Source: Chitinophagales bacterium (GTDB lineage: Bacteria; Bacteroidota; Bacteroidia; Chitinophagales; UBA10324). Taken from it: a stretch of DNA of 64,000 nucleotides. The notes under the pieces are model-generated. The model made no database searches and was not told where the DNA came from. It saw only the letters and a list, made by a program, of their open reading frames with translations. The position numbers were made by a program, and so were the translations under genes. This document shows positions 1-64,000 of this stretch, piece by piece; within the stretch, counting starts at the first letter, position 1; the number at the start of each line of letters is the position of its first letter. The stretch spans positions 62,001-126,000 of the forward strand of contig JANWWJ010000027.1 in the NCBI GenBank assembly GCA_025056305.1. Reading direction: 5' to 3'.

Positions 1-762
1 CTGATTTTTTCCAAAACCAAACTGGCGAGAAGCCCCCGTCCACAGCCTCGGTGCCGTGAGTTCTAAGGAATTTTCCGGAACCATGTTGTTCGCACTTGCC
101 AGGGCTATTTGCTCTTCATTGGTGAAATGGTACGACCATGCATTAAAGGTGGTAGTAATATCCCGACCGACGGCGGCCAGTTTCCACCCTTTTTTGGCAT
201 ATTGCAGGCCTACGTCGGCACCTAAACCCCAACTCGAGGCAAAACTGCCTGCTATGCGGTGCAGGATCTTTATGGTACCACCTACTGAAAGGCCCTGTAT
301 GCCCGTCTGCTGACCGTAGCTGACTAAGGCTGCGTAATCGGCTACGGAAAAGCTGGAGATATTGTCGTAGTTGATGCTGCCGTCAGGCTCAATCAAAAAA
401 AGCGTGTTAGGAATGTCATCTACGCCGAAGCGAATCAACGAGAAAGCCAGCTTACGCGTTTGATGCAGCTGCTGCTGCATAGGCAGGGCAATAGCTCCAT
501 AATCGTATTTGGCAATGCCGGCAAAGTACTCGGCATGCATCAATCCAATGTCCAATGTAGCAGGACCTGCGGCCAAACCGGCGGGGTTCCAGAAGGCAGC
601 CGTAACGTCATTTACCGTGGCGGTGACCGATCCGCCCATTGCCAAGGCTCGGGCACCTACCCCTATAGAAAGAAATTCATTGCTGTATTTATAAAACTGA
701 GCGCTGGTTGCTTTGGCGGTCAAAACAACGGCTGCGATCCAAAAAAACTTTTGCACTTTCAT
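1..762 (-). CDS. PorV/PorQ-family outer-membrane protein (PorV2-type), 3' end cut by window edge
   Basis: Reading the minus strand from ATG at 762 gives 254 uninterrupted codons that run off the left edge, so the C-terminus is missing. The protein starts with a signal peptide ending near ATSAQ, then has motifs typical of the PorV/PorQ family: NEFLSIGVGARALAMGG, DVTAAFWNPAGL and GLMHAEYFAGIAKYDYGA, followed by alternating beta-barrel-like strands (FSLIRFGVDDIPNT). Family knowledge: these are outer-membrane barrels linked to the type IX secretion system, PorV being the shuttle that hands cargo to the attachment complex. This copy looks like the second PorV-type protein common in Bacteroidota rather than core PorV, an inference from the pattern. 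It fits the eight T9SS cargo genes in the window. It is divergent from ispE. A terminator-like hairpin lies just upstream of its start codon. Confidence 0.8.
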   Translation of the reverse strand, partial: MKVQKFFWIAAVVLTAKATSAQFYKYSNEFLSIGVGARALAMGGSVTATVNDVTAAFWNPAGLAAGPATLDIGLMHAEYFAGIAKYDYGAIALPMQQQLHQTRKLAFSLIRFGVDDIPNTLFLIEPDGSINYDNISSFSVADYAALVSYGQQTGIQGLSVGGTIKILHRIAGSFASSWGLGADVGLQYAKKGWKLAAVGRDITTTFNAWSYHFTNEEQIALASANNMVPENSLELTAPRLWTGASRQFGFGKNQ

Positions 763-768
763 AAATGC

Positions 769-790
769 AAAAAACGCCTCATTTCGAGGC
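769..790 (-). terminator. Terminator-like hairpin in the leader of the PorV2-type gene
   Basis: On the minus strand, GCCTC, a 5-nt loop and GAGGC are followed one base later by six T residues, and the ATG of the PorV-like gene comes six bases after that run. No minus-strand gene lies upstream that it could terminate, because ispE is divergent. It may be an attenuator-like leader element or a chance hairpin; the stem is only 5 bp. Confidence 0.35.
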
Positions 791-872
791 TTCTTGTATG
801 GGTAAAAATACAAACTAAAATGCACAGCAGTTGTTTTGCAGTGGTTGCCTGTTCCCCTACATTTTCAAGCAA

Positions 873-1697
873 ATGATCCTATTCACTCCGGCGAAAATCA
901 ACTTGGGTTTGCATGTTGGGCCCTTGCGCCCGGATGGGTATCATGAAATTCAGACCGCATTGTATTCGGTGAATTGGTTTGATGCCGTAGAAGCGATACC
1001 TGCAGAGACTTTTTCCTTTAGTTGCTATGGTGAGCCGTGTGGCAATGAGGAAGATAATCTGTGTGTGAAAGCGTGGCAACTATTTCATCAGGAAACGGCT
1101 TGTCCCCCGGTGCATTTGTTTCTGCTCAAGCATATTCCTGCAGGTGCCGGCCTGGGTGGCGGATCATCTGACGCGGCAGCTACGTTACGGCTGCTGGATC
1201 AACTGTTTCCGGGTAGAGCCACAGAACAACAAATCCGACAATGGGCTGAGCGCTTGGGTAGTGACTGCGCCTTTTTTCTTCAAGAACTGCCGGCATTAGC
1301 CTTTGGCAGAGGGGAACAACTCATTCCTGTTGCGGTGGATTTGTCGTCTTATGTTTTGGTGCTGGCCGTGCCGGATATTCATGTGTCCACTTCGTGGGCC
1401 TACGCCGAGTTGGACTGTCGCCTTCTTCCTCGCCCGCCGGCCGAAAACCTGAGGGAGGTGCTGCAGCTGCCGGTAAGCAATTGGGCTAAATACCTACGCA
1501 ATGACTTTGAAACTGTTGTATTCGAAAAATATCCGCTGCTGGCAGACCTTAAGGAATGGATGTATCGGCAGGGGGCGTTGTATGCGTCGATGAGTGGCAG
1601 TGGTTCGTGTATTTATGGAATTTTCGAGTCTATACCACGGCAGAAACCAGAAGGAATGCCTTTTCGCGCTTGGAAAGTTTTCAGTCCCGAAAACTAA
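873..1697 (+). CDS. ispE: 4-diphosphocytidyl-2-C-methyl-D-erythritol kinase IspE
   Basis: GHMP-family kinase of the non-mevalonate isoprenoid pathway. It phosphorylates the 2-hydroxyl of 4-diphosphocytidyl-2-C-methylerythritol in the cytoplasm. The 274-residue product has the N-terminal PAKINLGLHV motif, the ATP-binding glycine-rich loop PAGAGLGGGSSDAAA near residue 90, an AERLGSDCAFF segment and the C-terminal SMSGSGSCIYG motif. Length matches the family (about 260-290). The frame is open from TTG at 831, but ATG at 873 places the conserved PAKINL segment a few residues from the start, as usual, so I chose it. It is divergent from the PorV-like gene and converges on carA with 40 bp between stop codons. 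No strong promoter motif is visible; TACATTTT just before the start matches the -7 consensus at seven of eight positions. Confidence 0.95.
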   Translation: MILFTPAKINLGLHVGPLRPDGYHEIQTALYSVNWFDAVEAIPAETFSFSCYGEPCGNEEDNLCVKAWQLFHQETACPPVHLFLLKHIPAGAGLGGGSSDAAATLRLLDQLFPGRATEQQIRQWAERLGSDCAFFLQELPALAFGRGEQLIPVAVDLSSYVLVLAVPDIHVSTSWAYAELDCRLLPRPPAENLREVLQLPVSNWAKYLRNDFETVVFEKYPLLADLKEWMYRQGALYASMSGSGSCIYGIFESIPRQKPEGMPFRAWKVFSPEN

Positions 1698-1737
1698 AGC
1701 AAAAGCACTCTTGGTTTTTCCGCTACGCTGCAACAGA

Positions 1738-2898
1738 CTAAGCTTCCGAAGCCTGAACTTCTGCTTCCTGCGTCATCCAGCTTAATGGTTCACCGCGCAT
1801 CAGGCTAATGAACTGGTCGAAAAGATAACGACTGTCATGAGGGCCGGGTGCTGCTTCCGGATGGTACTGAACCGAAAAAGCGGGTTTGTGTTTCAAACAC
1901 ATGCCTTCAATGCTCAGGTCGTTGAGGTTGATATGCGATACCAACATGTCGCGGCGCTGCCGCAATACATCAGCATCGACGGCAAAACCGTGGTTCTGCG
2001 ATGTGATCTCACAACGGCCTGAAAGGGTGTTGCGCACGGGGTGGTTAAGTCCGCGATGGCCATGATGCATTTTGAAAGTGGGCACCCCACAAGCCAAGGC
2101 CAATAACTGATGACCTAAGCAAATGCCAAACAAGGGCATGCGGTCGTCCAGGATTTGTGCTACGGTATGTATAGCATAATCCATAGCTGCCGGGTCGCCA
2201 GGGCCGTTTGATATGAGATAGCCGTGCGGTTGCCATGCCTTCATTTCTTGATATGTAGTTCGGGCCGGGAAAACGCGTACATAGCATTGACGTTGTACCA
2301 GTTGTTCCAGGATGTTTCGCTTTACACCCAGATCGAGTGCTGCCACCCGAAAAGGCGCTGATGGATCGCCTAATTCATACACCTGGCGCGTACTCACTTG
2401 GCTGGAGAGTTCCAAGCCAGCCATGGAAGGTACTTCAGCCAGCCGCCGGCGTAATGTGGTCAGCTCTGTCGTTTCACTGCTGATGATGGCATTCATCGCG
2501 CCGCGACTGCGGATATGCCGAACCAAGGCTCGCGTGTCAATCCCTTCTATACCTACCTTATTTTGCCTGATGAAGAACTGCTGCAACGAGCCGGTAGCTT
2601 GTGGTCGGGCATGAAATGTGCTGAAGGAACGACACACCAGCCCGGCAATCTGTATGCTTTCCGACTGACTTTCGTCAACAGGTTTTTCTTTTATTCCGTA
2701 ATTACCTATGTGTACATGTGTGGTTACCAGAATCTGTCCATAGTATGAAGGGTCGGTAAACAGTTCTTGGTAGCCGGTCATGCCGGTGTTGAAACAGATT
2801 TCCCCGCAGGTCGTGCCAATGGCGCCACATGCCGTGCCGTAATACACTGTACCGTCATCCAGCAGGAGAACGGCGGGAGTGGCTTTGTTCAGTGGCAC
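1738..2898 (-). CDS. carA: Carbamoyl-phosphate synthase small (glutaminase) subunit CarA
   Basis: Hydrolyses glutamine and passes ammonia to the large subunit CarB for carbamoyl phosphate synthesis, which feeds pyrimidine and arginine pathways. The 386-residue product has the N-terminal CarA domain ([37 protein letters not shown]-like segment) and a C-terminal class I glutamine amidotransferase domain with nucleophile Cys260 in LFGICLGHQ and the His/Glu pair in [12 protein letters not shown]. Start is GTG at 2898; no in-frame ATG gives a full N-terminus. A TAGCTTTG box ends four bases upstream of this GTG, which suggests a leaderless mRNA. carB is not in the window, so the two subunit genes are not adjacent. 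It is divergent from metK. Confidence 0.95.
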
Positions 2899-2902
2899 AC
2901 GA

Positions 2903-2910
2903 CAAAGCTA
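2903..2910 (-). promoter_or_regulatory. -7 promoter box TAGCTTTG for carA
   Basis: Exact match to the Bacteroidota consensus TAnnTTTG on the minus strand. Only four bases separate it from the GTG start of carA, so the predicted transcription start falls at or within a base or two of the start codon. No convincing -33 TTTG was found. Confidence 0.6.
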
Positions 2911-2980
2911 CACAGGGTGCCGCACAAAAAGACAGAGGCTTGCCTTTGCTTTTGCACACGATTTGGGGCGGGCCAGCGGC

Positions 2981-2988
2981 TATCTTTG
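2981..2988 (+). promoter_or_regulatory. -7 promoter box TATCTTTG for metK
   Basis: Exact TAnnTTTG match 19 bases before the metK ATG, with a TTTG at 2962-2965 that could serve as a -33 element at slightly short spacing (15 bases). Confidence 0.65.
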
Positions 2989-3007
2989 TCGGCTGCTGAA
3001 ACCAACC

Positions 3008-4291
3008 ATGCCGTATTTGTTCACTTCTGAATCGGTAAGCGAAGGTCATCCCGACAAGATTGCAGACCAAATCAGCGATGCTGTGCTGGACAGCATGTTG
3101 CTGCAAGATCGCAACGCCAAGGTGGCCTGTGAAGTGTTCGTCACGACGGGGCTAGCCATAATCGGTGGGGAAATTCGCACCAAAGCATATGTCGATCTGC
3201 AAAAGGTGGTGCGTGGCGTTATCCAGCGCATCGGTTATACACGAGCTGAATACCAGTTCGATGCCAACTCCTGCGGCGTCATCAACGTCATCCATGAACA
3301 GAGTGACGATATCTATCGGGGTGTGAAGCGAGGACGCTTGGCCGATCAAGGTGCAGGTGACCAAGGGATGATGTTCGGCTATGCCTGCAGTGAAACGGAG
3401 AACTTCATGCCCCTGCCCATCGAATTAGCCCATGCGTTGTTGCGCGAGCTGGCGGCCATTCGTAAAGAAGGACGGCTGATGACCTATTTACGTCCGGACA
3501 GCAAGTCGCAGGTAACTATTGAATACGATGACAACAACCAACCGCTGCGTATCGATACGATTGTTTTGTCCACCCAGCACGATGAATTCATTCAGCCCAA
3601 AAGCAGCTCATTGGCATCCCGACGCTTGGCAGAAGAAAAAATGGTTGAGCGCATCCGCGACGACGTGCTCAACATCCTCATCCCCCGAGTAAAGCGCAGA
3701 TTTCCGTCACGAATCCGTCGGTTATTTGATGACCGCATCAAGTACCATATCAATCCAACCGGAAAATTTGTGATTGGAGGCCCCCATGGCGACACCGGCC
3801 TCACCGGCCGCAAAATCATCGTAGATACCTACGGCGGACGCGGCGCCCACGGCGGTGGGGCTTTTTCCGGGAAAGATCCCAGCAAAGTTGATCGAAGTGC
3901 TGCCTATGCTTTGCGCCATGTGGCTAAAAACATGGTCGCTGCCGGTATCTGCTCTGAAGTGCTGGTTCAGGTGGCCTATGCCATCGGCATTGCTGAGCCC
4001 GTCGGCTTGTACGTCAATACCTACGGTACTGCACGGGTGCACGATGCTTCAGGCAACATAATGAGTGATGCAGCCATCGCAAAAAAAATCAGTGAGATCT
4101 TTGACTTACGGCCGGGGATGATCATCAAGCGCTTGGGCTTACTCAATCCCATCTATTCCGAAACGGCAGCCTATGGCCATATGGGACGCACCCCATGTGT
4201 TAAAGTCATAAACGGGAAAGAGTACGAGTGCTTTACGTGGGAAAAACTGGACTATGTCGATAAGCTGCGCAGGGCATTTCGGTTGACCTGA
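3008..4291 (+). CDS. metK: S-adenosylmethionine synthetase MetK
   Basis: Makes S-adenosylmethionine from methionine and ATP. The 427-residue product carries the three family signatures: [18 protein letters not shown] at the N-terminus, [12 protein letters not shown] near residue 115, and [19 protein letters not shown] near residue 285. The insert before [14 protein letters not shown] is the length usual in Bacteroidota MetK. The frame is open upstream to 2879, but the start at 3008 gives the conserved [15 protein letters not shown]-terminus and follows a -7 box by 19 bases. Divergent from carA with promoters in the shared 109-bp intergenic region. The response regulator gene follows 53 bp downstream on the same strand. 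Confidence 0.96.
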
Positions 4292-4329
4292 AGAAGCCAG
4301 AAAGTGTCTGCCATACCGCCAACGTGATG

Positions 4330-4337
4330 TAGGTTTG
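4330..4337 (+). promoter_or_regulatory. -7 promoter box TAGGTTTG for the receiver-domain gene
   Basis: Exact TAnnTTTG match located seven bases before the ATG at 4345, implying little or no 5' leader. It suggests the receiver gene has its own promoter after metK. Confidence 0.5.
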
Positions 4338-4344
4338 CCAACAG

Positions 4345-4734
4345 ATGAGGGTGAAGTCAGCCCGCAGGCCATTGCGGGCGCTGGTGGTGGAAGACAATGC
4401 AATCAATCAGCGCTTGCTGCATGACTTATTGGTATTGGAAAAAATACAATGTGTTTTAGTAAGCAGTGGGCCGGAGGCTATTGAGGCCATCCGACAGCAG
4501 CACTTCGATGTGGTCCTCATGGATTTGCAGATGCCCGGTATGGATGGGTTGGAAGTGAGTCGGTTGATGCGCGAGGAGCTGGGCGAACAATGTCCTCCCA
4601 TTATCGCTGTTACGGCCTATGCCTCAGAAGAGGATCGCCAAAGATGCTTGCAAGACTATCGCCTTAATGGCTTTTTGAGCAAGCCTTTTTATCGCCAGCA
4701 ACTCATGGCCGAAATCCGACGCGTGTGTCGGTAA
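4345..4734 (+). CDS. Stand-alone response-regulator receiver domain protein
   Basis: The 129-residue protein is a single CheY-like receiver domain with no output domain. The acidic pair is Glu16-Asp17 (LVVEDNAIN), the phospho-acceptor is Asp60 (VVLMDLQMPGMDG), the conserved Thr is Thr90 (AVTAYA) and the Lys is Lys113 (LSKPF). The sequence style (VVEDNAINQRLL, MPGMDGLEVSR) resembles the receiver modules found at the C-terminus of hybrid histidine kinases, so a phosphorelay partner encoded elsewhere is likely; this is inference. No kinase gene lies nearby. It ends seven bases from the convergent M43 peptidase gene. Confidence 0.88.
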   Translation: MRVKSARRPLRALVVEDNAINQRLLHDLLVLEKIQCVLVSSGPEAIEAIRQQHFDVVLMDLQMPGMDGLEVSRLMREELGEQCPPIIAVTAYASEEDRQRCLQDYRLNGFLSKPFYRQQLMAEIRRVCR

Positions 4735-4741
4735 AGAAAAA

Positions 4742-6814
4742 TTAGTGCACCATCAGGCGGCGGATGGCGTGCTGACTGTCGTGCTGCAGGTGCAAGAAGT
4801 ACACTCCTGTTTCAGGCAACTGGCGGGCGTCCAGATCAAACACATGCTGACCTGGTCCTAACCTCGATTCATGAACAACGGCAACTACCCGTCCGAACAG
4901 GTCACGAACCGTAAGGGAAGTGTAGCCTAAGCTGGTGAGCTGGAGCAGCACCTGAGCGTGATCCTGAACGGGGTTGGGATATACCTGCAACGTCCAGGCC
5001 GAGCTGGTCTCTTGCGGTAACCCTACGGGATAATTTGAAACATGGATGTCATCAATATAAATGTTGTTGCCTCGGCCATTGGTTCGGTATTCAAACTTAA
5101 AGCGAACGTTTTCGGTGTTATAGGTAGAGGGAATCATCACCGAGCGAGCTACCCATTGCGACGCCGAGTTAGGGGTGAAGGAATTTGAATAGTAACCGGC
5201 ATTGGCCAAGTTCACACCGCTGATTGTTTGGCGGAGCTGCCAGCTTAAGCCGCAATTGGTGGAGACATAAATCTTGAGTTCATCGGCCACGTTGGCAGCC
5301 TGAACGGCATTACTGGCTGCTGACGTATAAAAATTTAAATAAACCGTGCCGGCTCCTTTGAGGTTGACGGGAGGGGTCACTAAAACATCAATGTCTCCAT
5401 TCATGTTTTTGTGGTTGTTGAGTTTTACTGCACCCGGAGCAAAATTTCCTGCAGTATAGGTATGTTGCCACATGCTGTTGTTGCCTTCGGGATTAAATAC
5501 CAAATATTCGTTGTTGAAAGTGGTTGCCTGATCGAAACTTTCCCAATAACCTACCGACAAGGTGGCGGGCGGCTGGGTGACATAGATGTAGGCCGTGCGC
5601 GTGAGGCTGGAGGAGCCGGCGGCATTAGAGCCGGTGAGGGTTACCGTTTTCCAGCCGGACGTGCTGAAGCTCACTTTCGGGTTCTTTTCAGTCGAGGTGG
5701 CGGGAGTTCCGTCCTGAAAGGTCCACAGGCGCTCATCCACTGGACCATTCCACGAAACATCGTAAAAAGTCACTAAGGAGTTAACGCAAGTCATGCGCGT
5801 AGATGCATAAAAATCAATTCTGGGGGGGCAAATGGGCTCTATGGTATCTGCGGTGCCCGTCGCTTCCAAATTGGAAGGTTGCCACAGCAGGTTTCGATCA
5901 CTGGTGGAGGCATTCAACACGGCCCGCATCCGGTCGGCCTGACCTTCGCTAAACATTCGATAACAGTAGGAATATTCCATGTAGTTCTGAACGTTTTCGA
6001 TAACAGGCGGATTACAAACCGAACCATCCAGCTTGCACGTGCCCCAGCCTTTGGTTTCCGGAGTATCATCCACGCTATCGTCGCCACAATCAGCACCTAA
6101 AGGTCCATTGCCCCACGTGTGTAACAAGTTCAGGTAATGACCTACTTCGTGCGTCAAGGCACGGGCCGTCGTAGCTGAGCCCGTGCCTATGCTTCCCACG
6201 TAAGAACTCAGTATAACGATGCCATCGTATGGCGCAAATTGTGGGGCAGCAACAGAACCCGGCAAATAAGCATAGCCGGCAATTCCTTCTGCCATATTGC
6301 GTACTACCCAGATGTTGAGATACCGATCGCGCGGCCAGTAGTTGAGCTTGCTTTGGTCATTTCCCAAATAAGTGGTCAATGAGTGAATCCGTTCGATTCC
6401 GTTGGTACAAGTTCCTCCCGGGGTTTTATTGGCCAATCGAAACTCTATACGCGTGTCGGCAGCGATGTTTTTAAACGCGGGGACAATATCCGCTGTGTCG
6501 CTGTTGCGCTTGCGAAAATCTTCATTGAGGATGCGCACCGCATCACGCACTTGCTCATCGCTGATGTTCTCTGAGCCGTAGTCGTGGATGATGTGAAAAA
6601 CGACGGGAATGACGTACACGTTTTCATCGCGCGTGTGTGCGTTGTGCTGTAGCCAATTTTGAATAAAGGCTTCGAGCTTTTCGTGTTCGATGATCATGGT
6701 TGGATGCTTTTCCAACCACTGCTGTTGCATCTGATCGGTACCACAGAAATGCGGCAGCTGAGCAGCAGCAGGAAAAGCGCACAACACGGCACTCAACCAA
6801 GAAAATTTATTCAT
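4742..6814 (-). CDS. Secreted M43-family (pappalysin-like) zinc metalloprotease with PKD-like and T9SS sorting domains
   Basis: A 690-residue exported protein. Signal peptide MNKFSWLSAVLCAFPAAAQ supports the ATG at 6814 rather than the in-frame codon at 6856. The catalytic domain carries the extended zinc motif HEVGHYLNLLH at about residue 222 and a Met-turn region (QNYMEYSYCYRMFSEGQ), with cysteines typical of M43 peptidases. It is followed by a PKD-like domain (LWTFQDGTPATSTEKNPKVSF), a jelly-roll domain with NIYIDDIHVSNYPVG, and a C-terminal T9SS sorting domain (VYPNPVQDHAQVLLQL through GVYFLHLQHD). Role: probably surface or extracellular protein degradation. A -7 box TATTTTTG lies 20 bases upstream. 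Confidence 0.9.
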   Translation of the reverse strand: MNKFSWLSAVLCAFPAAAQLPHFCGTDQMQQQWLEKHPTMIIEHEKLEAFIQNWLQHNAHTRDENVYVIPVVFHIIHDYGSENISDEQVRDAVRILNEDFRKRNSDTADIVPAFKNIAADTRIEFRLANKTPGGTCTNGIERIHSLTTYLGNDQSKLNYWPRDRYLNIWVVRNMAEGIAGYAYLPGSVAAPQFAPYDGIVILSSYVGSIGTGSATTARALTHEVGHYLNLLHTWGNGPLGADCGDDSVDDTPETKGWGTCKLDGSVCNPPVIENVQNYMEYSYCYRMFSEGQADRMRAVLNASTSDRNLLWQPSNLEATGTADTIEPICPPRIDFYASTRMTCVNSLVTFYDVSWNGPVDERLWTFQDGTPATSTEKNPKVSFSTSGWKTVTLTGSNAAGSSSLTRTAYIYVTQPPATLSVGYWESFDQATTFNNEYLVFNPEGNNSMWQHTYTAGNFAPGAVKLNNHKNMNGDIDVLVTPPVNLKGAGTVYLNFYTSAASNAVQAANVADELKIYVSTNCGLSWQLRQTISGVNLANAGYYSNSFTPNSASQWVARSVMIPSTYNTENVRFKFEYRTNGRGNNIYIDDIHVSNYPVGLPQETSSAWTLQVYPNPVQDHAQVLLQLTSLGYTSLTVRDLFGRVVAVVHESRLGPGQHVFDLDARQLPETGVYFLHLQHDSQHAIRRLMVH

Positions 6815-6834
6815 TTGGATGTGATTAAGCGCTC

Positions 6835-6842
6835 CAAAAATA
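6835..6842 (-). promoter_or_regulatory. -7 promoter box TATTTTTG for the M43 protease
   Basis: Exact TAnnTTTG match on the minus strand, 20 bases before the ATG at 6814. Confidence 0.55.
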
Positions 6843-6929
6843 AACGTTGGTTGCAAGGATTCTGATCAAAAATCGGGATGGAGCAAAAGCCGTTTTAAAA
6901 ATGAAAAATGATGTTGAACTTGCCGGGCC

Positions 6930-8237
6930 ATGGATGGGTGGGCAATTGTGCGCGGCATGTTCGGCGTGGTGGTGTTGGTGGCCATCTGCTATCTATTCAG
7001 TAACAACCGCAGGGGGATCGATTGGAAGCTGGTGGGCACCGGCATTTTGCTGCAAGTAGTCTTTGCTGTATGCATTCTGCATGTGCCGTTGTGCCGCGAT
7101 CTATTTCAGTTTATCAGCAACGGATTTGTACGGCTTATTCAGCTGGCGCATCATGGCACCGAATTTCTGTTTGGTCCGCTGGCTGACCCGAGCCATTCCT
7201 GGGGTTATGTGTTTGCCATACAGGTGTTGCCCACCATCGTGTTTTTTGCTGCACTTTCGGCATTGCTGTATTACCTGGGTATTTTGCAACTGGTGGTGTT
7301 GGCCTTTGCCTGGGTAATGAGCAAGACGATGAAGCAGATTTCCGGCGCCGAAAGTCTTTCGGCTGCAGCCAACATTTTTCTGGGACAAACGGAAGCTCCT
7401 CTGATGGTGCGCCCTTATGTGCCCAACATGACACGTAGTGAACTCTTGTGTATTATGGTTGGAGGCATGGCTACTACAGCCGGTAGTGTAATGGCCGCCT
7501 ATGTTCGTTTCTTGGGAGGTACGGATATTGAGCGGCAGCAGTTTTTTGCGTTGCACCTGTTGTCGGCATCGGTGATGAGTGCACCGGCGGCTATCGTTTG
7601 CGCGAAAATGTTGTTTCCACAAACCACACCGGAATTGCTTTCGCGCGATTTACACATTGCCCGCGAGAAAATTGGAAACAATATTCTGGGTGCCATAGCC
7701 AACGGAACGCTCGACGGCCTGCGACTTGCAATCAATGTAGCGGGCATGCTTATCGTTTTCATTGCTCTCATGGCTGTGCTCAATGCCCTCCTGGAGCTCC
7801 TCGGTCGCATCGGCGGGCTAAATCAATGGATAGCGACCAGCACGCAAGGACGCTTTGAAAACCTTTCACTTCAGTTCCTGTTTGGGTATGTATTTGCACC
7901 GCTGGCCTGGTCCATGGGGGTAACATCTTCAGAGATGTTGGCCGTAGGCCAGTTGCTTGGGGAAAAGATGGTGCTCAATGAGTTTGTTGCTTATGTAAGC
8001 ATGAGTAAGATGTTGCAACAACAGGTGCTCACTGATGAGCGTAGCGTGGTGATCGCCACCTATGCCTTAAGTGGCTTTGCCAACTTTGCCAGCATCGGCA
8101 TTCAAATTGGGGGTATAGGAGCTTTGGCGCCAAACCAGCGCAATGCCCTCGCGGAACTGGGGATCAAGGCACTTATTGGAGGCACCGTTGCCTGTATGAT
8201 GACGGCGGTGATTGCCGGCGCCATGTACACGCCTTAG
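6930..8237 (+). CDS. Concentrative nucleoside transporter (NupC/CNT family)
   Basis: Inner-membrane cation-coupled nucleoside uptake protein of 435 residues, close to the bacterial CNT length. It has many hydrophobic segments and the family hallmarks: ISGAESLSAAANIFLGQTEA near residue 133 (substrate and cation binding hairpin), GGMATTAGSVMAAYV, SAPAAIVCAKMLFP, and the C-terminal LSGFANFASIGIQIGGIG segment. Start at ATG 6930 is chosen because it precedes the first membrane span directly; no upstream in-frame alternative is better. It is divergent from the M43 protease and followed 64 bp later by the TerC-family gene. Whether it takes up purine or pyrimidine nucleosides cannot be read from the sequence. 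Confidence 0.92.
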   Translation: MDGWAIVRGMFGVVVLVAICYLFSNNRRGIDWKLVGTGILLQVVFAVCILHVPLCRDLFQFISNGFVRLIQLAHHGTEFLFGPLADPSHSWGYVFAIQVLPTIVFFAALSALLYYLGILQLVVLAFAWVMSKTMKQISGAESLSAAANIFLGQTEAPLMVRPYVPNMTRSELLCIMVGGMATTAGSVMAAYVRFLGGTDIERQQFFALHLLSASVMSAPAAIVCAKMLFPQTTPELLSRDLHIAREKIGNNILGAIANGTLDGLRLAINVAGMLIVFIALMAVLNALLELLGRIGGLNQWIATSTQGRFENLSLQFLFGYVFAPLAWSMGVTSSEMLAVGQLLGEKMVLNEFVAYVSMSKMLQQQVLTDERSVVIATYALSGFANFASIGIQIGGIGALAPNQRNALAELGIKALIGGTVACMMTAVIAGAMYTP

Positions 8238-8301
8238 GGGCTTACGGTGAAAAAACAGGCTGCGTGTAGTTCCTTTGCAGCCGCTATCAACCTAATGTAA
8301 C

Positions 8302-9051
8302 ATGTTTACTGCATTGACCACTGCTGAGGGGTGGATGAGCCTGGTGACGCTAATCGTCATGGAGATCATCTTGGGCATTGATAACATCATCTTTATTTCA
8401 ATTCTAGCAGACAAGCTGCCCAAAAAGCAGCGACCCCGAGCCCGCATCATCGGCTTGAGCCTTGCGTTGATCATGCGGGTCATTTTGCTGTTTTCCATTT
8501 CATGGCTCACGAAGCTCACAGCCCCGCTGCTCACCGTCAATGATTTTGCCTTGTCAGCTCGTGACTTGATTCTGCTGAGCGGAGGTGTTTTCTTGCTTTA
8601 CAAGACCGTTCGTGAAATACACAATAAGATTGAAGGTATAGAAGTTTCACCCCGCATCAGTGCGGCCAAACAGTTTGGAAGAGTCATTTTTCAGATCATC
8701 CTCATCGATATGGTGTTTTCTGTGGATTCCATCCTTACGGCTGTCGGGTTGGTAGATGATATGACCATCATGGTCATAGCTGTAGTTGTGGCTATTGTTT
8801 TTATGATGTTGTTCGCCGGCTGGGTAAGTGCATTTATCGATAAAAACCCAACGTTCAAGATGCTGGCCCTCTCCTTTTTGCTAATGGTAGGTTTTCTACT
8901 GGTGGCTGATGGTCTTCATTATCATATTGACAAAAAATATCTGTATTTCTCTATGGCTTTTGCCTTTTTGGTGGAATTTCTCAATATGCGGGAACGACGA
9001 ACCCGTGAACGACGTCTTAAGCAACAGTCTGATGTTCCGTTGGCCGAATGA
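8302..9051 (+). CDS. TerC family integral membrane protein
   Basis: A 249-residue membrane protein with about seven spans. It shows the two TerC-family acidic motifs, EIILGIDNIIFISI near residue 20 and DMVFSVDSILTAVG near residue 133, whose aspartates are thought to bind or move metal ions. Family knowledge: TerC proteins are connected with tellurite resistance and, in several bacteria, with manganese export supporting secreted metalloproteins. That role here is inference, although several metalloproteases in the window are exported. The C-terminal tail is short and basic (MRERRTRERRLKQQ). It converges on msrA with 23 bp between stop codons. Confidence 0.9.
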   Translation: MFTALTTAEGWMSLVTLIVMEIILGIDNIIFISILADKLPKKQRPRARIIGLSLALIMRVILLFSISWLTKLTAPLLTVNDFALSARDLILLSGGVFLLYKTVREIHNKIEGIEVSPRISAAKQFGRVIFQIILIDMVFSVDSILTAVGLVDDMTIMVIAVVVAIVFMMLFAGWVSAFIDKNPTFKMLALSFLLMVGFLLVADGLHYHIDKKYLYFSMAFAFLVEFLNMRERRTRERRLKQQSDVPLAE

Positions 9052-9074
9052 AGGAATCCCTGTACCCGTATCGG

Positions 9075-9713
9075 TTAGTGCTTCAGCCAGGAAGGATTTT
9101 GCTGTCGGAAGCGCTGGAGCCGAGGTAGGCTCTCGTTTCGCACATAGGGATGCATCGGATTGCGAGCTACAAAATCTTGGTGATAGGCTTCTGCCGGCCA
9201 AAATAGCTCCAGAAAGCTTACTTCCGTTGCAATTGGTCGTCCGTACTTACCTGACTTCATCAATGCATTAATGGTATCACTAATAATTTGTTTTTCTTTT
9301 TGATTTCGATAAAAAGCTACGGAGCGGTATGGTGTTCCTAGGTCAGGACCTTGTCGGTTTACCTGCGTGGGGTCGTGGCAGGAAAAAAACAAGTTCACCA
9401 GTCGTGGAAAATCAATTTGGGCTGTGTCGTACACGACCATGACGGCCTCAGCATGACCGGTCGTACCGCTGCTTACCTGCTCATAGGTAGGATTTGCTTG
9501 AGTTCCGCCGGCATAACCGCTGATCACGTTCGTTACCCCACGCACACTTTCAAAGATGGCCTCCACACACCAGAAACATCCCGCAGCGAAATAAGCGGTA
9601 TCCTTTCTGGCTGTGCCGTTTTTTGCAGCAGGAAAATCAGAAGAATCGGAAGAAACAGTGCGCCCCTGACACCCCAGCAACCACAACACGACCACGGCCA
9701 ACAGCATTTTCAT
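9075..9713 (-). CDS. msrA: Peptide-methionine (S)-S-oxide reductase MsrA, lipoprotein-anchored
   Basis: Repairs methionine-S-sulfoxide in proteins. The 212-residue product starts with a lipoprotein signal peptide (MKMLLAVVVLWLLGC, predicted lipidated Cys15), so it acts outside the cytoplasm. The MsrA domain follows with the catalytic Cys46 in YFAAGCFWCVEAIFE, then GVTNVISGYAGG, GHAEAVMVVYD and GTPYRSVAFY. The upstream in-frame codon at 9719 is TTG; ATG at 9713 gives the better signal peptide. There is no fused MsrB domain. A -7 box TACTTTTG lies 19 bases upstream inside a short CCCC...GGGG inverted repeat (9728-9744). It may protect exported proteins from oxidants. Confidence 0.94.
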   Translation of the reverse strand: MKMLLAVVVLWLLGCQGRTVSSDSSDFPAAKNGTARKDTAYFAAGCFWCVEAIFESVRGVTNVISGYAGGTQANPTYEQVSSGTTGHAEAVMVVYDTAQIDFPRLVNLFFSCHDPTQVNRQGPDLGTPYRSVAFYRNQKEKQIISDTINALMKSGKYGRPIATEVSFLELFWPAEAYHQDFVARNPMHPYVRNESLPRLQRFRQQNPSWLKH

Positions 9714-9732
9714 GGACAAAAAGGAAACCCCG

Positions 9733-9740
9733 CAAAAGTA
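9733..9740 (-). promoter_or_regulatory. -7 promoter box TACTTTTG for msrA
   Basis: Exact TAnnTTTG match on the minus strand, 19 bases before the msrA ATG. It is flanked by CCCC and GGGG arms, giving a small inverted repeat around the box. Confidence 0.6.
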
Positions 9741-9773
9741 GGGGACCTAGCGAGCGATCACGAGCAACAGCGA

Positions 9774-11849
9774 CTAATGAAAAAAGAGTTTACGGCTGTC
9801 GCTGAAAGAAGGTGCAATCAAGCGGAAGATATGCAATCCATGAGGCGCAGACACCTCTACTTCATTCATTCCTTCTTGAAGCGCCAGCGATTGTACCTGA
9901 ACGATGCGGCCGCTCAGGTCCAACACCTGCACCAGCGCATGCTCGTTTTGGGCAGAAAGAATGTAAGCCTTGTATCCATGAGATATGGGTACATAGCTAA
10001 CGACAGACTGCGTCACCTCTTCTTCGTCGGGTTCTTCATCGTGCTCGCCGAGACGGTATGGGCAGTTCTGGATTTTAACTTTGATTAAGTTGCCTGACTT
10101 GTTGATAATTACATTGGGGATGGTTATGAGCTTACCGTCGTAGTTGCTGATGGTTCCTTTTTGAATTTTGACACCGTTGGCATCGGTATTGCTCCATTTA
10201 AGGGTCATGCCGGCAACGGGCTTAAAATTGCTGCAGCGACGTAAGGTGATGTCTGCCGTGCAGGTGGTGTATTGTTGTGAATGCAATACCCCACCTACAT
10301 AAAAATCTTTAATAAAAACTTTTACCCAAAACTTACATGCTTTATCGGTGCTGTCTTTCCAATCGAGGTAGCCGTTGATGGCGCCGTAAGGGTCTCCGTT
10401 AGCAGGGGTGCCATCACCGGGGTTATGGTCTATCGAGCAATTGGAAAAGGCCGGATACCCGATGTTGGTAGCAAAGCGGTAATAGTTTGGCTCGGTTTCG
10501 GATTCCCAAAAGTTTTTGCCATTGCCGGTATGATCACGCTGATCCCAGAAACGGACTCCGCCGATGCGGTTCACTTCCAGTGAATCCAACCAGCGGATGC
10601 GGCCAGAGTTCCAGGGGACAGTGACATCATTTTTTCCGTGGATATCGTAGATGGGGGGCATGCTGCGCTGCTCGTTGCGGTGCACCATCTTTTGTTGGTC
10701 TTTCAAATCGGGGTAAGTGAGGGTATCGCCGGTATCAAAAGCGACGACATCAGTTTTAAGTTTGGTGCTCACTTCTCCCCACATTTGTTTGTAAACAGGT
10801 GTGCCGGAGCTTATGCTGTTGGGTTCCACAATTGCGTAAACGGCAGCGATTTTTTCCGAATAGATATTAGCCATGAGCAAAGCACCAAAGCCGTTGGAAG
10901 AACTTCCGCGCGCATACACTTTTTTGTTATCTATCGGCAGGTGTGTTTCGGCCCATTCCAAGATTTCCCGGTAGAGCTGCTGTGCGTAAGTACGGACCAC
11001 ACCGGTCGTGGGAATAGGGTTGGCGTTAGAATAGATGTTGAAGTTTTCATGCCAGCCAAAGTTGTAGTTGCTTATGCCGATGCCCCCGTTGTCGTTAGGC
11101 GTAGGTAGCCAGTCAAATAAGCCGATGATGTAACAATTGGTCCAACTGCTATCCAGAGACAGCTTTTTGTCGGCACTGCCGTCGCTGGAACCTTCGAACT
11201 GCAAGAACAGTGGATACGAGGAAGCATTTCCGCGCTTGACATACCAAAAGTTAAACCCATAAGATCCCACGTTGCACAGGGCAGGAAATTGATCGGTGGC
11301 CTGATTGTCAACGAAAAAGACATAGTGGTGTTTGACCTCACCGTTTTTCGTGGTTACCGTTTGCTGAAAAACAGGTTTGGGGTGAGTTTTTGTACCGGCT
11401 ACGGGGCTAGTCAGACAGTTTTGTCCGGCCACTATCGTCCTATCCTCAACATTGGTAGTAAGTTCCAAAACGGTAACCGCATAGTAGTAGCTGTTGTTGT
11501 TGATGCAGGTAGTTACATAAAGTCCTTGGGAAGGAGCCAGCGTTGGACCGCCATCGGTTATGCGGTAATACACATTAGCCTTAGCCAAAATGGACCAATG
11601 ATAGTTTTTTGCGGAACTGTCGCGCACAAATCCCAGGCGCTTGTCAGCAGTCAAGTCAGCTGATGAGCTGAACGGCGTAGAGGACCGGTAAACGATGTAT
11701 TGCAGGTTATTTACCGGAGGGTTTGTCCAGGTAAGAAAAATTTGTCCGTTGGCGTATGAGGCCTGAAGATTGGTTACGGTGTACGCATGAAGTCGCGAAG
11801 CTTGCAGACACAGGATCAATGTAAGGAGCATGAAGAGAGGTGGGCGCAT
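9774..11849 (-). CDS. T9SS-exported alpha/beta-hydrolase-like protein (paralog of the protein at 27931-30123)
   Basis: A 691-residue secreted protein: signal peptide to about residue 22, an N-terminal fibronectin-like domain (GQIFLTWTNPPVNNLQYIVYRS), a central alpha/beta-hydrolase-like domain, a short beta domain (ITLRRCSNFKPVAGMTLKW) and a T9SS sorting domain ending RKLFFH. The likely nucleophile is Ser318 in ARGSSSNGFGALL, a variant elbow with Ser where Gly is usual at the -2 position. The candidate acid is Asp in IHGKNDVTVPW and the candidate His lies in WDQRDHTGNG. All three sites align with the paralog in this window. Substrate is unknown; polymer or ester hydrolysis is plausible. It is not clearly a known named family to me. 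It follows the PKD-repeat gene on the same strand. Confidence 0.75.
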   Translation of the reverse strand: MRPPLFMLLTLILCLQASRLHAYTVTNLQASYANGQIFLTWTNPPVNNLQYIVYRSSTPFSSSADLTADKRLGFVRDSSAKNYHWSILAKANVYYRITDGGPTLAPSQGLYVTTCINNNSYYYAVTVLELTTNVEDRTIVAGQNCLTSPVAGTKTHPKPVFQQTVTTKNGEVKHHYVFFVDNQATDQFPALCNVGSYGFNFWYVKRGNASSYPLFLQFEGSSDGSADKKLSLDSSWTNCYIIGLFDWLPTPNDNGGIGISNYNFGWHENFNIYSNANPIPTTGVVRTYAQQLYREILEWAETHLPIDNKKVYARGSSSNGFGALLMANIYSEKIAAVYAIVEPNSISSGTPVYKQMWGEVSTKLKTDVVAFDTGDTLTYPDLKDQQKMVHRNEQRSMPPIYDIHGKNDVTVPWNSGRIRWLDSLEVNRIGGVRFWDQRDHTGNGKNFWESETEPNYYRFATNIGYPAFSNCSIDHNPGDGTPANGDPYGAINGYLDWKDSTDKACKFWVKVFIKDFYVGGVLHSQQYTTCTADITLRRCSNFKPVAGMTLKWSNTDANGVKIQKGTISNYDGKLITIPNVIINKSGNLIKVKIQNCPYRLGEHDEEPDEEEVTQSVVSYVPISHGYKAYILSAQNEHALVQVLDLSGRIVQVQSLALQEGMNEVEVSAPHGLHIFRLIAPSFSDSRKLFFH

Positions 11850-11972
11850 GCAGCAAATGTTACGCTCTTGTTTACGAGCGCAACAAAAGCAGGTTGCACG
11901 TTATGGTCTTTACCGAATTTCCTTTAGGCCGTTAAGGTCATTAGTTTTAATCCGCCTAATCTGTTTTTTACA

Positions 11973-13268
11973 TTATTTTTTTATCAAGAGACCTTTTGCC
12001 TGAAGTTCTGTATCGGGCAACAGAACTCGTAAAAACACCAGCCCATTTGGGAGTTGTGTATCGTTTATAAAAATCTGGTGCTGTCCTATGGTTAAATGGA
12101 TCTTTTCAGATAAGAGTGCTCGTCCATCCATAGCCAAGAGGTTGATTACGGCTGTGCCCGGTTGGCTGGCTGTCAGGTTTAGCCATAGCTTCCCATCTTC
12201 ATAATAGACTTTCATTTCTGAATCGCCGGTAAACTCAGTGATGGTAATTTCCTGACAAGCTGTGTCTTGGCAGTTGTCGGCTGTGGTTATGATCAAACAT
12301 AGCTCATAGGTGCCTCCTTGGGCTAATTGTACCTGTGCTGTTGCTTCTTGCGCTATAACCTGATTGCTGAGGAGCCACTGCCAAGCTGTGATGTTTCCCG
12401 TGGAGAACGAACCGTCGAGGTAAAGAAAAAGGCCATCGGTTTCGTGTTTGATTACTGCTTCGCAAGGTCCGCTGCCCATTTCACCAACGGTGATGAGTGT
12501 GCAGACGGTGTCGCAGCAATCGTCATTCCAGATGACCAGGCAGAACTCATAGCTGCCCGCTTCGGGAGCTATATACTCAGCATAAGGGCCCGTATCGCTG
12601 AACAAGACACCATCGACAAACCAATGCCAGCCGGTGATGTTGCCGTAAGAGGAGCTGCCGTCCAGCCAAATGTGCAGGCCGTCGGTTTCGTGTTTGATTA
12701 CTGCTTCACAAGGGCCGCTGCCCATTTCACCAACGGTGATGAGTGTGCAGACGGTGTCGCAGCAACCGTCATTCCAGATGACCAGGCAGAACTCATAGCT
12801 GCCCGCTTCGGGAGCTATATATTCAGCATAAGGGCCCGTATCGCTGAACAAGACACCATCGACAAACCAATGCCAACCGGTGATGTTGCCGTAAGAGGAG
12901 CTGCCGTCTAGCCAGATGTGCAGGCCATCGGTTTCGTATTTGATCACCCCTTCACAAGGTCCAGTGGTACTTTCAACACTTACGGATTTACAATAGTCAT
13001 CGCTGCAGCCATCAATGGTTTCTATAATCAAGCATACCTCATAAAGGCCTGAGGTGTTTACCACGAGGGTGGTCAGTGGCCCTGCATTGCTTGCCACTAC
13101 ACCATCAATCAGCCAGGTCCACGAGCTAACGATACCAGCAGAAGCCGTTGCATCAACATGAATTTCATTGCCGTTGACGGTATAAGCAAAATAAGCCTCG
13201 CAGGCAGCCCGAAGGTGATTGTTATTAAAGAAGAAAAAAAGAATGAGTAGCACCAGTCTTGTCGTCAT
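11973..13268 (-). CDS. Secreted PKD-like repeat protein with probable T9SS sorting domain
   Basis: A 431-residue protein with a signal peptide followed by four PKD-like beta-sandwich repeats of about 82 residues, each with paired cysteines in YEFCLVIWNDGCCDTVC-type strands and a W-HWFVDG core. Repeats 2 and 3 are almost identical in both protein and DNA. The C-terminal 75 residues (AVINLLAMDGRALLSEKI to KGLLIKK) look like a T9SS sorting domain lacking the usual YPNP start. No catalytic motif is visible, so it is probably structural or adhesive on the cell surface. The upstream region holds two GTTAAC hexamers (13302-13307 and 13316-13321). A long antisense reading frame at 12327-12911 is a by-product of the repeat. 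Confidence 0.8.
   Translation of the reverse strand: MTTRLVLLILFFFFNNNHLRAACEAYFAYTVNGNEIHVDATASAGIVSSWTWLIDGVVASNAGPLTTLVVNTSGLYEVCLIIETIDGCSDDYCKSVSVESTTGPCEGVIKYETDGLHIWLDGSSSYGNITGWHWFVDGVLFSDTGPYAEYIAPEAGSYEFCLVIWNDGCCDTVCTLITVGEMGSGPCEAVIKHETDGLHIWLDGSSSYGNITGWHWFVDGVLFSDTGPYAEYIAPEAGSYEFCLVIWNDDCCDTVCTLITVGEMGSGPCEAVIKHETDGLFLYLDGSFSTGNITAWQWLLSNQVIAQEATAQVQLAQGGTYELCLIITTADNCQDTACQEITITEFTGDSEMKVYYEDGKLWLNLTASQPGTAVINLLAMDGRALLSEKIHLTIGQHQIFINDTQLPNGLVFLRVLLPDTELQAKGLLIKK
12471..12962 (-). repeat. Two nearly identical 246-bp tandem repeats encoding PKD-like domains
   Basis: Copies at 12471-12716 and 12717-12962 are exactly 246 bp (82 codons) and differ at roughly a dozen positions by eye, most of them silent. 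The flanking first and fourth domains of the same gene are clearly diverged, so this is a recent in-frame duplication or a gene-conversion pair. Confidence 0.92.
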
Positions 13269-13329
13269 GGGTCTTAAGCATTTATGGCCTATCCCTTTAA
13301 AGTTAACGATTTTGTGTTAACATAATCGG

Positions 13330-13369
13330 GCAAAAAAGAAAAAGCGGAAAGTGAACAACTTTCCGCTTT
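13330..13369 (-). terminator. Rho-independent terminator of dnaK
   Basis: On the minus strand just after the dnaK stop codon, an 11-bp perfect stem (AAAGCGGAAAG paired with CTTTCCGCTTT) with a 7-base loop is followed by a T-rich tract TTTTTCTTTTTTG. It separates dnaK from the PKD-repeat gene. Confidence 0.88.
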
Positions 13370-13389
13370 CTCCCCCAAGGGGCGGCCTG

Positions 13390-15279
13390 TTAATTTTTAT
13401 TGTCTTTTACTTCTTCGTAAGGTACATCCTGGATATTGTCCTGCGCTGCCCCGTTGCCAGCCGAGCTTCCCGGCTGTTGCTGCGTCCGGTAGAGGTACTC
13501 GGAAGCTGCCTGCCAAGCCTGGTTGAGCTCTTGCGTCGCTGTTTCAATGGCTGGCAAATCTTCTCGCTTATGGGCATCGCGCAAGCGGTTAATTGCCTCT
13601 TCAATACGGCTTCGTTTATCGGCCGGGATCTTGTCACCAAATTCTTTTAGTTGCTTTTCACTTTGGAATACCAGATTGTCGGCCGCATTGAGTTTTTCAA
13701 CGCGCTCACGCGCCTGACGATCGGCAGCTTCGTGCTCCCGAGCTTCTTGTTTCATTTTTTCTATTTCGGCCTTACTGAGGCCGGTGGAAGCCTGAATCCG
13801 GATGCTTTGCTCTTTACCCGTACCCTTGTCACGGGCGCTGACACTGAGGATGCCATTGGCATCGATGTCAAAGGTCACTTCGATTTGAGGAACGCCACGC
13901 GGGGCAGGGGGTATGCCGTCCAGATAGAAGCGACCTATGGTGCGGTTGTCGCGCGCCATAGCTCGTTCGCCCTGCAACACGTGAATTTCTACTGACGATT
14001 GGTTGTCAGCGGCAGTAGTAAATATTTCTGACCGACGCGTGGGTATGGTTGTGTTGGCTTCAATAAGCTTGGTCATGACGCCACCTAAGGTTTCTATACC
14101 CAGCGACAAAGGCGTTACGTCAAGCAACAGCACATCCTTTACTTCACCGGCCAACACGGCACCCTGGATGGCTGCACCGACAGCCACCACCTCATCGGGG
14201 TTAACACCTTTATGCGGCTTTTTGCCAAAAAATTTCTCGACTACCTCCTGAATTTTGGGGATGCGGGTAGAACCACCCACCAAGATAACTTCATCGATTT
14301 GCGAAGGATCCAGCTTGGCATCTTGTAAGGCCTTACGGCATGGTTCAAGGGTCCGTTGAATCAAATGGTCCACCAGTTGCTCAAAACGCGACCGCGTGAG
14401 CTTTTTGACCAAGTGTTTGGGGACCCCATCTACGGCCGTTATGTAGGGCAGGTTGATCTCCGTTTCTAATGAAGAAGACAATTCAATTTTGGCCTTTTCT
14501 GCAGCATCTTTCAATCGCTGTAAGGCCATGGGATCTTTACGCAGGTCTATGCCTTCTTCTTTTTGGAATTCGTCGGCCAACCAGCCAATGATGACGTTGT
14601 CGAAGTCATCGCCACCCAAGTGGGTATCACCGTTGGTGGCCTTGACTTCAAAGACCCCATCGCCAAGCTCAAGGATTGAAATATCAAAAGTGCCACCCCC
14701 TAAGTCATAAACAGCGATCCGTTGGTCTTTATGCTTTTTATCCAGCCCGTAGGCCAAAGCTGCAGCAGTGGGTTCATTGATGATGCGCAGCACTTTTAAG
14801 CCAGCTATTTCACCGGCTTCCTTAGTGGCCTGACGCTGCGAGTCGTTGAAGTAAGCCGGAACGGTGATGACGGCTTCCGTGACCGGTTGACCCAGATAAT
14901 CTTCGGCCACTTTCTTCATTTTTTGGAGAATCATGGCCGAGATTTCCTGAGGGGTGTACAGGCGGCCCATCACTTCCACACGGGCCGTGTCGTTGTCACC
15001 GGCCTTGACCACATAGCTGACGTACTTAAGTTCGTTGGTGACTTCATGGAAGCGCCGACCCATGAAGCGCTTAATAGACATGATGGTGTTTTTCGGATTG
15101 ATGATTGCCTGACGCTTAGCCGGTGCACCTACCTTGCGCTCCCCATTTGGCAAAAAGGCAACGACGGAAGGAGTGGTCCGCGACCCTTCGTCGTTGGGAA
15201 TAACCACCGGGTCATTTCCTTCCATGACCGCTACACAAGAGTTGGTCGTTCCTAAGTCTATGCCGATAATTTTTCCCAT
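13390..15279 (-). CDS. dnaK: Molecular chaperone DnaK (Hsp70)
   Basis: ATP-dependent cytoplasmic chaperone of 629 residues. N-terminal ATPase domain begins [20 protein letters not shown] and has [35 protein letters not shown] and [11 protein letters not shown]. The substrate-binding domain follows with [16 protein letters not shown] and the helical lid; the C-terminus ends in a Gln/Gly/Asn linker and the conserved DVPYEEVKD-type tail. The frame opens six bases earlier at a TTG, but ATG at 15279 matches the family start. Neither grpE nor dnaJ is adjacent. The upstream region lacks the TAnnTTTG housekeeping box and instead has a sigma-54-like element and a palindrome. A strong terminator follows the stop codon. 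Confidence 0.97.
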
Positions 15280-15305
15280 GTTCAAACAAATTCAGCTTAC
15301 AAGTG

Positions 15306-15321
15306 GTCAATCTATGTGCCA
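15306..15321 (-). promoter_or_regulatory. Sigma-54-like -24/-12 promoter element upstream of dnaK
   Basis: The minus strand reads TGGCACATAGATTGAC. This matches the sigma-54 consensus TGGCAC-N5-TTGC except that the final GC is GA. It lies 27 bases upstream of the dnaK ATG. Assignment to sigma-54 is inference; a regulator gene is not in the window. Confidence 0.45.
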
Positions 15322-15336
15322 CGATGAAAAAATGAC

Positions 15337-15349
15337 TTTCTGGCAGAAA
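15337..15349. promoter_or_regulatory. Palindromic putative regulator site upstream of dnaK
   Basis: TTTCTGGCAGAAA is a perfect 6-bp inverted repeat with a 1-bp centre, 15 bp upstream of the sigma-54-like element. It could be an activator or repressor site for heat-shock control. No bound protein can be named from the sequence. Confidence 0.4.
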
Positions 15350-15414
15350 ATGTGGCATACTGATGCACCGAATGTGGCCGCTTGGGCGGGGTCAGACCGA
15401 CAAAAAAGACACTA

Positions 15415-16434
15415 TTAGGGGCAAAATGTTCCATTGCTTGACAAGAAATTCAGGTGCTTTGTAACGGGCAAGCAAGCAATGGAATCGATTGTGCGATTTT
15501 CGAAAGCTATGCCTGCCACAGTTTTATGATAACGCGTAGAGAACAAGCCTAACCCATTTTCTACGTTAGTGTAGGTCGGTAGGCTCTGTCCTGAGGTAAG
15601 GCCTTGTTGAGCCAAAAAAACCTGCTTGTAAGTATCCAACACTTCGCCACCAACTGAGAACAGAAAATCAGCTTTACCCACGGTGCGGAAAGCGTCCGGA
15701 TCATAGGGAATCGCTGAGCGAAGCCAGGTGTAAAACAGGTCGGCATCAAGGTCAAAATCCATGTTAGCGCCCCCCTGAGTATGCGGAGCTCGTTCAGAGG
15801 AAAACAAGAGCCAGTCAACAAATTTTTCTTGCTTGAAGTTGGGATCAGAAAACCGGAATTCTGTGTAGTGAAACCGCATGGTCAATGCATAGACCTTACC
15901 ATCGCGCGCCGACTGCCACGAGATGTTGTATTTGTAGCCCGGCAACAAATTCAGTTTAAGCTGTGCGGTTGGACGAATCACCGTAAAGTCGTTAACTACC
16001 GGAGTAGAAGCGGTAATCTGCTTTCCATTGTCGGGTTGGGTTATGACTAAACGATAGGTGGCATCGGCATTGATGGCTTGCGCTGTCTTGTACAGGTAGT
16101 TGGGTGCAGCGGCAAAAATGCCGCTGTCTTTAACGTAGCCTTCTTGATTGCCATCCACGCGGCTCAATGCGATGGTTCGTATCATCTGATTATCCATGTA
16201 TTCTTCAAGCACCACATCCAGCTCATCGTAATACAATGAATCGGGATTTTGAGCTATTTGCAGTGCACTGGTTTGGGGGTCCAGAAATGCTTTGTTGATT
16301 TTGATGTACTGGGCGGTGTCGCCTGCATCTAACAGGCCATAGACAATAGTGATATCTTTCCATGTGGTTGTCACCGGAAAGTCTGTCGAACAACTGCTGG
16401 TGAGCAGCAAACCGAGCAACAGCCATCGGTTCAT
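15415..16434 (-). CDS. DUF4249-family lipoprotein
   Basis: A 339-residue protein with a lipoprotein signal peptide (LLLTSSC, predicted lipidated Cys15). It contains family-typical strings GLLDAGDTAQYIKINKAFLD near residue 35 and FRFSDPNFKQEKFVDWLLF further on. Family knowledge: DUF4249 lipoproteins are common in Bacteroidota and often sit beside TonB-dependent receptors; their function is unknown. No TonB-dependent receptor is adjacent here, which is somewhat unusual. The gene is upstream of dnaK on the same strand but about 135 bp away, with dnaK having its own promoter-like region. Its own -7 box TACTTTTG ends eight bases upstream of the ATG. Confidence 0.8.
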   Translation of the reverse strand: MNRWLLLGLLLTSSCSTDFPVTTTWKDITIVYGLLDAGDTAQYIKINKAFLDPQTSALQIAQNPDSLYYDELDVVLEEYMDNQMIRTIALSRVDGNQEGYVKDSGIFAAAPNYLYKTAQAINADATYRLVITQPDNGKQITASTPVVNDFTVIRPTAQLKLNLLPGYKYNISWQSARDGKVYALTMRFHYTEFRFSDPNFKQEKFVDWLLFSSERAPHTQGGANMDFDLDADLFYTWLRSAIPYDPDAFRTVGKADFLFSVGGEVLDTYKQVFLAQQGLTSGQSLPTYTNVENGLGLFSTRYHKTVAGIAFENRTIDSIACLPVTKHLNFLSSNGTFCP

Positions 16435-16442
16435 AAGTCGGC

Positions 16443-16450
16443 CAAAAGTA
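16443..16450 (-). promoter_or_regulatory. -7 promoter box TACTTTTG for the DUF4249 gene
   Basis: Exact TAnnTTTG match on the minus strand, eight bases before the ATG at 16434, which implies a very short leader. Confidence 0.55.
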
Positions 16451-16609
16451 AGCAGTATATGGCAAGCCCTCTGAGTGCCCTCCTCTTTTAACGCTGAGAA
16501 AGCCGAAAACAGTCATTTGACGCGCTGAGCTGTTTTAGGAGGCAAAAATTGGTGTACTGTTTTTTAACCAAAAGATGGTCGCTATTCCGTAAAATAGAAA
16601 GGGCTATGG

Positions 16610-16617
16610 TATGTTTG
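16610..16617 (+). promoter_or_regulatory. -7 promoter box TATGTTTG for the usp-ppsA cluster
   Basis: Exact TAnnTTTG match 17 bases before the ATG of the universal stress protein gene at 16635. It probably drives the following co-oriented genes. Confidence 0.55.
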
Positions 16618-16634
16618 AAGAAAATTAGGTATGC

Positions 16635-17459
16635 ATGAAAGTGTTGGTGCCGGTTGACTTCAGCAAAGCGTCTGCTCGCGCACTTCAATACAGTGCCCAG
16701 GTGTTTAAGGCTGGTGAGGCAGAATTGATCTTATTACACAGTTTTGTGCCGCTGCAGGGAGGCTTTTTTGATGAAACCACTGAGGAGGAGGAAAACCTGT
16801 TAGAACGGCAACAGCTCCAGACCCGGTTGCAGCATTGGGCCGAGCGGTTCAACACCAAAAAGTTACCCATTGCGCGCTATGAAGTGGTGGAAGGCACCCC
16901 GGCAAGAACTATCGTGGCTTTGGCCCGAAAGCAGGGTGTGGATCTCATACTTATGGGCACTACGGGGGCCAGCGGGCTTCGCGAAAAGCTGGTAGGAACC
17001 ACCACGGCACATGTAGTCCATCGGGCCCCATGCCCCGTTTTGGCAGTACCCGAACGTTACCGGGTGGCAGCGCTTAAAAACATCCTCTTCTGCACAGACT
17101 ATCATTTCGAGGATTTGCAGGCGTTGAGGTGGCTGCAGCAATGGCCTGCGGCCCATCGTGCACATCTGCATATTGTACACTTCAGCAACGAGCGTGCGGC
17201 TGCCAAGGAAGCAGTGTTGCAACGCGATTATGAAGCAGTCGTAAAACAAGTCGTCGGCAACGACAGGGTGCACGTGGAAGTTTTGCCCTTTGAAGATTTT
17301 CACGTTGATCTGCAAAAGCTGTCGCGACGGACTTCCGCTGACTTACTGGTAATGATGCAGCGTCGGCGTCGGTGGTGGCAACTGCTGTTGGAAGCCAGCC
17401 ACACACGCAAGGTCGTTTATCATGCCCGCATCCCGATATTGACTTTTCCAGCAACCTGA
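16635..17459 (+). CDS. Universal stress protein with two UspA domains
   Basis: A 274-residue cytoplasmic protein made of two tandem Usp folds. The first domain starts MKVLVPVDFSKASARALQYS and has the ATP-binding signature GTTGASGLREKLVGTTTAHV (G-2x-G-9x-G-T/S pattern) near residue 110. The second domain (NILFCTDYHFEDLQALRWL) lacks a clear version of that signature, having LLVMMQRRRRWWQLLLEASH instead. So probably only the first half binds ATP. It leads a plus-strand run with ppsA 48 bp downstream, then a D-lactate-type dehydrogenase and a P-type ATPase. In other bacteria, Usp proteins are induced with such genes during energy or oxygen limitation; extension to this organism is inference. Confidence 0.92.
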   Translation: MKVLVPVDFSKASARALQYSAQVFKAGEAELILLHSFVPLQGGFFDETTEEEENLLERQQLQTRLQHWAERFNTKKLPIARYEVVEGTPARTIVALARKQGVDLILMGTTGASGLREKLVGTTTAHVVHRAPCPVLAVPERYRVAALKNILFCTDYHFEDLQALRWLQQWPAAHRAHLHIVHFSNERAAAKEAVLQRDYEAVVKQVVGNDRVHVEVLPFEDFHVDLQKLSRRTSADLLVMMQRRRRWWQLLLEASHTRKVVYHARIPILTFPAT

Positions 17460-17507
17460 GGGTGCGGACATGAAGCCGAAAAGAGCAAACCGTTCAACAA
17501 AAAGACG

Positions 17508-19904
17508 ATGAAATACATCCGATTTTTTGAGGAATTGTCGCTGCAAGCTCTACCTGAAGTAGGGGGCAAGAATGCGTCGTTGGGGGAATTGTTTCAATAT
17601 TTAAGGCCCAAGGGAATTCGCGTGCCTGACGGGTTTGCGCTTACGGCCTCAGCCTATCGATGGTTTTTGGAGAAAAATCAGCTTAATGCAGCATTGACCC
17701 AGCTGCTTAAGCGTTTGGATACTGAACAATACAGTAACCTGACGGAAGTCGGACAACAGGCACGTCAACTTATTGCCAAAGCAGAGTTGCCCGATGATGT
17801 AGTTGCAGAATTACTCCAAGCCTACCAGATGCTGAGCTGGCGTTTTGGTACAGCTGCGGTTGATGTAGCCGTACGCAGTAGTGCTACGGCTGAAGATTTG
17901 CCGCAGGCCAGCTTCGCCGGCCGCATGGAATCATTTCTTAATGTTACGGGGGCCCAAGCCTTAGTCGTTGCTGTGCACCGTTGTTTTGCTTCGCTGTACA
18001 CCGACCGGGCCATTAAATATCGCCACGACATGGGCCTTGCTCAACATGATGTGGCCATTTCGGTAGGCGTTCAGAAAATGGTTCGTAGTGATTTGGCGGG
18101 TGCAGGCGTAGCTTTCAGCATTGAACCGGACAGCGGGCATCCCGGCTTTGTAGTCATCAACGCTTGTTGGGGGTTGGGGGAAAACATCGTTCAAGGGGCG
18201 GTAACACCTGATGAATGGCTTTTGTTCAAGCCCCATCTGTTGTCGCAGCAAAGCGATCCAATTCTGCGCGTACGTTGCGGACGCAAAGAGTTTACCATGC
18301 GTTATGCTAAGGCTGGTGCGGCCGAAAAAACGACCATTAATGAAATTACCCCACCACAGCGGCAACAACAGTTGGTCCTCAATTCGGATGAAGTGAAACA
18401 ATTGGCAGTATGGAGTGTTTTTATTGAACAGCATTATGGTCAGCCCATGGATATTGAATGGGCTAAAGACGGCCTCGATCATCAGTTATACATTGTACAG
18501 GCCCGACCGGAAACGGTCAGCCGCAAGCGGTCACCCATGATTCGACGCGTTTACCGGTTGCGGCATCACGGGCCTGTTTTAGCTAAAGGCATTGCCTTGG
18601 GCGATGCTATTGTCAGCGGAAGCGCATGTGTGCTCGCCGATCCTCAGGAAGGGGTGCGTTTGAAACCAGGTCAGGTTCTCATTGCCGATACCACTAACCC
18701 GGATTGGGACCCGCTATTACGTAAGGCAGCTGCCATAGTCACAAACAAGGGCGGACGAACCAGCCATGCCGCAATTGTTGCCCGTGAGTTAGGCACATTG
18801 GCCGTAGTGGGCTGCGGAAATGCTACGCACTCGGTGCATGATGGACAGTTTGTTACTGTCAGCTGTGCAGGCGGCACTGAAGGTCATGTGTACGATGGCC
18901 CGGCTGTTTGGGATGTGGAGGAGCAGGATTTCAGTGCCTTGCCGATGCCCCGCACCGCACCTATGTTCATTTTGGCTGAGCCGCAACGGGCGCTCTCGCT
19001 CAGTCGCATTCCTAATGAAGGGGTGGGCTTAATGCGCCTTGAATTCACCATCGCCAACGTTATTCAGGTGCATCCCATGGCTTTGTTGTATCCACAACGC
19101 GTTTCCGATGAACAAGTGCTGCACCGCATTAGAGAGTTGACCGCTGGTTACGAGAATGCTTCAGCATATTTTATTGAACGACTTGCGGAAGCCATCGCTT
19201 TAGTGGCAGCAGCTTTCTGGCCTAAACCGGTCCTCGTTCGCTTTAGTGATTTCAAAAGCAATGAGTACCGTCGCCTTATCGGCGGCGCATTCTTTGAGCC
19301 TGTTGAGGAAAACCCTATGCTCGGATTGCGCGGGGCTTCAAGGTACTATAGCCCAGCTTACCGCGAAGCATTTGCCTTGGAATGTGCAGCAGTACATGTG
19401 GTACGAAGCATCAAAGGATTAAAAAACGTTAAAGTGATGATTCCGTTTTGCCGAACTGTAGCCGAAGCTAAGCTTGTGCTGGACCTCATGGCTCAATGCG
19501 GTTTACGCCGAGGTATTGATGGGCTGGAAGTTTTTGTAATGATTGAACTTCCTTCAAACGTCCTTCATGCTCATCAGTTAGCTGACTTATTCGATGGATT
19601 CAGCATAGGTTCCAACGATTTAACACAGCTCACCTTGGGTATTGACCGGGATTCCAATTTGGTTAGCTATCTGTTCCATGAAGAAGACCCGGCTGTACTG
19701 GAGCTGATTGCCCGCACCATTCAGGTCGGGCATAGCAAAGGAATTCCGGTGGGCCTATGTGGTCAGGCACCCAGCGATCTGCCTCATTTTGCAGCTTTTC
19801 TGGTGCGTCAAGGCATCCACAGCATTTCCTTCAACCCCGATGCTTATTTACAGGGTTGGAAAAATATCGTTGAAGCTGAGCAGCAAAAAGCAGAAGTAAT
19901 GTGA
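17508..19904 (+). CDS. ppsA: Phosphoenolpyruvate synthase
   Basis: Converts pyruvate, ATP and water to phosphoenolpyruvate, AMP and phosphate, the entry to gluconeogenesis. The 798-residue product has the family domain order: N-terminal ATP-grasp nucleotide-binding domain (VGGKNASLGEL, VRSSATAEDLPQASFAG), the swivelling phospho-histidine domain with His420 in GGRTSHAAIVARELG, and a C-terminal PEP/pyruvate-binding TIM barrel (FVMIELPSNVLHAHQL, FSIGSNDLTQLTLGIDRDS, GLCGQAPSD). The usual catalytic Cys/Gly segment is present in GLCGQ. Length is normal. The next gene begins one base after its stop codon, so the two are almost certainly co-transcribed. Confidence 0.95.
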   Translation: MKYIRFFEELSLQALPEVGGKNASLGELFQYLRPKGIRVPDGFALTASAYRWFLEKNQLNAALTQLLKRLDTEQYSNLTEVGQQARQLIAKAELPDDVVAELLQAYQMLSWRFGTAAVDVAVRSSATAEDLPQASFAGRMESFLNVTGAQALVVAVHRCFASLYTDRAIKYRHDMGLAQHDVAISVGVQKMVRSDLAGAGVAFSIEPDSGHPGFVVINACWGLGENIVQGAVTPDEWLLFKPHLLSQQSDPILRVRCGRKEFTMRYAKAGAAEKTTINEITPPQRQQQLVLNSDEVKQLAVWSVFIEQHYGQPMDIEWAKDGLDHQLYIVQARPETVSRKRSPMIRRVYRLRHHGPVLAKGIALGDAIVSGSACVLADPQEGVRLKPGQVLIADTTNPDWDPLLRKAAAIVTNKGGRTSHAAIVARELGTLAVVGCGNATHSVHDGQFVTVSCAGGTEGHVYDGPAVWDVEEQDFSALPMPRTAPMFILAEPQRALSLSRIPNEGVGLMRLEFTIANVIQVHPMALLYPQRVSDEQVLHRIRELTAGYENASAYFIERLAEAIALVAAAFWPKPVLVRFSDFKSNEYRRLIGGAFFEPVEENPMLGLRGASRYYSPAYREAFALECAAVHVVRSIKGLKNVKVMIPFCRTVAEAKLVLDLMAQCGLRRGIDGLEVFVMIELPSNVLHAHQLADLFDGFSIGSNDLTQLTLGIDRDSNLVSYLFHEEDPAVLELIARTIQVGHSKGIPVGLCGQAPSDLPHFAAFLVRQGIHSISFNPDAYLQGWKNIVEAEQQKAEVM

Positions 19905-19905
19905 G

Positions 19906-20907
19906 ATGAAAGCATTGGTTTACAGCACCCATGGATTTGACCGCCCTTTTCTGGAGGCAGCGGCCAACGGTCATGAGCTTACCTTTACGGAGCAGCCGCT
20001 TGATGCGCAAACCGTTTCCTTGGCTCATGGTTTTGATGCCGTGCTTTTATTCACCAGCGACCACGCACCGGCTGATGTGCTTCAGAAATTGCATGCCGCA
20101 GGCGTACGCTATCTGTCGCTGCGGTCGGCCGGCTTTGACCACGTTGACTTAGAAGCAGCCTACCGTTTGGGTTTGCGGGTGGCCAATGTGCCGGCATATT
20201 CCCCCTATGCCGTAGCTGAACATGCGGTGATGTTGTTGCTGGCGTTAAGCCGAAAGCTGCAGCGCAGCATACAGTTGTCCCTTCAGAACGATTTCCGCCT
20301 TGATGAACTGGTGGGTTGGGAATTACACCAAAAAACCATTGGCATTGTGGGTACTGGCTCGATCGGCAGTGCGTTTGCCCGCATCATGGCAGGGTTCGGT
20401 TGCCGGCTGCTGGCCACGGATCTGGTGGTGAATGCAGAGCTGCAGCTACAGCTAAAAATTACATATGTTGATTTTTATGATTTATGCCGCTCTGCCGATG
20501 TCATCAGCCTGCATTGCCCGCTAACCCCCGCTACCCGTTACCTTTTTTCCGCACCGGTATTCCGCCAATGTCGGCGAGGTGTGGTCCTCATCAATACCGC
20601 CCGCGGAGCCATTGTCAATACGGCCGATCTGTTGGATGCCCTCGACGATGGCCAGGTAAGTGCTGCCGGCCTGGATGTCTATGAGCACGAGCGGGGCCTG
20701 TTTTTCTGCGACTACTCTCATCGCCCCATCCGTGATGCTTTATTTGAACGGCTGCGCTCTCATCCCAGAGTATTGCTTACCTGCCATCAGGCTTTCCTAA
20801 CGCGTGAAGCTTTGGAAAGCATGGCCCGTCTCAGCATTGACAACCTGACGCAATGGGAAACCACCGACTCGTGCGTGCGGGAATTAACTCCGCAAGCCAT
20901 GAGCTAA
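19906..20907 (+). CDS. D-lactate dehydrogenase-like 2-hydroxyacid dehydrogenase
   Basis: NAD-dependent D-2-hydroxyacid dehydrogenase of 333 residues. It has the cofactor motif GIVGTGSIGSAFARIM near residue 147, the catalytic arginine region INTARGAIVNTADLLDAL, the acidic residue segment AGLDVYEHERGLFF and the catalytic histidine in LLTCHQAFLTREAL. The GLFF...CDYS insertion and the QAFLT context point to the fermentative D-lactate dehydrogenase (LdhA-like) subgroup, which reduces pyruvate to D-lactate. The gene starts one base after the ppsA stop codon, so it shares pyruvate metabolism with its neighbour, one enzyme upgrading pyruvate and the other using it as an electron sink. Confidence 0.9.
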   Translation: MKALVYSTHGFDRPFLEAAANGHELTFTEQPLDAQTVSLAHGFDAVLLFTSDHAPADVLQKLHAAGVRYLSLRSAGFDHVDLEAAYRLGLRVANVPAYSPYAVAEHAVMLLLALSRKLQRSIQLSLQNDFRLDELVGWELHQKTIGIVGTGSIGSAFARIMAGFGCRLLATDLVVNAELQLQLKITYVDFYDLCRSADVISLHCPLTPATRYLFSAPVFRQCRRGVVLINTARGAIVNTADLLDALDDGQVSAAGLDVYEHERGLFFCDYSHRPIRDALFERLRSHPRVLLTCHQAFLTREALESMARLSIDNLTQWETTDSCVRELTPQAMS

Positions 20908-20946
20908 AACTCAGGTTTATTTGAACTGAAAAACAAACAAAAGAGC

Positions 20947-23523
20947 ATGAATTGGCATAGTTTGCCCGAAGAACAAGTTTTTTCTCTGCTGGGAAGCTCA
21001 AAAAAAGGATTGTCCGCTGATCAGGCAGCGACCCTGCTTTTGGAAGTGGGTAAAAATGAGCTTCAAGAGCAAAAGCGCAAGACAGCATGGCACATCTGGT
21101 GGAATCAGTTTACGGATTTTATGATTTTGATACTGATTGCCGCTGCCATATTATCCGGCATCATCGGTGATCTGACGGACACCTTTATCATTATTGCCAT
21201 AGTGATCCTTAATGCCATTTTGGGTTTCATTCAGGAATACCGCGCCGAACGGGCACTGTTGGCACTCAAACAGCTGGCAGCCCTGCGGGCGCGTGTGTTG
21301 CGCGATGGCCGGGAACATGAAATAGCAGCAGAAGACCTTGTGCCGGGCGATGTCGTTTTGCTTGAGGCAGGCAACGTTGTTCCCGCCGACGTCCGCCTTT
21401 TTGAGATTCACGGCCTGAAGGCCGACGAGTCATCGTTGACCGGTGAATCCGTGCCGGTAGAAAAGAAAACCGGTATCGTACCTGAAGTGGACGTGCCGGT
21501 TGGCGACCGGTTTAACATGGCATTCAAGACTACTGTTGTCACAGCAGGTAAAGCCAAAGGGGTGGTGGTAGCCACCGGCATGCAAACCCAAATAGGCCAA
21601 ATTGCTCGTTTGCTGCAGGAAGAAGAATCACGTACGCCCTTGCAGATACGCATGGCTGATTTTGGTAAAAAGCTCTCTTACATCATCCTGATGATTTGTG
21701 CCCTGCTCTTCGGCATAGGGTTGATGCGGGGAGAAGAGCTGTTTCGTATGCTGCTGCTATCGGTATCACTGGCCGTCGCAGCAATACCGGAAGCATTGCC
21801 GGCACTCATTACCATCGCACTGGCACGAGGCGCCAAGCAAATGGTTGCCGGCAATGCGTTGGTACGAAAGCTGCCCGCTATGGAAGCCTTGGGCTCGGTC
21901 ACTTTCATCTGCTCAGACAAGACCGGCACCCTTACCCAAAACCGCATGGAAGTGGTGACGGAGGTGGAAACCCACACCGGTTTTACACCCAATGGCCTGC
22001 CGTTGTTGCATTGGAGTATGGCTGTGAGTCATGAACTGCGATGGATGGAAACAAAAGGATGGGTGGGCGATCCTACGGAGCGGGCCATGGTGTTGTATGC
22101 AGAAAAAAAATATGGATCCGATCAAATACGCCAATTGCTTCAAAAATCAGCTCCTGTTGCAGAAGTGCCTTTTGACAGCGACCGAAAGTTGATGACCACG
22201 TTTCATCGGCACAACGGCAACTATTTAGCCATCACCAAAGGAGCAGTTGAGTCCATAGCCGAACGACTCACCGACCGTTCAGCAGCCGGAGTGTTAATGG
22301 AACAGGCCACCGTCATGTCACGGCAAGGGCAGCGGGTCCTGGCTTTTGCCGGCCGCTTCTGGGACACGCTTCCCGATTCGCTGGAGCCCGCTTTCGTAGA
22401 AAGAGACTTGTTTTCCATCGGGCTGGTGGGCATGATTGACCCGATCCGGCCTGAAGTTCCTCAGGCTATTGCCGAATGCCGGTCAGCAGGTATTGTTCCG
22501 GTTATGATCACAGGTGACCACCCGGAAACCGCCACGGCTATTGCTACCGATTTGGGCATCTTACAACCCGGTAACCGCATAATTACCGGAAAGGAGCTGG
22601 CTCAGATGAGCCCCGAAACTCTGGATGAACAAGTTGAAAACATCCGAACATATGCCCGCGTGTCGCCCGAGCAAAAGCTACATATTGTACGGGCCCTGCA
22701 ACGACGTAAACAATTGGTAGCGATGACGGGCGATGGGGTAAACGATGCACCGGCCTTGCGCGCCGCCAACATTGGCGTAGCCATGGGCGTTGCCGGCAGC
22801 GACGTCAGCAAGGAAGCAGCGCATTTGATACTGCTCGACGACAATTTCGCCACCATCGTGCGCGCTGTGCGCGAAGGGCGCCGCATCTACGATAACATCC
22901 GCAAGTTCGTCAAATACATCATGACCTGTAATAGCGCGGAAATATGGATTCTTTTTCTTGCCCCATTAATCGGACTTCCCATACCCCTGTTGCCCATACA
23001 CATTCTGTGGATCAATCTGGTTACAGATGGTCTGCCCGGTTTGGCCTTGGCTGCAGAAAAGGCCGAACGTGATGTGATGGCACGGCCTCCAAGACGCCCC
23101 GACGAAACCCTCTTTGCCGAGGGGGTTGGCTATCACATCATCTGGGTTGGCTTATTGATGGCGGCAATTTCTCTGGCCGCACAGGCTCTGGCTTTACACC
23201 ACGGTTTGGAAAACTGGCAAACGATTGTGTTTACCGTGCTAACGTTGAGTCAATTAGGCCATGTGATGGCCATACGCAGTGAAAAGGAATTTATGTTTCG
23301 CAGAGGGTTGTCCACCAATCCCGGCATGCTGATAACGGTGTTGGCCACCTTCGGTATTCATTTAATTGTGGTGTATTGGCCGCCGGCCAACGAAGTGTTC
23401 CACACCCAGCCGCTCACGTTGCTGCAAATGTTGGCGTGCACGGGTGCTGCGGCCATCATCTTTCATGCTGTGGAAATGGAAAAGTTTGTGCGCCATCATC
23501 TGATGCGACGTTTTCGCCGCTAA
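20947..23523 (+). CDS. P-type cation-transporting ATPase (P2A, calcium-pump-like)
   Basis: An 858-residue membrane pump with N-terminal cation ATPase domain, the phosphorylation site Asp324 in [15 protein letters not shown], the actuator motif [13 protein letters not shown], the hinge [18 protein letters not shown] and C-terminal membrane spans with SAEIW and [16 protein letters not shown]. The membrane motif before the phosphorylation site is PEALP rather than the more usual PEGLP. The family transports calcium or related cations out of the cytoplasm; the exact ion is not readable. It follows the dehydrogenase by 39 bp and likely belongs to the same transcription unit. Similar usp/pps/P2A-ATPase neighbourhoods occur in other bacteria. 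Confidence 0.93.
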
Positions 23524-23553
23524 GGCTTTGCACGGCAGCGTGGGCAATCCTGC

Positions 23554-23561
23554 TACCTTTG
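23554..23561 (+). promoter_or_regulatory. -7 promoter box TACCTTTG for panB
   Basis: Exact TAnnTTTG match 49 bases before the panB ATG at 23611, separating panB from the ATPase cluster. Confidence 0.55.
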
Positions 23562-23610
23562 TTGCCTAAAGCAGGGCCATCATGCAACAGGTCCAGAAAC
23601 TCTTTGTGCA

Positions 23611-24465
23611 ATGAGTGCCGCTCCTACGGCTCAGCCCATGCAAAGAACTGCTGAAGATTTTCGAAAAGTGCGCAAGGTTACTACTCACACCTTGCAAGAA
23701 ATGAAACAGGCCAAGATCAAAATAGCCATGTTGACCGCTTATGACTATTCCTTGGCCCGTATATTGGATGATGCCGGTATCGACGTGATTCTCGTGGGCG
23801 ACTCGGCCTCCAACGTGATGGCAGGACATGAAACGACCTTACCCATTACGTTGGACCAGATGATTTATCATGCGGCTTCCGTAGTGCGCGCTGTGCGCCG
23901 TGCCCTGGTGGTGGTGGACCTGCCCTTTGGTTCTTATCAAGGAAACAGCAAGGAAGCACTCAATTCGGCCATACGCATTATGAAAGAAGCCGGCGCTCAT
24001 GCCGTCAAGCTTGAGGGAGGTCGGGAAGTGAAAGATTCTGTAGAGCGCATCGTCGCTGCCGGCGTACCGGTCATGGGGCATTTAGGCCTGACCCCACAGA
24101 GCATTTACAAGTTCGGCACCTACGTAGTGAGAGCAACTGAGGAAACCGAAGCCAACCGTTTACGCGAAGACGCCAAGCTGCTCGAGCAGGTCGGCTGTTT
24201 CGCTGTTGTGCTGGAGAAGATTCCGGCAACTCTTGGGGCCGAAGTGACGCAACAATTACGTATCCCTACCATAGGTATTGGTGCCGGAGCAGCCTGTGAT
24301 GGGCAGGTGCTGGTACTGCACGATATGCTTGGCATCAATCAGGAATTCAAGCCTCGATTTTTACGCCGCTACCTGAACCTCTACGACACCATTCGTGAAG
24401 CAGTGTGCCGCTATTGTGACGACGTCAAACAAGGAAATTTTCCTGCGCCGCATGAACAATACTGA
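23611..24465 (+). CDS. panB: 3-methyl-2-oxobutanoate hydroxymethyltransferase PanB
   Basis: Transfers a hydroxymethyl group from 5,10-methylene-tetrahydrofolate to alpha-ketoisovalerate, making ketopantoate for pantothenate and CoA. The 284-residue product has [20 protein letters not shown], the metal-site aspartate in [41 protein letters not shown] and GHLGLTPQS, ending [21 protein letters not shown]. It has an N-terminal extension of about 35 residues before the core; a second in-frame ATG at 23638 could also be the start. The last 14 bp overlap the start of the M1-type peptidase gene, which suggests translational coupling. Confidence 0.95.
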
Positions 24466-26869
24466 GTCATCGTCCTATCTGCATGCTTGGAGCCGCAGGG
24501 CGATGCTTCTGCTCATGTTGGCAGTGCTGCTTTCACCAGCACGCGCTGCCGACAACAGTCGCAGCGATAGTGTTGACGTGCTTCATTACACCATTTACTT
24601 AGATGTAACCGATTTCAGCAATAAAAGAATTCATGCCACATGTACTGTGCACTTTCAAGCTAAGGTCTTTTTGCAGCAGTTGGATTTAGATCTTTTGCGC
24701 TTAAAGGTAGATTCGGTCAAGCAAAAAGGAGTGTTGGTGCCGTTTAGCTACGGCGATTCCCTTACCCTTCACATCAGCCTGCTGGAACCGCTTAATGTCG
24801 GAGACACAGCCTCTGTGACGGTCTTTTACCATGGTAAGCCCAAGCAGGACAGCGGAGGCTGGGGCGGCTGGTATTGGAGCGGTGATCTGGCTTTCAATAT
24901 CGGTGTGGCACTTAACGATGTGCCGCATACATTTGGCCGTGCCTGGTTTCCTTGCTTCGACAACTTCGTAGAACGAAGTACCTATACCCTTTCCGTGCGT
25001 ACTGCTTCCAACAAAATGGCCCTGTGCGGGGGCACGCTGCAATACGTGGAAGACCTGGCCGATGGTACCCAAATCTGGCATTACATGCTCGACGATCCCA
25101 TCCCATCCTACCTCATCAGTGTTGCTGTCCATCAGTTTGCACCCGTCACTCAGTATTATACCAGCATCAGTGGTCAACAAATACCTATTGTTTTGGGAGC
25201 CACAGCTGCGGATACAAACAAATTAAAAAATTCATTCAAGCATCTGGAAGAGGCATTACATCTGTACGAGCAATTATGGGGTCCCTACAGGTGGGATCGG
25301 GTGGGCTATGTCCTTACTACTGTTGGGGCTATGGAGCATGCCACCAACATCGCCTACCCGGCTTTTTTGGTCAATGGGTTAACGACCTATGAAAACATCA
25401 TGGCTCATGAGCTCTCGCATCATTGGTTTGGGAACCTTTCAACTTGCCGAACGGCGGCCGACATGTGGCTGAATGAAGGTTGGGCTGTTTTTAACGAATG
25501 GATTTTCTATGAGCATCTTTATGGAAAGACGCGCTACGTTCAAGAAGTCGTCAACACTTTAGAGCAATGTGTACGCTATCTACATACGCCGCTAAGCGAT
25601 GGGGCCTATTTTGCTCTGAACCAAATTCCGGAAACCCACACCTACGGCGAAACGGTTTATCGTAAAGGGGCGTTGGCGGCACACACCCTTCGCGGCTATT
25701 TAACTGACTCGCTGTTTTTTTCCTGTATGCGCTCATTTCTCGACACCTATGCCTTTTCCGACGTCAGCAGTGAAGACTTGGAAATAGCCCTCAGCACCTG
25801 TTCCGGCAAAGACCTTTCGGCTTTTTTCGATAACTGGATATATGCGCCGGGATGGTCGGCCTTCTGGATTGATTCTGTAGCTGTTGAGACTTCAGGTATT
25901 CCTGGATTTCAAGTGACGGTTTTTGTCAAGCAACGTGTGCGTGGGGCACCTCAACTTTTTCATGAAGTGCCCATGGAACTCAGCTTTTACCTCGCCGACG
26001 GCCAGATGAAAACATACCAGGTGGTGGTGAGCGGTGAGTGCATGTGGTTTACGTTTGTTCTACCAGAGCAGCCGTTGTTGGTCGTGCTTGACGAACAAGA
26101 GCGGATTGCTGATGCCGTAATTGCCGAGCAAAAACGCATCGGTAAAACAGGGACTCACCAGTTCCCTTTAGCCAAAATGAACCTAACGGTGAATCAGATT
26201 TCGGACACAGCATTGGTGCGTGTAGAGCATATTTATGCCGCCCCTGATCCGTTTCGCCATCCCATCAAGGGATTATACTTGTCGCGCGAACGTTTCTGGC
26301 GCGTAGATGGCGTGTGGGACACCTCTTTTAAAGCTTCGGCAAACATTTCGTATCAAGGCGCAGCCATGAACAATGGCTATCTGGACGTCGATCTGATTTC
26401 AAATACCGAAGACAGCCTGGTCGTGGTATATCGAAGCTCGGCGGCCTCCGATTGGCAAATTGTTTTCGATGTCACTCACAACAAGCTGGGATCAGCCAAC
26501 GACAAACGCGGCAATTTCACGATTCACCATCTGCGAAAAGGCCAGTATGCTCTTGCCATCTGGCACGCCACCCGGGCCGACAGCATAACGCCCCTGGCTG
26601 ATTCCTGTCAACTGACTTCGGTTCCACAACTTTCTTCCACCTCAGTCGGCAAGTTATTTCCGAACCCGGCTGACCAACACTTTTTTATAGAATTAGACCA
26701 ACGATCGCATATCGAGCTCTATGACGTAATCGGCCGTTGCTGGTTCACCAGTGAGGCTCCCGCAGGCACATGCTTCATACCTACCTCACATTGGCCTGAG
26801 GGCGTCTATTTGGCCAGAGTACAAAAAGAAACAGGTCCGCCTATTATCTTGCGCGTGATGGTTCAATAA
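24452..26869 (+). CDS. Exported M1-family metallopeptidase with T9SS sorting domain
   Basis: An 805-residue protein. ATG at 24452 gives a signal peptide ending LLSPARAAD and overlaps the panB end by 14 bp. It has an N-terminal beta domain, then the gluzincin catalytic core: HELSH at residues 319-323 and Glu342 in [11 protein letters not shown], the exact HEXXH-X18-E spacing. The substrate-binding motif is GAMEH (residues 292-296) in place of GAMEN, and the catalytic tyrosine region is [16 protein letters not shown]-terminal beta region is followed by a T9SS sorting domain ([16 protein letters not shown] to [10 protein letters not shown]). Probably an extracellular aminopeptidase. The next gene, the hydroxyacyl-CoA dehydrogenase, is 11 bp downstream. 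Confidence 0.88.
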
Positions 26870-26880
26870 AAAAATTGCTT

Positions 26881-27771
26881 ATGAGAAAAGTTGCTGTAAT
26901 CGGTGCCGGAACCATGGGCAATGGCATTGCACATGTTTTTGCCTTAAAAGGTTACGAGGTTCGGCTGGTGGATATCAGCACCGACCAATTGCAACGGGCC
27001 ATGAAGACCATAGCCCAAAACATGGACCGGCAGATCAACAAGCAAATTATTACTGAAAAAGACAAGGAATCAGCTTTGGCTCGCATTCGCACGTTTAATG
27101 TTTTATCAGAGGGAGTCGCTAATGCGGACCTGGTCGTAGAGGCCGCAACCGAGCACTTGGAAACGAAGCTCAAGATTTTTGCTGAGCTGGATCGCCTAAC
27201 TCCACCCTCTTGCTTACTGGCGACCAACACCTCCTCTATTTCCATCACACGCATTGCAGCAGCCACGGGTCGAGCCGACCGCGTCATCGGCATGCATTTC
27301 ATGAATCCGGTTCCGGTAATGAAGCTGGTAGAGGTGATTCGCGGCTATGCTACTTCTGACAGTACGACTCAAACCGTGATGGAACTTGCGCGGCAGCTTG
27401 ATAAGGTGCCGGTAGAGGTGAACGATTATCCCGGTTTTGTGGCCAACCGGATTTTGATGCCTATGATTAACGAGGCCATCTATGCTTTGTACGAGGGTGT
27501 TGCCGGCGTTAAAGAAATCGATACGGTGATGAAGCTGGGCACGGCCCATCCCATGGGTCCGCTGGAATTGGCTGACTTCATCGGCCTGGATGTTTGTATG
27601 GCCATTCTGCAGGTGATGTATGAAGGTTTTGGAAATCCGAAATACGCACCTTGCCCTTTGCTGGTCAACATGGTTACGGCCGGACATTTGGGCCGAAAAA
27701 GCGGAAGTGGGTTTTATGACTATCGGACTGGGGCCAAAGAGCCTTTTGTAGCGGAACGCTTCCGAAAATAG
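26881..27771 (+). CDS. 3-hydroxybutyryl-CoA dehydrogenase (3-hydroxyacyl-CoA dehydrogenase family)
   Basis: Oxidises 3-hydroxyacyl-CoA, typically 3-hydroxybutyryl-CoA, to the 3-keto form with NAD(P). The 296-residue single-function enzyme has the Rossmann motif VAVIGAGTMGNGIAHVFA at the N-terminus, the TNTSSISIT segment, the catalytic His in GMHFMNPVPVMKLVEVI and the C-terminal dimerisation domain (DYPGFVANRILMPMINEAI, HPMGPLELADFIGLD, GRKSGSGFYDY). The frame opens six bases earlier at TTG; ATG at 26881 matches the family. An acyl-CoA dehydrogenase lies far away at 59.6 kb, so no beta-oxidation operon is visible. Followed by tRNA-Gly after 13 bp. Confidence 0.94.
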   Translation: MRKVAVIGAGTMGNGIAHVFALKGYEVRLVDISTDQLQRAMKTIAQNMDRQINKQIITEKDKESALARIRTFNVLSEGVANADLVVEAATEHLETKLKIFAELDRLTPPSCLLATNTSSISITRIAAATGRADRVIGMHFMNPVPVMKLVEVIRGYATSDSTTQTVMELARQLDKVPVEVNDYPGFVANRILMPMINEAIYALYEGVAGVKEIDTVMKLGTAHPMGPLELADFIGLDVCMAILQVMYEGFGNPKYAPCPLLVNMVTAGHLGRKSGSGFYDYRTGAKEPFVAERFRK

Positions 27772-27784
27772 TTTTGTGCGGTTT

Positions 27785-27856
27785 GCGGGAATAGCTCAGG
27801 GGTAGAGCATCAGTTTCCCAAACTGAGGGTCGCGGGTTCGATTCCCGTTTCCCGCT
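27785..27856 (+). tRNA. tRNA-Gly (anticodon CCC)
   Basis: A 72-nt cloverleaf. Acceptor stem GCGGGAA/TTCCCGC, D stem GCTC/GAGC, anticodon stem TCAGT/ACTGA with loop TTCCCAA (anticodon CCC), T stem GCGGG/CCCGT and loop TTCGATT are all complementary or wobble-paired. The 3' CCA is not encoded. CCC decodes GGG glycine codons. Confidence 0.96.
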
Positions 27857-27902
27857 CACAACCTCAATTGCGCAGCGTTCTGTGCAGTTTGACCCTATGG
27901 GC

Positions 27903-27910
27903 TATTTTTG
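27903..27910 (+). promoter_or_regulatory. -7 promoter box TATTTTTG for the second hydrolase gene
   Basis: Exact TAnnTTTG match 20 bases before the ATG at 27931 and 46 bp after the tRNA-Gly end. Confidence 0.5.
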
Positions 27911-27930
27911 ACGTATCCAAACAGCTTTCT

Positions 27931-30123
27931 ATGAGGATATTTCTCCTTACTTCAATCTTAAGTTTTACTCTGTTTTCAGCGCAGAGCGCTATCGTGACCG
28001 GCATCCATGCCGAATACCGGCACGGGCAGGTTTTTGTGACATGGAAGGTCATCCCTAATTACGAGCATAAGTTTTATTACGTCTATAGATATGAAAAGCC
28101 CATCACCAACCAGAACATAGATAGTGCCGAATATCTTGGGCGCAGTGATAAGGAATTTTCCTTCAATTACTTCCTCAATCTAGGCATTACGGGTTCCAAT
28201 ACCAACAAGCTATATTATTGTGTCATAAACAACGATCCATGGGTAGTGTTGGATGCTACCGATGGCCTTTATGTTCATACTTGCAACAAGGATAAGTCAT
28301 ATTACTATGCCGTGACATGCGACAGTACGGTGTTTGGTACACCGAAGGAGAACAAGCGTATTGTTCCGGGAATGAACGCCACTACTATGCCGGTAGCCGA
28401 AAAGGTGGCGCAAATACGTGCATACCTGCAAGTAACCGGCATTCCGTTGCTGAACAATCCAAGTTTAACCTATGATGGCTATGCCTTGTTTCAGGGAAAA
28501 GTCAAAACCCCGTACGTCCCCTACATGGGAAATGAAGGCTGCTTGATTCACAACTGGGGTCTTATCAAAGACACCGACCTGAGCCCCACCAAGAACGCGG
28601 CGACATTCTTTTTCTACGGGGGCGGGGGGAATGCATATGATAATGCCAACGGCACCAACATCGCAAATATGTGGAAAATTTCTATGGAAGATGTGTTGCC
28701 TAATTTTAATTGGGACCCTGTTTCCGGAGAAAACACCAAATGGCTGGGCTATAACGAAAACCTCGACATATACACGCTCAACCAAACCAGCCCACCGCCC
28801 ACTTCTGGCGTCGATCGGATGTACACGGTCTGGCGCGTCAAATGGACTTACGACTGGCTTTTGCGTACCTTCCCGAATGACATTGACACAACGCGCATTG
28901 CCGCCTTTGGCAGCTCTAATGGTTGTACTGCAGCCTTGATCCTTGCCTATCTCTACCCCGATAAGATTTCTGCAGTAGATGTCACCAATGCTAAGATTAA
29001 CCCAGAGTATCTGACCGATGACAATCCCACGTGCAAGTGGAACATCAACGGTACTTCGCGAAACAGGGCTGAAATATTTCTGGGCACGCTTCAGGCTAAC
29101 TTGATGAGCGATGTGCCTCGGTTGGTTGGTACGGGCAATTATCCGCTTTATGAGTTTTCCAACCTCAACAATCTGGTGGCTGATAACAAATACAGCAACA
29201 TTCCTCCCGTGTTTATGACTTCAGGCAAGGCCGACAACGTCACGTGTTGGGAGGAAAAAATCCAATTCTACAACACTGTTAATAAGAACCGTGTAGGAGG
29301 CGCTTATTTCTGGGATGAACGCCAACACAAGGGTGGAGTTAAATACATCAAAGACCGGCCTCTGGAATTACTACTCCGATTCCGAACGGACCTGCCCTTT
29401 CCGGCTTTTTCGCGTTGCTCGCACAACAACAATCCAGGAGATACCGACAACCCGACAGCACCATTCTATGATGGAGATACCATAGGTGCCATAAATGGCA
29501 TTTTGGATTGGGATGACAGCAGCATTGCAGAGACCGACTCAAGCTGGCAGACAAAAATTTTCACTACCCAATTTGAACTCAACAACGGCACATGGTTTCC
29601 GCCGCAACTTCCAGATTACGTCACTGTTGACATCACGCCACGGCGCCTGAAAAAATTCACAAATCTTGCCCCAGGCACCAAACTGTGCATGGAAAACTGG
29701 CAGGATGGAGTATTAATTCAATCGCGTACGGTCAAGTGGACTCCCTCTGCTGACGGCAAGGGGCTTATCACCTTTCGCAAAGCCCGTATCAGCCAGCAGG
29801 GAAATCTCATAAAAATTTTCGTCTGTGACCAACAGCGGAACAATCAGCCAGAGACAGGTCCGGCACCACAGGCTATGTACGCTCTGTATCCCAATCCGGC
29901 AACAGATGTGGTTTTCCTGGAATTGTCGCTGTCCGAACCTACAATGGTGCACGTTACCATTCGGGATGTTGCCGGCAAGCTCATGTTTGTTCAGCAACAA
30001 AAATTGGAGGCCGCAGAAGACCAGACGTTGTCGATACCGGTGCATACCTTGCCTCAGGGTTTGTATCTAGTCACTGTCCATGAGGGCAACCAGCCGTACA
30101 CGTACCGGTTAGTAAAGCAATAG
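27931..30123 (+). CDS. T9SS-exported alpha/beta-hydrolase-like protein (paralog of the protein at 9774-11849)
   Basis: A 730-residue secreted protein with the same layout as its paralog at 9774-11849: signal peptide (MRIFLLTSILSFTLFSAQS supports ATG 27931), fibronectin-like domain (GQVFVTWKVIPNYEHKFYYVY), hydrolase domain, beta domain (VTIDITPRRLKKF-type) and T9SS sorting domain (ALYPNPATDVVFLELS). The nucleophile elbow is a standard GxSxG: Ser329 in AAFGSSNGCTAAL. The candidate acid lies in MTSGKADNVTCWEE and the His in WDERQHKGGVK, at positions matching the paralog. Also shared are PAFSRCSHNNNPGD and DTIGAINGILDWDDS. Substrate unknown. A small T9SS cargo gene follows 50 bp later. Confidence 0.78.
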   Translation: MRIFLLTSILSFTLFSAQSAIVTGIHAEYRHGQVFVTWKVIPNYEHKFYYVYRYEKPITNQNIDSAEYLGRSDKEFSFNYFLNLGITGSNTNKLYYCVINNDPWVVLDATDGLYVHTCNKDKSYYYAVTCDSTVFGTPKENKRIVPGMNATTMPVAEKVAQIRAYLQVTGIPLLNNPSLTYDGYALFQGKVKTPYVPYMGNEGCLIHNWGLIKDTDLSPTKNAATFFFYGGGGNAYDNANGTNIANMWKISMEDVLPNFNWDPVSGENTKWLGYNENLDIYTLNQTSPPPTSGVDRMYTVWRVKWTYDWLLRTFPNDIDTTRIAAFGSSNGCTAALILAYLYPDKISAVDVTNAKINPEYLTDDNPTCKWNINGTSRNRAEIFLGTLQANLMSDVPRLVGTGNYPLYEFSNLNNLVADNKYSNIPPVFMTSGKADNVTCWEEKIQFYNTVNKNRVGGAYFWDERQHKGGVKYIKDRPLELLLRFRTDLPFPAFSRCSHNNNPGDTDNPTAPFYDGDTIGAINGILDWDDSSIAETDSSWQTKIFTTQFELNNGTWFPPQLPDYVTVDITPRRLKKFTNLAPGTKLCMENWQDGVLIQSRTVKWTPSADGKGLITFRKARISQQGNLIKIFVCDQQRNNQPETGPAPQAMYALYPNPATDVVFLELSLSEPTMVHVTIRDVAGKLMFVQQQKLEAAEDQTLSIPVHTLPQGLYLVTVHEGNQPYTYRLVKQ

Positions 30124-30149
30124 CTTAAGGCTTATCAACTTTTTTGCAT

Positions 30150-30157
30150 TATTTTTG
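30150..30157 (+). promoter_or_regulatory. -7 promoter box TATTTTTG for the small T9SS cargo gene
   Basis: Exact TAnnTTTG match 16 bases before the ATG at 30174. Confidence 0.5.
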
Positions 30158-30173
30158 GTTATTGCTTTCGACG

Positions 30174-30851
30174 ATGAAACGAATTGTGACAATAACGCTG
30201 TTTCTGTTGGCATGGGTGGGTGTTAATGCACAAGGATTGACCTTAACGCCGTCTCATTTCAACCTTCAGGCTGATGTGTCTGGCTATGTGGACGCACATG
30301 CCACCTTGTTCAACAACAGCAACCTAGATCGGGTAATTACGTGGGTGCGCGTCGTGCATCAGCAGCCGTCAGGCTGGTACACGATGGTATGTGACGATAA
30401 TAACTGTTATGCACCTTCGACCAGCACCATGAATGTAGGCTTGGCAGCAGGTGCCCAGGGCATCCTGAAACTGAGCATTTTTCCCAATGGTGTTCCGGGT
30501 TATGCCGAATACACCGTTCACGCTTACGATGCCACTGACAGTGCCAACGTCAACGCTTCCATGCATGTGATGGTCTCAGCTCTTGATGTCGGTCTTCCCT
30601 CCGTCCGAAACGAAGTAGTTGTCTTATTCCCGAACCCTGCCCGAGATGTGCTCTACATAAACGTTTTGAACAAGACGGTAACCTCTATTGAATTGTACAG
30701 TGTGGTAGGGCAAAAACTCCGCACCATTAAAGTAGTTCCGGGGAATCCCAGCATTGCAGTCCCTGTTGATGATCTGAAAAAAGGAGTGTATTTCGTGCGC
30801 GTTTACAGCCATCAGAGAGAACTGGTGACGCGCATGTTCAGTAAGGAATAG
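30174..30851 (+). CDS. Small secreted Ig-like protein with T9SS sorting domain
   Basis: A 225-residue protein. The signal peptide MKRIVTITLFLLAWVGVNAQ supports ATG 30174 over an upstream codon. One Ig-like beta-sandwich follows (LTLTPSHFNLQADVSGY, VITWVRVVHQQPSGWYTMVC) with a cysteine pair in the motif CDDNNCY, then a T9SS sorting domain (VLFPNPARDVLYINVL to GVYFVRVYSHQR). It has no catalytic motif. It is transcribed from its own -7 box after the second hydrolase and converges on the TlpA-like gene (48 bp between stops). It may be a carbohydrate- or protein-binding surface protein, but I do not recognise a characterised family. Confidence 0.75.
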   Translation: MKRIVTITLFLLAWVGVNAQGLTLTPSHFNLQADVSGYVDAHATLFNNSNLDRVITWVRVVHQQPSGWYTMVCDDNNCYAPSTSTMNVGLAAGAQGILKLSIFPNGVPGYAEYTVHAYDATDSANVNASMHVMVSALDVGLPSVRNEVVVLFPNPARDVLYINVLNKTVTSIELYSVVGQKLRTIKVVPGNPSIAVPVDDLKKGVYFVRVYSHQRELVTRMFSKE

Positions 30852-30899
30852 CAAGACGGATTGTTGCGTACTTTCTGAATCGCTGGGAAAGGAGCTGGG

Positions 30900-31448
30900 C
30901 TAGTTTTTTTCTGCATTTAATCTCGTGCGCAAAGCCTTAATCTGCCGCTCCAATTCAATCTCATCGCCTTCTAAATAGCCAGCGTGTTGATACACAATGC
31001 GTCCTCCGGGTTCGGCCATCACCGTGAAGGGAACATTCTGAAAACCGAGATGTCTTTTTAACTCACCATTGGGATCCAGCAACACGCGATAGGGCCATCG
31101 CGAACCCTGAACTGTTGGTTTAACCTTGGGCAGATTGCGTGCGTCGTCAACAGAAATGGCAATCAATTCCATATGGTATTGCGCTTTCCATGCCTCATAG
31201 ACTTTAGCTATATTGGTCAATTCTTTTTTACAGGGCACACACCAGGTGGCCCAAAAGTTAAGTACCACGATCTTGTTGCTATCGGCCAGCCTGCTGACGT
31301 CAATCTGATTTCCTTGCAAATCTTTTAAGAGAACGTTAGGAAGTATTTTTTCTTGCGCCCACGCCATGGCTTTGAGGAAAACGAGGCAGCAGATCAACAG
31401 CGGGGAGATCCTTTGAGCCGAGATTTTATGTTCAGAAGAAAAGCGCAT
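30900..31448 (-). CDS. TlpA-like thioredoxin-fold protein, exported
   Basis: A 182-residue thioredoxin-fold protein with an N-terminal hydrophobic export segment (ISPLLICCLVFLKAMAWAQ). The redox motif is WCVPC in VVLNFWATWCVPCKKELTNI, and the cis-proline region is NVPFTVMAEPGG. The frame extends upstream to 31598, overlapping the divergent gene, but ATG at 31448 gives the expected signal sequence and follows a -7 box by 17 bases. Family knowledge: TlpA/ResA-type proteins reduce or handle disulfides outside the cytoplasm. It is divergent from the DUF6029 barrel gene, and an Omp28-like CxxC lipoprotein lies further along, which suggests a shared envelope redox role; that is inference. Confidence 0.87.
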   Translation of the reverse strand: MRFSSEHKISAQRISPLLICCLVFLKAMAWAQEKILPNVLLKDLQGNQIDVSRLADSNKIVVLNFWATWCVPCKKELTNIAKVYEAWKAQYHMELIAISVDDARNLPKVKPTVQGSRWPYRVLLDPNGELKRHLGFQNVPFTVMAEPGGRIVYQHAGYLEGDEIELERQIKALRTRLNAEKN

Positions 31449-31465
31449 ATGCAAAAAGTTCTTTT

Positions 31466-31473
31466 CAAAAGTA
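31466..31473 (-). promoter_or_regulatory. -7 promoter box TACTTTTG for the TlpA-like gene
   Basis: Exact TAnnTTTG match on the minus strand, 17 bases before the ATG at 31448. The opposing box at 31512-31519 serves the divergent gene. Confidence 0.55.
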
Positions 31474-31511
31474 AAACCAAAATCGTGCCCTGAAAGGCTA
31501 AAGCGCTCGGC

Positions 31512-31519
31512 TATATTTG
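31512..31519 (+). promoter_or_regulatory. -7 promoter box TATATTTG for the DUF6029 gene
   Basis: Exact TAnnTTTG match four bases before the ATG at 31524, implying a leaderless transcript. Confidence 0.6.
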
Positions 31520-31523
31520 TCAC

Positions 31524-33116
31524 ATGCCGCTTTTTCGAATGATTGCGCTTCTTATGTGCTGTGCCCTGACATGTGTTCCAATTTGGACGACAGCGCAAAT
31601 CTCACTTTCCGGCGACTTACAAACGGACTTAAAATTGTTCATGCGCGACAGCAGCATCGGTGCGATCAACACGCCTCAGTACGATAATTTGCTCAGCGGC
31701 CTGGATGGCTGGCTTACGTTCATCTTAGCTGCTAAGGGTTTTGACGCGCGGCTTCGGCTTGATGTTTTTCATAACTCAAACCTACATGATCCCAATCAAG
31801 CATTTACCGGTGCCGGCATTGGTTATTTTCATTTGACCAAACAGATAGATCGCTTACAAGTAACGGGGGGCTATTTCTACGACCAGTTTGGAAGTGGCAT
31901 TATCTACCGTGCTTATGAAGACCGCGGGCTTGGCCTGGATTACGCCACGTTCGGACTTCAACTCAAATATCAACTCAATGACTCTTGGCAACTCAAGGCG
32001 ATAGCCGGACAACAGAAAAACCGATTTGGCCGCTATGAGCCGGTATTCAAGGGGCTTAATGCGGACGGAACTGTCGGCTTGGGATCAGGGGTGCAAATAC
32101 AACCTGGGGTGGCCTTTCTGAACCGTACGCTCGATAAAAGCACCATGGATGTTGTGGCCGGATTGATCAACTCTTATGATTTGGAAGATCGGTTTATTCC
32201 AAAATACAATGTGTATGCAACCTCTGCTTACGCCACTGTGCTTGTTGGGCCATTGAGCTGGTATGTAGAACTGGCCGGCAAAACCAAAGAGGCCGTAATG
32301 GGTCCAGAGGGCATCTTGACAAACGTGCCCGGCACCGTAGGTTATACTTCATTGAACTTTTCCCGTCAAGGCTTGGGAGCTACCCTACAATTCAAGCGAA
32401 CGAAAAATTTTGAGTTGCGGGTGTCTCCGCTGGAGACGTTGCTGCAGGGCGTACTCAATTACTTACCTCCGATGTCGAGGCAGAATGCGTTGCGGTTGCC
32501 GGCTCGTTACAGTCCGGCAACGCAATTTTTGGGGGAACAAGCCTGGCAGGCCGATGTGACATGGTCGCCCGTTGAACCCTGGGTGTTTGATATAAATTAT
32601 TCTCATATTAATGATCTAAATGGGCAGAAACTGTGGAGGGAATTTTATGCCCAGGCAGATTTCACTATTTCAGAGCTGGACCATGTTTTGTTTGGCGGGC
32701 AGCGCATTTTTTACAATCAAACCGTCTATCTATCCGAACCTTTACCTGATCAGACGGCTATCACGGGCTTTCTGGAATATACGCGTCGCTTAACCCACCG
32801 ACGCTCCCTGCGCAGTGAGCTGCAATACCTCCACACCAAGCAGGATTATGGTTCGTTCCTCTTCGTGCTGGCAGAGTACAACATAGCGCCCCACTGGTCG
32901 TTCAGTGTTTCGGACATGTATAACGTGCGGCCAAATCCGGAGAAAACAGATAAAAAAGAACACTACTATAATGTTTTTGTCTCTTATACCTCCGGGGCTA
33001 CCCGTCTGGCTTTGGCATTTGCACGCCAGGTTGCCGGCATCAACTGCTCGGGAGGAGTATGCCGTTATGAACCGGCATTCAACGGAATTAAATGTTCCAT
33101 TACGACTGCCTTTTAA
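31524..33116 (+). CDS. DUF6029-family outer-membrane beta-barrel protein
   Basis: A 530-residue protein with a signal peptide (LLMCCALTCVPIWTTAQ) and a long series of amphipathic strands ending in an aromatic residue (KCSITTAF), as in outer-membrane barrels. Sequence such as LQVTGGYFYDQFGSGIIYRAYEDRGLGLD resembles the DUF6029 family of Bacteroidota. Function is unknown. It begins a plus-strand run with an Omp28-like lipoprotein 12 bp downstream, then a Rieske-fold protein and a PhoD-like phosphatase. Family knowledge: DUF6029 and Omp28-type genes are often neighbours. The start codon sits almost on the predicted transcription start. Confidence 0.78.
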   Translation: MPLFRMIALLMCCALTCVPIWTTAQISLSGDLQTDLKLFMRDSSIGAINTPQYDNLLSGLDGWLTFILAAKGFDARLRLDVFHNSNLHDPNQAFTGAGIGYFHLTKQIDRLQVTGGYFYDQFGSGIIYRAYEDRGLGLDYATFGLQLKYQLNDSWQLKAIAGQQKNRFGRYEPVFKGLNADGTVGLGSGVQIQPGVAFLNRTLDKSTMDVVAGLINSYDLEDRFIPKYNVYATSAYATVLVGPLSWYVELAGKTKEAVMGPEGILTNVPGTVGYTSLNFSRQGLGATLQFKRTKNFELRVSPLETLLQGVLNYLPPMSRQNALRLPARYSPATQFLGEQAWQADVTWSPVEPWVFDINYSHINDLNGQKLWREFYAQADFTISELDHVLFGGQRIFYNQTVYLSEPLPDQTAITGFLEYTRRLTHRRSLRSELQYLHTKQDYGSFLFVLAEYNIAPHWSFSVSDMYNVRPNPEKTDKKEHYYNVFVSYTSGATRLALAFARQVAGINCSGGVCRYEPAFNGIKCSITTAF

Positions 33117-33128
33117 TTTAATTTCGAA

Positions 33129-33980
33129 ATGCCCATGCGTTACGTGCTCGCTGGTTTCGTAGCGCTGCTGAGTGGCTGCAGCGAAATCGGTCCGTACATC
33201 AACTTCGAGGAACAGCAGACGGTTGAGGATACCGTTGCCATCGATGAAGGGCAAAGCAGGATAGTTATACTGGAATTTTTTACCGGCGCCAGTTGCCCGA
33301 ATTGCCCGAAAGGCAGAAAAATTGCCGACGATTTGTTGCAGACCTATGCAGGAAAACTGCAAGTTGTAGAAATTCATCAAGGTCCATTAGCCGGACCTGC
33401 TTTACCTGGTGATCCTGACTTGCGCACTGAAGAAGGAGAAGAGTTGGCTGCTTATTTGGGTCCACCTTCGTATTGGCCAGTGGGTGCCATCAATCGGGTT
33501 AAACATGAAGTCAGTCCCGGCAATTGGCAATTGTTGGTAGATCGAAGTCTTTGGCCGTCGTTGGTTGCTGAACAGTCGGGTCGCCCACTCCAGGTAGCCA
33601 TGGGCTGTTCCCTGACTTATGAACCTACGGCGCGCAAACTGTCAGGTACGCTTGGAGTTCGGTTCTTGGAATCCGTAGATATTCCTGTGTACTTGACGGT
33701 ACTGATAATTGAGGATAGCATCGTGAGTGCCCAACTCGACGGAGTCCAACTGATTTCAGATTATGTCCACCGTGATGTATTGCGGGATTTTATCACCCCT
33801 CACACGGGGGTAGCCATAGGGAGCAATAAACAGAAAGGAGAAACATGGTATTGGTCGTTTCGCGATTATGTCATACCCGACGAATGGGATGATCGCCACT
33901 GTCATTTGGTGGCTATGGTTACCGCTTCTGGCAATAGCTACGAAGTTTTTCAGTCGTTACGACAAAAAATCCGGTCATGA
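33129..33980 (+). CDS. Omp28-like lipoprotein with thioredoxin-type CxxC motif
   Basis: A 283-residue protein with a lipoprotein signal peptide (FVALLSGCSEIG, predicted lipidated Cys17). A second ATG at 33135 is an equally good start. The thioredoxin-like domain follows: ILEFFTGASCPNCPKGRKIADDLL contains a CPNC motif near residue 58, then VVEIHQGPLAG and PSYWPVGAINR near the cis-proline position. The C-terminal half is a beta-rich domain (LTVLIIEDSIVSAQLDG) seen in Omp28-related proteins. Probably outer-membrane attached. Its stop codon overlaps the Rieske-like gene start by 4 bp, so the two are translationally coupled. Confidence 0.82.
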   Translation: MPMRYVLAGFVALLSGCSEIGPYINFEEQQTVEDTVAIDEGQSRIVILEFFTGASCPNCPKGRKIADDLLQTYAGKLQVVEIHQGPLAGPALPGDPDLRTEEGEELAAYLGPPSYWPVGAINRVKHEVSPGNWQLLVDRSLWPSLVAEQSGRPLQVAMGCSLTYEPTARKLSGTLGVRFLESVDIPVYLTVLIIEDSIVSAQLDGVQLISDYVHRDVLRDFITPHTGVAIGSNKQKGETWYWSFRDYVIPDEWDDRHCHLVAMVTASGNSYEVFQSLRQKIRS

Positions 33981-34366
33981 GACGGCTGCTTTTAGTCTTA
34001 GTTGTAGTGTGGCTGGGGTTGGGGCTGTGGCAATGCGAGCATGTGGATTCGCAGCAGCGCGTAGATTTTTACATTGATTTAACCGATCCGCAATATCAGG
34101 ATTTATACCTTACGGGCGGCTACGTTTATGTCAACAACATCATCGTTTTCAAGGGGCTGGATCAAAACTATTATGCCCTTTCTCAATATTGCACCAACGA
34201 CGTTTGTGTGGTGCAGTATCAGGTTTCTTTCAATGAGGTGGTATGTACGTGCGATCAATCGCATTTTGACATCTATGGCAATCCCACCTTTGGTCCAGCC
34301 ACTTATCCGTTGTATCGGTATGCCACCAGCTTGCACGGGTCCATGCTGCGTATCTACACGCCATAG
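33977..34366 (+). CDS. Small exported Rieske-fold protein lacking the histidine cluster ligands
   Basis: A 129-residue protein with an N-terminal hydrophobic segment ending at Cys20 (GLGLWQC), which could be a non-standard lipoprotein site. The rest follows a Rieske layout: Cys72 in SQYCTNDVC sits where cluster motif 1 (CxH) should be, and Cys90 in VVCTCDQSHFD where motif 2 (CxxH) should be, followed by GNPTFGPATYPLYRY, which matches the GPA-xx-L segment of Rieske domains. The two histidines that bind the iron are replaced by Asn74 and Asp93, so a classical 2Fe-2S cluster is unlikely. Related small Rieske-like lipoproteins are, from memory, common in Bacteroidota. It overlaps the upstream Omp28-like gene by 4 bp. 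Confidence 0.68.
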   Translation: MRRLLLVLVVVWLGLGLWQCEHVDSQQRVDFYIDLTDPQYQDLYLTGGYVYVNNIIVFKGLDQNYYALSQYCTNDVCVVQYQVSFNEVVCTCDQSHFDIYGNPTFGPATYPLYRYATSLHGSMLRIYTP

Positions 34367-34399
34367 CAGTTTGGGAGTTTTTGATAAGTTCATTTTTTT

Positions 34400-35794
34400 A
34401 TGATAAGAAAATTTTTCTTTCGGGTCATGGTGTGCCGCTCGGCGGCCTGCCTGTTATGGGTTTTGACAACGGTGTGGTGTGCGCTGCAAGTGGCAGCGCA
34501 AGACACGACGCTTCTTATTGCCGGACCCATGTTGGGTTATGTGGAACACCGTGAAGCAGCCCTATGGCTTTTGGTAACTGACAAGGTCCATGAGGTCACC
34601 CTACGCTATTATCCCAAAGACCAACCGCAACAGGCCAAACAGCAAAGACAACGGTTGAGCGGAGAAGATCCTTACCAACCCGTTAAATTCATTTTACCTT
34701 TTCTTCAAATGGGAACTACGTATGATTATGAAATTTGGTTAAACAATCAGATACAGCGTTTTCCGTATCCGTTGCAATTTCAAACCAAAGCGATATGGGA
34801 GCATCGCACCGATCCGCCGCCTTTTGCATTTTTGATGGGCTCGTGCATGTACATCAATGAGCCCGAATCGGATCGGCCGGGGAAGCCCTATGGCCGCGAT
34901 GTTCGGATCCTGGATAGCATGGCTCGCGAAGGGGCACAGCTGATGTTGTGGTTGGGCGACAACATTTATTTACGTGAAGGAGATTGGACCTCACGCAGCG
35001 GTTTCGTCTATCGCTATATGCATACCCGAAAGGTGCGTGCGCTGCAAAGGTTGTTGGCCGCTCAGCCGAATCTTTACATCTGGGATGATCATGACTTTGG
35101 GCCCAACGATGCCAACAGTTCTTTTGTTCTCAAAGAAATTGCCCTTGAAGTATTCAAAGAGTTTACCGCCAATCCCACGTACGGGGAGTCCGAAAATCCC
35201 GGCACCTACACCCGCTACACTTTTTCCGATTGCGAATTTTTTCTTTTAGACGGTCGTTTTTACCGTTCGGCAGAAGATCTTGATTCGCTGGCAGCCGATA
35301 AGCATTACTTAGGCCCGCAGCAGTTTCAATGGCTCAAAAATGCCCTGTTGTACTCCAAAGCTTCCTTTAAGTTCATCGTAAGCGGCACACAGGTGCTCGA
35401 CCCGTATAACCGCTTCGAAAGTGTGCGTCATTACAAACGCGAATTCGATGAATTGATTGACTTTATCGTCAAATACCGCATTAAAGGGGTGGTCTTCTTA
35501 TCGGGCGATCGTCATTATTCGGATGTGATCCGCTGGACCCCACCGGGGGGTTATCCTCTCTACGACATTACCAGCTCAGCCCTTACTTCGGGAAGTTCTC
35601 AGAGTGCAAAAAGCCGTCCGGACCAAGAGCATCCCTATCGGGTAGTGCCCGAAGGTGTTACCGACCAGAACTACGTGAAGATTTCGATAAGCGGCCCCCG
35701 CAAAGATCGCGTAGCAACCATCGAATGTAAAACGGTGGACGGCCGTTTGGCTTGGCGGTTTCAGATCCGCCAAACAGAACTGGACTGGAAATAG
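34400..35794 (+). CDS. PhoD-like metallophosphatase (alkaline phosphatase D family), secreted
   Basis: A 464-residue protein with a long N-terminal export signal ending near LQVAAQ. The metallophosphoesterase core shows the PhoD-type metal ligands in FLMGSCMYINE, LWLGDNIYLREGDW, YIWDDHDFGPNDANS and VVFLSGDRHYSD. A short beta domain (GYVEHREAALWLLV) precedes it, as in the family. Likely a phosphodiesterase or phosphomonoesterase acting in the periplasm or outside the cell. It lies 33 bp after the Rieske-like gene on the same strand and converges on a methyltransferase gene with nine bases between stops. Whether it belongs functionally with the upstream redox-like genes is unclear. Confidence 0.9.
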   Translation: MIRKFFFRVMVCRSAACLLWVLTTVWCALQVAAQDTTLLIAGPMLGYVEHREAALWLLVTDKVHEVTLRYYPKDQPQQAKQQRQRLSGEDPYQPVKFILPFLQMGTTYDYEIWLNNQIQRFPYPLQFQTKAIWEHRTDPPPFAFLMGSCMYINEPESDRPGKPYGRDVRILDSMAREGAQLMLWLGDNIYLREGDWTSRSGFVYRYMHTRKVRALQRLLAAQPNLYIWDDHDFGPNDANSSFVLKEIALEVFKEFTANPTYGESENPGTYTRYTFSDCEFFLLDGRFYRSAEDLDSLAADKHYLGPQQFQWLKNALLYSKASFKFIVSGTQVLDPYNRFESVRHYKREFDELIDFIVKYRIKGVVFLSGDRHYSDVIRWTPPGGYPLYDITSSALTSGSSQSAKSRPDQEHPYRVVPEGVTDQNYVKISISGPRKDRVATIECKTVDGRLAWRFQIRQTELDWK

Positions 35795-35803
35795 GTAGCG
35801 TGG

Positions 35804-36604
35804 TCAAACCGCCGGTTTCGAAACAACGTAAAAAGCAGCAGTGGTGAAAAAATTGCGCACGTAAGGCAGTTTGCTCAGCCATTGAAACTGCACCCTGGGT
35901 TGCCAACCGAACTTATATAAATAAATCGGATTTATCAGAAAAAGCTCTCGGGCGGCTACCTGAAGTCCTGCTTCGCGCACGTAGCGCTCGAATTGTTCTA
36001 TGCTCAGACCGGTAGCTTTTACGTCCATCAGATTTTTTATGGTGTTCTCTGACTCTTGTCCTGCTTTTAACAAGGCCCGGTAGAGAAAAGCAGGCAGTAG
36101 ATGATAGTAAGGCAGATGGGCCAAAATCGGATTTTGACATATCTGCTGATGTCCGCCAAAGGGCATTTGCCATGGAGGAAAGCCAAAAAACAGAATTCCG
36201 TTTTTTGAAAGAAAGCCGGCGAGGCGCCGCAACAATCGCCGTTGATCGGGAATGTGTTCAACAACGTCTTTGAGCACAATCAGATCAAAGCGCTCGGAAA
36301 AACTTAAGGTCAGCGATTCGTCGTAGATGTTGGCACAAATGAGTTCAACCTGCCCTGATTTAAGACAGTCGGCCAGCAAGCGCTGTGCGTGGGCGGTACG
36401 CGCAGGGCTGAGTTCAACACCTGTGCCATAGCAGCCCCGGTCTAAAAACGCTGCCAACACGCCACCCTCGCCGCAACCTACCTCCAGCACGCGTAGTCCT
36501 GCAGTTACGCTCAGGACTTTTTCAATGAATGGGATGATAAAAGCGCGGGCATGATCCCGTTGAATGCGAAAATAAGAGTCCTTATCAAGGTGAAAAGAAA
36601 ACAC
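35804..36604 (-). CDS. Class I SAM-dependent methyltransferase
   Basis: A 266-residue protein with a standard SAM-binding motif I (LRVLEVGCGEGGVLAAFLD) near residue 37, an acidic loop (GVELS), motif II/III region (FDLIVLKDVVEHI) and FLSKNGILFFGFPPW. The C-terminal part is variable and includes hydrophobic and aromatic residues (LINPIYLYKFGW), resembling methyltransferases of polysaccharide or lipid loci. Substrate cannot be inferred. It lies 21 bp after the arginase-like gene on the same strand, so they are probably co-transcribed. Confidence 0.85.
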   Translation of the reverse strand: MFSFHLDKDSYFRIQRDHARAFIIPFIEKVLSVTAGLRVLEVGCGEGGVLAAFLDRGCYGTGVELSPARTAHAQRLLADCLKSGQVELICANIYDESLTLSFSERFDLIVLKDVVEHIPDQRRLLRRLAGFLSKNGILFFGFPPWQMPFGGHQQICQNPILAHLPYYHLLPAFLYRALLKAGQESENTIKNLMDVKATGLSIEQFERYVREAGLQVAARELFLINPIYLYKFGWQPRVQFQWLSKLPYVRNFFTTAAFYVVSKPAV

Positions 36605-36625
36605 GGCGGCAAGTTAGCTAATGGC

Positions 36626-37783
36626 TCAGCTCAATCGCGCATGGGCCTTCAGCCAACGGTCCGGCAGCTCCTCACGTACGGCCATCAGGTAGTCGCTGTA
36701 GGAACAGGCAATAAGTTCAAACTTGCGGCTGTTGAAAGGCTTCTTGCCTACAGGGACCTGCATCCACCAGCGGTCGGTGCGCCGGCTTTTCCAGAAAACC
36801 AGCTCATAAGCGTGGTTGCTGAAGTGCACCGTGTATTTTAAATAATCGTCGCTGCCATCCTCAGGAAAATCTGCTTTGCGGTTGGCCAAGCCTTCCAATA
36901 AATACCACAAGACCTGGGCAGCCAGGCGCAGACTCTGTTCGTTGCGGTCATATAAAAGATTGCATCCATACAAACCAAAGGTGCGCAATGCATTACTCTG
37001 ACCTGCGTAGTAAGCAAGCTGGCAGGCTTCTTCGCCAAATAATCCATTAGGCGAGGCCAGGTAATTAGCCGGAGAATCGCCAACGCGAATAGCAGACATG
37101 TCCATACTAACCATATGGGCTGTGCGCAAGACGGGTTCCATCTCGGAAATATCGGGTCGCAGTTTACCCAGCCGGTAATGTTCGTAATGCAGGCGGTCCA
37201 GCACGGCCAACGACTCCGGCGTGGTCAGGTGAGTTTGATAGCCGATCAATGAAAGCAAGCCCAGATGACTTGGTTCCGACACCATGATGCGGCCGACGAA
37301 GTTTTCGTCGTTGATGGGGTCTTCTCCGTCAAAAAAATCTAAACTGCTGTCGATGAGGCACAGATGGACGGATTCAGCGACCGAAGCAAGGGCATGATAT
37401 TGGGCAAACGTCAGATCATGACTGCCACCAATGACTACAGGCACGATTTGACGCCCGAGAAGTTCTTCGCAAACCTGACGTAGAGCGACGTAGGTGTCTT
37501 TAAGACTGGCACCGGGTTGAATGTTGCCCAGGTCGGCGACCCGAAGCGAGGGCTCCAGCCGCATCAACTGAAACAATTGAGCTCGAATGTCGTCGGGGGC
37601 GGCAGCACTGCCCGCATTTCGCTTTGAGCCCCGGTCTTCTTTAACGCCCAAAAGTGCAACCTCTACCTGCTCCAGTTGCTCATAGGCCTTTTGGGGCTGA
37701 ATCACGTGCGCGCCTAACTGGGAGCAGTTGTATTCTGCATGGTAGATGCTTTCGTCAGGCAACTGAAGAAAATCTTCCAACAT
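36626..37783 (-). CDS. Arginase/formimidoylglutamase-fold protein with degenerate metal site
   Basis: A 385-residue protein with the ureohydrolase fold. His122 is present in VIGGSHDLTF, matching the first manganese ligand motif. The second motif, normally DAHxD, reads DSSLD (residues 145-149), losing the histidine. The third motif, normally DxDxxDP, reads SMDMSAIR around Asp228, losing two acidic positions. So a normal binuclear manganese centre is unlikely. Similar proteins annotated as formimidoylglutamase exist in many Bacteroidota; I recall the same substitutions in them. The C-terminal 90 residues are an extension containing SRRTDRWWMQVPVG. Function is unclear; it may be non-catalytic. 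Confidence 0.75.
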   Translation of the reverse strand: MLEDFLQLPDESIYHAEYNCSQLGAHVIQPQKAYEQLEQVEVALLGVKEDRGSKRNAGSAAAPDDIRAQLFQLMRLEPSLRVADLGNIQPGASLKDTYVALRQVCEELLGRQIVPVVIGGSHDLTFAQYHALASVAESVHLCLIDSSLDFFDGEDPINDENFVGRIMVSEPSHLGLLSLIGYQTHLTTPESLAVLDRLHYEHYRLGKLRPDISEMEPVLRTAHMVSMDMSAIRVGDSPANYLASPNGLFGEEACQLAYYAGQSNALRTFGLYGCNLLYDRNEQSLRLAAQVLWYLLEGLANRKADFPEDGSDDYLKYTVHFSNHAYELVFWKSRRTDRWWMQVPVGKKPFNSRKFELIACSYSDYLMAVREELPDRWLKAHARLS

Positions 37784-37938
37784 GTTTGCAGCGGGTGTCT
37801 GCGTAAATGTAGCGGCGCAGAGGTGTGAGCTGCCGCCACCTTGGCTGTCGTTTTCCGCATCTGCCTGTGTATTGTCAGCATGGCAGCATCAACGCACCTG
37901 ACCTGAGCGCATAACTTACTTTGCTGCAAAGCCAGCTC

Positions 37939-39018
37939 ATGAATCTGAATCAGACTATCCTGGACAACACGGTGCGCGATTACCTCATCGTCGTGGGTGT
38001 AATGATGGTAACCCTGATGGTCAACAAATATCTGTCGGCCAGCATCAACCGGCTCATCTATGCAGTTTTCAGAAAGCTATCTGACGAGAATCGATTCCGC
38101 GATTTCCAGGTGTATGTGCTGAATTCTATGCAATGGTTGCTCGTGCTGTTGGTACTGGTTTTTGCCGTAGAGAAACTTCATTTTCCTAAAGCCTGGAACA
38201 TTACCCTGTTTGGCACCACGCTGTTTCGTATCGTTCACACGATCAAATGGGTGGTGGTGCTTACTGCTTTTTTGCAGGTCTTGCTCAACATCAATCGGTT
38301 TGTCAGCACCGTCATGATGGAGCGGGCCCGCCAACATGGTTGGAAAACACAAGAGCAGCTTATTCCTTTTTTCCGCGACATCACCCGCGTTGCCGTGTTT
38401 CTCTTGTACTTTCTTATTCTGCTGGGTGTGGTCTTTAAGCTCAACATTACATCGGTGCTGGCAGGTCTGGGCATTGGGGGCTTGGCTGTTGCCTTTGCAG
38501 CGCAAGAGAGCATCAAAGATTTGTTTGGATCAATTACGATTTTTTTTGATAAGCCTTTTAGCGTCGGCGACATCGTGAACATCAACGGTGTAGAAGGCAC
38601 GGTTGAAGCTATCGGCTTTCGCAGCACGCGCATCCGTACCTACGATCAGACGTTCGTCACGGTTCCCAACAAACGCATGATTGAGGCCAATGTGGATAAT
38701 CTAAGTCAGCGCGACCGGCGGCGTGCACGCACATTGCTGCGCCTCAGTTTCCAAAGTCCGCCGGAAACTTTGCAAAGCTTGGTAGCCGACCTGCGTCGGT
38801 ATTTCGAAACTCACGAACATTTTGGTCAGTACCCTTGCTTTATTTCGGTTGACGACTTTTCCGAGTACGGCATTGTTGTAAAGATTGTTTATTTCATTCC
38901 GGTGCTTGACCCTGACCGACACGACCAGCTGAAAGGAGAAGCTAACCTAAAAATCCTCGAACTGGTGGCCGCACACCGGCTGCGGTTTGCAGAGCGCAGC
39001 TGGTCGGACAATGTTTAA
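37939..39018 (+). CDS. Mechanosensitive ion channel, MscS family
   Basis: A 359-residue inner-membrane channel. Several N-terminal spans lead to the MscS pore helix and its following domain: SVLAGLGIGGLAVAFAAQES near residue 175 is the glycine/alanine-rich pore-lining helix, then DLFGSITIFFDKPFSVGDIV and the beta domain (GTVEAIGFRSTRIRTYDQTFVTVPN). The protein opens under membrane tension to release solutes during hypo-osmotic shock. The frame opens at a TTG at 37921; ATG at 37939 is preferred. A near-match -7 element (TTACTTTG) lies just upstream. It converges on the SDR gene with 11 bp between stops. Confidence 0.93.
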   Translation: MNLNQTILDNTVRDYLIVVGVMMVTLMVNKYLSASINRLIYAVFRKLSDENRFRDFQVYVLNSMQWLLVLLVLVFAVEKLHFPKAWNITLFGTTLFRIVHTIKWVVVLTAFLQVLLNINRFVSTVMMERARQHGWKTQEQLIPFFRDITRVAVFLLYFLILLGVVFKLNITSVLAGLGIGGLAVAFAAQESIKDLFGSITIFFDKPFSVGDIVNINGVEGTVEAIGFRSTRIRTYDQTFVTVPNKRMIEANVDNLSQRDRRRARTLLRLSFQSPPETLQSLVADLRRYFETHEHFGQYPCFISVDDFSEYGIVVKIVYFIPVLDPDRHDQLKGEANLKILELVAAHRLRFAERSWSDNV

Positions 39019-39029
39019 TTACGCGGCGC

Positions 39030-39731
39030 TTACAAGTCGCCCTCTAAAGGCCGAAGCACGATTTCTTCTACTACGGTCTGGTTGCTCAACACATAGGCAT
39101 TCCACACGGCCTGGGCTACGTCTTGGGCTTTCATGAAGCGCTGTGCTGGATGCGGTGATCCTTCCCATGAACTGGTTAAGGTGGCCCCGGGAATTACAGC
39201 GGTTACCTTGATGTTGAATGCCGCTAATTCCAATCGCAGATTGCGCGTCATACCCAACAGGGCGAATTTGGAAACGCTGTAAGAGCCACCGTTGGGATAG
39301 GCTTGAATGCTTGCTGTGGAACAGATGTTGAAGATGTGGCCGCGCCGCTGGCGAATCATGCTCTTGCAAAGCAGGCGGGTCAAATAATAAGGGCCGTAAA
39401 CGTTCACGCGCATGAGCTGTTCAAAAATTCCTTCCCGCTCTTTGTGTAATTGGCCGGGCAGAAAGAGCCCCGCATTGTTGATGAGCACATCGACGGCTTT
39501 CAGGTGCCGCAACACCTCTGAAGCAAACTTTTTTATTTGCTTCTTTTCCCCCACATCGCAGGGCAGGGCCAACAACTCACAATCGGGATAACGATCCTTA
39601 AGATCTTTTTCCAGAGATCTCAAATCAGCGGCCGTACGGGCACATACCGCCAGGTTGCTGCCTTCGGCGGCAAATTTTTCTGTCAAAGCTCTGCCAATAC
39701 CGCGCGTCGCACCGGTGATGACTACATTCAT
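39030..39731 (-). CDS. Short-chain dehydrogenase/reductase
   Basis: A 233-residue classical SDR with the cofactor motif VVITGATRGIGRAL at the N-terminus, LINNAGLF near residue 85, and the catalytic Tyr151 and Lys155 in GGSYSVSKFALLG; the serine is in NICSTASIQA. The catalytic residues are all present, so it should be an active NAD(P)-dependent oxidoreductase. Resemblance to 3-oxoacyl-ACP reductases is general for the superfamily, and the substrate is unknown. It is divergent from the mlaE-like gene. Confidence 0.88.
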   Translation of the reverse strand: MNVVITGATRGIGRALTEKFAAEGSNLAVCARTAADLRSLEKDLKDRYPDCELLALPCDVGEKKQIKKFASEVLRHLKAVDVLINNAGLFLPGQLHKEREGIFEQLMRVNVYGPYYLTRLLCKSMIRQRRGHIFNICSTASIQAYPNGGSYSVSKFALLGMTRNLRLELAAFNIKVTAVIPGATLTSSWEGSPHPAQRFMKAQDVAQAVWNAYVLSNQTVVEEIVLRPLEGDL

Positions 39732-39804
39732 AACAAGGCCAAAGGGCTAAGATAGGCGCTTGTTGGTGTTACTTTGCTTTTTCAGAGCATGATGCAGGCG
39801 TGGT

Positions 39805-39812
39805 TATCTTTG
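39805..39812 (+). promoter_or_regulatory. -7 promoter box TATCTTTG for mlaE-mlaF
   Basis: Exact TAnnTTTG match seven bases before the GTG start at 39820, implying a very short or absent leader. Confidence 0.6.
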
Positions 39813-39819
39813 ACTCGTC

Positions 39820-40566
39820 GTGCTTTCATTTCGTTTTTTCTACCATTTCGGTCGTTATCTGCTGTTGTTGCGCAAATGCTTCATGCATTTGGGTAAGCGC
39901 TCTATCTACTGGAATGAAACGTTGCGTCAGTGCGTGGATATTGGTGTGGGGTCATTAGTCATCGTCATCATCTTTTCGCTGTTTTTGGGAGCAGTGCTCA
40001 CCGTACAAACAGCGTATCAGTTTACCACTCCCTTGCTTTCCCGCTCTATTATCGGATCAATCGTGACGAACACTGCCATTATTGAAATGGCACCTACCGT
40101 TACGTGTTTGATTCTGGCCGGAAAAATTGGATCCAGCATTGCTTCCGAGCTGGGTACCATGCGCATCACCGAGCAGATCGATGCTTTAGAGATGATGGGC
40201 GTTAATTCGGCTGCGTTTCTGGTCCTGCCTAAGATCATAGCAGGCACCTTCATGGTTCCGCTCCTGGTTATGATCAGTGGCTTTCTGCAAATCTGGATGG
40301 GACTGGTCGTGGGGGTCATCACCGATGTGCTTTCTGCAGAGGAATTCATGCAAGGATCCATACAGTACTTCATTCCCTTCACCGTCACTTTTGCATTGAT
40401 CAAAGCCACGACTTTTGGATTTATCATCGCATCAGTTGCCTCATACTTGGGGTACTACACTTCGGGAGGAGCTTTAGAGGTTGGGCGCTCTGCCACGCAA
40501 GCCGTAGTGGCCAGCTGCATGCTCATCCTGCTCTGGGATTATCTGCTGGCTCAAATGTTGTTATGA
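39820..40566 (+). CDS. mlaE: MlaE-family ABC transporter permease
   Basis: A 248-residue permease of the MlaE/TtgB2 family, part of a phospholipid-handling ABC system of the envelope. GTG at 39820 gives the family N-terminus (FHFGRYLLLLRKCF pattern); the next ATG would cut it. Family motifs present are FLGAVLTVQTAYQF, the conserved APTVTCLILAGKIGSSIASELGTMRITEQIDAL segment split across a long motif, and FALIKATTFGFIIA. It overlaps the ATP-binding protein gene by the ATGA arrangement at 40563-40566. The usual substrate-binding MlaD partner is not adjacent here. Confidence 0.9.
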   Translation: MLSFRFFYHFGRYLLLLRKCFMHLGKRSIYWNETLRQCVDIGVGSLVIVIIFSLFLGAVLTVQTAYQFTTPLLSRSIIGSIVTNTAIIEMAPTVTCLILAGKIGSSIASELGTMRITEQIDALEMMGVNSAAFLVLPKIIAGTFMVPLLVMISGFLQIWMGLVVGVITDVLSAEEFMQGSIQYFIPFTVTFALIKATTFGFIIASVASYLGYYTSGGALEVGRSATQAVVASCMLILLWDYLLAQMLL

Positions 40567-41324
40567 TCGAAGTCCGTGGCCTTTCCAAAATCTTCGGCGA
40601 TAAGGTGGTATTGCGCGATGTGTCGGCCCGATTCGAGCCGGCACGCACCAGTTTAATTATCGGAGCCAGCGGCTCGGGTAAAACGGTGCTGATGAAATGC
40701 ATGGTAGGCCTCATGCAGCCCTCATCCGGCCAGGTCCTGTACGACGGGGTAGTGGATTTTGTCTCATTACCCGAGAGCGAGCGTCGGAAGATTCGTCAGC
40801 AAATAGGTATGCTCTTTCAGGGCTCAGCACTTTTTGATTCGATGAACGTAGAGCAAAACGTCATGTTTCCCCTGACCATGTTCACCAACATGACGTTAAA
40901 AGAAAAGCTGCACCGCGTCAATGAGTGCCTGGAGCGGGTCAATCTTTCAAACACCAACCGATTGATGCCCAGCGAGCTGAGCGGAGGCATGAAAAAGCGT
41001 GTGGGCATCGCGCGCGCCATCGTGATGAATCCTCGCTTCTTGTTTTGCGATGAACCCAATAGCGGTTTGGATCCCCAAACGGCCATCCGCATCGATGAGC
41101 TGATTCGGGAAATCACTCTGGAATATCGCATAACCACCATCATCAACACACACGACCTGAACAGCGTTATCGGCATCGGTGACTATGTGATTTTTTTATA
41201 TAAAGGCAGAAAGGAATGGGAGGGGGACAAACACACGGTATTGCGTTCCGATAACCAAGCCCTCAACGAATTTGTTTTTGCTTCTCGCTACTTCCGTGAG
41301 ATCCGCGATCAGTTAGTTGGCTGA
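40563..41324 (+). CDS. mlaF: MlaF-like ABC transporter ATP-binding protein
   Basis: A 253-residue ABC ATPase. Walker A is IIGASGSGKTVLMK near residue 34, the signature is LSGGMKKRVGIARAI, and Walker B is FLFCDEPNSGLDP with an Asn in place of the more common Thr/Ser; the H-loop is INTHDLNSV. The ELSGGM-KKR version of the signature is typical of MlaF. It pairs with the permease gene that overlaps it by 4 bp. Together they should move lipids between inner and outer membranes; direction is debated for the family. Confidence 0.93.
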   Translation: MIEVRGLSKIFGDKVVLRDVSARFEPARTSLIIGASGSGKTVLMKCMVGLMQPSSGQVLYDGVVDFVSLPESERRKIRQQIGMLFQGSALFDSMNVEQNVMFPLTMFTNMTLKEKLHRVNECLERVNLSNTNRLMPSELSGGMKKRVGIARAIVMNPRFLFCDEPNSGLDPQTAIRIDELIREITLEYRITTIINTHDLNSVIGIGDYVIFLYKGRKEWEGDKHTVLRSDNQALNEFVFASRYFREIRDQLVG

Positions 41325-41352
41325 ACGTACTGTTTTCCCATTGGCCGGTTGT

Positions 41353-41360
41353 TATCTTTG
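41353..41360 (+). promoter_or_regulatory. -7 promoter box TATCTTTG for sucD
   Basis: Exact TAnnTTTG match 38 bases before the sucD ATG at 41399. Confidence 0.6.
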
Positions 41361-41398
41361 ACGGCGAGGCTTTAACCAGGCAGCAGCAAACCTTTTTC

Positions 41399-42283
41399 AT
41401 GGGCATCTTGGTCAATCGGCATTCGCGCGTGCTGGTTCAGGGATTTACGGGCCAGGAAGGCACTTTTCATGCGGCGCAGATGATTGAATACGGAACACAG
41501 GTCGTCGGAGGGGTCACCCCAGGCAAGGGCGGACAAAAACACCTGAACCTGCCTGTGTTTAACACTGTAGAACAAGGGGTGCGCAGCACCGGCGCCGACG
41601 TATCCATCATTTTTGTGCCGCCGGCCTTTGCCGCCGATGCCATCATGGAAGCCGCCGATGCCGGCATTGCCTTAATTGTTTGCATAACTGAAGGCATTCC
41701 CGTGCAAGATATGCTGCGCGCACGGGCCTTTGTGGAGCAGAAAGGCTGCCGATTGGTGGGCCCCAATTGTCCTGGTATCATAACTCCTGATGAAGCCAAG
41801 GTGGGCATTATGCCGGGGTTTGTTTTTAAAAAGGGAAACATAGGTATTGTTTCCAAATCAGGGACGCTCACGTACGAGGCCGCCGATCAAGTAGTACAGG
41901 CGGGTTTAGGCATCAGTACGGCCATCGGAGTCGGAGGAGATCCCATCATCGGCACATCAATTCGTGAAGCTGTTGAGTTGTTCATGAACGATGCAGAAAC
42001 AGCGGGCATTGTTCTGATCGGAGAGATTGGTGGGAGTATGGAGGCAGAAGCTGCACGCTGGATTCATGCCAATGGCAACCGCAAGCCTGTACTGGGATTT
42101 ATTGCTGGCCGTACTGCTCCTCCGGGTCGCCGTATGGGCCATGCCGGCGCCATCGTAGGCGGCCGCGACGACACTGCCGAAGCCAAGATGGCTATCATGA
42201 AAAGTTGTGGCTTGATTGTGGCTGAAAATCCCGCCGAAATCGGTGAACTGATGGCTGCTGCATTGCGCGTACCGGCAGCCTGA
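41399..42283 (+). CDS. sucD: Succinyl-CoA synthetase alpha subunit SucD
   Basis: Catalyses the substrate-level phosphorylation step of the citric acid cycle together with the beta subunit. The 294-residue product shows the CoA-binding Rossmann N-terminus (VLVQGFTGQEGTFHA), GGVTPGKGG, CITEGIPVQDML, LVGPNCPGIITP, and the phospho-histidine His248 in RMGHAGAIVGG. The length matches the alpha subunit. The sucC beta subunit is not adjacent, as is common in Bacteroidota where the two are encoded apart. It has its own -7 box. The 176 bp downstream before fabG holds nothing I can identify. Confidence 0.95.
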   Translation: MGILVNRHSRVLVQGFTGQEGTFHAAQMIEYGTQVVGGVTPGKGGQKHLNLPVFNTVEQGVRSTGADVSIIFVPPAFAADAIMEAADAGIALIVCITEGIPVQDMLRARAFVEQKGCRLVGPNCPGIITPDEAKVGIMPGFVFKKGNIGIVSKSGTLTYEAADQVVQAGLGISTAIGVGGDPIIGTSIREAVELFMNDAETAGIVLIGEIGGSMEAEAARWIHANGNRKPVLGFIAGRTAPPGRRMGHAGAIVGGRDDTAEAKMAIMKSCGLIVAENPAEIGELMAAALRVPAA

Positions 42284-42459
42284 TTGGCTTCTATGCTTTT
42301 GCGTTGTTTAGGTTTCCGGCCTAAGGGTGCATCGGGTTTCCTGAAGGCTTCTGTTTCTTAAAAAGGTTATGCCTGCTATCTTGTGCCCGCCAAGGGTATG
42401 CAGGGCAGCAGAATCGCCCTGGCTGAAAAGCTTAAAAGGCTTTAACGAAAAAAATTCTT

Positions 42460-43206
42460 ATGAAACTCCTTGAAGGAAAAACCGCCCTAATTACCGGCGC
42501 ATCGCGCGGTATCGGTCAGGCCATTGCCCAACAATTTGCGGCACACGGTGCTCACGTGGCTTTTACCTATCTGGCTTCGGCTGAGAAGGCTGCCGCTTTG
42601 GAAAAGGAACTGCGTCAGCAGGGCGTCAAAGCTATGGGCTTTCGTTCCGATGCGTCATCCTATGCCGAGGCCGAAAAACTCGTTGATGAGGTGCTAAAAG
42701 AATTTCAGATTCTTGACGTGGTGGTCAATAATGCAGGGATTACGCGCGACAACCTGATTTTACGTATGAGCGAACAGCAGTGGGATGAAGTGCTGACTAC
42801 CAACCTCAAATCCGTATTCAACATTTGCAAGCAAGTCGTCAGAACGATGATGAAAAACCGCGGAGGGTCGATCATCAACGTCAGCAGTGTCGTGGGGTTA
42901 ACCGGCAATGCAGGGCAAACCAATTACGCCGCCTCCAAAGCAGGCATGATCGGCTTTACCAAATCGCTGGCCAAAGAGCTGGGCTCGCGCAACATCCGCT
43001 GCAATGTGGTAGCTCCGGGTTTCATAGAAACCGATATGACGGCAGGGTTAAATGAAGAAGTCAAGGCACAATACATTAAAAATATTCCGTTGGGTCGTTA
43101 TGGCAGCCCGGACGATGTGGCTCGCGTTTGTGTATTCTTGGCCAGTGATCTTTCGGCATACGTTTCAGGTCAAGTCATTTCCGTTTGCGGCGGGCTCCAC
43201 ACCTGA
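42460..43206 (+). CDS. fabG: 3-oxoacyl-[acyl-carrier-protein] reductase FabG
   Basis: NADPH-dependent reductase of fatty acid synthesis, reducing 3-oxoacyl-ACP. The 248-residue SDR has TALITGASRGIGQAI, VVNNAGITRDNLILRM, INVSSVVGLTGNAGQTNYAA with Tyr156 and Lys160, and RCNVVAPGFIETDMT. The NNAGITRDNL and GFIETDMT strings are characteristic of FabG rather than generic SDRs. The C-terminus ends with VSGQVISVCGGLHT. No other fatty acid genes are adjacent. ATG at 42460 is the clear start. Confidence 0.94.
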   Translation: MKLLEGKTALITGASRGIGQAIAQQFAAHGAHVAFTYLASAEKAAALEKELRQQGVKAMGFRSDASSYAEAEKLVDEVLKEFQILDVVVNNAGITRDNLILRMSEQQWDEVLTTNLKSVFNICKQVVRTMMKNRGGSIINVSSVVGLTGNAGQTNYAASKAGMIGFTKSLAKELGSRNIRCNVVAPGFIETDMTAGLNEEVKAQYIKNIPLGRYGSPDDVARVCVFLASDLSAYVSGQVISVCGGLHT

Positions 43207-43221
43207 GCGCTTTCGACGTCG

Positions 43222-43229
43222 TAGGTTTG
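43222..43229 (+). promoter_or_regulatory. -7 promoter box TAGGTTTG for the VWA-like membrane protein
   Basis: Exact TAnnTTTG match between fabG and the following gene, 25 bases before the preferred GTG start at 43255. Confidence 0.5.
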
Positions 43230-43254
43230 TTGTGTTTTTTTGATAGCGCTCATC

Positions 43255-45378
43255 GTGTCGCTCACGCTTACCTGGCCTTGGTGGTACGTCATCGTACTGG
43301 CTGCAGCAGCCAGCGTGATCACCGTTTGGCTTTACTACCGGGATGCGCACTTTGCCGGTCTGGGTAAATCGTTTAGACCGGTATGGATGTTATTGGCAGC
43401 GCTTCGTTGGTGTACCATAGCATTGATTTTGTTTTTGCTGTCCGCTCCCTTGTTGCGTACACAAACCAAGCAGTGGCAAAAGCCTTTGCTGGTTTTTCTG
43501 CAAGATGAAAGCCAATCGATAGCTTTCGCCCAGGGTTTCGATTCTTCCTCTTACGTCCAGTCTGTCCGACGGCTGCAGCGTTCATTGCAGGATAAATTCA
43601 CGATCCGCACCTTTGGGTTTGGCGGTGCTGTCTTTGAGGCAAATTCGTTTGCTTTTCGACAACCGGTTACCAACATATCGCTGGCTTTGCAACAGACTGC
43701 CGATCGGTTCGGCGGGCAGCATGTGGGCGCCATCGTTTTAGCTACCGATGGCATATTCAATCAGGGTAGCAATCCGCTTTATACAGCCAAAAACTTAGCT
43801 ATGCCGGTGTACACCGTTGCTTTGGGCGATACAGCAGTGCGGCGCGATGCTGCCATCCATTCGGTTACCGTAAACCGTACGGTCTATTTAGGCGATTTTT
43901 TTCCGGTAAAAACGGAAATCGATGCCCAGGCATGTGCCGGCGAAACATCTGTGCTTTCCCTTTATGAGATCAAAGATCAAAGTCAAGAATTGATTGCAAG
44001 CCAGCCGGTGGAATTTGCCGCAAATCAGTTTCGAATAACGCGACAGTTTATCGTAAAGGCCCAAACTTCGGGTATCCATCATTTTCGGTTGGTCCTGCAA
44101 ACGGTCAGAGGTGAAATCAGCCAAGTCAACAACACCCGAGATTTTTTCGTGGAGGTTTTAGAAAAAAAGCAACGCATCTTATTGTTGGCAGCTGCCCCGC
44201 ATCCTGACATCGGTGCGCTCCGCCATGCCTTACAACGCATGAGAAACTATGAAGTGGATGTGGTGCTAGATCCGCAACAACAGCAGCAATGGCAGCAATA
44301 TGTGTTGGTGATCTTGTATCAATTGCCCGCAGCCGGTGAGCCCGTTAACGAGGTGATACAAACATTACGTCGGCTACGCAAACCGGTATGGTTCATCTTA
44401 GGTGCTCAAACGTCCGTATCGCTGTTCAATCAGGTGCAATCGTTGCTCACCATAGCCGGCCACAACCAAACCATCACGGATGCCCTTCCCGTGCTGAATC
44501 CCTCCTTTACTTTGTTCAGTCTGTCAGACGCTCTTCGCGAGCAAATAAACTCTTATCCGCCGTTAATAACTCCCTTTGGCGATTACCGACCCGCCGCCGG
44601 CACAACCATTTTGTTTAAGCAAAAAATCGGAACCGTAACAACTGCATATCCCCTGATGTTGTTCCGCGAAGACCTCCACGGCCGCACTGCCGTGTTGTGT
44701 GGGGAAGGACTTTGGCGCTGGCGCCTGTGGGAATACCGGCAGCGACATCAACACGACGTGTTTGACGGTTGGCTTTCTTCGGTGATTCAGTATCTGGCTG
44801 CTCAAAGCGAGGAAGAGCCTTTTCGGGTATGGATTCAGCAGGCCGGAGGTCTGCAACGAACGACGGTGGTCAGCGAAAATGAGCCCGTTCACTTCGTCGC
44901 TGAACTGGTAAACGATGCAGGGGAATACGTCAACGATCCCGACGTTTTTCTGACATTGATCAATGAGCAGGGTCAAGAGTACCCCATGACGTTTAACCGG
45001 GAAGGCACGGCCTATTCACTGAATGCAGGTTTCTTCCCTGTAGGCACCTACACGTGGAAAGCACGCACACAATGGAACAACCGGACCTTTCATGCAGCCG
45101 GTCGCCTCATCATTGCTGCGGTGCAACAAGAATATACCAACCTGAAAGCAGACCACCGGCTGCTTTACCAGATCAGTGAACTCACCGGGGGCCGCATGGC
45201 GACACCCACGCACCTGGATTCGCTGGCAACATGGCTGCTGAACGCCCCGTTTGCAAAACCCGTCGTTTACACTACATCGCGCACCCAAGCCCTGATCAAC
45301 CTACATTGGCTGCTGGCTGTACTGCTCTTTCTGCTGGCGGCTGAATGGGTGCTGCGCAAATACTACGGTACGTATTAA
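43255..45378 (+). CDS. Von Willebrand factor A-like membrane protein
   Basis: A 707-residue protein. The N-terminus has two membrane spans (WPWWYVIVLAAAASVITVWL and the RWCTIALILFLLSAPLL segment), followed by a VWA-like domain (LLVFLQDESQSIAF, GAIVLATDGIFNQGSNPLY, MPVYTVALGDT); the metal-site motif is DESQS instead of DxSxS. A long beta-rich region and one C-terminal membrane span (WLLAVLLFLLAAEWVLRK) follow. The frame is open from TTG at 43240; GTG at 43255 gives a start just before SLTLTWPWW, which fits related proteins better. Such proteins resemble those in aerotolerance-type operons, but no partner genes are adjacent. Function unknown. Confidence 0.78.
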   Translation: MSLTLTWPWWYVIVLAAAASVITVWLYYRDAHFAGLGKSFRPVWMLLAALRWCTIALILFLLSAPLLRTQTKQWQKPLLVFLQDESQSIAFAQGFDSSSYVQSVRRLQRSLQDKFTIRTFGFGGAVFEANSFAFRQPVTNISLALQQTADRFGGQHVGAIVLATDGIFNQGSNPLYTAKNLAMPVYTVALGDTAVRRDAAIHSVTVNRTVYLGDFFPVKTEIDAQACAGETSVLSLYEIKDQSQELIASQPVEFAANQFRITRQFIVKAQTSGIHHFRLVLQTVRGEISQVNNTRDFFVEVLEKKQRILLLAAAPHPDIGALRHALQRMRNYEVDVVLDPQQQQQWQQYVLVILYQLPAAGEPVNEVIQTLRRLRKPVWFILGAQTSVSLFNQVQSLLTIAGHNQTITDALPVLNPSFTLFSLSDALREQINSYPPLITPFGDYRPAAGTTILFKQKIGTVTTAYPLMLFREDLHGRTAVLCGEGLWRWRLWEYRQRHQHDVFDGWLSSVIQYLAAQSEEEPFRVWIQQAGGLQRTTVVSENEPVHFVAELVNDAGEYVNDPDVFLTLINEQGQEYPMTFNREGTAYSLNAGFFPVGTYTWKARTQWNNRTFHAAGRLIIAAVQQEYTNLKADHRLLYQISELTGGRMATPTHLDSLATWLLNAPFAKPVVYTTSRTQALINLHWLLAVLLFLLAAEWVLRKYYGTY

Positions 45379-45386
45379 GGCTTTTC

Positions 45387-46076
45387 TCATCTATTCCTTC
45401 CTCCAAAAACATACCGCATGCGGAAAGACAATAAATTGTGATACATGCCGCGGTTCACGAAATTGCTGGCGCCATAATATCCCATAGGAAACATCGAGTA
45501 CATGAAGCGAACGTTCAATTGAAGGTTGGCATTAAATAAATAGTTTCCTTCCGCTGCAACCATCAGGTTTTGTCGCTTCAGGCAGATGTACTCCAAACTG
45601 ATGAGGCCTATATCGGGTTTCCCGGAACAAATGCTGGCAGCAGGCTGTTCAATCTGATTGGCGAAGCGTTGCTGACGCACCAGTCGTCCGTAGGCTGCTC
45701 CTAAACCAAAGTTGAAGGCCGGCTTTTCTTGAAAGAACACCAACACAGGCACCAGGGCATAATCGTAGCGGGAGAGGAATTCGAGCGGCATGCCAAAGCG
45801 TGCTCGGCTGCGCGCTCCTTGCTGGCTGTACAATATTTCGGTGGCGACAAAAAATTTGGGAGCCAAAGGGATCTGTCCGTAAAAGCCACCGTTTAAGCCC
45901 ACCTTGGTGTAGCCGGCATAGTCGTCGCCGTCCACTTGCGAAGCATTGATGCCCAACACGATACCCCCGCGAATGCCCAGTCGGGTTTCATCGGTAGCTT
46001 GGGCAGTGCTAATCAAGCTTGAGAGCAGGAAGCCCAGCACCCCTGGTGTGTGCAACAGCAGCCTTGTGCGTGGCAT
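45387..46076 (-). CDS. PorT-like outer-membrane beta-barrel protein
   Basis: A 229-residue protein with a signal peptide and an alternating-strand barrel pattern: GIRGGIVLGINASQVDGDD, GLNGGFYGQIPLAPKFFVATEILYSQQG, and FNFGLGAAYGRLV are typical of the PorT family of outer-membrane barrels in Bacteroidota. It ends in a strand MRYVFGGRNR. It is convergent with the VWA-like gene (eight bases apart) and divergent from the small conserved gene at 46156. A near-match -7 element (TAGGTTTA) lies upstream. There is no evidence that it is the secretion-system PorT itself. Confidence 0.72.
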   Translation of the reverse strand: MPRTRLLLHTPGVLGFLLSSLISTAQATDETRLGIRGGIVLGINASQVDGDDYAGYTKVGLNGGFYGQIPLAPKFFVATEILYSQQGARSRARFGMPLEFLSRYDYALVPVLVFFQEKPAFNFGLGAAYGRLVRQQRFANQIEQPAASICSGKPDIGLISLEYICLKRQNLMVAAEGNYLFNANLQLNVRFMYSMFPMGYYGASNFVNRGMYHNLLSFRMRYVFGGRNR

Positions 46077-46155
46077 TGCCGTTTTATCTTTAACCCGTAA
46101 ACCTAAACGAACGGTACCGATTTTTATAGTTTTAATAGCGCAGTTTCAGGCCCAC

Positions 46156-46428
46156 ATGTTTCGTTACACGCAAAACTCCTTGACGAAATTCGAACAGCTC
46201 TTTCGGGAATTGCATTATGAAATTAGATATGAAAAAGGAACGTTCCGCTCGGGGTATTGCATTATTCATGATAAAAAGGTAATCGTCATTAACCGCTTTT
46301 TGGAAACCGAAGCCCGGATCAATACGCTGCTGGAAATCCTGAGCACGGTACCGGTAGATGAGACCTTGCTTTCGGATGCCTCCCGGGCATTCCTTCGTCA
46401 GCTGCGCGCTACAACTCCTGGGGCGTGA
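46156..46428 (+). CDS. Small conserved protein of unknown function, coupled to MBL hydrolase
   Basis: A 90-residue protein beginning MFRYTQNSLTKFEQLFRELH. The string YEIRYEKGTFRSGYCIIHDK followed by VIVINRFLETEARINTLLEI resembles a small protein I recall as conserved across Bacteroidota with no assigned function. The open frame extends upstream to 45946 but those codons lie antisense to the PorT-like gene, so the ATG at 46156 is preferred. Its TGA stop overlaps the GTG start of the MBL-fold gene (GTGA at 46425-46428), which means the two are almost certainly translated together. A near-match -7 element (TATCTTTA) lies upstream. Confidence 0.75.
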   Translation: MFRYTQNSLTKFEQLFRELHYEIRYEKGTFRSGYCIIHDKKVIVINRFLETEARINTLLEILSTVPVDETLLSDASRAFLRQLRATTPGA

Positions 46429-47195
46429 AAATAACGTTTCTGGGAACTGGAACCTCGCAGGGCATACCCATGATCGGATGTACGTGTGCGGTGTGTCGCT
46501 CTGCCGACCCCCGCGATCAGCGGCTTCGTGCTTCCGTGCTCATTACTGAAGACGGCGTTCAATACTGTATTGACGCAGGCCCCGATTTCCGCCAGCAAAT
46601 GCTCCGTGCCGGCGTGATTCGGCTTGATGCCATCCTTTTTACCCACGCCCATAAAGACCATGTAGCCGGTCTGGACGACGTGCGCGCCTTTAATTATTTC
46701 AGCGGAAAACCGATGCCTTTGTACGCAACCAAGAGCGTGCAGCGAGCAATCCGGCGCGAATTCAGTTATGCTTTTGACCCCCGTAATACTTATCCGGGCT
46801 TACCTCGCATCACATTTCGGACTATTGATAACGCGCCGTTCTCTATAGGCAAGCTCACTATCCTGCCTGTGCGTGTAAAACATGCCGGCATGCCCGTGTT
46901 GGGCTTTCGCATTGGAGACTTAACCTATATCACGGACGCCAACCACATCCCTCCTCGAGAACTTAAGAAAATAAGTGGCTCACGTATCCTCATCATCAAC
47001 GCCTTACGAAAAGAACCTCATGTATCTCATTTTTCTTTAGAAGAAGCTATTTCGATTGCCCGTCAGGTTCGGGCCGAACGTACCTATCTTACCCACATCA
47101 GCCACCAAATGGGGCTCCATGCCGAAGTAGAATCCGAATTGCCCTCTGATATCCGCCTGGCATTCGATATGCTCTCAATAGAATTGCCTGAATAA
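46425..47195 (+). CDS. MBL-fold metallohydrolase, PhnP-like
   Basis: A 256-residue beta-lactamase-fold hydrolase. The N-terminal GTGTSQGIPMIGCTCAVCRS contains the extra cysteine zinc-binding motif seen in the PhnP-like group. The catalytic metal motif is HAHKDH at residues 74-79 (HxHxDH), followed by GLDDVRAFNYFSG and the C-terminal LTHISHQMGLHAEVE. PhnP itself is a cyclic phosphate phosphodiesterase; activity here is inferred only at the family level. Start is GTG at 46425, overlapping the stop of the upstream small gene. Confidence 0.88.
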   Translation: MKITFLGTGTSQGIPMIGCTCAVCRSADPRDQRLRASVLITEDGVQYCIDAGPDFRQQMLRAGVIRLDAILFTHAHKDHVAGLDDVRAFNYFSGKPMPLYATKSVQRAIRREFSYAFDPRNTYPGLPRITFRTIDNAPFSIGKLTILPVRVKHAGMPVLGFRIGDLTYITDANHIPPRELKKISGSRILIINALRKEPHVSHFSLEEAISIARQVRAERTYLTHISHQMGLHAEVESELPSDIRLAFDMLSIELPE

Positions 47196-47292
47196 CTGTC
47201 AAAAAAATCATAAAGGCATCGTCGTTTTTGCAGAAAACTGATTATTTTCGCTTAGAAATATTTTATCTGTACCAAAACAAAAAATTGTAACC

Positions 47293-48915
47293 ATGAAGCG
47301 TGACCTTTTATTCTTCGTTTGCTTTTGGAGCGTCAGTAAAGTGCAGGCACAAGATGTGCTCTTTCTGAGTGGAGGAGGAGCAGATCCTAACTTGACCATC
47401 CAGAATGGCGTCTCCGTTTACGTAGAAGGCGGTTATGTGGCTGAAGCGGGTGCAGCAGGTATGGAGCTGGATGGTAATTTGATTATCGGCACCCCTGCGG
47501 GGTTTACTGCTAATTGGACTGATAACATGGCCACTTCATCTGTATTGGCCAGCAGCACCGGTACGGTTTACTTTGAGAGCAATCTGCAACAAAACATAAC
47601 AGGACCGAATACCCGTTTTTACAACGTGGTCTTTAACAACAGTAGCCCGAATACGGCGGGCATTCGCATGCTCTCGAACTTGGTCGTGTTGAACCAGGCT
47701 ACTTTTCAGGATGGATTGGTCTATGCCAATTCCTACACTTTACACATAAACACCATTGCTCCCTCAGCCGTAACCTTTCTGGCTCCCAACAACGCTCAGT
47801 ATTCCAACAGCTGGATTGCGGCTCTCTATCCCAACGGGCGGTTGGACCGCGATATGACCAACAGCGGAAGTGTTTATGATTTTCCAGTGGGAAGCACCTC
47901 GGCAGCCCAATTGCTTCAGGTGACGCCAACCAACATTACCGGTATCTCCCGATTTGCGGCCTCATGGGAAAATGGTGTTGTGGGCACCAGTCCGCTGACT
48001 TTGTCTGAATGTGGCACGTTCTATCAACAAGTGCATAATGCAGGAGAGTGGCATCTGCGCCCAGCCAATGGAGGTGTGCTGGGCTCGGGTGGTTTCACCA
48101 ACGGTAACATGACCATTCGTGGCTGGAACCTAAGTACGTTCCCTGGCCTGGTAGACAACCAGTTTGCCTTGCTGTGGCGAGCCGAAGGCAATAATTCAGC
48201 AAGCGGTTGGCAGATCCCCAATCCAAGCTGTGTCTCACTGGCACCTCCCGGTTCGTCGGGGCGTACGGTGGCCAGCAACAATGTGCTGCGCACTGGTTTG
48301 CAGTCTTTTAACGACGGCACCAGTCAGTTGGGCATAGGAATGACCTACTTCCCCTTGCCGGTGCAACTGCTCACTTTTGATGGCTACCCCAAGGGTCCTG
48401 CAAACTACTTGTACTGGGTGACAGCTTCTGAATTCAACGCCGACTATTTTGAAGTAGAACGCAGCGCTGACAATTTCAATTTTAGCCTCATCGCAACCGC
48501 TGAGGCGTTGGGATTTTCTCAGTCGGAGCACAGATACTCCTTGGTGGACAATCATCCGCTGCAGGGATTGAATTACTATCGTCTTAAGCAAGTGGACAAA
48601 GACGGAAGTTATCAGTACTCCAATGTGGTCTTGATCGATCGTTCAAACGGAGCGATTTTGGGAGCGCACGTTTATCCGAATCCGGCGACCAACTTCATTA
48701 CCTTGCAGCTTCATGCCTCTGAAGAGGGATTATTCAGCTTGGCTTTGGTAGATGCTTTAGGTCGGCAAGTCCGGGAAGGAGCGTGGTCAGTGCGTGCCGG
48801 CTACCAATCCTTACAGTTGGATTTAAGCGATCTGCCGGCTGCACCCTACGTTTTGTTCCTGAACAAAATAGGGGCAGCTCCTCAATGCATAGCAACCGTA
48901 GTCAAAATTCAGTAG
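47293..48915 (+). CDS. Secreted T9SS cargo protein of unknown function
   Basis: A 540-residue protein with a signal peptide (MKRDLLFFVCFWSVSKVQAQ), a long beta-helix-like or repetitive region of about 330 residues (NLTIQNGVSVYVEGGYVAEAG, FYNVVFNNSSPNTAGIRML), then a FnIII-like domain (YLYWVTASEFNADYFEVERS) common in Bacteroidota secreted proteins, and a C-terminal T9SS sorting domain (AHVYPNPATNFITLQL). No catalytic motif is visible. Probably a cell-surface structural or adhesive protein. It is followed by the polysaccharide locus on the same strand. Confidence 0.82.
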   Translation: MKRDLLFFVCFWSVSKVQAQDVLFLSGGGADPNLTIQNGVSVYVEGGYVAEAGAAGMELDGNLIIGTPAGFTANWTDNMATSSVLASSTGTVYFESNLQQNITGPNTRFYNVVFNNSSPNTAGIRMLSNLVVLNQATFQDGLVYANSYTLHINTIAPSAVTFLAPNNAQYSNSWIAALYPNGRLDRDMTNSGSVYDFPVGSTSAAQLLQVTPTNITGISRFAASWENGVVGTSPLTLSECGTFYQQVHNAGEWHLRPANGGVLGSGGFTNGNMTIRGWNLSTFPGLVDNQFALLWRAEGNNSASGWQIPNPSCVSLAPPGSSGRTVASNNVLRTGLQSFNDGTSQLGIGMTYFPLPVQLLTFDGYPKGPANYLYWVTASEFNADYFEVERSADNFNFSLIATAEALGFSQSEHRYSLVDNHPLQGLNYYRLKQVDKDGSYQYSNVVLIDRSNGAILGAHVYPNPATNFITLQLHASEEGLFSLALVDALGRQVREGAWSVRAGYQSLQLDLSDLPAAPYVLFLNKIGAAPQCIATVVKIQ

Positions 48916-48982
48916 AGCAGAAGCGCAGAACACCCAGAGGCGTGGTGTGGATAGGTTCCGGCTTATCAGCAAGGGAATCGAA

Positions 48983-48990
48983 TACTTTTG
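48983..48990 (+). promoter_or_regulatory. -7 promoter box TACTTTTG for the sugar transferase gene
   Basis: Exact TAnnTTTG match 36 bases before the ATG at 49027. Confidence 0.58.
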
Positions 48991-49026
48991 TACCACTGCT
49001 GACGCTGCCTCAGGAGACCTCGCTCC

Positions 49027-50415
49027 ATGTTTCGTGAAAAGCTACGCGCTTTTGCCTTTTTAAGTCTAGCTGGCGACTTGCTGTTGTTGCTGGGCTCTTT
49101 CCTGGTTGCTTACATGATCATTTGGGGCCATTTTCGGCCCAACTTTGAAGTCTTTTTCTTCAAAGTTTCCAGTGCTTTGGTGGCATGTTGGCTGCTGGTG
49201 GTTTTTATTCTGCGCATTTATGCTACCGAGGTTATGGAACAGTTCGAGCGCGCCTTGTCGCGGCATATACAGGCCATCATCCTCCATGCCTTGCTGGTTT
49301 CGCTAACTACCTTGTTGGTACGTGACTTTGCCGTAAACCGCCTCCTGTTCATTTTGGGTTACGTCATTTTTGCGGCCTCCGATATTCTGTTCCGTGTAGC
49401 GATCCTGTATCTGATTAAAAGGGAACGGGAATCCGGACATAACACATACAAGGTGATCGTGTTGGGAGCTAATGATATGGGGAAAAACATATTTGAAATT
49501 CTTCGTGATTATCGCGGATATGGTTATCAGCCGCTGGGGATTTTCGACGACAGGCCGTCCGAAAACGGAATCGTGGTTAGCGGAACCTTGGAAGAAGCGA
49601 AAGCCTTTGCCCTAAAAGAAAAGATTGATCAGATTTTTTGTGCTCTGCCTTTGCGCGAAAAGGAGAAGATCACCTCATGGCTTCGTTTTGCCGAAGACAA
49701 TTTGATCCGCTTTAAGCTGGTGCCCGATTTTAGTGCCTTTCACAACCGAAATATCCGGGTTGACTTTTACGGCTTTTATCCGGTTATCTCGCTGCAACAG
49801 GAGCCCTTGGCCAATATCTATAATCGCATGCTTAAACGCTCATTTGATATTATTTTTTCTTTGTTGGTTTTTGCCCTGGTACTCTGGTGGCTGATTCCGC
49901 TGGTTGCCCTGCTCATAAAACTGGACTCGAAAGGTCCGGTGTTTTACATTCAAAACCGTTCCGGACGCAACTACGAAACTTTTCGCTGTTTCAAGTTCAG
50001 GACCATGACCGTTACCGAAAGAGATGATGAATACCGGCAAGCCACGCGCGAGGATCCGCGCGTTACCCGCGTGGGGCGCTTTCTGCGTAAGTATAACATT
50101 GATGAATTGCCTCAGTTCTTCAACGTGCTTCTCGGAGACATGAGTGTCGTCGGTCCACGACCGCATCCGATTAAACTGAATGAGATGTATAGAAGTATGA
50201 TGGAGCGCTATATGAGCCGCCACCTGGCCAAGCCGGGCATTACGGGGTTAGCACAAGTACGAGGATTTCGAGGAGAAACCGCCAACATTGAAGACATGCA
50301 AAAACGAGTAGAAGCTGATGTATTCTATATTGAGAACTGGAATTTCTGGATGGATATAAAAATTATCTTGCTGACGATTCTAAACATGTTGCGTGGCGAA
50401 AAGAATGCATATTAG
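49027..50415 (+). CDS. Undecaprenyl-phosphate sugar phosphotransferase (WcaJ/EpsE-like)
   Basis: A 462-residue polyprenyl-phosphate hexose-1-phosphate transferase that loads the first sugar on the lipid carrier for exopolysaccharide or O-antigen synthesis. About four N-terminal membrane spans, a CoA-binding-like/Rossmann segment (VIVLGANDMGKNIFEILRD), then the bacterial sugar transferase domain: KRSFDIIFSLLVFALVLWWL, KLDSKGPVFYIQNRSGRN, FKFRTMTV, and RKYNIDELPQFFNVLLGDMS followed by VVGPRPHP. The domain order matches WcaJ-type enzymes. It begins a short plus-strand operon with the oxidoreductase gene 5 bp after its stop. Confidence 0.92.
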   Translation: MFREKLRAFAFLSLAGDLLLLLGSFLVAYMIIWGHFRPNFEVFFFKVSSALVACWLLVVFILRIYATEVMEQFERALSRHIQAIILHALLVSLTTLLVRDFAVNRLLFILGYVIFAASDILFRVAILYLIKRERESGHNTYKVIVLGANDMGKNIFEILRDYRGYGYQPLGIFDDRPSENGIVVSGTLEEAKAFALKEKIDQIFCALPLREKEKITSWLRFAEDNLIRFKLVPDFSAFHNRNIRVDFYGFYPVISLQQEPLANIYNRMLKRSFDIIFSLLVFALVLWWLIPLVALLIKLDSKGPVFYIQNRSGRNYETFRCFKFRTMTVTERDDEYRQATREDPRVTRVGRFLRKYNIDELPQFFNVLLGDMSVVGPRPHPIKLNEMYRSMMERYMSRHLAKPGITGLAQVRGFRGETANIEDMQKRVEADVFYIENWNFWMDIKIILLTILNMLRGEKNAY

Positions 50416-50420
50416 CGCCG

Positions 50421-51461
50421 ATGAAGTTTCCGGTTGGCTTTGCTGTCATCGGCATGGGTTACATGGGTCGTCGCCACGCCCAGATCATTCAGTCATTGCC
50501 TGAAGCGCGGCTGGTGGCCATTGCTGACATCGATGAATCACTCCAGGAAGAACTTACTTCCGCATTTCGTGTGCCTTTTTATCTCAGTGCAAAACAGCTT
50601 TTAGAAGCCCATCCCGAGGCTGACGTTATCTGTATTGCCACGCCCAACGGCAGCCATGCTGCTCTGGCCTTGCAAGCGCTGGATTCGGGCCGGCACGTGG
50701 TTATTGAAAAGCCGATGGCCTTAACAAAGGCTGATTGCGAGCAGATCATTCACCGAGCCTTGCAGGTAGGCCGAAAGGTGTTTTGCGTCATGCAAAACCG
50801 ATACAGCCCTCCGGCTCAATGGTTAAAACAGATCATCACCGAAAACCGTCTGGGTTCCATTTACCTGGTTCAAATCAATTGTTTCTGGAATCGGGACGAT
50901 CGTTATTACCAACCCGCCCATCGCACAGCCCGAAGCTGGAAAGGAACGAAGTCCTTGGACGGAGGTCCCCTCTTTACGCAGTTTAGTCATTTTGTAGATA
51001 TGATGTATTGGCTGTTCGGGGACATTGACCGGATTCAAGCCCGCTTCGAAAACTTCAATCATCGCCACTCTACGGAATTTGACGATGACAGTGGCATAAT
51101 CACCTTTCATTTCCAGCGTGGCGGCATGGGTTGTTTCTGTTATTCTACGGCTGTTTGGGACCGGAATATGGAAAGCAGTTTGACCATCATCGCCGAAAAG
51201 GGCAGTGTTCGGGTAGGAGGCCAGTACATGGAACGTGTTGACTATTGCCACATTCAGGATTATGAAATGCCCCAACTGGCACCCGCAAATCCTCCGAACG
51301 AATATGGAGGCTATCGGGGCACCGCAGCCAATCATCATTACGTTTTTGAAAATGTATTGGAAACATTGAAAGGGGCATCCACCATTACTACCAATGCTTT
51401 AGAAGGCATGAAGGTTGTGGAAATCATTGAACGAATCTATGCCTTACTCCCCGGCCGTTAG
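50421..51461 (+). CDS. Gfo/Idh/MocA-family oxidoreductase, probably nucleotide-sugar related
   Basis: A 346-residue NAD(P)-dependent oxidoreductase. The Rossmann motif is FAVIGMGYMGRRHAQII, the catalytic lysine is in HVVIEKPMALTK, and the C-terminal alpha/beta domain has DGGPLFTQFSHFVDMMYWLFG near residue 178. In context with a WcaJ-like transferase and wecB, it resembles sugar-nucleotide 3-dehydrogenases of the WbpB/WlbA type, which is an inference. It lies 5 bp after the transferase gene. Its last 18 bp overlap the 3' end of the convergent galK. Confidence 0.88.
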   Translation: MKFPVGFAVIGMGYMGRRHAQIIQSLPEARLVAIADIDESLQEELTSAFRVPFYLSAKQLLEAHPEADVICIATPNGSHAALALQALDSGRHVVIEKPMALTKADCEQIIHRALQVGRKVFCVMQNRYSPPAQWLKQIITENRLGSIYLVQINCFWNRDDRYYQPAHRTARSWKGTKSLDGGPLFTQFSHFVDMMYWLFGDIDRIQARFENFNHRHSTEFDDDSGIITFHFQRGGMGCFCYSTAVWDRNMESSLTIIAEKGSVRVGGQYMERVDYCHIQDYEMPQLAPANPPNEYGGYRGTAANHHYVFENVLETLKGASTITTNALEGMKVVEIIERIYALLPGR

Positions 51462-52607
51462 CAGTCGAACTCCGTCGGAAAAGTCGGCAGGGTAAAAAGC
51501 GGCATCGAAGCCGCAGGCTTTCCGGTACTTTTCGGAAACCACGTCGATAAAATGCGCATAGGCAGAACGGCGGATCAGGCTCAGCACGCAACCGCCAAAT
51601 CCTGCTCCAGAAATTCGAGTTGCCAGACACCCCGGCACGGTTCGGGTCATCGCCACCAGCAGTTCCAGTTGCGGCGTGGAAACTTCGTAGTAATCCCGTA
51701 AGGAAACGTGCGAGGCGTGCATCAGCCTTGCCAGCCGATGGGCGGTAGCATCATTCAGGCTTTCTGCTGCCGTCAACACACGTGCATTTTCGCCAACCAC
51801 GTGGCGCGCCCTGCGGTAGGCTACCTCATCAACCATCCAATGAGCCACGCTGTAGAATTGATGCGGTGTAACATCTGCTAATTCTTCAATGGGTAACAGA
51901 CGACGTAGCATTCTCTTCGCATGAGCGCATTCTTCAGCTCGTTGCTTAAAGGGGGCCTCCGCTAACGTCCGTCGGGTACCTGAGTCCACAATGATAAATG
52001 CGTAAGCATGCATATGTACCGGTATGTATCGATAGTGCAAGGAGCTGCAGTTCAGCAGCAGGGCATATCCGCGACGCGCACAACATATAGCAAAAGGATC
52101 CAGATAACCGCAGGGAACTCCGGCAAATTCATTTTCTGCTCTTTTACTCCATACCGCCAGTTCGGCACAAGAAGGATGCAGTTGCAGGAAATATGCCGTA
52201 GCATAGGCAGTTCCAGCTGTGACGGATGCGGATGACGACAGCCCTGCCCCAATTGGTAAGGTGCTGTGCAACAACAGGTCAAGCCCTTGAAACTTTCGTG
52301 CTTGCTGACATATGGTCACCACGGCACCTGCGACGTAACGCCACCATCCTTTTTCCGCAGGCAGAGGCTTTGTCAGATCAACCATACAGGCATCTTGCAT
52401 TTGGCGTGAACGGATGTTGAGCAGCGTATCGGAACGCGCCGCAGCAGCAATGTAGGTGCCCAACTCCATGGCTCCGGGCAACACATGCCCGCCGTTATAG
52501 TCCAGGTGCTCCCCAAGGATGTTGAAACGCCCGGGAGAAAAAAACACCTGTACCGCATCAGTATAGCCGAATGCTTCATTGAACCAGAAAAGCATTTGCT
52601 TTCGCAT
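51444..52607 (-). CDS. galK: Galactokinase-like GHMP kinase
   Basis: A 387-residue GHMP kinase. The galactokinase signature reads GRFNILGEHLDYNGGHVLPG, which keeps the acidic and histidine positions; the ATP loop is PIGAGLSSSASVTAGTAYA near residue 116, the catalytic Asp is in GVPCGYLDPFAICC (usual CG-x-MDQ becomes CGYLDPF), and the C-terminal GHMP motif is RISGAGFGGCVLSL. The substitutions suggest a galactokinase subfamily or a related sugar kinase. No galT or galE is adjacent. It overlaps the convergent oxidoreductase by 18 bp. A near-match promoter element (CTATTTTG) precedes ATG 52607. Confidence 0.85.
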   Translation of the reverse strand: MRKQMLFWFNEAFGYTDAVQVFFSPGRFNILGEHLDYNGGHVLPGAMELGTYIAAAARSDTLLNIRSRQMQDACMVDLTKPLPAEKGWWRYVAGAVVTICQQARKFQGLDLLLHSTLPIGAGLSSSASVTAGTAYATAYFLQLHPSCAELAVWSKRAENEFAGVPCGYLDPFAICCARRGYALLLNCSSLHYRYIPVHMHAYAFIIVDSGTRRTLAEAPFKQRAEECAHAKRMLRRLLPIEELADVTPHQFYSVAHWMVDEVAYRRARHVVGENARVLTAAESLNDATAHRLARLMHASHVSLRDYYEVSTPQLELLVAMTRTVPGCLATRISGAGFGGCVLSLIRRSAYAHFIDVVSEKYRKACGFDAAFYPADFSDGVRLLTAGE

Positions 52608-52706
52608 TGCGGCAAAATAGCAAGCAAAGCGACGTAGCTCGGGTGTTTTTAATTCCTAATCTGTCTCAAACGTGGCATCTTTGCCGGCCTTATCAGCAAC
52701 TTTCCG

Positions 52707-53780
52707 ATGAAAGTGGTGAGCATCGTAGGGGCGCGGCCTCAATTCATAAAAGCAGCAGCCGTAAGCCGCATCATGAACCGTTATGCCGACATTCAGGAAA
52801 TCATCGTACATACCGGTCAGCATTTCGACGACAACATGTCTAAAGTATTCTTTGAAGAATTGGAGTTACCCCTGCCTCATGTGAATCTAGGCATTCATTC
52901 CCTCTCACACGGCAGCATGACCGGAAGAATGCTGGAAGGCCTGGAACAAGTTCTGATGCAGCAACGTCCCGACGTAGTGCTGGTTTATGGCGATACCAAC
53001 TCTACGTTGGCGGGTGCGCTGGCCGCGAGAAAATTGCGTCTGAAGCTGGCCCATGTGGAAGCGGGAATGCGCAGTTTTAACCTGTCGTCGCCTGAGGAGA
53101 TCAACCGAATTGTCACGGATCGGCTTTCCGACTTCCTGTTTTGCTCCACATCGGCGGCGGTCAAGAACCTAAAGCGGGAAGGTTTCAAACATTTTGACTG
53201 CACCATCCTAAAAAGCGGAGATGTGATGTACGATGCAGCTTTGTATTATGGGCGCCGTTTGCAACAACAGCCGGTAGCCTTGCCGGCATCCGTTCCCGAC
53301 GCCTTTGTGCTCTGTACCTTGCATCGCGAAGAAAATGTGGAAGATCCCGAACGCTTGCGTAACATATTAGACGGTTTGTGTGATATCCATCACCTCATGC
53401 AGGTGGTGATGCCCGTTCATCCGCGTACACGGCAGCGAATCCAGGCTATGGGGCAGTCGCTTCCCCTCATCTTGTGGGAGCCGGTTAGCTACCTGCAAAT
53501 GTTACAACTGCTGAAAAAGTGCAGGCTGGTAATTACCGATAGCGGAGGTTTGCAAAAAGAGGCCTTTTTCTTCCGAAAGTACTGCATCACATTGCGCGAT
53601 GAAACCGAATGGGTGGAGCTGCAAGAACTGGGCGTCAACTACGTCGTGGGTGCCGACCGCAAGCGCTTGCGCAAGGTATTCGAGAAACTGGCGGACAAAA
53701 AAATGAAGGTCAAAGCTGCTCCCTACGGGAAAGGAAGGGCATCAGAAAAGATTGTGGATGCCTTACGGCGATGGGTGTAG
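52707..53780 (+). CDS. wecB: UDP-N-acetylglucosamine 2-epimerase (non-hydrolysing)
   Basis: Interconverts UDP-GlcNAc and UDP-ManNAc, a precursor for capsule, O-antigen or enterobacterial-common-antigen-type sugars. The 357-residue product shows VSIVGARPQFIKAAAVSR, HTGQHFDDNMSKVFFEEL, VYGDTNSTLAGALAARK, HVEAGMRSFNLSSPEEINR, LHREENVEDPERL and ITDSGGLQKEAFFF, the family's main motifs in order. It belongs with the nearby sugar-transferase and oxidoreductase genes in a surface polysaccharide context. Its last 18 bp overlap the convergent conserved gene at 53763. Confidence 0.93.
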   Translation: MKVVSIVGARPQFIKAAAVSRIMNRYADIQEIIVHTGQHFDDNMSKVFFEELELPLPHVNLGIHSLSHGSMTGRMLEGLEQVLMQQRPDVVLVYGDTNSTLAGALAARKLRLKLAHVEAGMRSFNLSSPEEINRIVTDRLSDFLFCSTSAAVKNLKREGFKHFDCTILKSGDVMYDAALYYGRRLQQQPVALPASVPDAFVLCTLHREENVEDPERLRNILDGLCDIHHLMQVVMPVHPRTRQRIQAMGQSLPLILWEPVSYLQMLQLLKKCRLVITDSGGLQKEAFFFRKYCITLRDETEWVELQELGVNYVVGADRKRLRKVFEKLADKKMKVKAAPYGKGRASEKIVDALRRWV

Positions 53781-54365
53781 CCGATCAGACGGATTGCTTT
53801 CCAAGGCATGCATGCGGCTTTCCACCATGCGCATCATGTGATAGGGGCGCATACACCGCCAGTTGATGTCGTTGAAGGCTTCGCCACACCAGACGTATCG
53901 ATCAATGCCGGCGTGGCGCATTTCTGCCAACACATGTTCGCGGAAGTTGATAAAAGCGATCCATCCTCCCGTTTCTTTTACCTCTTCAAACCATTCCTCA
54001 TAGTAGCAATCATCAGATTCATGAAAGTTTAATACGTTTTCTCCGATCAGTACAAATTTGCAAATACCATTCGCAGAGAGCACATCCAATACTTCGCGCT
54101 TTAAAAACATGATGTCATTGTGGATGGCATCATTCCATTCTCCCAATAGTTCAATGATGCAGATCTGCCGGGCGTAGTCGGCAAACAAGATTTTCAGATA
54201 TAACGTTGGGGAGCCAAAATAGTCCCATTGCGGGTGAATCAAATAGTTGTAAATGGAATGGGTGAAGCAAAATTCGTTGTACGTACGGCGGAAAAAGGGC
54301 GACAACTTATCTGCTTCGCTGGTATAAGCATCTCGCCAGTTGTAATAAGGTTCAATGTCGTGCAT
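53763..54365 (-). CDS. Conserved Bacteroidota protein of unknown function, coupled to murQ
   Basis: A 200-residue protein with no recognisable catalytic motif. It reads MHDIEPYYNWRDAYTSEAD, SPFFRRTYNEFCFTHSIYN, PTLYLKILFADYARQICIIE and LLGEWNDAIHNDIMFLKRE, and carries ENVLNFHESDDCYYEEW. I recall similar proteins in Bacteroidota next to murQ without an assigned role. ATG at 54365 is preferred to an in-frame TTG at 54383; the start region overlaps the murQ stop by 14 bp, implying coupled translation. The abundant aromatic and acidic residues suggest a soluble protein. It overlaps wecB convergently by 18 bp. Confidence 0.72.
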   Translation of the reverse strand: MHDIEPYYNWRDAYTSEADKLSPFFRRTYNEFCFTHSIYNYLIHPQWDYFGSPTLYLKILFADYARQICIIELLGEWNDAIHNDIMFLKREVLDVLSANGICKFVLIGENVLNFHESDDCYYEEWFEEVKETGGWIAFINFREHVLAEMRHAGIDRYVWCGEAFNDINWRCMRPYHMMRMVESRMHALESNPSDRLHPSP

Positions 54366-55227
54366 CAGAGCCGCCTTTATCAATCATGAAGTTACGGGTT
54401 TGTTCGATGTTTTTCTGCGGCAATTTACGGTGCGCTTCTAAGACTTTACGCACACTGCCGTATTGGAGTAAAATATGTCGGGCGCGGCGATAGTCCCAGG
54501 CCATCAATTGCATGAGCAGGCGTGCTCCACGGTCAATAAGTTTTTCATTTGACAATTGCATGTCCACCATCCGGTTATCCCATACGTGGCCCAAGCGAAT
54601 AAGTACGGCCGTTGATAACATATTCAGCACTAGCTTCTGAGCGGTACCGCATTTCATGCGTGTGCTGCCGGCTATGAATTCGGGACCCGTGATGACCTCA
54701 ACCGGAAAATCGCTGTGTGCAGCAAGTTCCGTTTGTCGGTTACAGGTTATGCAACCGGTTGTAATACCATGTTGGCGACAATGCTGTAAGGCTCCAACCA
54801 CATAAGGGGTTCGGCCGGAAGCACTCAATCCGACGACCAGGTCAGCAGGGCTAACCTTATGTTCTTGTAAATCGAGCCAGCCCCGCTCGGGATCGTCTTC
54901 AGCGAACTCGCGAGCCTTTCGAATGGCTGCATCTCCCCCTGCGATCAATGCTATAGCAGGGTTGGGGTCAAGCCCAAATGTTGGAGGCCATTCCGAGGCA
55001 TCCACAATGCCGAGCCGGCCACTGGTACCTGCGCCCAGATAAAAGATGCGTCCGCCGGCTTGCAGCTTTTCCAACATGGCAGAGGCTAGCTGTTCAATCT
55101 GAGGCAGGGCTGCAGCTACAGCCTGTGGCACTTCGTGATCCATTTGGTTAATGAGCCGCAACAGCTCTGCTAACTCAAGCTGATGAAGGTTTCGATGAGG
55201 CGAGGGCTGCTCGGTAAGTCGTTCCAT
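54352..55227 (-). CDS. murQ: N-acetylmuramic acid 6-phosphate etherase MurQ
   Basis: Cleaves the lactyl ether of MurNAc-6-phosphate to yield GlcNAc-6-phosphate and lactate during peptidoglycan recycling. The 291-residue product contains the SIS-domain motifs FYLGAGTSGRLGIVDASE near residue 60, ADLVVGLSASGRTPYV, and GSTRMKCGTAQKLVLN. ATG at 55227 removes a non-conserved extension and gives MERLTEQPSPHRNL, the usual MurQ N-terminus. It is divergent from the C-terminal processing protease gene. A near-match promoter element (TACTTTAG) lies upstream. Confidence 0.93.
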   Translation of the reverse strand: MERLTEQPSPHRNLHQLELAELLRLINQMDHEVPQAVAAALPQIEQLASAMLEKLQAGGRIFYLGAGTSGRLGIVDASEWPPTFGLDPNPAIALIAGGDAAIRKAREFAEDDPERGWLDLQEHKVSPADLVVGLSASGRTPYVVGALQHCRQHGITTGCITCNRQTELAAHSDFPVEVITGPEFIAGSTRMKCGTAQKLVLNMLSTAVLIRLGHVWDNRMVDMQLSNEKLIDRGARLLMQLMAWDYRRARHILLQYGSVRKVLEAHRKLPQKNIEQTRNFMIDKGGSDARH

Positions 55228-55300
55228 GGCTGGCTTTGCTAAAGTACGGGCTGCTGAGGCATTGCCGTTACTGTTGTTTCTTTGTTGCTGGGGTTTAACG

Positions 55301-56896
55301 ATGAACAAACGATTGGCGGTTTGGATTCCGCTTTTATTATCGATAGCACTGGCCCTGGGCATTCAACTGGGCTTGTTACTTTCCAACACCCCAAGCCATT
55401 TATTTCGGCTCGGTCAGCCAGATGTTTTGGATGAAATTTTTTCGTATATCTCCGAACGCTATGTGGACACCGTTGATTTAGATGCCTTACGACAAAACTC
55501 AATAGCAGCCCTCTTGCAGCAATTGGACCCCTTCTCAACTTACATCCCAGCTACCGAACTGATCACCGTACGCGAGGAAATGGAAGGCATGTTTGAAGGT
55601 ATTGGCATTGAGTTTTTTCTTGTGCACGATACGGTTATGGTGATTAGCGTGATTGCGGGGGGACCTGCCGAAAAAGCTGGCCTGCTTGCCGGCGATCAGA
55701 TCATCACCGTCAACGATTCGTTGTTTTCCGGAACCGGCATCAACGAAATGGAAGTTGTGAAAAAGTTGCGGGGACCTCGTGGCACTAAGGTGAAATTAGG
55801 CATCCGGCGGGCAGGTGCACCAGGTCTTTTGGCCGTCACGATCGAGCGGGGCAAAATCCCTATGTACAGCATTGAAGCCGCATACATGCTCGATTCGGCT
55901 ACAGGCTTTATCCGTATAAGTCGCTTCAGTGAAAATACGCATCGGGAGTTTGTAGAGGCTTTACGTCAATTGAAGCAACAAGGGATGGCCCACCTCATTT
56001 TGGACCTTAGGCAGAATGGTGGAGGTTTATTGACGCAGGCCGCAGAACTAGCCGACGAATTCTTGGAAGGTGATAAGCTCATTGTTTACACCGAAGGGCG
56101 AAAAAATCCGCGTACCGAATATCGCAGCAAGAAAGGAGGTGGTTTTGAGCAAGGAAAACTGGTTGTGTTGGTTGATGAAGGATCAGCCTCGGCCAGCGAA
56201 ATTGTGGCGGGTGCGATTCAGGATTGGGATCGAGGTCTTGTGGTCGGCCGACGCACCTTCGGAAAAGGGTCTGTTCAGGAACAGATACGGCTCAGTGATG
56301 GTTCTGCCTTACGCCTTACCGTGGCCTATTACTATACTCCCTCTGGAAGGAGTATTCAAAAACCCTTGCGACTGGGAGCTGTACACGATACAGCTCTACA
56401 TTCTTTCGATACGGTTCATGCCGCCAGCCCTGAGTTTCGTACTGCCGGTGGGCGCAAGGTGTACGGAGGCGGCGGCATCTTGCCCGATGTAGTAGTACCC
56501 TACGACAGTGCGCTGCGGAATAACAGCTTCCTAAACCAGGTGTTGCTGCTCGGTCTAATTCCGCAATTTGCCTATAGCTATTACCAGCAGAACCAAAGCG
56601 AACTGAACCGCTGGTCATCTGCCACTCTTTTCCAACGTCAATTCCAGATCTCTCCCGAACTTTTCAGGCAGTTTATGCGGTATGTCCAAAAGCACTTGCC
56701 TAACCCGGCAATGAATGAAGTAGAAGCATCACGTACCTACATCAGCACACGGATTAAGGCGTATCTGGCTCGTGAACTATTTTCTTCAACTGCCTATTTC
56801 GCCGTCATGAATGAGCACGACCCTGTCGTGCAACGGGCCAGACAACTCATCCGCTCTGACCTTGCACAAATAAGCACCGCCCCGCAAATTCAATGA
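55301..56896 (+). CDS. S41-family C-terminal processing peptidase
   Basis: A 531-residue exported serine protease. An N-terminal membrane anchor or signal (VWIPLLLSIALALGIQLGLL), an S41 N-terminal helical region, a PDZ domain (VISVIAGGPAEKAGLLAGDQ), and the catalytic core with the serine in GSASASEIVAGAIQD and lysine in RRTFGKGSVQEQI. It ends with about 150 residues of extension. ATG at 55301 is chosen because it gives the anchor directly; the open frame begins earlier. Family knowledge: such proteases process exported or membrane proteins at their C-termini. Divergent from murQ. Confidence 0.92.
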   Translation: MNKRLAVWIPLLLSIALALGIQLGLLLSNTPSHLFRLGQPDVLDEIFSYISERYVDTVDLDALRQNSIAALLQQLDPFSTYIPATELITVREEMEGMFEGIGIEFFLVHDTVMVISVIAGGPAEKAGLLAGDQIITVNDSLFSGTGINEMEVVKKLRGPRGTKVKLGIRRAGAPGLLAVTIERGKIPMYSIEAAYMLDSATGFIRISRFSENTHREFVEALRQLKQQGMAHLILDLRQNGGGLLTQAAELADEFLEGDKLIVYTEGRKNPRTEYRSKKGGGFEQGKLVVLVDEGSASASEIVAGAIQDWDRGLVVGRRTFGKGSVQEQIRLSDGSALRLTVAYYYTPSGRSIQKPLRLGAVHDTALHSFDTVHAASPEFRTAGGRKVYGGGGILPDVVVPYDSALRNNSFLNQVLLLGLIPQFAYSYYQQNQSELNRWSSATLFQRQFQISPELFRQFMRYVQKHLPNPAMNEVEASRTYISTRIKAYLARELFSSTAYFAVMNEHDPVVQRARQLIRSDLAQISTAPQIQ

Positions 56897-56945
56897 ATGC
56901 GGCTGAAACTTCTTGGACAGATATCTCTGTAGTTAGGCAAGCACT

Positions 56946-57158
56946 TTAGTGCTTCTTCATTGCTGTATCCACCATGGCCCTGGCCGTGTCCAGCATCTTT
57001 CCGGCCTCATGTTTCAGACTATCTACAACGGCCATGCCTTCTTCAGCCATCTTTTGAAGTTCAGTGGTGTCAGCTTGATCTTCTTGCTGGCTACCGGATT
57101 TACATGAAGCAAATGATACTGTGGCAAGGATTGCCAACCCTAAAATTGTTTTTTTCAT
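56946..57158 (-). CDS. Small lipoprotein of unknown function
   Basis: A 70-residue protein with a lipoprotein signal peptide (LATVSFASC, predicted lipidated Cys19). The mature part is short and charged, dominated by helix-forming residues (ELQKMAEEGMAVVDSLKHE, MLDTARAMVDTAMKKH), probably a single amphipathic helix. No homology recognised. It is between the protease gene and der, convergent with the former. A -7 box TATATTTG lies 23 bases upstream. Confidence 0.72.
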   Translation of the reverse strand: MKKTILGLAILATVSFASCKSGSQQEDQADTTELQKMAEEGMAVVDSLKHEAGKMLDTARAMVDTAMKKH

Positions 57159-57181
57159 GTTTGCTGGTAATTATGAGGGCG

Positions 57182-57189
57182 CAAATATA
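57182..57189 (-). promoter_or_regulatory. -7 promoter box TATATTTG for the small lipoprotein
   Basis: Exact TAnnTTTG match on the minus strand, 23 bases before the ATG at 57158. Confidence 0.58.
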
Positions 57190-57218
57190 ACTGAGAATTT
57201 TAACAATTTATTGAAAAA

Positions 57219-58526
57219 CTATTTTTTCGCAAACGTGATTTTAATCGGAACTCCCTGAAAATCAAAATTTTCTCGAATGCGCTTTTCCAGCCAACCTCTA
57301 TAGTTAGGGGCAACTTCATCAGGTCGGTTGGTAAAAAGCCGAAAGGCCGGTGGGTTAGTACGGTATTGCTCAGCCTTGAAAAAACGCAAGGGTCGACCCC
57401 CTACCGCCGGATGCGGATGTTCTGCTGTAGCTTTCAGTAGTGTTTCGGTAAGCTGCTTATCGTCAACATATCGTCGGCGGTTTTTGTAAACGCTTAAAAT
57501 CAGTTCTGTCAATTTATAAATGCGTTGTTTCTGCAAGGCAGAAATGAATACGATCGGTATGTCGCTGAAAGGAGCAATGCGTTGCCTGATTTCTTCTTCA
57601 AGATATTTCATGGTATTGGTTTCATGAGGAATAAGGTCCCACTTATTGACGGCAATGATGGCTCCCTTACGCTTGCGTTCGATCAGTCCTAAAATGTGCA
57701 AATCTTGCTTTTGCATAGGATGGCGTGCATCGACCAAAAGCACACACACATCAGCTTCATCTATGGCTTTAATTGCCCTGATGACGGAATAAAATTCCAG
57801 TTGATCATACACTTTGCTTTTTTTGCGCAAACCGGCTGTGTCTAACAGAATAAATTCTTTATTGAACTTTTTATAATGGCAGCGAAGAACGTCGCGGGTA
57901 GTACCGGCAATATCCGTTACCACAGCGCGATGCTCCCCCAATAGCACGTTCAACAGCGAAGATTTGCCTACATTGGGTTGCCCTACAATTGCCACAATGG
58001 GCAAGTCGGTTGCAGGGGTTGGGGGACCAACTGCCGGAAGCCGTTCCGTAATCGCATCCAGCAAGTCACCCGTTCCTTGGCCGTTGGCTGCAGATATGAA
58101 GAAGACCGCTTGAAAACCAAGGGCATAAAATTCGGCGCCCTGTAGCATGCGTTGATGGTTATCTACTTTGTTGACAACTAAAAATACTTTTTGAGCTTGC
58201 GGCCGCAACAAGGTTGCTAACTCTTTGACATCAGCAGTGATGCCGGCAGTAACGTCAACCATGAACAGGATGAGGGTGGCTTCGTCCATGGCAATTTCTG
58301 CCTGTTGCCGTACGGCTTGTTCCATAGGTTGCGCCTTGTGGGGCACAAAGCCTCCTGTATCAATGAGGGTGAAAGTCTTGCCGTTCCATTCTACCTCTCC
58401 ATAAATGCGGTCGCGTGTTACTCCGCCAATATCATCCACGATGGCCTCGCGCCTTCCGACCATGCGGTTGAATAGGCTGGATTTGCCAACATTTGGCATG
58501 CCGATAATGGCAACGGTAGGTGTCAT
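57219..58526 (-). CDS. der: GTPase Der (EngA), ribosome assembly
   Basis: Essential GTPase acting in 50S ribosomal subunit assembly. The 435-residue protein has the two tandem G domains diagnostic of Der: first P-loop GMPNVGKSSLFNRM near residue 8 with DTGGF and NKVD, second P-loop GQPNVGKSSLLNVL near residue 181 with DTAGL and NKWDL, then the C-terminal KH-like domain. Length is normal. Its start overlaps the era stop by 4 bp (ATGA), so era and der form a translationally coupled pair, transcribed from the tRNA side. Confidence 0.96.
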   Translation of the reverse strand: MTPTVAIIGMPNVGKSSLFNRMVGRREAIVDDIGGVTRDRIYGEVEWNGKTFTLIDTGGFVPHKAQPMEQAVRQQAEIAMDEATLILFMVDVTAGITADVKELATLLRPQAQKVFLVVNKVDNHQRMLQGAEFYALGFQAVFFISAANGQGTGDLLDAITERLPAVGPPTPATDLPIVAIVGQPNVGKSSLLNVLLGEHRAVVTDIAGTTRDVLRCHYKKFNKEFILLDTAGLRKKSKVYDQLEFYSVIRAIKAIDEADVCVLLVDARHPMQKQDLHILGLIERKRKGAIIAVNKWDLIPHETNTMKYLEEEIRQRIAPFSDIPIVFISALQKQRIYKLTELILSVYKNRRRYVDDKQLTETLLKATAEHPHPAVGGRPLRFFKAEQYRTNPPAFRLFTNRPDEVAPNYRGWLEKRIRENFDFQGVPIKITFAKK

Positions 58527-59407
58527 TGGCTGTAGCCTAATTTTTTCAAGAGCGGTTTTTTCTTACGCCATTGCTCCACCACTTTTACGGTGAGCAGTAG
58601 CACCACCTGTTTGCCATAATGTTGTTCCAGTTGCTGCCGGGCCTGAGTGCCCAGCTGTTTGATAGCTGAACCACCGCGGCCCAACACAATACCTTTTTGA
58701 GACTCGCGCTCCACCCAAATTTCGGCCGCGATGCGCAGCTTTTGTTCTTCCTCTTTCCAATCGGTGATGATCACTTCAGTGCTGTAGGGAATTTCTTCAT
58801 GAAATAATTGAAAGATGACTTCCCGTATCAGCTCGGAGGCGCGAAAGCGCTCGGTTCGGTCGGTTAGTTGATCGCCGGGAAAGTACGGTTCATGTTGGGG
58901 CAAGTGCCGGACTATATCTTGGAGCAGCACATCCAGATTATGGTGTATTAAGGCTGCTATAGGCACCACTTCTGCTTGGGGCCAGTATCGGTAAACTTCC
59001 GTTTGTAATGAAAAGATTGCTTGCTTGTCGGCTACGTCTGTTTTATTGATGGCAACGACAAGGGGCAACTTCACGGAGTTGGTGACTTCAGCCAATTGAC
59101 GGCATTGTCCAATGGGCTGCGTGGCATCCAGCAGCACCAGCAACGCATCGGCATCTTCCAAGGCATGCTTTAGGGCCTTCATCATATGTTCATGCAAAGC
59201 ATAAGCTGGTTGAAGTAAGCCCGGTGTGTCAACAAATGCGACCTGAAAAGTTTCACGATGTACGATACCCAAAATGCGGTGTCGGGTGGTTTGCGGTCGG
59301 CGGGATACGATGGACACTTTTTCGCCCACAAGTGCATTCAGTAAAGTGGATTTGCCGGCATTAGGCAGGCCGATGATGGCTACAAAGCCGGCACGAAAAG
59401 CAGTCAT
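58523..59407 (-). CDS. era: GTPase Era
   Basis: Essential GTPase for 16S rRNA maturation and 30S assembly. The 294-residue protein has one N-terminal G domain (IIGLPNAGKSTLLNALVG, DTPGLL, INKTDVA) and a C-terminal KH RNA-binding domain with the GxxG loop in VLGRGGSAIKQLG. The open frame begins at 59437, but ATG at 59407 gives MTAFRAGFVAIIG, matching the family. It overlaps der by 4 bp. The preceding terminator and tRNA-fMet lie upstream on the same strand, so era needs its own promoter or read-through; no exact -7 box was found. Confidence 0.96.
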   Translation of the reverse strand: MTAFRAGFVAIIGLPNAGKSTLLNALVGEKVSIVSRRPQTTRHRILGIVHRETFQVAFVDTPGLLQPAYALHEHMMKALKHALEDADALLVLLDATQPIGQCRQLAEVTNSVKLPLVVAINKTDVADKQAIFSLQTEVYRYWPQAEVVPIAALIHHNLDVLLQDIVRHLPQHEPYFPGDQLTDRTERFRASELIREVIFQLFHEEIPYSTEVIITDWKEEEQKLRIAAEIWVERESQKGIVLGRGGSAIKQLGTQARQQLEQHYGKQVVLLLTVKVVEQWRKKKPLLKKLGYSQ

Positions 59408-59419
59408 GCGGGGTAAAAC

Positions 59420-59450
59420 AAAAAAATCCTTCAGCACGCTGAAGGATTTC
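59420..59450 (-). terminator. Rho-independent terminator after tRNA-fMet
   Basis: On the minus strand a perfect 10-bp stem (ATCCTTCAGC paired with GCTGAAGGAT, 2-base loop) is followed by a run of T residues. It lies between tRNA-fMet and era, about 10 bases after the tRNA 3' end, so it most likely ends the tRNA transcript. Confidence 0.88.
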
Positions 59451-59459
59451 TGGATTTGG

Positions 59460-59531
<72 letters not shown>

Positions 59532-59571
59532 GTGTGAGTGCAAAGTTATAAAGAACAGATGTACAAGCAAC

Positions 59572-60741
59572 TCATGATCGCAATAGTTCGCGTGCGATAA
59601 CCAGTTTTTGGATTTCGGAAGTGCCTTCTCCTATGGTGCACAACTTTGCATCGCGGTAATATTTTTCGACAGGAAATTCTTTTGTGTAACCATAACCTCC
59701 AAAAATCTGCACGGCTTCGGTTGCAATACGAACTGCGGCTTCCGAGGCGTAGTACTTGGCCATAGAAGAATAGAGTGTAACCTTTTCCCCTCGGTTTTTC
59801 AAGTCGGCAGCTTTGTGTGCCAACAGCTCGGCAGCCTGAAGCTGCAGATACATATCGGCCAATTTGAAGGCAATGCCTTGAAAGGAAGCTATCGGTTGGT
59901 CAAACTGGTGGCGTTGTAAAGCATAACTGCGTGCTGCTTCGTAGGCACCGCGACCTATGCCCAAAGCCAGTGCAGCTATTGAGATGCGGCCGCCGTCTAA
60001 AACGGCCATGGCTTGACGAAAACCGTCGCCTACGGCACCAATCACCTGCTGCGGTCCCACGCGAACCTGATCACAGATCACCTCGGTGGTTTCTGAGGCA
60101 CGCATACCCAGTTTGTTTTCTTTTTTACCAGCCATGAGGCCAGGCATGCCCCGCTCTACAATGAATGCAGTGGCGTTCTGATGGGTGCGCGGAGGTCCGG
60201 TTCGTGCAATGATTACCAACACTTCCGCTGAGTTGCCGTGTGTGATCCAACATTTGGTGCCGTTGAGAATCCAATGATCACCGTCGGGGGTAGCCGTAAA
60301 CTTCATATTGCCGGCATCGCTGCCGGTGTTGGGTTCCGTCAATGCCCAGGCGCCCAACCATGCTCCACTGGCCAGCTTGGGTAAATAGCGCTGTTTTTGT
60401 TCTTCAGAACCGAAATAAAGAATGTGGCCCGTACACAAGCTGTTGTGTGCAGCTACCGATAGAGCAATTGCGCCGCAGACCTTGGCCAATTCGCTGATGA
60501 CTACTATATATTCATGATACCCCAGGCCTGCCCCGCCGTACTGTTCCGGAACTAAAATGCCCATGAAGCCTTGCTCCCCCATTTGGCGGAAAAGGCCTCG
60601 CGGAAATGTCTGCGCTTCATCCCATTCCATTACGTAAGGTCTGATGTAACGTTCCGCAAAATCTCGGGTGGCCGAAGCAATGTGTTGCATTGCTTCGGTG
60701 TAGGCAAAGCTCATGGATTCAGTTTCTGATACTGGCTTCAT
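59572..60741 (-). CDS. Acyl-CoA dehydrogenase
   Basis: FAD-dependent dehydrogenase forming the 2,3-double bond of acyl-CoA. The 389-residue product has the family's three-domain pattern: helical N-terminus ([25 protein letters not shown] in two parts), the beta domain with [15 protein letters not shown] and the C-terminal helical domain with [20 protein letters not shown]. The motif IGEGTSEIQ near the C-terminus carries the likely catalytic Glu. A second in-frame ATG at 60714 could also start. Chain-length preference is not readable. It lies 26 bp after the M36 protease gene on the same strand; no other beta-oxidation genes adjoin. Confidence 0.94.
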
Positions 60742-60767
60742 GTTTTTTCAAATACCTGAAGTAAACG

Positions 60768-63689
60768 TCAGCGTTGTACGATGACCTTTTGCACGCCAAA
60801 GGTGCGGTCGGTAGTCCAGTGAAGCATATACGACCCTGATGGCAAGTGGTTGACGGGAATTCGCAGGCGCATGTGACTACCGATGTTCGTTTGCTGCCAG
60901 AGCACCTGACCATAGGCATCCCGTAGTTTAAGGTCTTCGATGTTTTCATTAAAGACTTGCAGGTAAAGCACTTCCCGTGCTGGATTGGGATAGCAACGCA
61001 CGTTTTCGAAATCGACCTCATTGGTGCCAATTACTTCGTCGGTTTCTTCCCAGATGTACAAATCATCAAGGGCTGCTTCCACGATGCTGCCGCCATCAAG
61101 GTAAGCGCCCAGAATAACACTGTCTTCGGCAACAAACTTTAATTGAATCGTAGCAGTGGGCGTTACGTAATCGGAAACAATGAAGGTAAAGTTGCGCCAG
61201 GCGCGCTGCGGGTAATCATTCCATTCCACCACCTTCCACGTTGAACCGTTGTTAGTGATGAAAACTTTCCAGTGGTCGCTGCGCGGATTGGCACTGGCCT
61301 CGTTGGTGTACCACCGGTAATAAGAAATGGCTGGATTGACGTAGTTGGACAAGTCAAAGACAGGCGAGTAGAGGGTGGTGGCGCCGTTATCTACATCTTG
61401 CGCATTATAGGGATCATTGGGGCTGACATTGTTGGCTGTGACGGCGCAGACATTGGTGTTAATTCCGATTGTAGTGTGATCGGTGCCTGTTTGAACCATG
61501 GTGGCAGGATTGCCCGGAACTTGATAGGTGGCCTGAGGTTCGTCTATAATCCATTTGCCCGTGGTGGCCTTATCCGCAGGGTCACCTGTGACCCATGCTC
61601 CGGCATAATTGTCGAAATCTTCTGAATGAACCAGCTTGTAGCCGACGAGCAGGAAGTAAGGAATGTTTTCATCTTGCGGATCATCCACTACGCCGGGCGG
61701 ATCTTCAAACGCTTTCATGCCAAAGATGTCTTCCACCGTAAAATAGTACTGCAGCAAAGTGCCTTTGGGTTGAGGGGGAAGCTGTGCTTCATACTTGCTT
61801 CCAGTTATTTTGCTCATGGTTACCGTGGTAAAGGCCGAGGTTCCATGCACTTTGTAATGCACTTTGACGGCACCTACATAGGTGGAGTAATCGGCAAAGA
61901 CGTTGGCGGAGATGACGATGGGTTGACCCTGCAGCAAAGCCAGCGGCTCAACGTGGGCCAGCGTCACATCACCAATTAAGGTGATGCCGTGAAGGGCAAA
62001 TGCATGCAGGATGGCGTCATCATTCGGGGTTCCGTCGGCAAGGTTGCCGTTGTCGTCATCGGCGGCAAGAGCATCCAACAAGACCTCGCGAAACACCTTT
62101 CCTTCTTGTCCGTTAAGGCCGTTGGCGAAACCATTATAAGATTCCGTAAACAATGCGGTCATCAAGGGCATGCTGCCGGTGTTGTACCGAACCCACCACC
62201 AACTGCCGGCAAGAATTTCTCCATCGGCATGAACCTCACCAACGATGTCGTGAGGATAAACTTTAATAGAATTTTGATATTCCCTGATGCCTTCGTCCGT
62301 GCTCTTGTAAAAGCCGCGGCCAATTTCAGGCACATCGGTCAGGGTCATGGCCCATACATCTGCATAAGCTTCGTCCATGGCGCCGTTTTGAAAATTGTAA
62401 CCGTATGCTGAATAATAATGATCGTTGATCGCATGGCCATATTCGTGATAAACGACATCACCAAGTAGAGCCATGGCATTGCACGTGGTGCTTTGGGCAT
62501 AGAAGTTCACACTGTTGCCATCGTAAAAAGCATTACAGCTTCCGCTCACATCCACAACAGTAATTAGGTCATCATCGAGTAACGTGAACGTGGGGAAGTA
62601 GCTTTTCATATGGTCATGAATCTTAGTGACGTGGAAATAACCGCTGGTTTCACGCAAGGTGATGGCCGAGCCCATGGTTAAATTGTTGGTACCGCTGTTC
62701 AGTGTGACGGTATAAGAAGACACCGTGGTGCTGTTTCCTTCGTAAACGCGGGAATAGAGCCCTTGAATGTACACGGTGGCTGACGTAGCAGAAGTGATGT
62801 TCGGGATTGTCACATTTCCTTGGGCATCGGTATAATAGTCGGTACCATTGACCCGGATCCGCACGTAGGGCATATTATGTACTTCGGTGGGCACGGTAGG
62901 GTTGATGGAGACGGTCGCTTTTAGGTTTACTTGAGCTTCAAAGCCCCGAACGCGGTTGGTGCGATATAAGATTTCGCCGTTGTGGGCATCGACATAAGTT
63001 AAGTACCTATAGGGTCGCGTGCTTTCTCCTCCAATGACTTCGCAGGTATAAATCAGATGATAGTTAAACCCCTGTTGTTGCGCTGAAGGCATGGGAAAAA
63101 TTTTTAATACATCAGCTACCGTGATGTTTTGTATGGGTTGGGGTAAGCCCTCGGCGGCAGCGGCGGCGGCTGCTGAAGGGGTTAAAGCAGGAACGGGGTT
63201 GACCGAAACATCTGGGTAATATTCAATGCCGAATAAGACCACGCGATAGTCGTGCGTCATCCGCACGGTTACTCTACTGGTCAACACCTCCAATCCCTTG
63301 TGCTGCTGGTAGAAGTCCACATAATGGTACTTACTGACCACATGACTACGCAGCACAAGATTATCTCTCTGCACACCGAAGGCACCGAGATGATTCTCGA
63401 TAAAGTTTTGAGCCCGCAATACGGCATTGCCGGGACCGGGCATTGCAATCCCCTCGCCGTATGCCCGATGGGGTAAACCGGTGATTTGATCAAAGTGCGC
63501 GCGCCATTTAGGATGTGTATGCGTGAAATGTTGCCAGGCGGCACTGCGTTGCAGTTCCTTTTGTGTAGATCGGCTTAGCTCATAACGCAACGAGGGGGGA
63601 TAGCGTTTTTCATAGGGGTCAACACCTTCATGGGCATGCAGTGCCGTTAACCACAAAACGGCACCCACCAATGCAGTAAAATTTTTCAT
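60768..63689 (-). CDS. Secreted M36-family (fungalysin-like) metalloprotease with T9SS sorting domain
   Basis: A 973-residue protein with signal peptide (MKNFTALVGAVLWLTALHAH), an N-terminal FTP/PepSY-type propeptide region (GLEVLTSRVTVRMTHDYRVV, YLTYVDAHNGEILYRTN), and a short alanine tract (SAAAAAAAEG) in it. The catalytic core has HEYGH at residues 415-419 and the third ligand Glu440 in GAMDEAYADVWAM, the M36 arrangement. It is followed by Ig-like and jelly-roll beta domains (VAEDSVILGAYLDGGS) and a T9SS sorting domain (CYPNPAREVLYLQV to GSYMLHWTTD). Likely an extracellular endopeptidase. The propeptide probably keeps it inactive until export, as known for the family. Confidence 0.91.
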   Translation of the reverse strand: MKNFTALVGAVLWLTALHAHEGVDPYEKRYPPSLRYELSRSTQKELQRSAAWQHFTHTHPKWRAHFDQITGLPHRAYGEGIAMPGPGNAVLRAQNFIENHLGAFGVQRDNLVLRSHVVSKYHYVDFYQQHKGLEVLTSRVTVRMTHDYRVVLFGIEYYPDVSVNPVPALTPSAAAAAAAEGLPQPIQNITVADVLKIFPMPSAQQQGFNYHLIYTCEVIGGESTRPYRYLTYVDAHNGEILYRTNRVRGFEAQVNLKATVSINPTVPTEVHNMPYVRIRVNGTDYYTDAQGNVTIPNITSATSATVYIQGLYSRVYEGNSTTVSSYTVTLNSGTNNLTMGSAITLRETSGYFHVTKIHDHMKSYFPTFTLLDDDLITVVDVSGSCNAFYDGNSVNFYAQSTTCNAMALLGDVVYHEYGHAINDHYYSAYGYNFQNGAMDEAYADVWAMTLTDVPEIGRGFYKSTDEGIREYQNSIKVYPHDIVGEVHADGEILAGSWWWVRYNTGSMPLMTALFTESYNGFANGLNGQEGKVFREVLLDALAADDDNGNLADGTPNDDAILHAFALHGITLIGDVTLAHVEPLALLQGQPIVISANVFADYSTYVGAVKVHYKVHGTSAFTTVTMSKITGSKYEAQLPPQPKGTLLQYYFTVEDIFGMKAFEDPPGVVDDPQDENIPYFLLVGYKLVHSEDFDNYAGAWVTGDPADKATTGKWIIDEPQATYQVPGNPATMVQTGTDHTTIGINTNVCAVTANNVSPNDPYNAQDVDNGATTLYSPVFDLSNYVNPAISYYRWYTNEASANPRSDHWKVFITNNGSTWKVVEWNDYPQRAWRNFTFIVSDYVTPTATIQLKFVAEDSVILGAYLDGGSIVEAALDDLYIWEETDEVIGTNEVDFENVRCYPNPAREVLYLQVFNENIEDLKLRDAYGQVLWQQTNIGSHMRLRIPVNHLPSGSYMLHWTTDRTFGVQKVIVQR

Positions 63690-63921
63690 GGTTTTGGAAA
63701 AAGCTTCAGCTGCAAGATAGGTATTTTTTGCATAGGTTGGACATGGAACCAGATGGACGCCCGTTATTTATGCGTAAAGGCATAATATTCTGCTGATCTT
63801 GTCAACAAAAGTGCGGCGCAAATTTTCTCGAATATGCTAATGAGTCATTAGGAGGCACCTAAGTTTCACGCCATCCCGAAATGTCGTTGACGGCAGTGCA
63901 ATAGGCGTGGGCTTGGCATTC

Positions 63922-63929
63922 TACTTTTG
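63922..63929 (+). promoter_or_regulatory. -7 promoter box TACTTTTG for tyrS
   Basis: Exact TAnnTTTG match 15 bases before the ATG at 63945. The rest of the 255-bp region between the M36 protease and tyrS starts holds no other feature I can identify. Confidence 0.6.
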
Positions 63930-63944
63930 CAGCAAAAGCGCCTC

Positions 63945-64000
63945 ATGAATTTTTTAGATGAGTTGCGGTGGCGGGGCTTATTAGCCGACATAAGCGCAGG
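63945..64000 (+). CDS. tyrS: Tyrosyl-tRNA synthetase TyrS, 5' end only
   Basis: Only the first 18 codons are inside the window: MNFLDELRWRGLLADISAG-like. The string ELRWRGLL followed by D-I is the conserved N-terminus of bacterial TyrS (E-LxWRG-L/M-x-D), so it should charge tRNA-Tyr with tyrosine. The rest lies to the right of the window. The start is supported by a -7 box 15 bases upstream. The call relies on a short stretch, so it is less certain than the others. Confidence 0.7.
   Translation, partial: MNFLDELRWRGLLADISA

Follow-up and report, generated by a model that had tools for sequence, protein, structure and literature searches.

The locus described here, from a Chitinophagales bacterium (UBA10324), surrounds one outer-membrane barrel with exported thioredoxin-like proteins, and raises the question of whether these proteins act together and on what. 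The window is a 64,000-nt stretch of contig JANWWJ010000027.1 (assembly GCA_025056305.1, positions 62,001–126,000, forward strand), within which we studied positions 30900–35794 plus the upstream gene at 30174–30851. The five open reading frames claimed in a preliminary description are all present, with the families that it gave, and its spacings are exact: a 75-bp divergent gap, a 12-bp gap between the barrel and Omp28-like genes and a 4-bp overlap of the Omp28-like and Rieske-like genes. It overlooked an invariant cysteine pair in the barrel and the upstream gene as a member of the unit. The features are as follows.

30174–30851, plus strand: PorA-family T9SS protein, with a Por_Secre_tail and a profile match to 6kjk
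30900–31448, minus strand: TlpA-like exported thioredoxin (WCVPC), ATG at 31448, AhpC-TSA and Redoxin matches, divergent from the barrel gene
31449–31523: divergent intergenic region of 75 bp, read directly from the sequence
31524–33116, plus strand: DUF6029 outer-membrane β-barrel (PF19494, 4.6e-108) with C508-x4-C513
33045–33062, plus strand: codons of the C508-SGGV-C513 hairpin, a predicted extracellular loop between the last two strands
33129–33980, plus strand: Omp28-like lipoprotein (PF11551, 4.5e-15), lipobox LLSGC, CPNC motif
33977–34366, plus strand: Rieske-like lipoprotein (PF00355, 20.9 bits)
34400–35794: PhoD phosphatase (PhoD domain, 2.2e-19)

Within the 75-bp gap, similarity to TAnnTTTG, the consensus of the Bacteroidota −7 element, is seen at TATATTTG on the plus strand and at TACTTTTG on the minus strand. 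A sigma-70 scan gave nothing above chance, and promoter and terminator scans gave no excess over shuffled sequences.

The comparison set comprised more than 200 loci, and the core count was made on 56 DUF6029 loci with a 3-kb radius. A TlpA gene lies upstream of DUF6029 in 49 of the 56, often with a 4-bp overlap, and an Omp28 gene falls within the radius in 41; Chitinophagales loci have the same arrangement of TlpA and Omp28 around the barrel gene. This order is far above chance, and the TlpA–DUF6029 pairing persists at 15–20% barrel identity across classes. The conserved unit is evidently TlpA, DUF6029 and a surface thioredoxin (usually Omp28), kept throughout Bacteroidota. The preliminary description had staked its proposal on the neighbourhood recurring beyond this genome, and the order extends phylum-wide. 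A recognized downstream thioredoxin is missing in approximately 30% of loci, some of which are contig ends. SprA was found in all 56 DUF6029 genomes, a link confounded by phylogeny.

The barrel protein matches DUF6029 over its whole length (362.6 bits against a cut-off of 27; profile positions 9–538 of 538). Its C-x4-C motif contains the sole invariant cysteines of the family, present in 55 of 55 sequences in our alignment (A1), in 79 of 79 Chitinophagales sequences and in 20 of 20 complete Bacteroidia sequences, and mature DUF6029 proteins have only about 0.4 other cysteines each. An AlphaFold model of the window barrel (pLDDT 93) has approximately 24 strands, with short turns alternating with long loops, and places the hairpin at residues 505–516 on the same side as the long loops, where it joins the penultimate strand to the last. 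Loop lengths and general barrel rules suggest that the C508/C513 hairpin faces outward; a disulfide there could be purely structural. A sequence search of the PDB with DUF6029 returned no relative. The family is reported to resemble the Wzi barrel by HHpred (PMC9603273), although Wzi (2YNK) has 18 strands. DUF6029, a family of unknown function, gains a testable motif, one invariant C-x4-C.

The protein downstream of the barrel scores 56.3 bits against the Omp28 family (PF11551; cut-off 34.9). It aligns over nearly the whole length of the NCBIfam model lipoprot_Omp28 (NF033782) with 105.2 bits, below the curated cut-off of 150, and is therefore best placed within the Omp28 family and outside that subfamily. 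C17, C56, C59 and P117 are invariant across 57 Omp28 sequences (A3). When this alignment was compared with that of the TlpA proteins (A4) by hhalign, CxxC fell on CxxC and P117 near or on the region of the TlpA cis-proline P140 (E = 1.7e-5, probability 78%). The N-terminal part of Omp28 is accordingly predicted to be of thioredoxin fold, with CPNC (C56/C59) as its CxxC and P117 as a cis-proline-like residue. At the third position of the unit, 70 loci encode a lipoprotein Omp28, 11 an Omp28 bearing a T9SS tail and another 11 a TlpA bearing such a tail (tails assigned by Pfam); nine of the last 11 also encode a lipoprotein TlpA. One lineage has, in place of Omp28, two TlpA proteins of the same anchor types, one a lipoprotein and the other T9SS-sorted, so the position is conserved rather than the gene. 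The alternation between lipoprotein and T9SS-sorted forms argues for a cell-surface location of the protein at this position. In Paraprevotella, an Omp28-related protein is a T9SS-dependent surface protein (PMC9477747).

On the other side of the barrel gene, the TlpA-like protein (AhpC-TSA, 5.9e-19 in Pfam; active site CVPC) is of the TlpA/ResA type and has a hydrophobic N-terminal signal from the ATG at 31448. W69, C70, P72, C73 and the cis-proline P140 are invariant across the 26 TlpA sequences of A4. The protein presumably acts in the periplasm, and its thiol supply is most likely reducing, because the genome encodes DsbD and a search of it found neither VKOR nor DsbA. We rejected VKOR and DsbA as an oxidant partner on the basis of this absence; VKOR occurs in 7 of the 56 DUF6029 genomes, and DsbA-domain matches showed no clear association with DUF6029. 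DsbD is present in 198 of 198 genomes, which makes its association uninformative.

The upstream gene brings T9SS into the locus. Its reading frame opens at TTG 30144, and ATG 30174 yields MKRIVTITLFLLAWVGVNAQ. The product comprises a signal peptide, an Ig-like domain with a C-x4-C motif (CDDNNC) and a Por_Secre_tail sorting domain (4.2e-11 in Pfam; TIGR04183, 3.3e-10 in NCBIfam); an NCBIfam scan matched no PorA model and named the sorting tail alone. C61 and C66 are invariant in a profile of the domain (A5) that was built without PorA. This profile matches the N-terminal domain of PorA (PorA-N; PDB 6kjk) with the cysteine pairs aligned; the E-value of 0.0021 is weak, and the case for homology draws as well on the alignment of the cysteines and on intermediate sequences (L278, E = 8.7e-6). 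A Bacteroidia profile matches both the window protein (2.9e-28) and PorA-N (8.7e-6). By these profile matches, the window protein is homologous to PorA of Porphyromonas gingivalis, with the same layout of signal peptide, Ig-like domain and T9SS tail and an aligned C-x3/4-C pair.

The PorA-like domain occurs once in this genome (at E = 1e-6) and was detected in 215 of 395 Bacteroidia genomes. Its gene adjoins DUF6029 in many genomes, yet most DUF6029 loci are without an adjacent copy, and 56 of 79 best-hit loci lie elsewhere in the genome; A5 was built from linked genes, which biases its linkage fractions upwards. No Porphyromonas genome was recognized among the loci fetched from the class sample. 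In P. gingivalis W83, PorA is PG2172 and the Omp28 lipoprotein is PG2173 (PMC9722745), the adjacent locus number. PorA (PGN_0123/PG2172), a regulator of the type IX secretion machinery (T9SS), takes part in PorXY–SigP signalling and in a PorA–PorV–Sov complex, described in P. gingivalis only (PMC7712824, PMC8754138). By BLAST it was reported as restricted to Porphyromonas, its N-terminal domain resembles the mannose-binding domain of FimH, and its signalling partner is still unnamed (PMC7712824). The PorA literature examined gave no connection with DUF6029, with TlpA or with the chemistry of cysteines.

The last two genes stand apart from the unit. The Rieske-like protein scores just above the cut-off (3.3e-4; 20.9 against 20.3 bits), and the preliminary description was right to call it degenerate: the canonical CTH...CPCH reads CTN...CTCD (ligand columns CNCCCD), so that in this protein and in that of one other locus (L109) both histidine ligands are replaced, by N and D, and the four cysteines are kept. 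Histidine ligands have been lost repeatedly, in 11 of 20 Rieske-like family members. The intact type is represented by L111, for which a [2Fe-2S] cluster is predicted. The window protein probably cannot carry a normal [2Fe-2S] cluster and would be only Rieske-fold-like; we rejected it as an electron carrier on account of both lost ligands. Its gene lies beside DUF6029 and Omp28 in only six of the Rieske-bearing loci examined (the window and L109–L113), which speaks against the integral role proposed for it and is consistent with a family-level addition in some genera only. PhoD is a firm match (2.2e-19; 70.3 bits against a cut-off of 27), but it keeps its place beside the unit in the same genus only, and we rejected it as one of the unit's members.

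We propose that the conserved genes encode a T9SS-linked thiol–disulfide exchange module at the outer membrane, and put the probability of this reading at roughly one half. In the proposed mechanism, TlpA would set the redox state of the barrel's cysteines correctly, either ahead of insertion or while it proceeds, and would do the same for the PorA-like protein in transit, ahead of or during its export. Outside, the anchored Omp28 thioredoxin would make, break or reshuffle disulfides of the barrel loop and the PorA-like protein, and a surface complex would thereby be assembled or its redox state set. The preliminary description had suggested a thiol/redox or folding relay tied to the outer membrane and perhaps serving cysteine-rich T9SS cargo. 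The tie to the outer membrane and T9SS has strong comparative support (gene order, barrel cysteines, a T9SS-sorted thioredoxin and the PorA-like neighbour), and the relay itself stays a hypothesis; the cysteine-rich cargo is better taken to be a single PorA-like protein in which one pair of cysteines is conserved. A bolder version would make this a trans-envelope redox circuit, running from the periplasmic DsbD–TlpA pool, by way of the barrel with its outward cysteine pair and of the surface thioredoxin, to the disulfides of a PorA-family surface protein, with T9SS expression or assembly responding to the redox state outside and PorA's redox partner as the missing factor between PorA and PorY; we regard this extension as distinctly doubtful.

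The same barrel cysteines might instead serve barrel biogenesis only, with C508–C513 structural, TlpA and Omp28 dedicated assembly factors that form or correct the pair, as for LptD, and the real job of the barrel elsewhere. Invariant cysteines in a β-hairpin, a thioredoxin gene touching the barrel gene, often by a 4-bp overlap, and a barrel almost without other cysteines all fit such a role. However, the third protein is repeatedly T9SS-sorted and would cross the outer membrane finished, which would be unexpected of an assembly factor working in the periplasm; the local disulfide of a C-x4-C hairpin seldom calls for an isomerase, and the recurring PorA-like gene is left unexplained. We consider this account possible but somewhat unlikely. 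The likenesses of DUF6029 to Wzi (PMC9603273) and of PorA-N to FimH (PMC7712824), and the anchoring of T9SS cargo to surface polysaccharide, would suit a Wzi-like barrel to which polysaccharide or some other compound binds, or through which it passes, with the thioredoxins and PorA-like protein as accessories. An informal look at the neighbours gave no family-level recurrence of polysaccharide export names beside the unit, the strand numbers differ, and the presence of two or three CxxC proteins at each locus would go unexplained, making envelope transport improbable.

Two further accounts seem more remote. Copper or another soft metal could be bound by the cysteine pairs of the barrel, PorA-like protein and Omp28, with TlpA as reductant, in the way that Bradyrhizobium TlpA serves copper centres; the TlpA-type WCVPC of the window, C-x3/4-C hairpins in two surface proteins and four cysteines in the Rieske-like protein are compatible with this. 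Histidine or methionine ligands are not conserved beside the cysteine pairs, and Omp28 retains a thioredoxin-type cis-proline, so metal handling is very improbable. That the genes share no process at all, their order reflecting only inheritance or co-expression and TlpA acting in cytochrome maturation or in general reduction within the periplasm, agrees with the commonness of TlpA-like proteins and the lineage-specific PhoD and Rieske-like genes. It is hard to reconcile with a TlpA–DUF6029 pair that survives at such low barrel identity across classes and with the swap of Omp28 for TlpA with the same anchor types, and we think it extremely unlikely.

The proposed exchange module has partial counterparts among known systems. 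The window TlpA resembles members of DsbD–TlpA/DsbE/ResA relays in its WCxPC motif, cis-proline and a genome with DsbD. To our knowledge, the final clients of those relays sit in the periplasm or the inner membrane, whereas in this locus TlpA has as conserved partners a barrel of the outer membrane and thioredoxins anchored at the surface. LptD is an outer-membrane barrel that depends on DsbA and DsbC, its functionally loaded cysteines being served by thioredoxin-fold proteins; DUF6029 differs in being an unrelated barrel with a single C-x4-C hairpin in place of long-range disulfides and with a dedicated thioredoxin gene adjoining. T9SS has been shown to depend on disulfides, and SprF and PorG are disulfide-tethered to GldK/PorK (PMC12635249). 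These barrels share with DUF6029 a twin-cysteine motif and point to disulfide exchange at the Bacteroidota outer membrane, but their motif lies in a periplasmic C-terminal tail and bonds to a ring or track protein (PMC12635249), whereas the DUF6029 pair lies in a predicted extracellular loop before the last strand, with thioredoxin genes adjoining. Paraprevotella clara 00502, described as trypsin-recruiting, is an Omp28-family protein taken to the surface by T9SS (PMC9477747).

What is new here is the barrel C-x4-C, the alternation of lipoprotein and T9SS-sorted forms at the Omp28 position, the PorA homologue and the repeated loss of Rieske ligands. In the Bacteroidota literature examined, we found no thiol–disulfide system that works on the outward-facing side of the outer membrane, and the available part of the T9SS report does not name the enzymes that set its disulfides (PMC12635249). 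The locus suggests that disulfides are handled at the cell exterior by a system not described before. The PorA family, previously confined to one genus, now covers much of Bacteroidia, and the locus offers a phylum-wide set of candidates for the T9SS disulfide enzymes and for the signalling partner of PorA.

The locus comprises six genes, and re-reading of the coordinates showed the gene spacings in the preliminary description to be exact; its first gene falls beyond the stretch covered there.

30174-30851, plus strand, T9SS-sorted protein
30900-31448, minus strand, TlpA-like thioredoxin
31524-33116, plus strand, DUF6029 barrel
33129-33980, plus strand, Omp28-like lipoprotein
33977-34366, plus strand, Rieske-like lipoprotein
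34400-35794, plus strand, PhoD phosphatase

TlpA, DUF6029 and Omp28 form a conserved gene unit, a conclusion that we regard as close to certain. By Pfam search, 56 of 198 Bacteroidota genomes encode DUF6029, almost always in single copy. ORFs were called in 50 of the DUF6029 loci and in 20 loci with a Rieske gene, the latter drawn from the family and order of the window (all designated ‘L’), and were searched with iterated profiles. In 49 of the 56 loci DUF6029 has a TlpA gene upstream at a distance of no more than 3 kb, on the same strand in 37, often with a 4-bp overlap, and divergently, as in the window, in 12; an Omp28 gene is no farther away than 3 kb in 41 of the 56. Among 79 Chitinophagales-type loci from named genomes, divergent TlpA–DUF6029–Omp28 is the most frequent arrangement. 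Because this order recurs across loci, the neighbourhood on which the preliminary description based a thiol/redox or folding relay is not peculiar to one genome. Two of the genes that it had grouped there fared differently: PhoD adjoins the unit only within the same genus, and the Rieske-like gene takes fourth place in the window and five related loci (L109–L113) but lies elsewhere in the other Rieske loci. The closest named relatives are uncultured Chitinophagales. In several Chitinophagales-type loci (L182, L184, L195), a lipoprotein-like gene of about 200 residues follows Omp28. In the window, the divergent region (31449-31523) carries TAnnTTTG-like elements on both strands near the start codons, and a large T9SS-sorted protein (27868-30123), with several cysteines and a weak alpha/beta-hydrolase match, has a strong homologue adjoining the unit only within the same genus.

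Within the window’s family, 14 of 16 genomes carry the Rieske-like gene, and DUF6029 is encoded in 19 of 20 Rieske-positive genomes. Among 20 relatives (L109–L128), both histidine ligands are present in nine and lost from eleven, with none lacking only one; ten of those eleven retain the motif cysteines. The tree requires at least three state changes on well-supported branches, indicating repeated loss. A Tat-like N terminus (R-K/R/A-x-F) occurs in each of the nine intact proteins, compared with four of the eleven without ligands (Fisher p 0.005, ignoring common descent). The simplest reading is that the window protein would be a cluster-free, Sec-exported, cysteine-bearing domain.

An alignment of 55 DUF6029 sequences (14–75% identity to the window barrel) has just ten invariant columns, and two of them are C508 and C513, in GINCSGGVCRYEPAF. 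This pair occurs in 79/79 Chitinophagales-type and 20/20 complete Bacteroidia sequences, two further Bacteroidia matches having truncated or broken ends; outside it, the mature barrel averages about 0.4 cysteines. An AlphaFold model (pLDDT 93, pTM 0.87) shows approximately 24 strands, with short turns of 2–5 residues alternating with longer loops, and places the cysteine hairpin (505–516) on the long-loop side, in the loop connecting the two final strands. In outer-membrane barrels the long-loop side usually faces outward, and the hairpin is therefore predicted to face outside the cell.

The gene downstream of DUF6029 encodes an Omp28 lipoprotein (by a simple lipobox pattern) in 70 loci, Omp28 with a T9SS sorting tail in 11, TlpA-type proteins with such a tail in 11 (a TlpA lipoprotein alongside in nine), Omp28 with neither feature in 3 and no recognized thioredoxin in 40. 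The Pfam sorting tail was borne out in most tested proteins expected to have one, with L066 slightly below the cut-off and L070 giving none. Omp28 is replaced by a lipoprotein TlpA plus a T9SS-tailed TlpA in family f23 (L074–L080, L083, L084) and by a T9SS-tailed TlpA alone in L081 and L082. Invariant residues across 57 Omp28 lipoproteins include the two cysteines of CxxC, that of the lipobox and proline P117, and comparison with the TlpA profile sets CxxC over CxxC in an alignment reaching the cis-proline region. Alternation at one position of lipid anchor with T9SS export, and of two thioredoxin families, argues for a probable cell-surface thioredoxin, and we infer an outward location for Omp28. 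Independent support comes from a Paraprevotella Omp28-related protein that is T9SS-dependent and surface-located (PMC9477747).

The T9SS-sorted protein (30174-30851) has an N-terminal domain whose family shares an invariant C-x3/4-C. When a profile of this domain was built with no Porphyromonas sequence in it, it matched 6kjk, a crystal structure of the N-terminal domain of PorA, at E = 0.0021, and both cysteines fell in register. Another profile, which drew on 77 Bacteroidia relatives and omitted both targets, matches the window protein at 2.9e-28 and the PorA fragment at 8.7e-6. An intermediate protein (L278) matches PorA directly (8.7e-6), and its locus reads PorA–Omp28–TlpA–DUF6029–Omp28. 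In the phylum sample, DUF6029 occurs in 27 of 31 genomes with the PorA-like domain versus 29 of 167 without. The two genes are within 7 kb in 18 of those 27 genomes, and within five ORFs in 23 of 79 best-hit Bacteroidia loci; these fractions are upper estimates, because the starting profile was drawn from linked genes, and well under one linked locus is expected by chance. In P. gingivalis W83, PorA (PG2172) and an Omp28 lipoprotein (PG2173) have consecutive locus tags (PMC9722745; PMC8754138). In this species PorA is present in the PorA–PorV–Sov complex (PMC8754138) and is needed for normal T9SS gene expression through PorXY–SigP, its partner toward PorY being unknown (PMC7712824). Of 395 Bacteroidia genomes, 215 have the domain by profile search (loci including L239–L318), although it was earlier described as confined to Porphyromonas. 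A recurring gene of about 240–257 residues precedes PorA-like genes distant from DUF6029 (L239, L241, L248, L260). Tandem PorA-like genes, some intermixed with Omp28-plus-tail or TlpA genes (L302, L307, L273, L247), suggest local expansion of a surface set.

SprA, the T9SS channel, is encoded in all 56 DUF6029 genomes, an association confounded by phylogeny. The window’s own genome, which is 99.5% complete and codes for exported proteins whose cysteine pairs are conserved, has one DsbD, and neither VKOR nor DsbA was found in it; judged by these three enzymes, the known periplasmic supply is reducing. To the conserved unit, invariant cysteine pairs, thioredoxin features and anchor switching that the computation shows, we add a mechanism in which TlpA would set the thiol state of the barrel and the PorA-like protein from the periplasmic side, and Omp28 would exchange disulfides with both outside the cell. 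We give this whole scheme a probability of about 0.5. Its parts differ: thiol chemistry is probably the business of the unit, action at the cell surface is somewhat less assured, and PorA and the barrel are tentative clients. The main rival takes the barrel cysteine pair to form a purely structural disulfide, with dedicated helpers, and we consider it unlikely. In the sole open-licence paper found to name DUF6029, the family is regarded as a possible barrel for polysaccharide (PMC9603273). The open-licence literature on Omp28, TlpA and T9SS contained nothing on this neighbourhood, although other journals may hold an earlier description; the families are all named already, and the module itself is without a description found in that literature. 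If coupling to PorA is real, there is a small chance that the module represents something categorically new.
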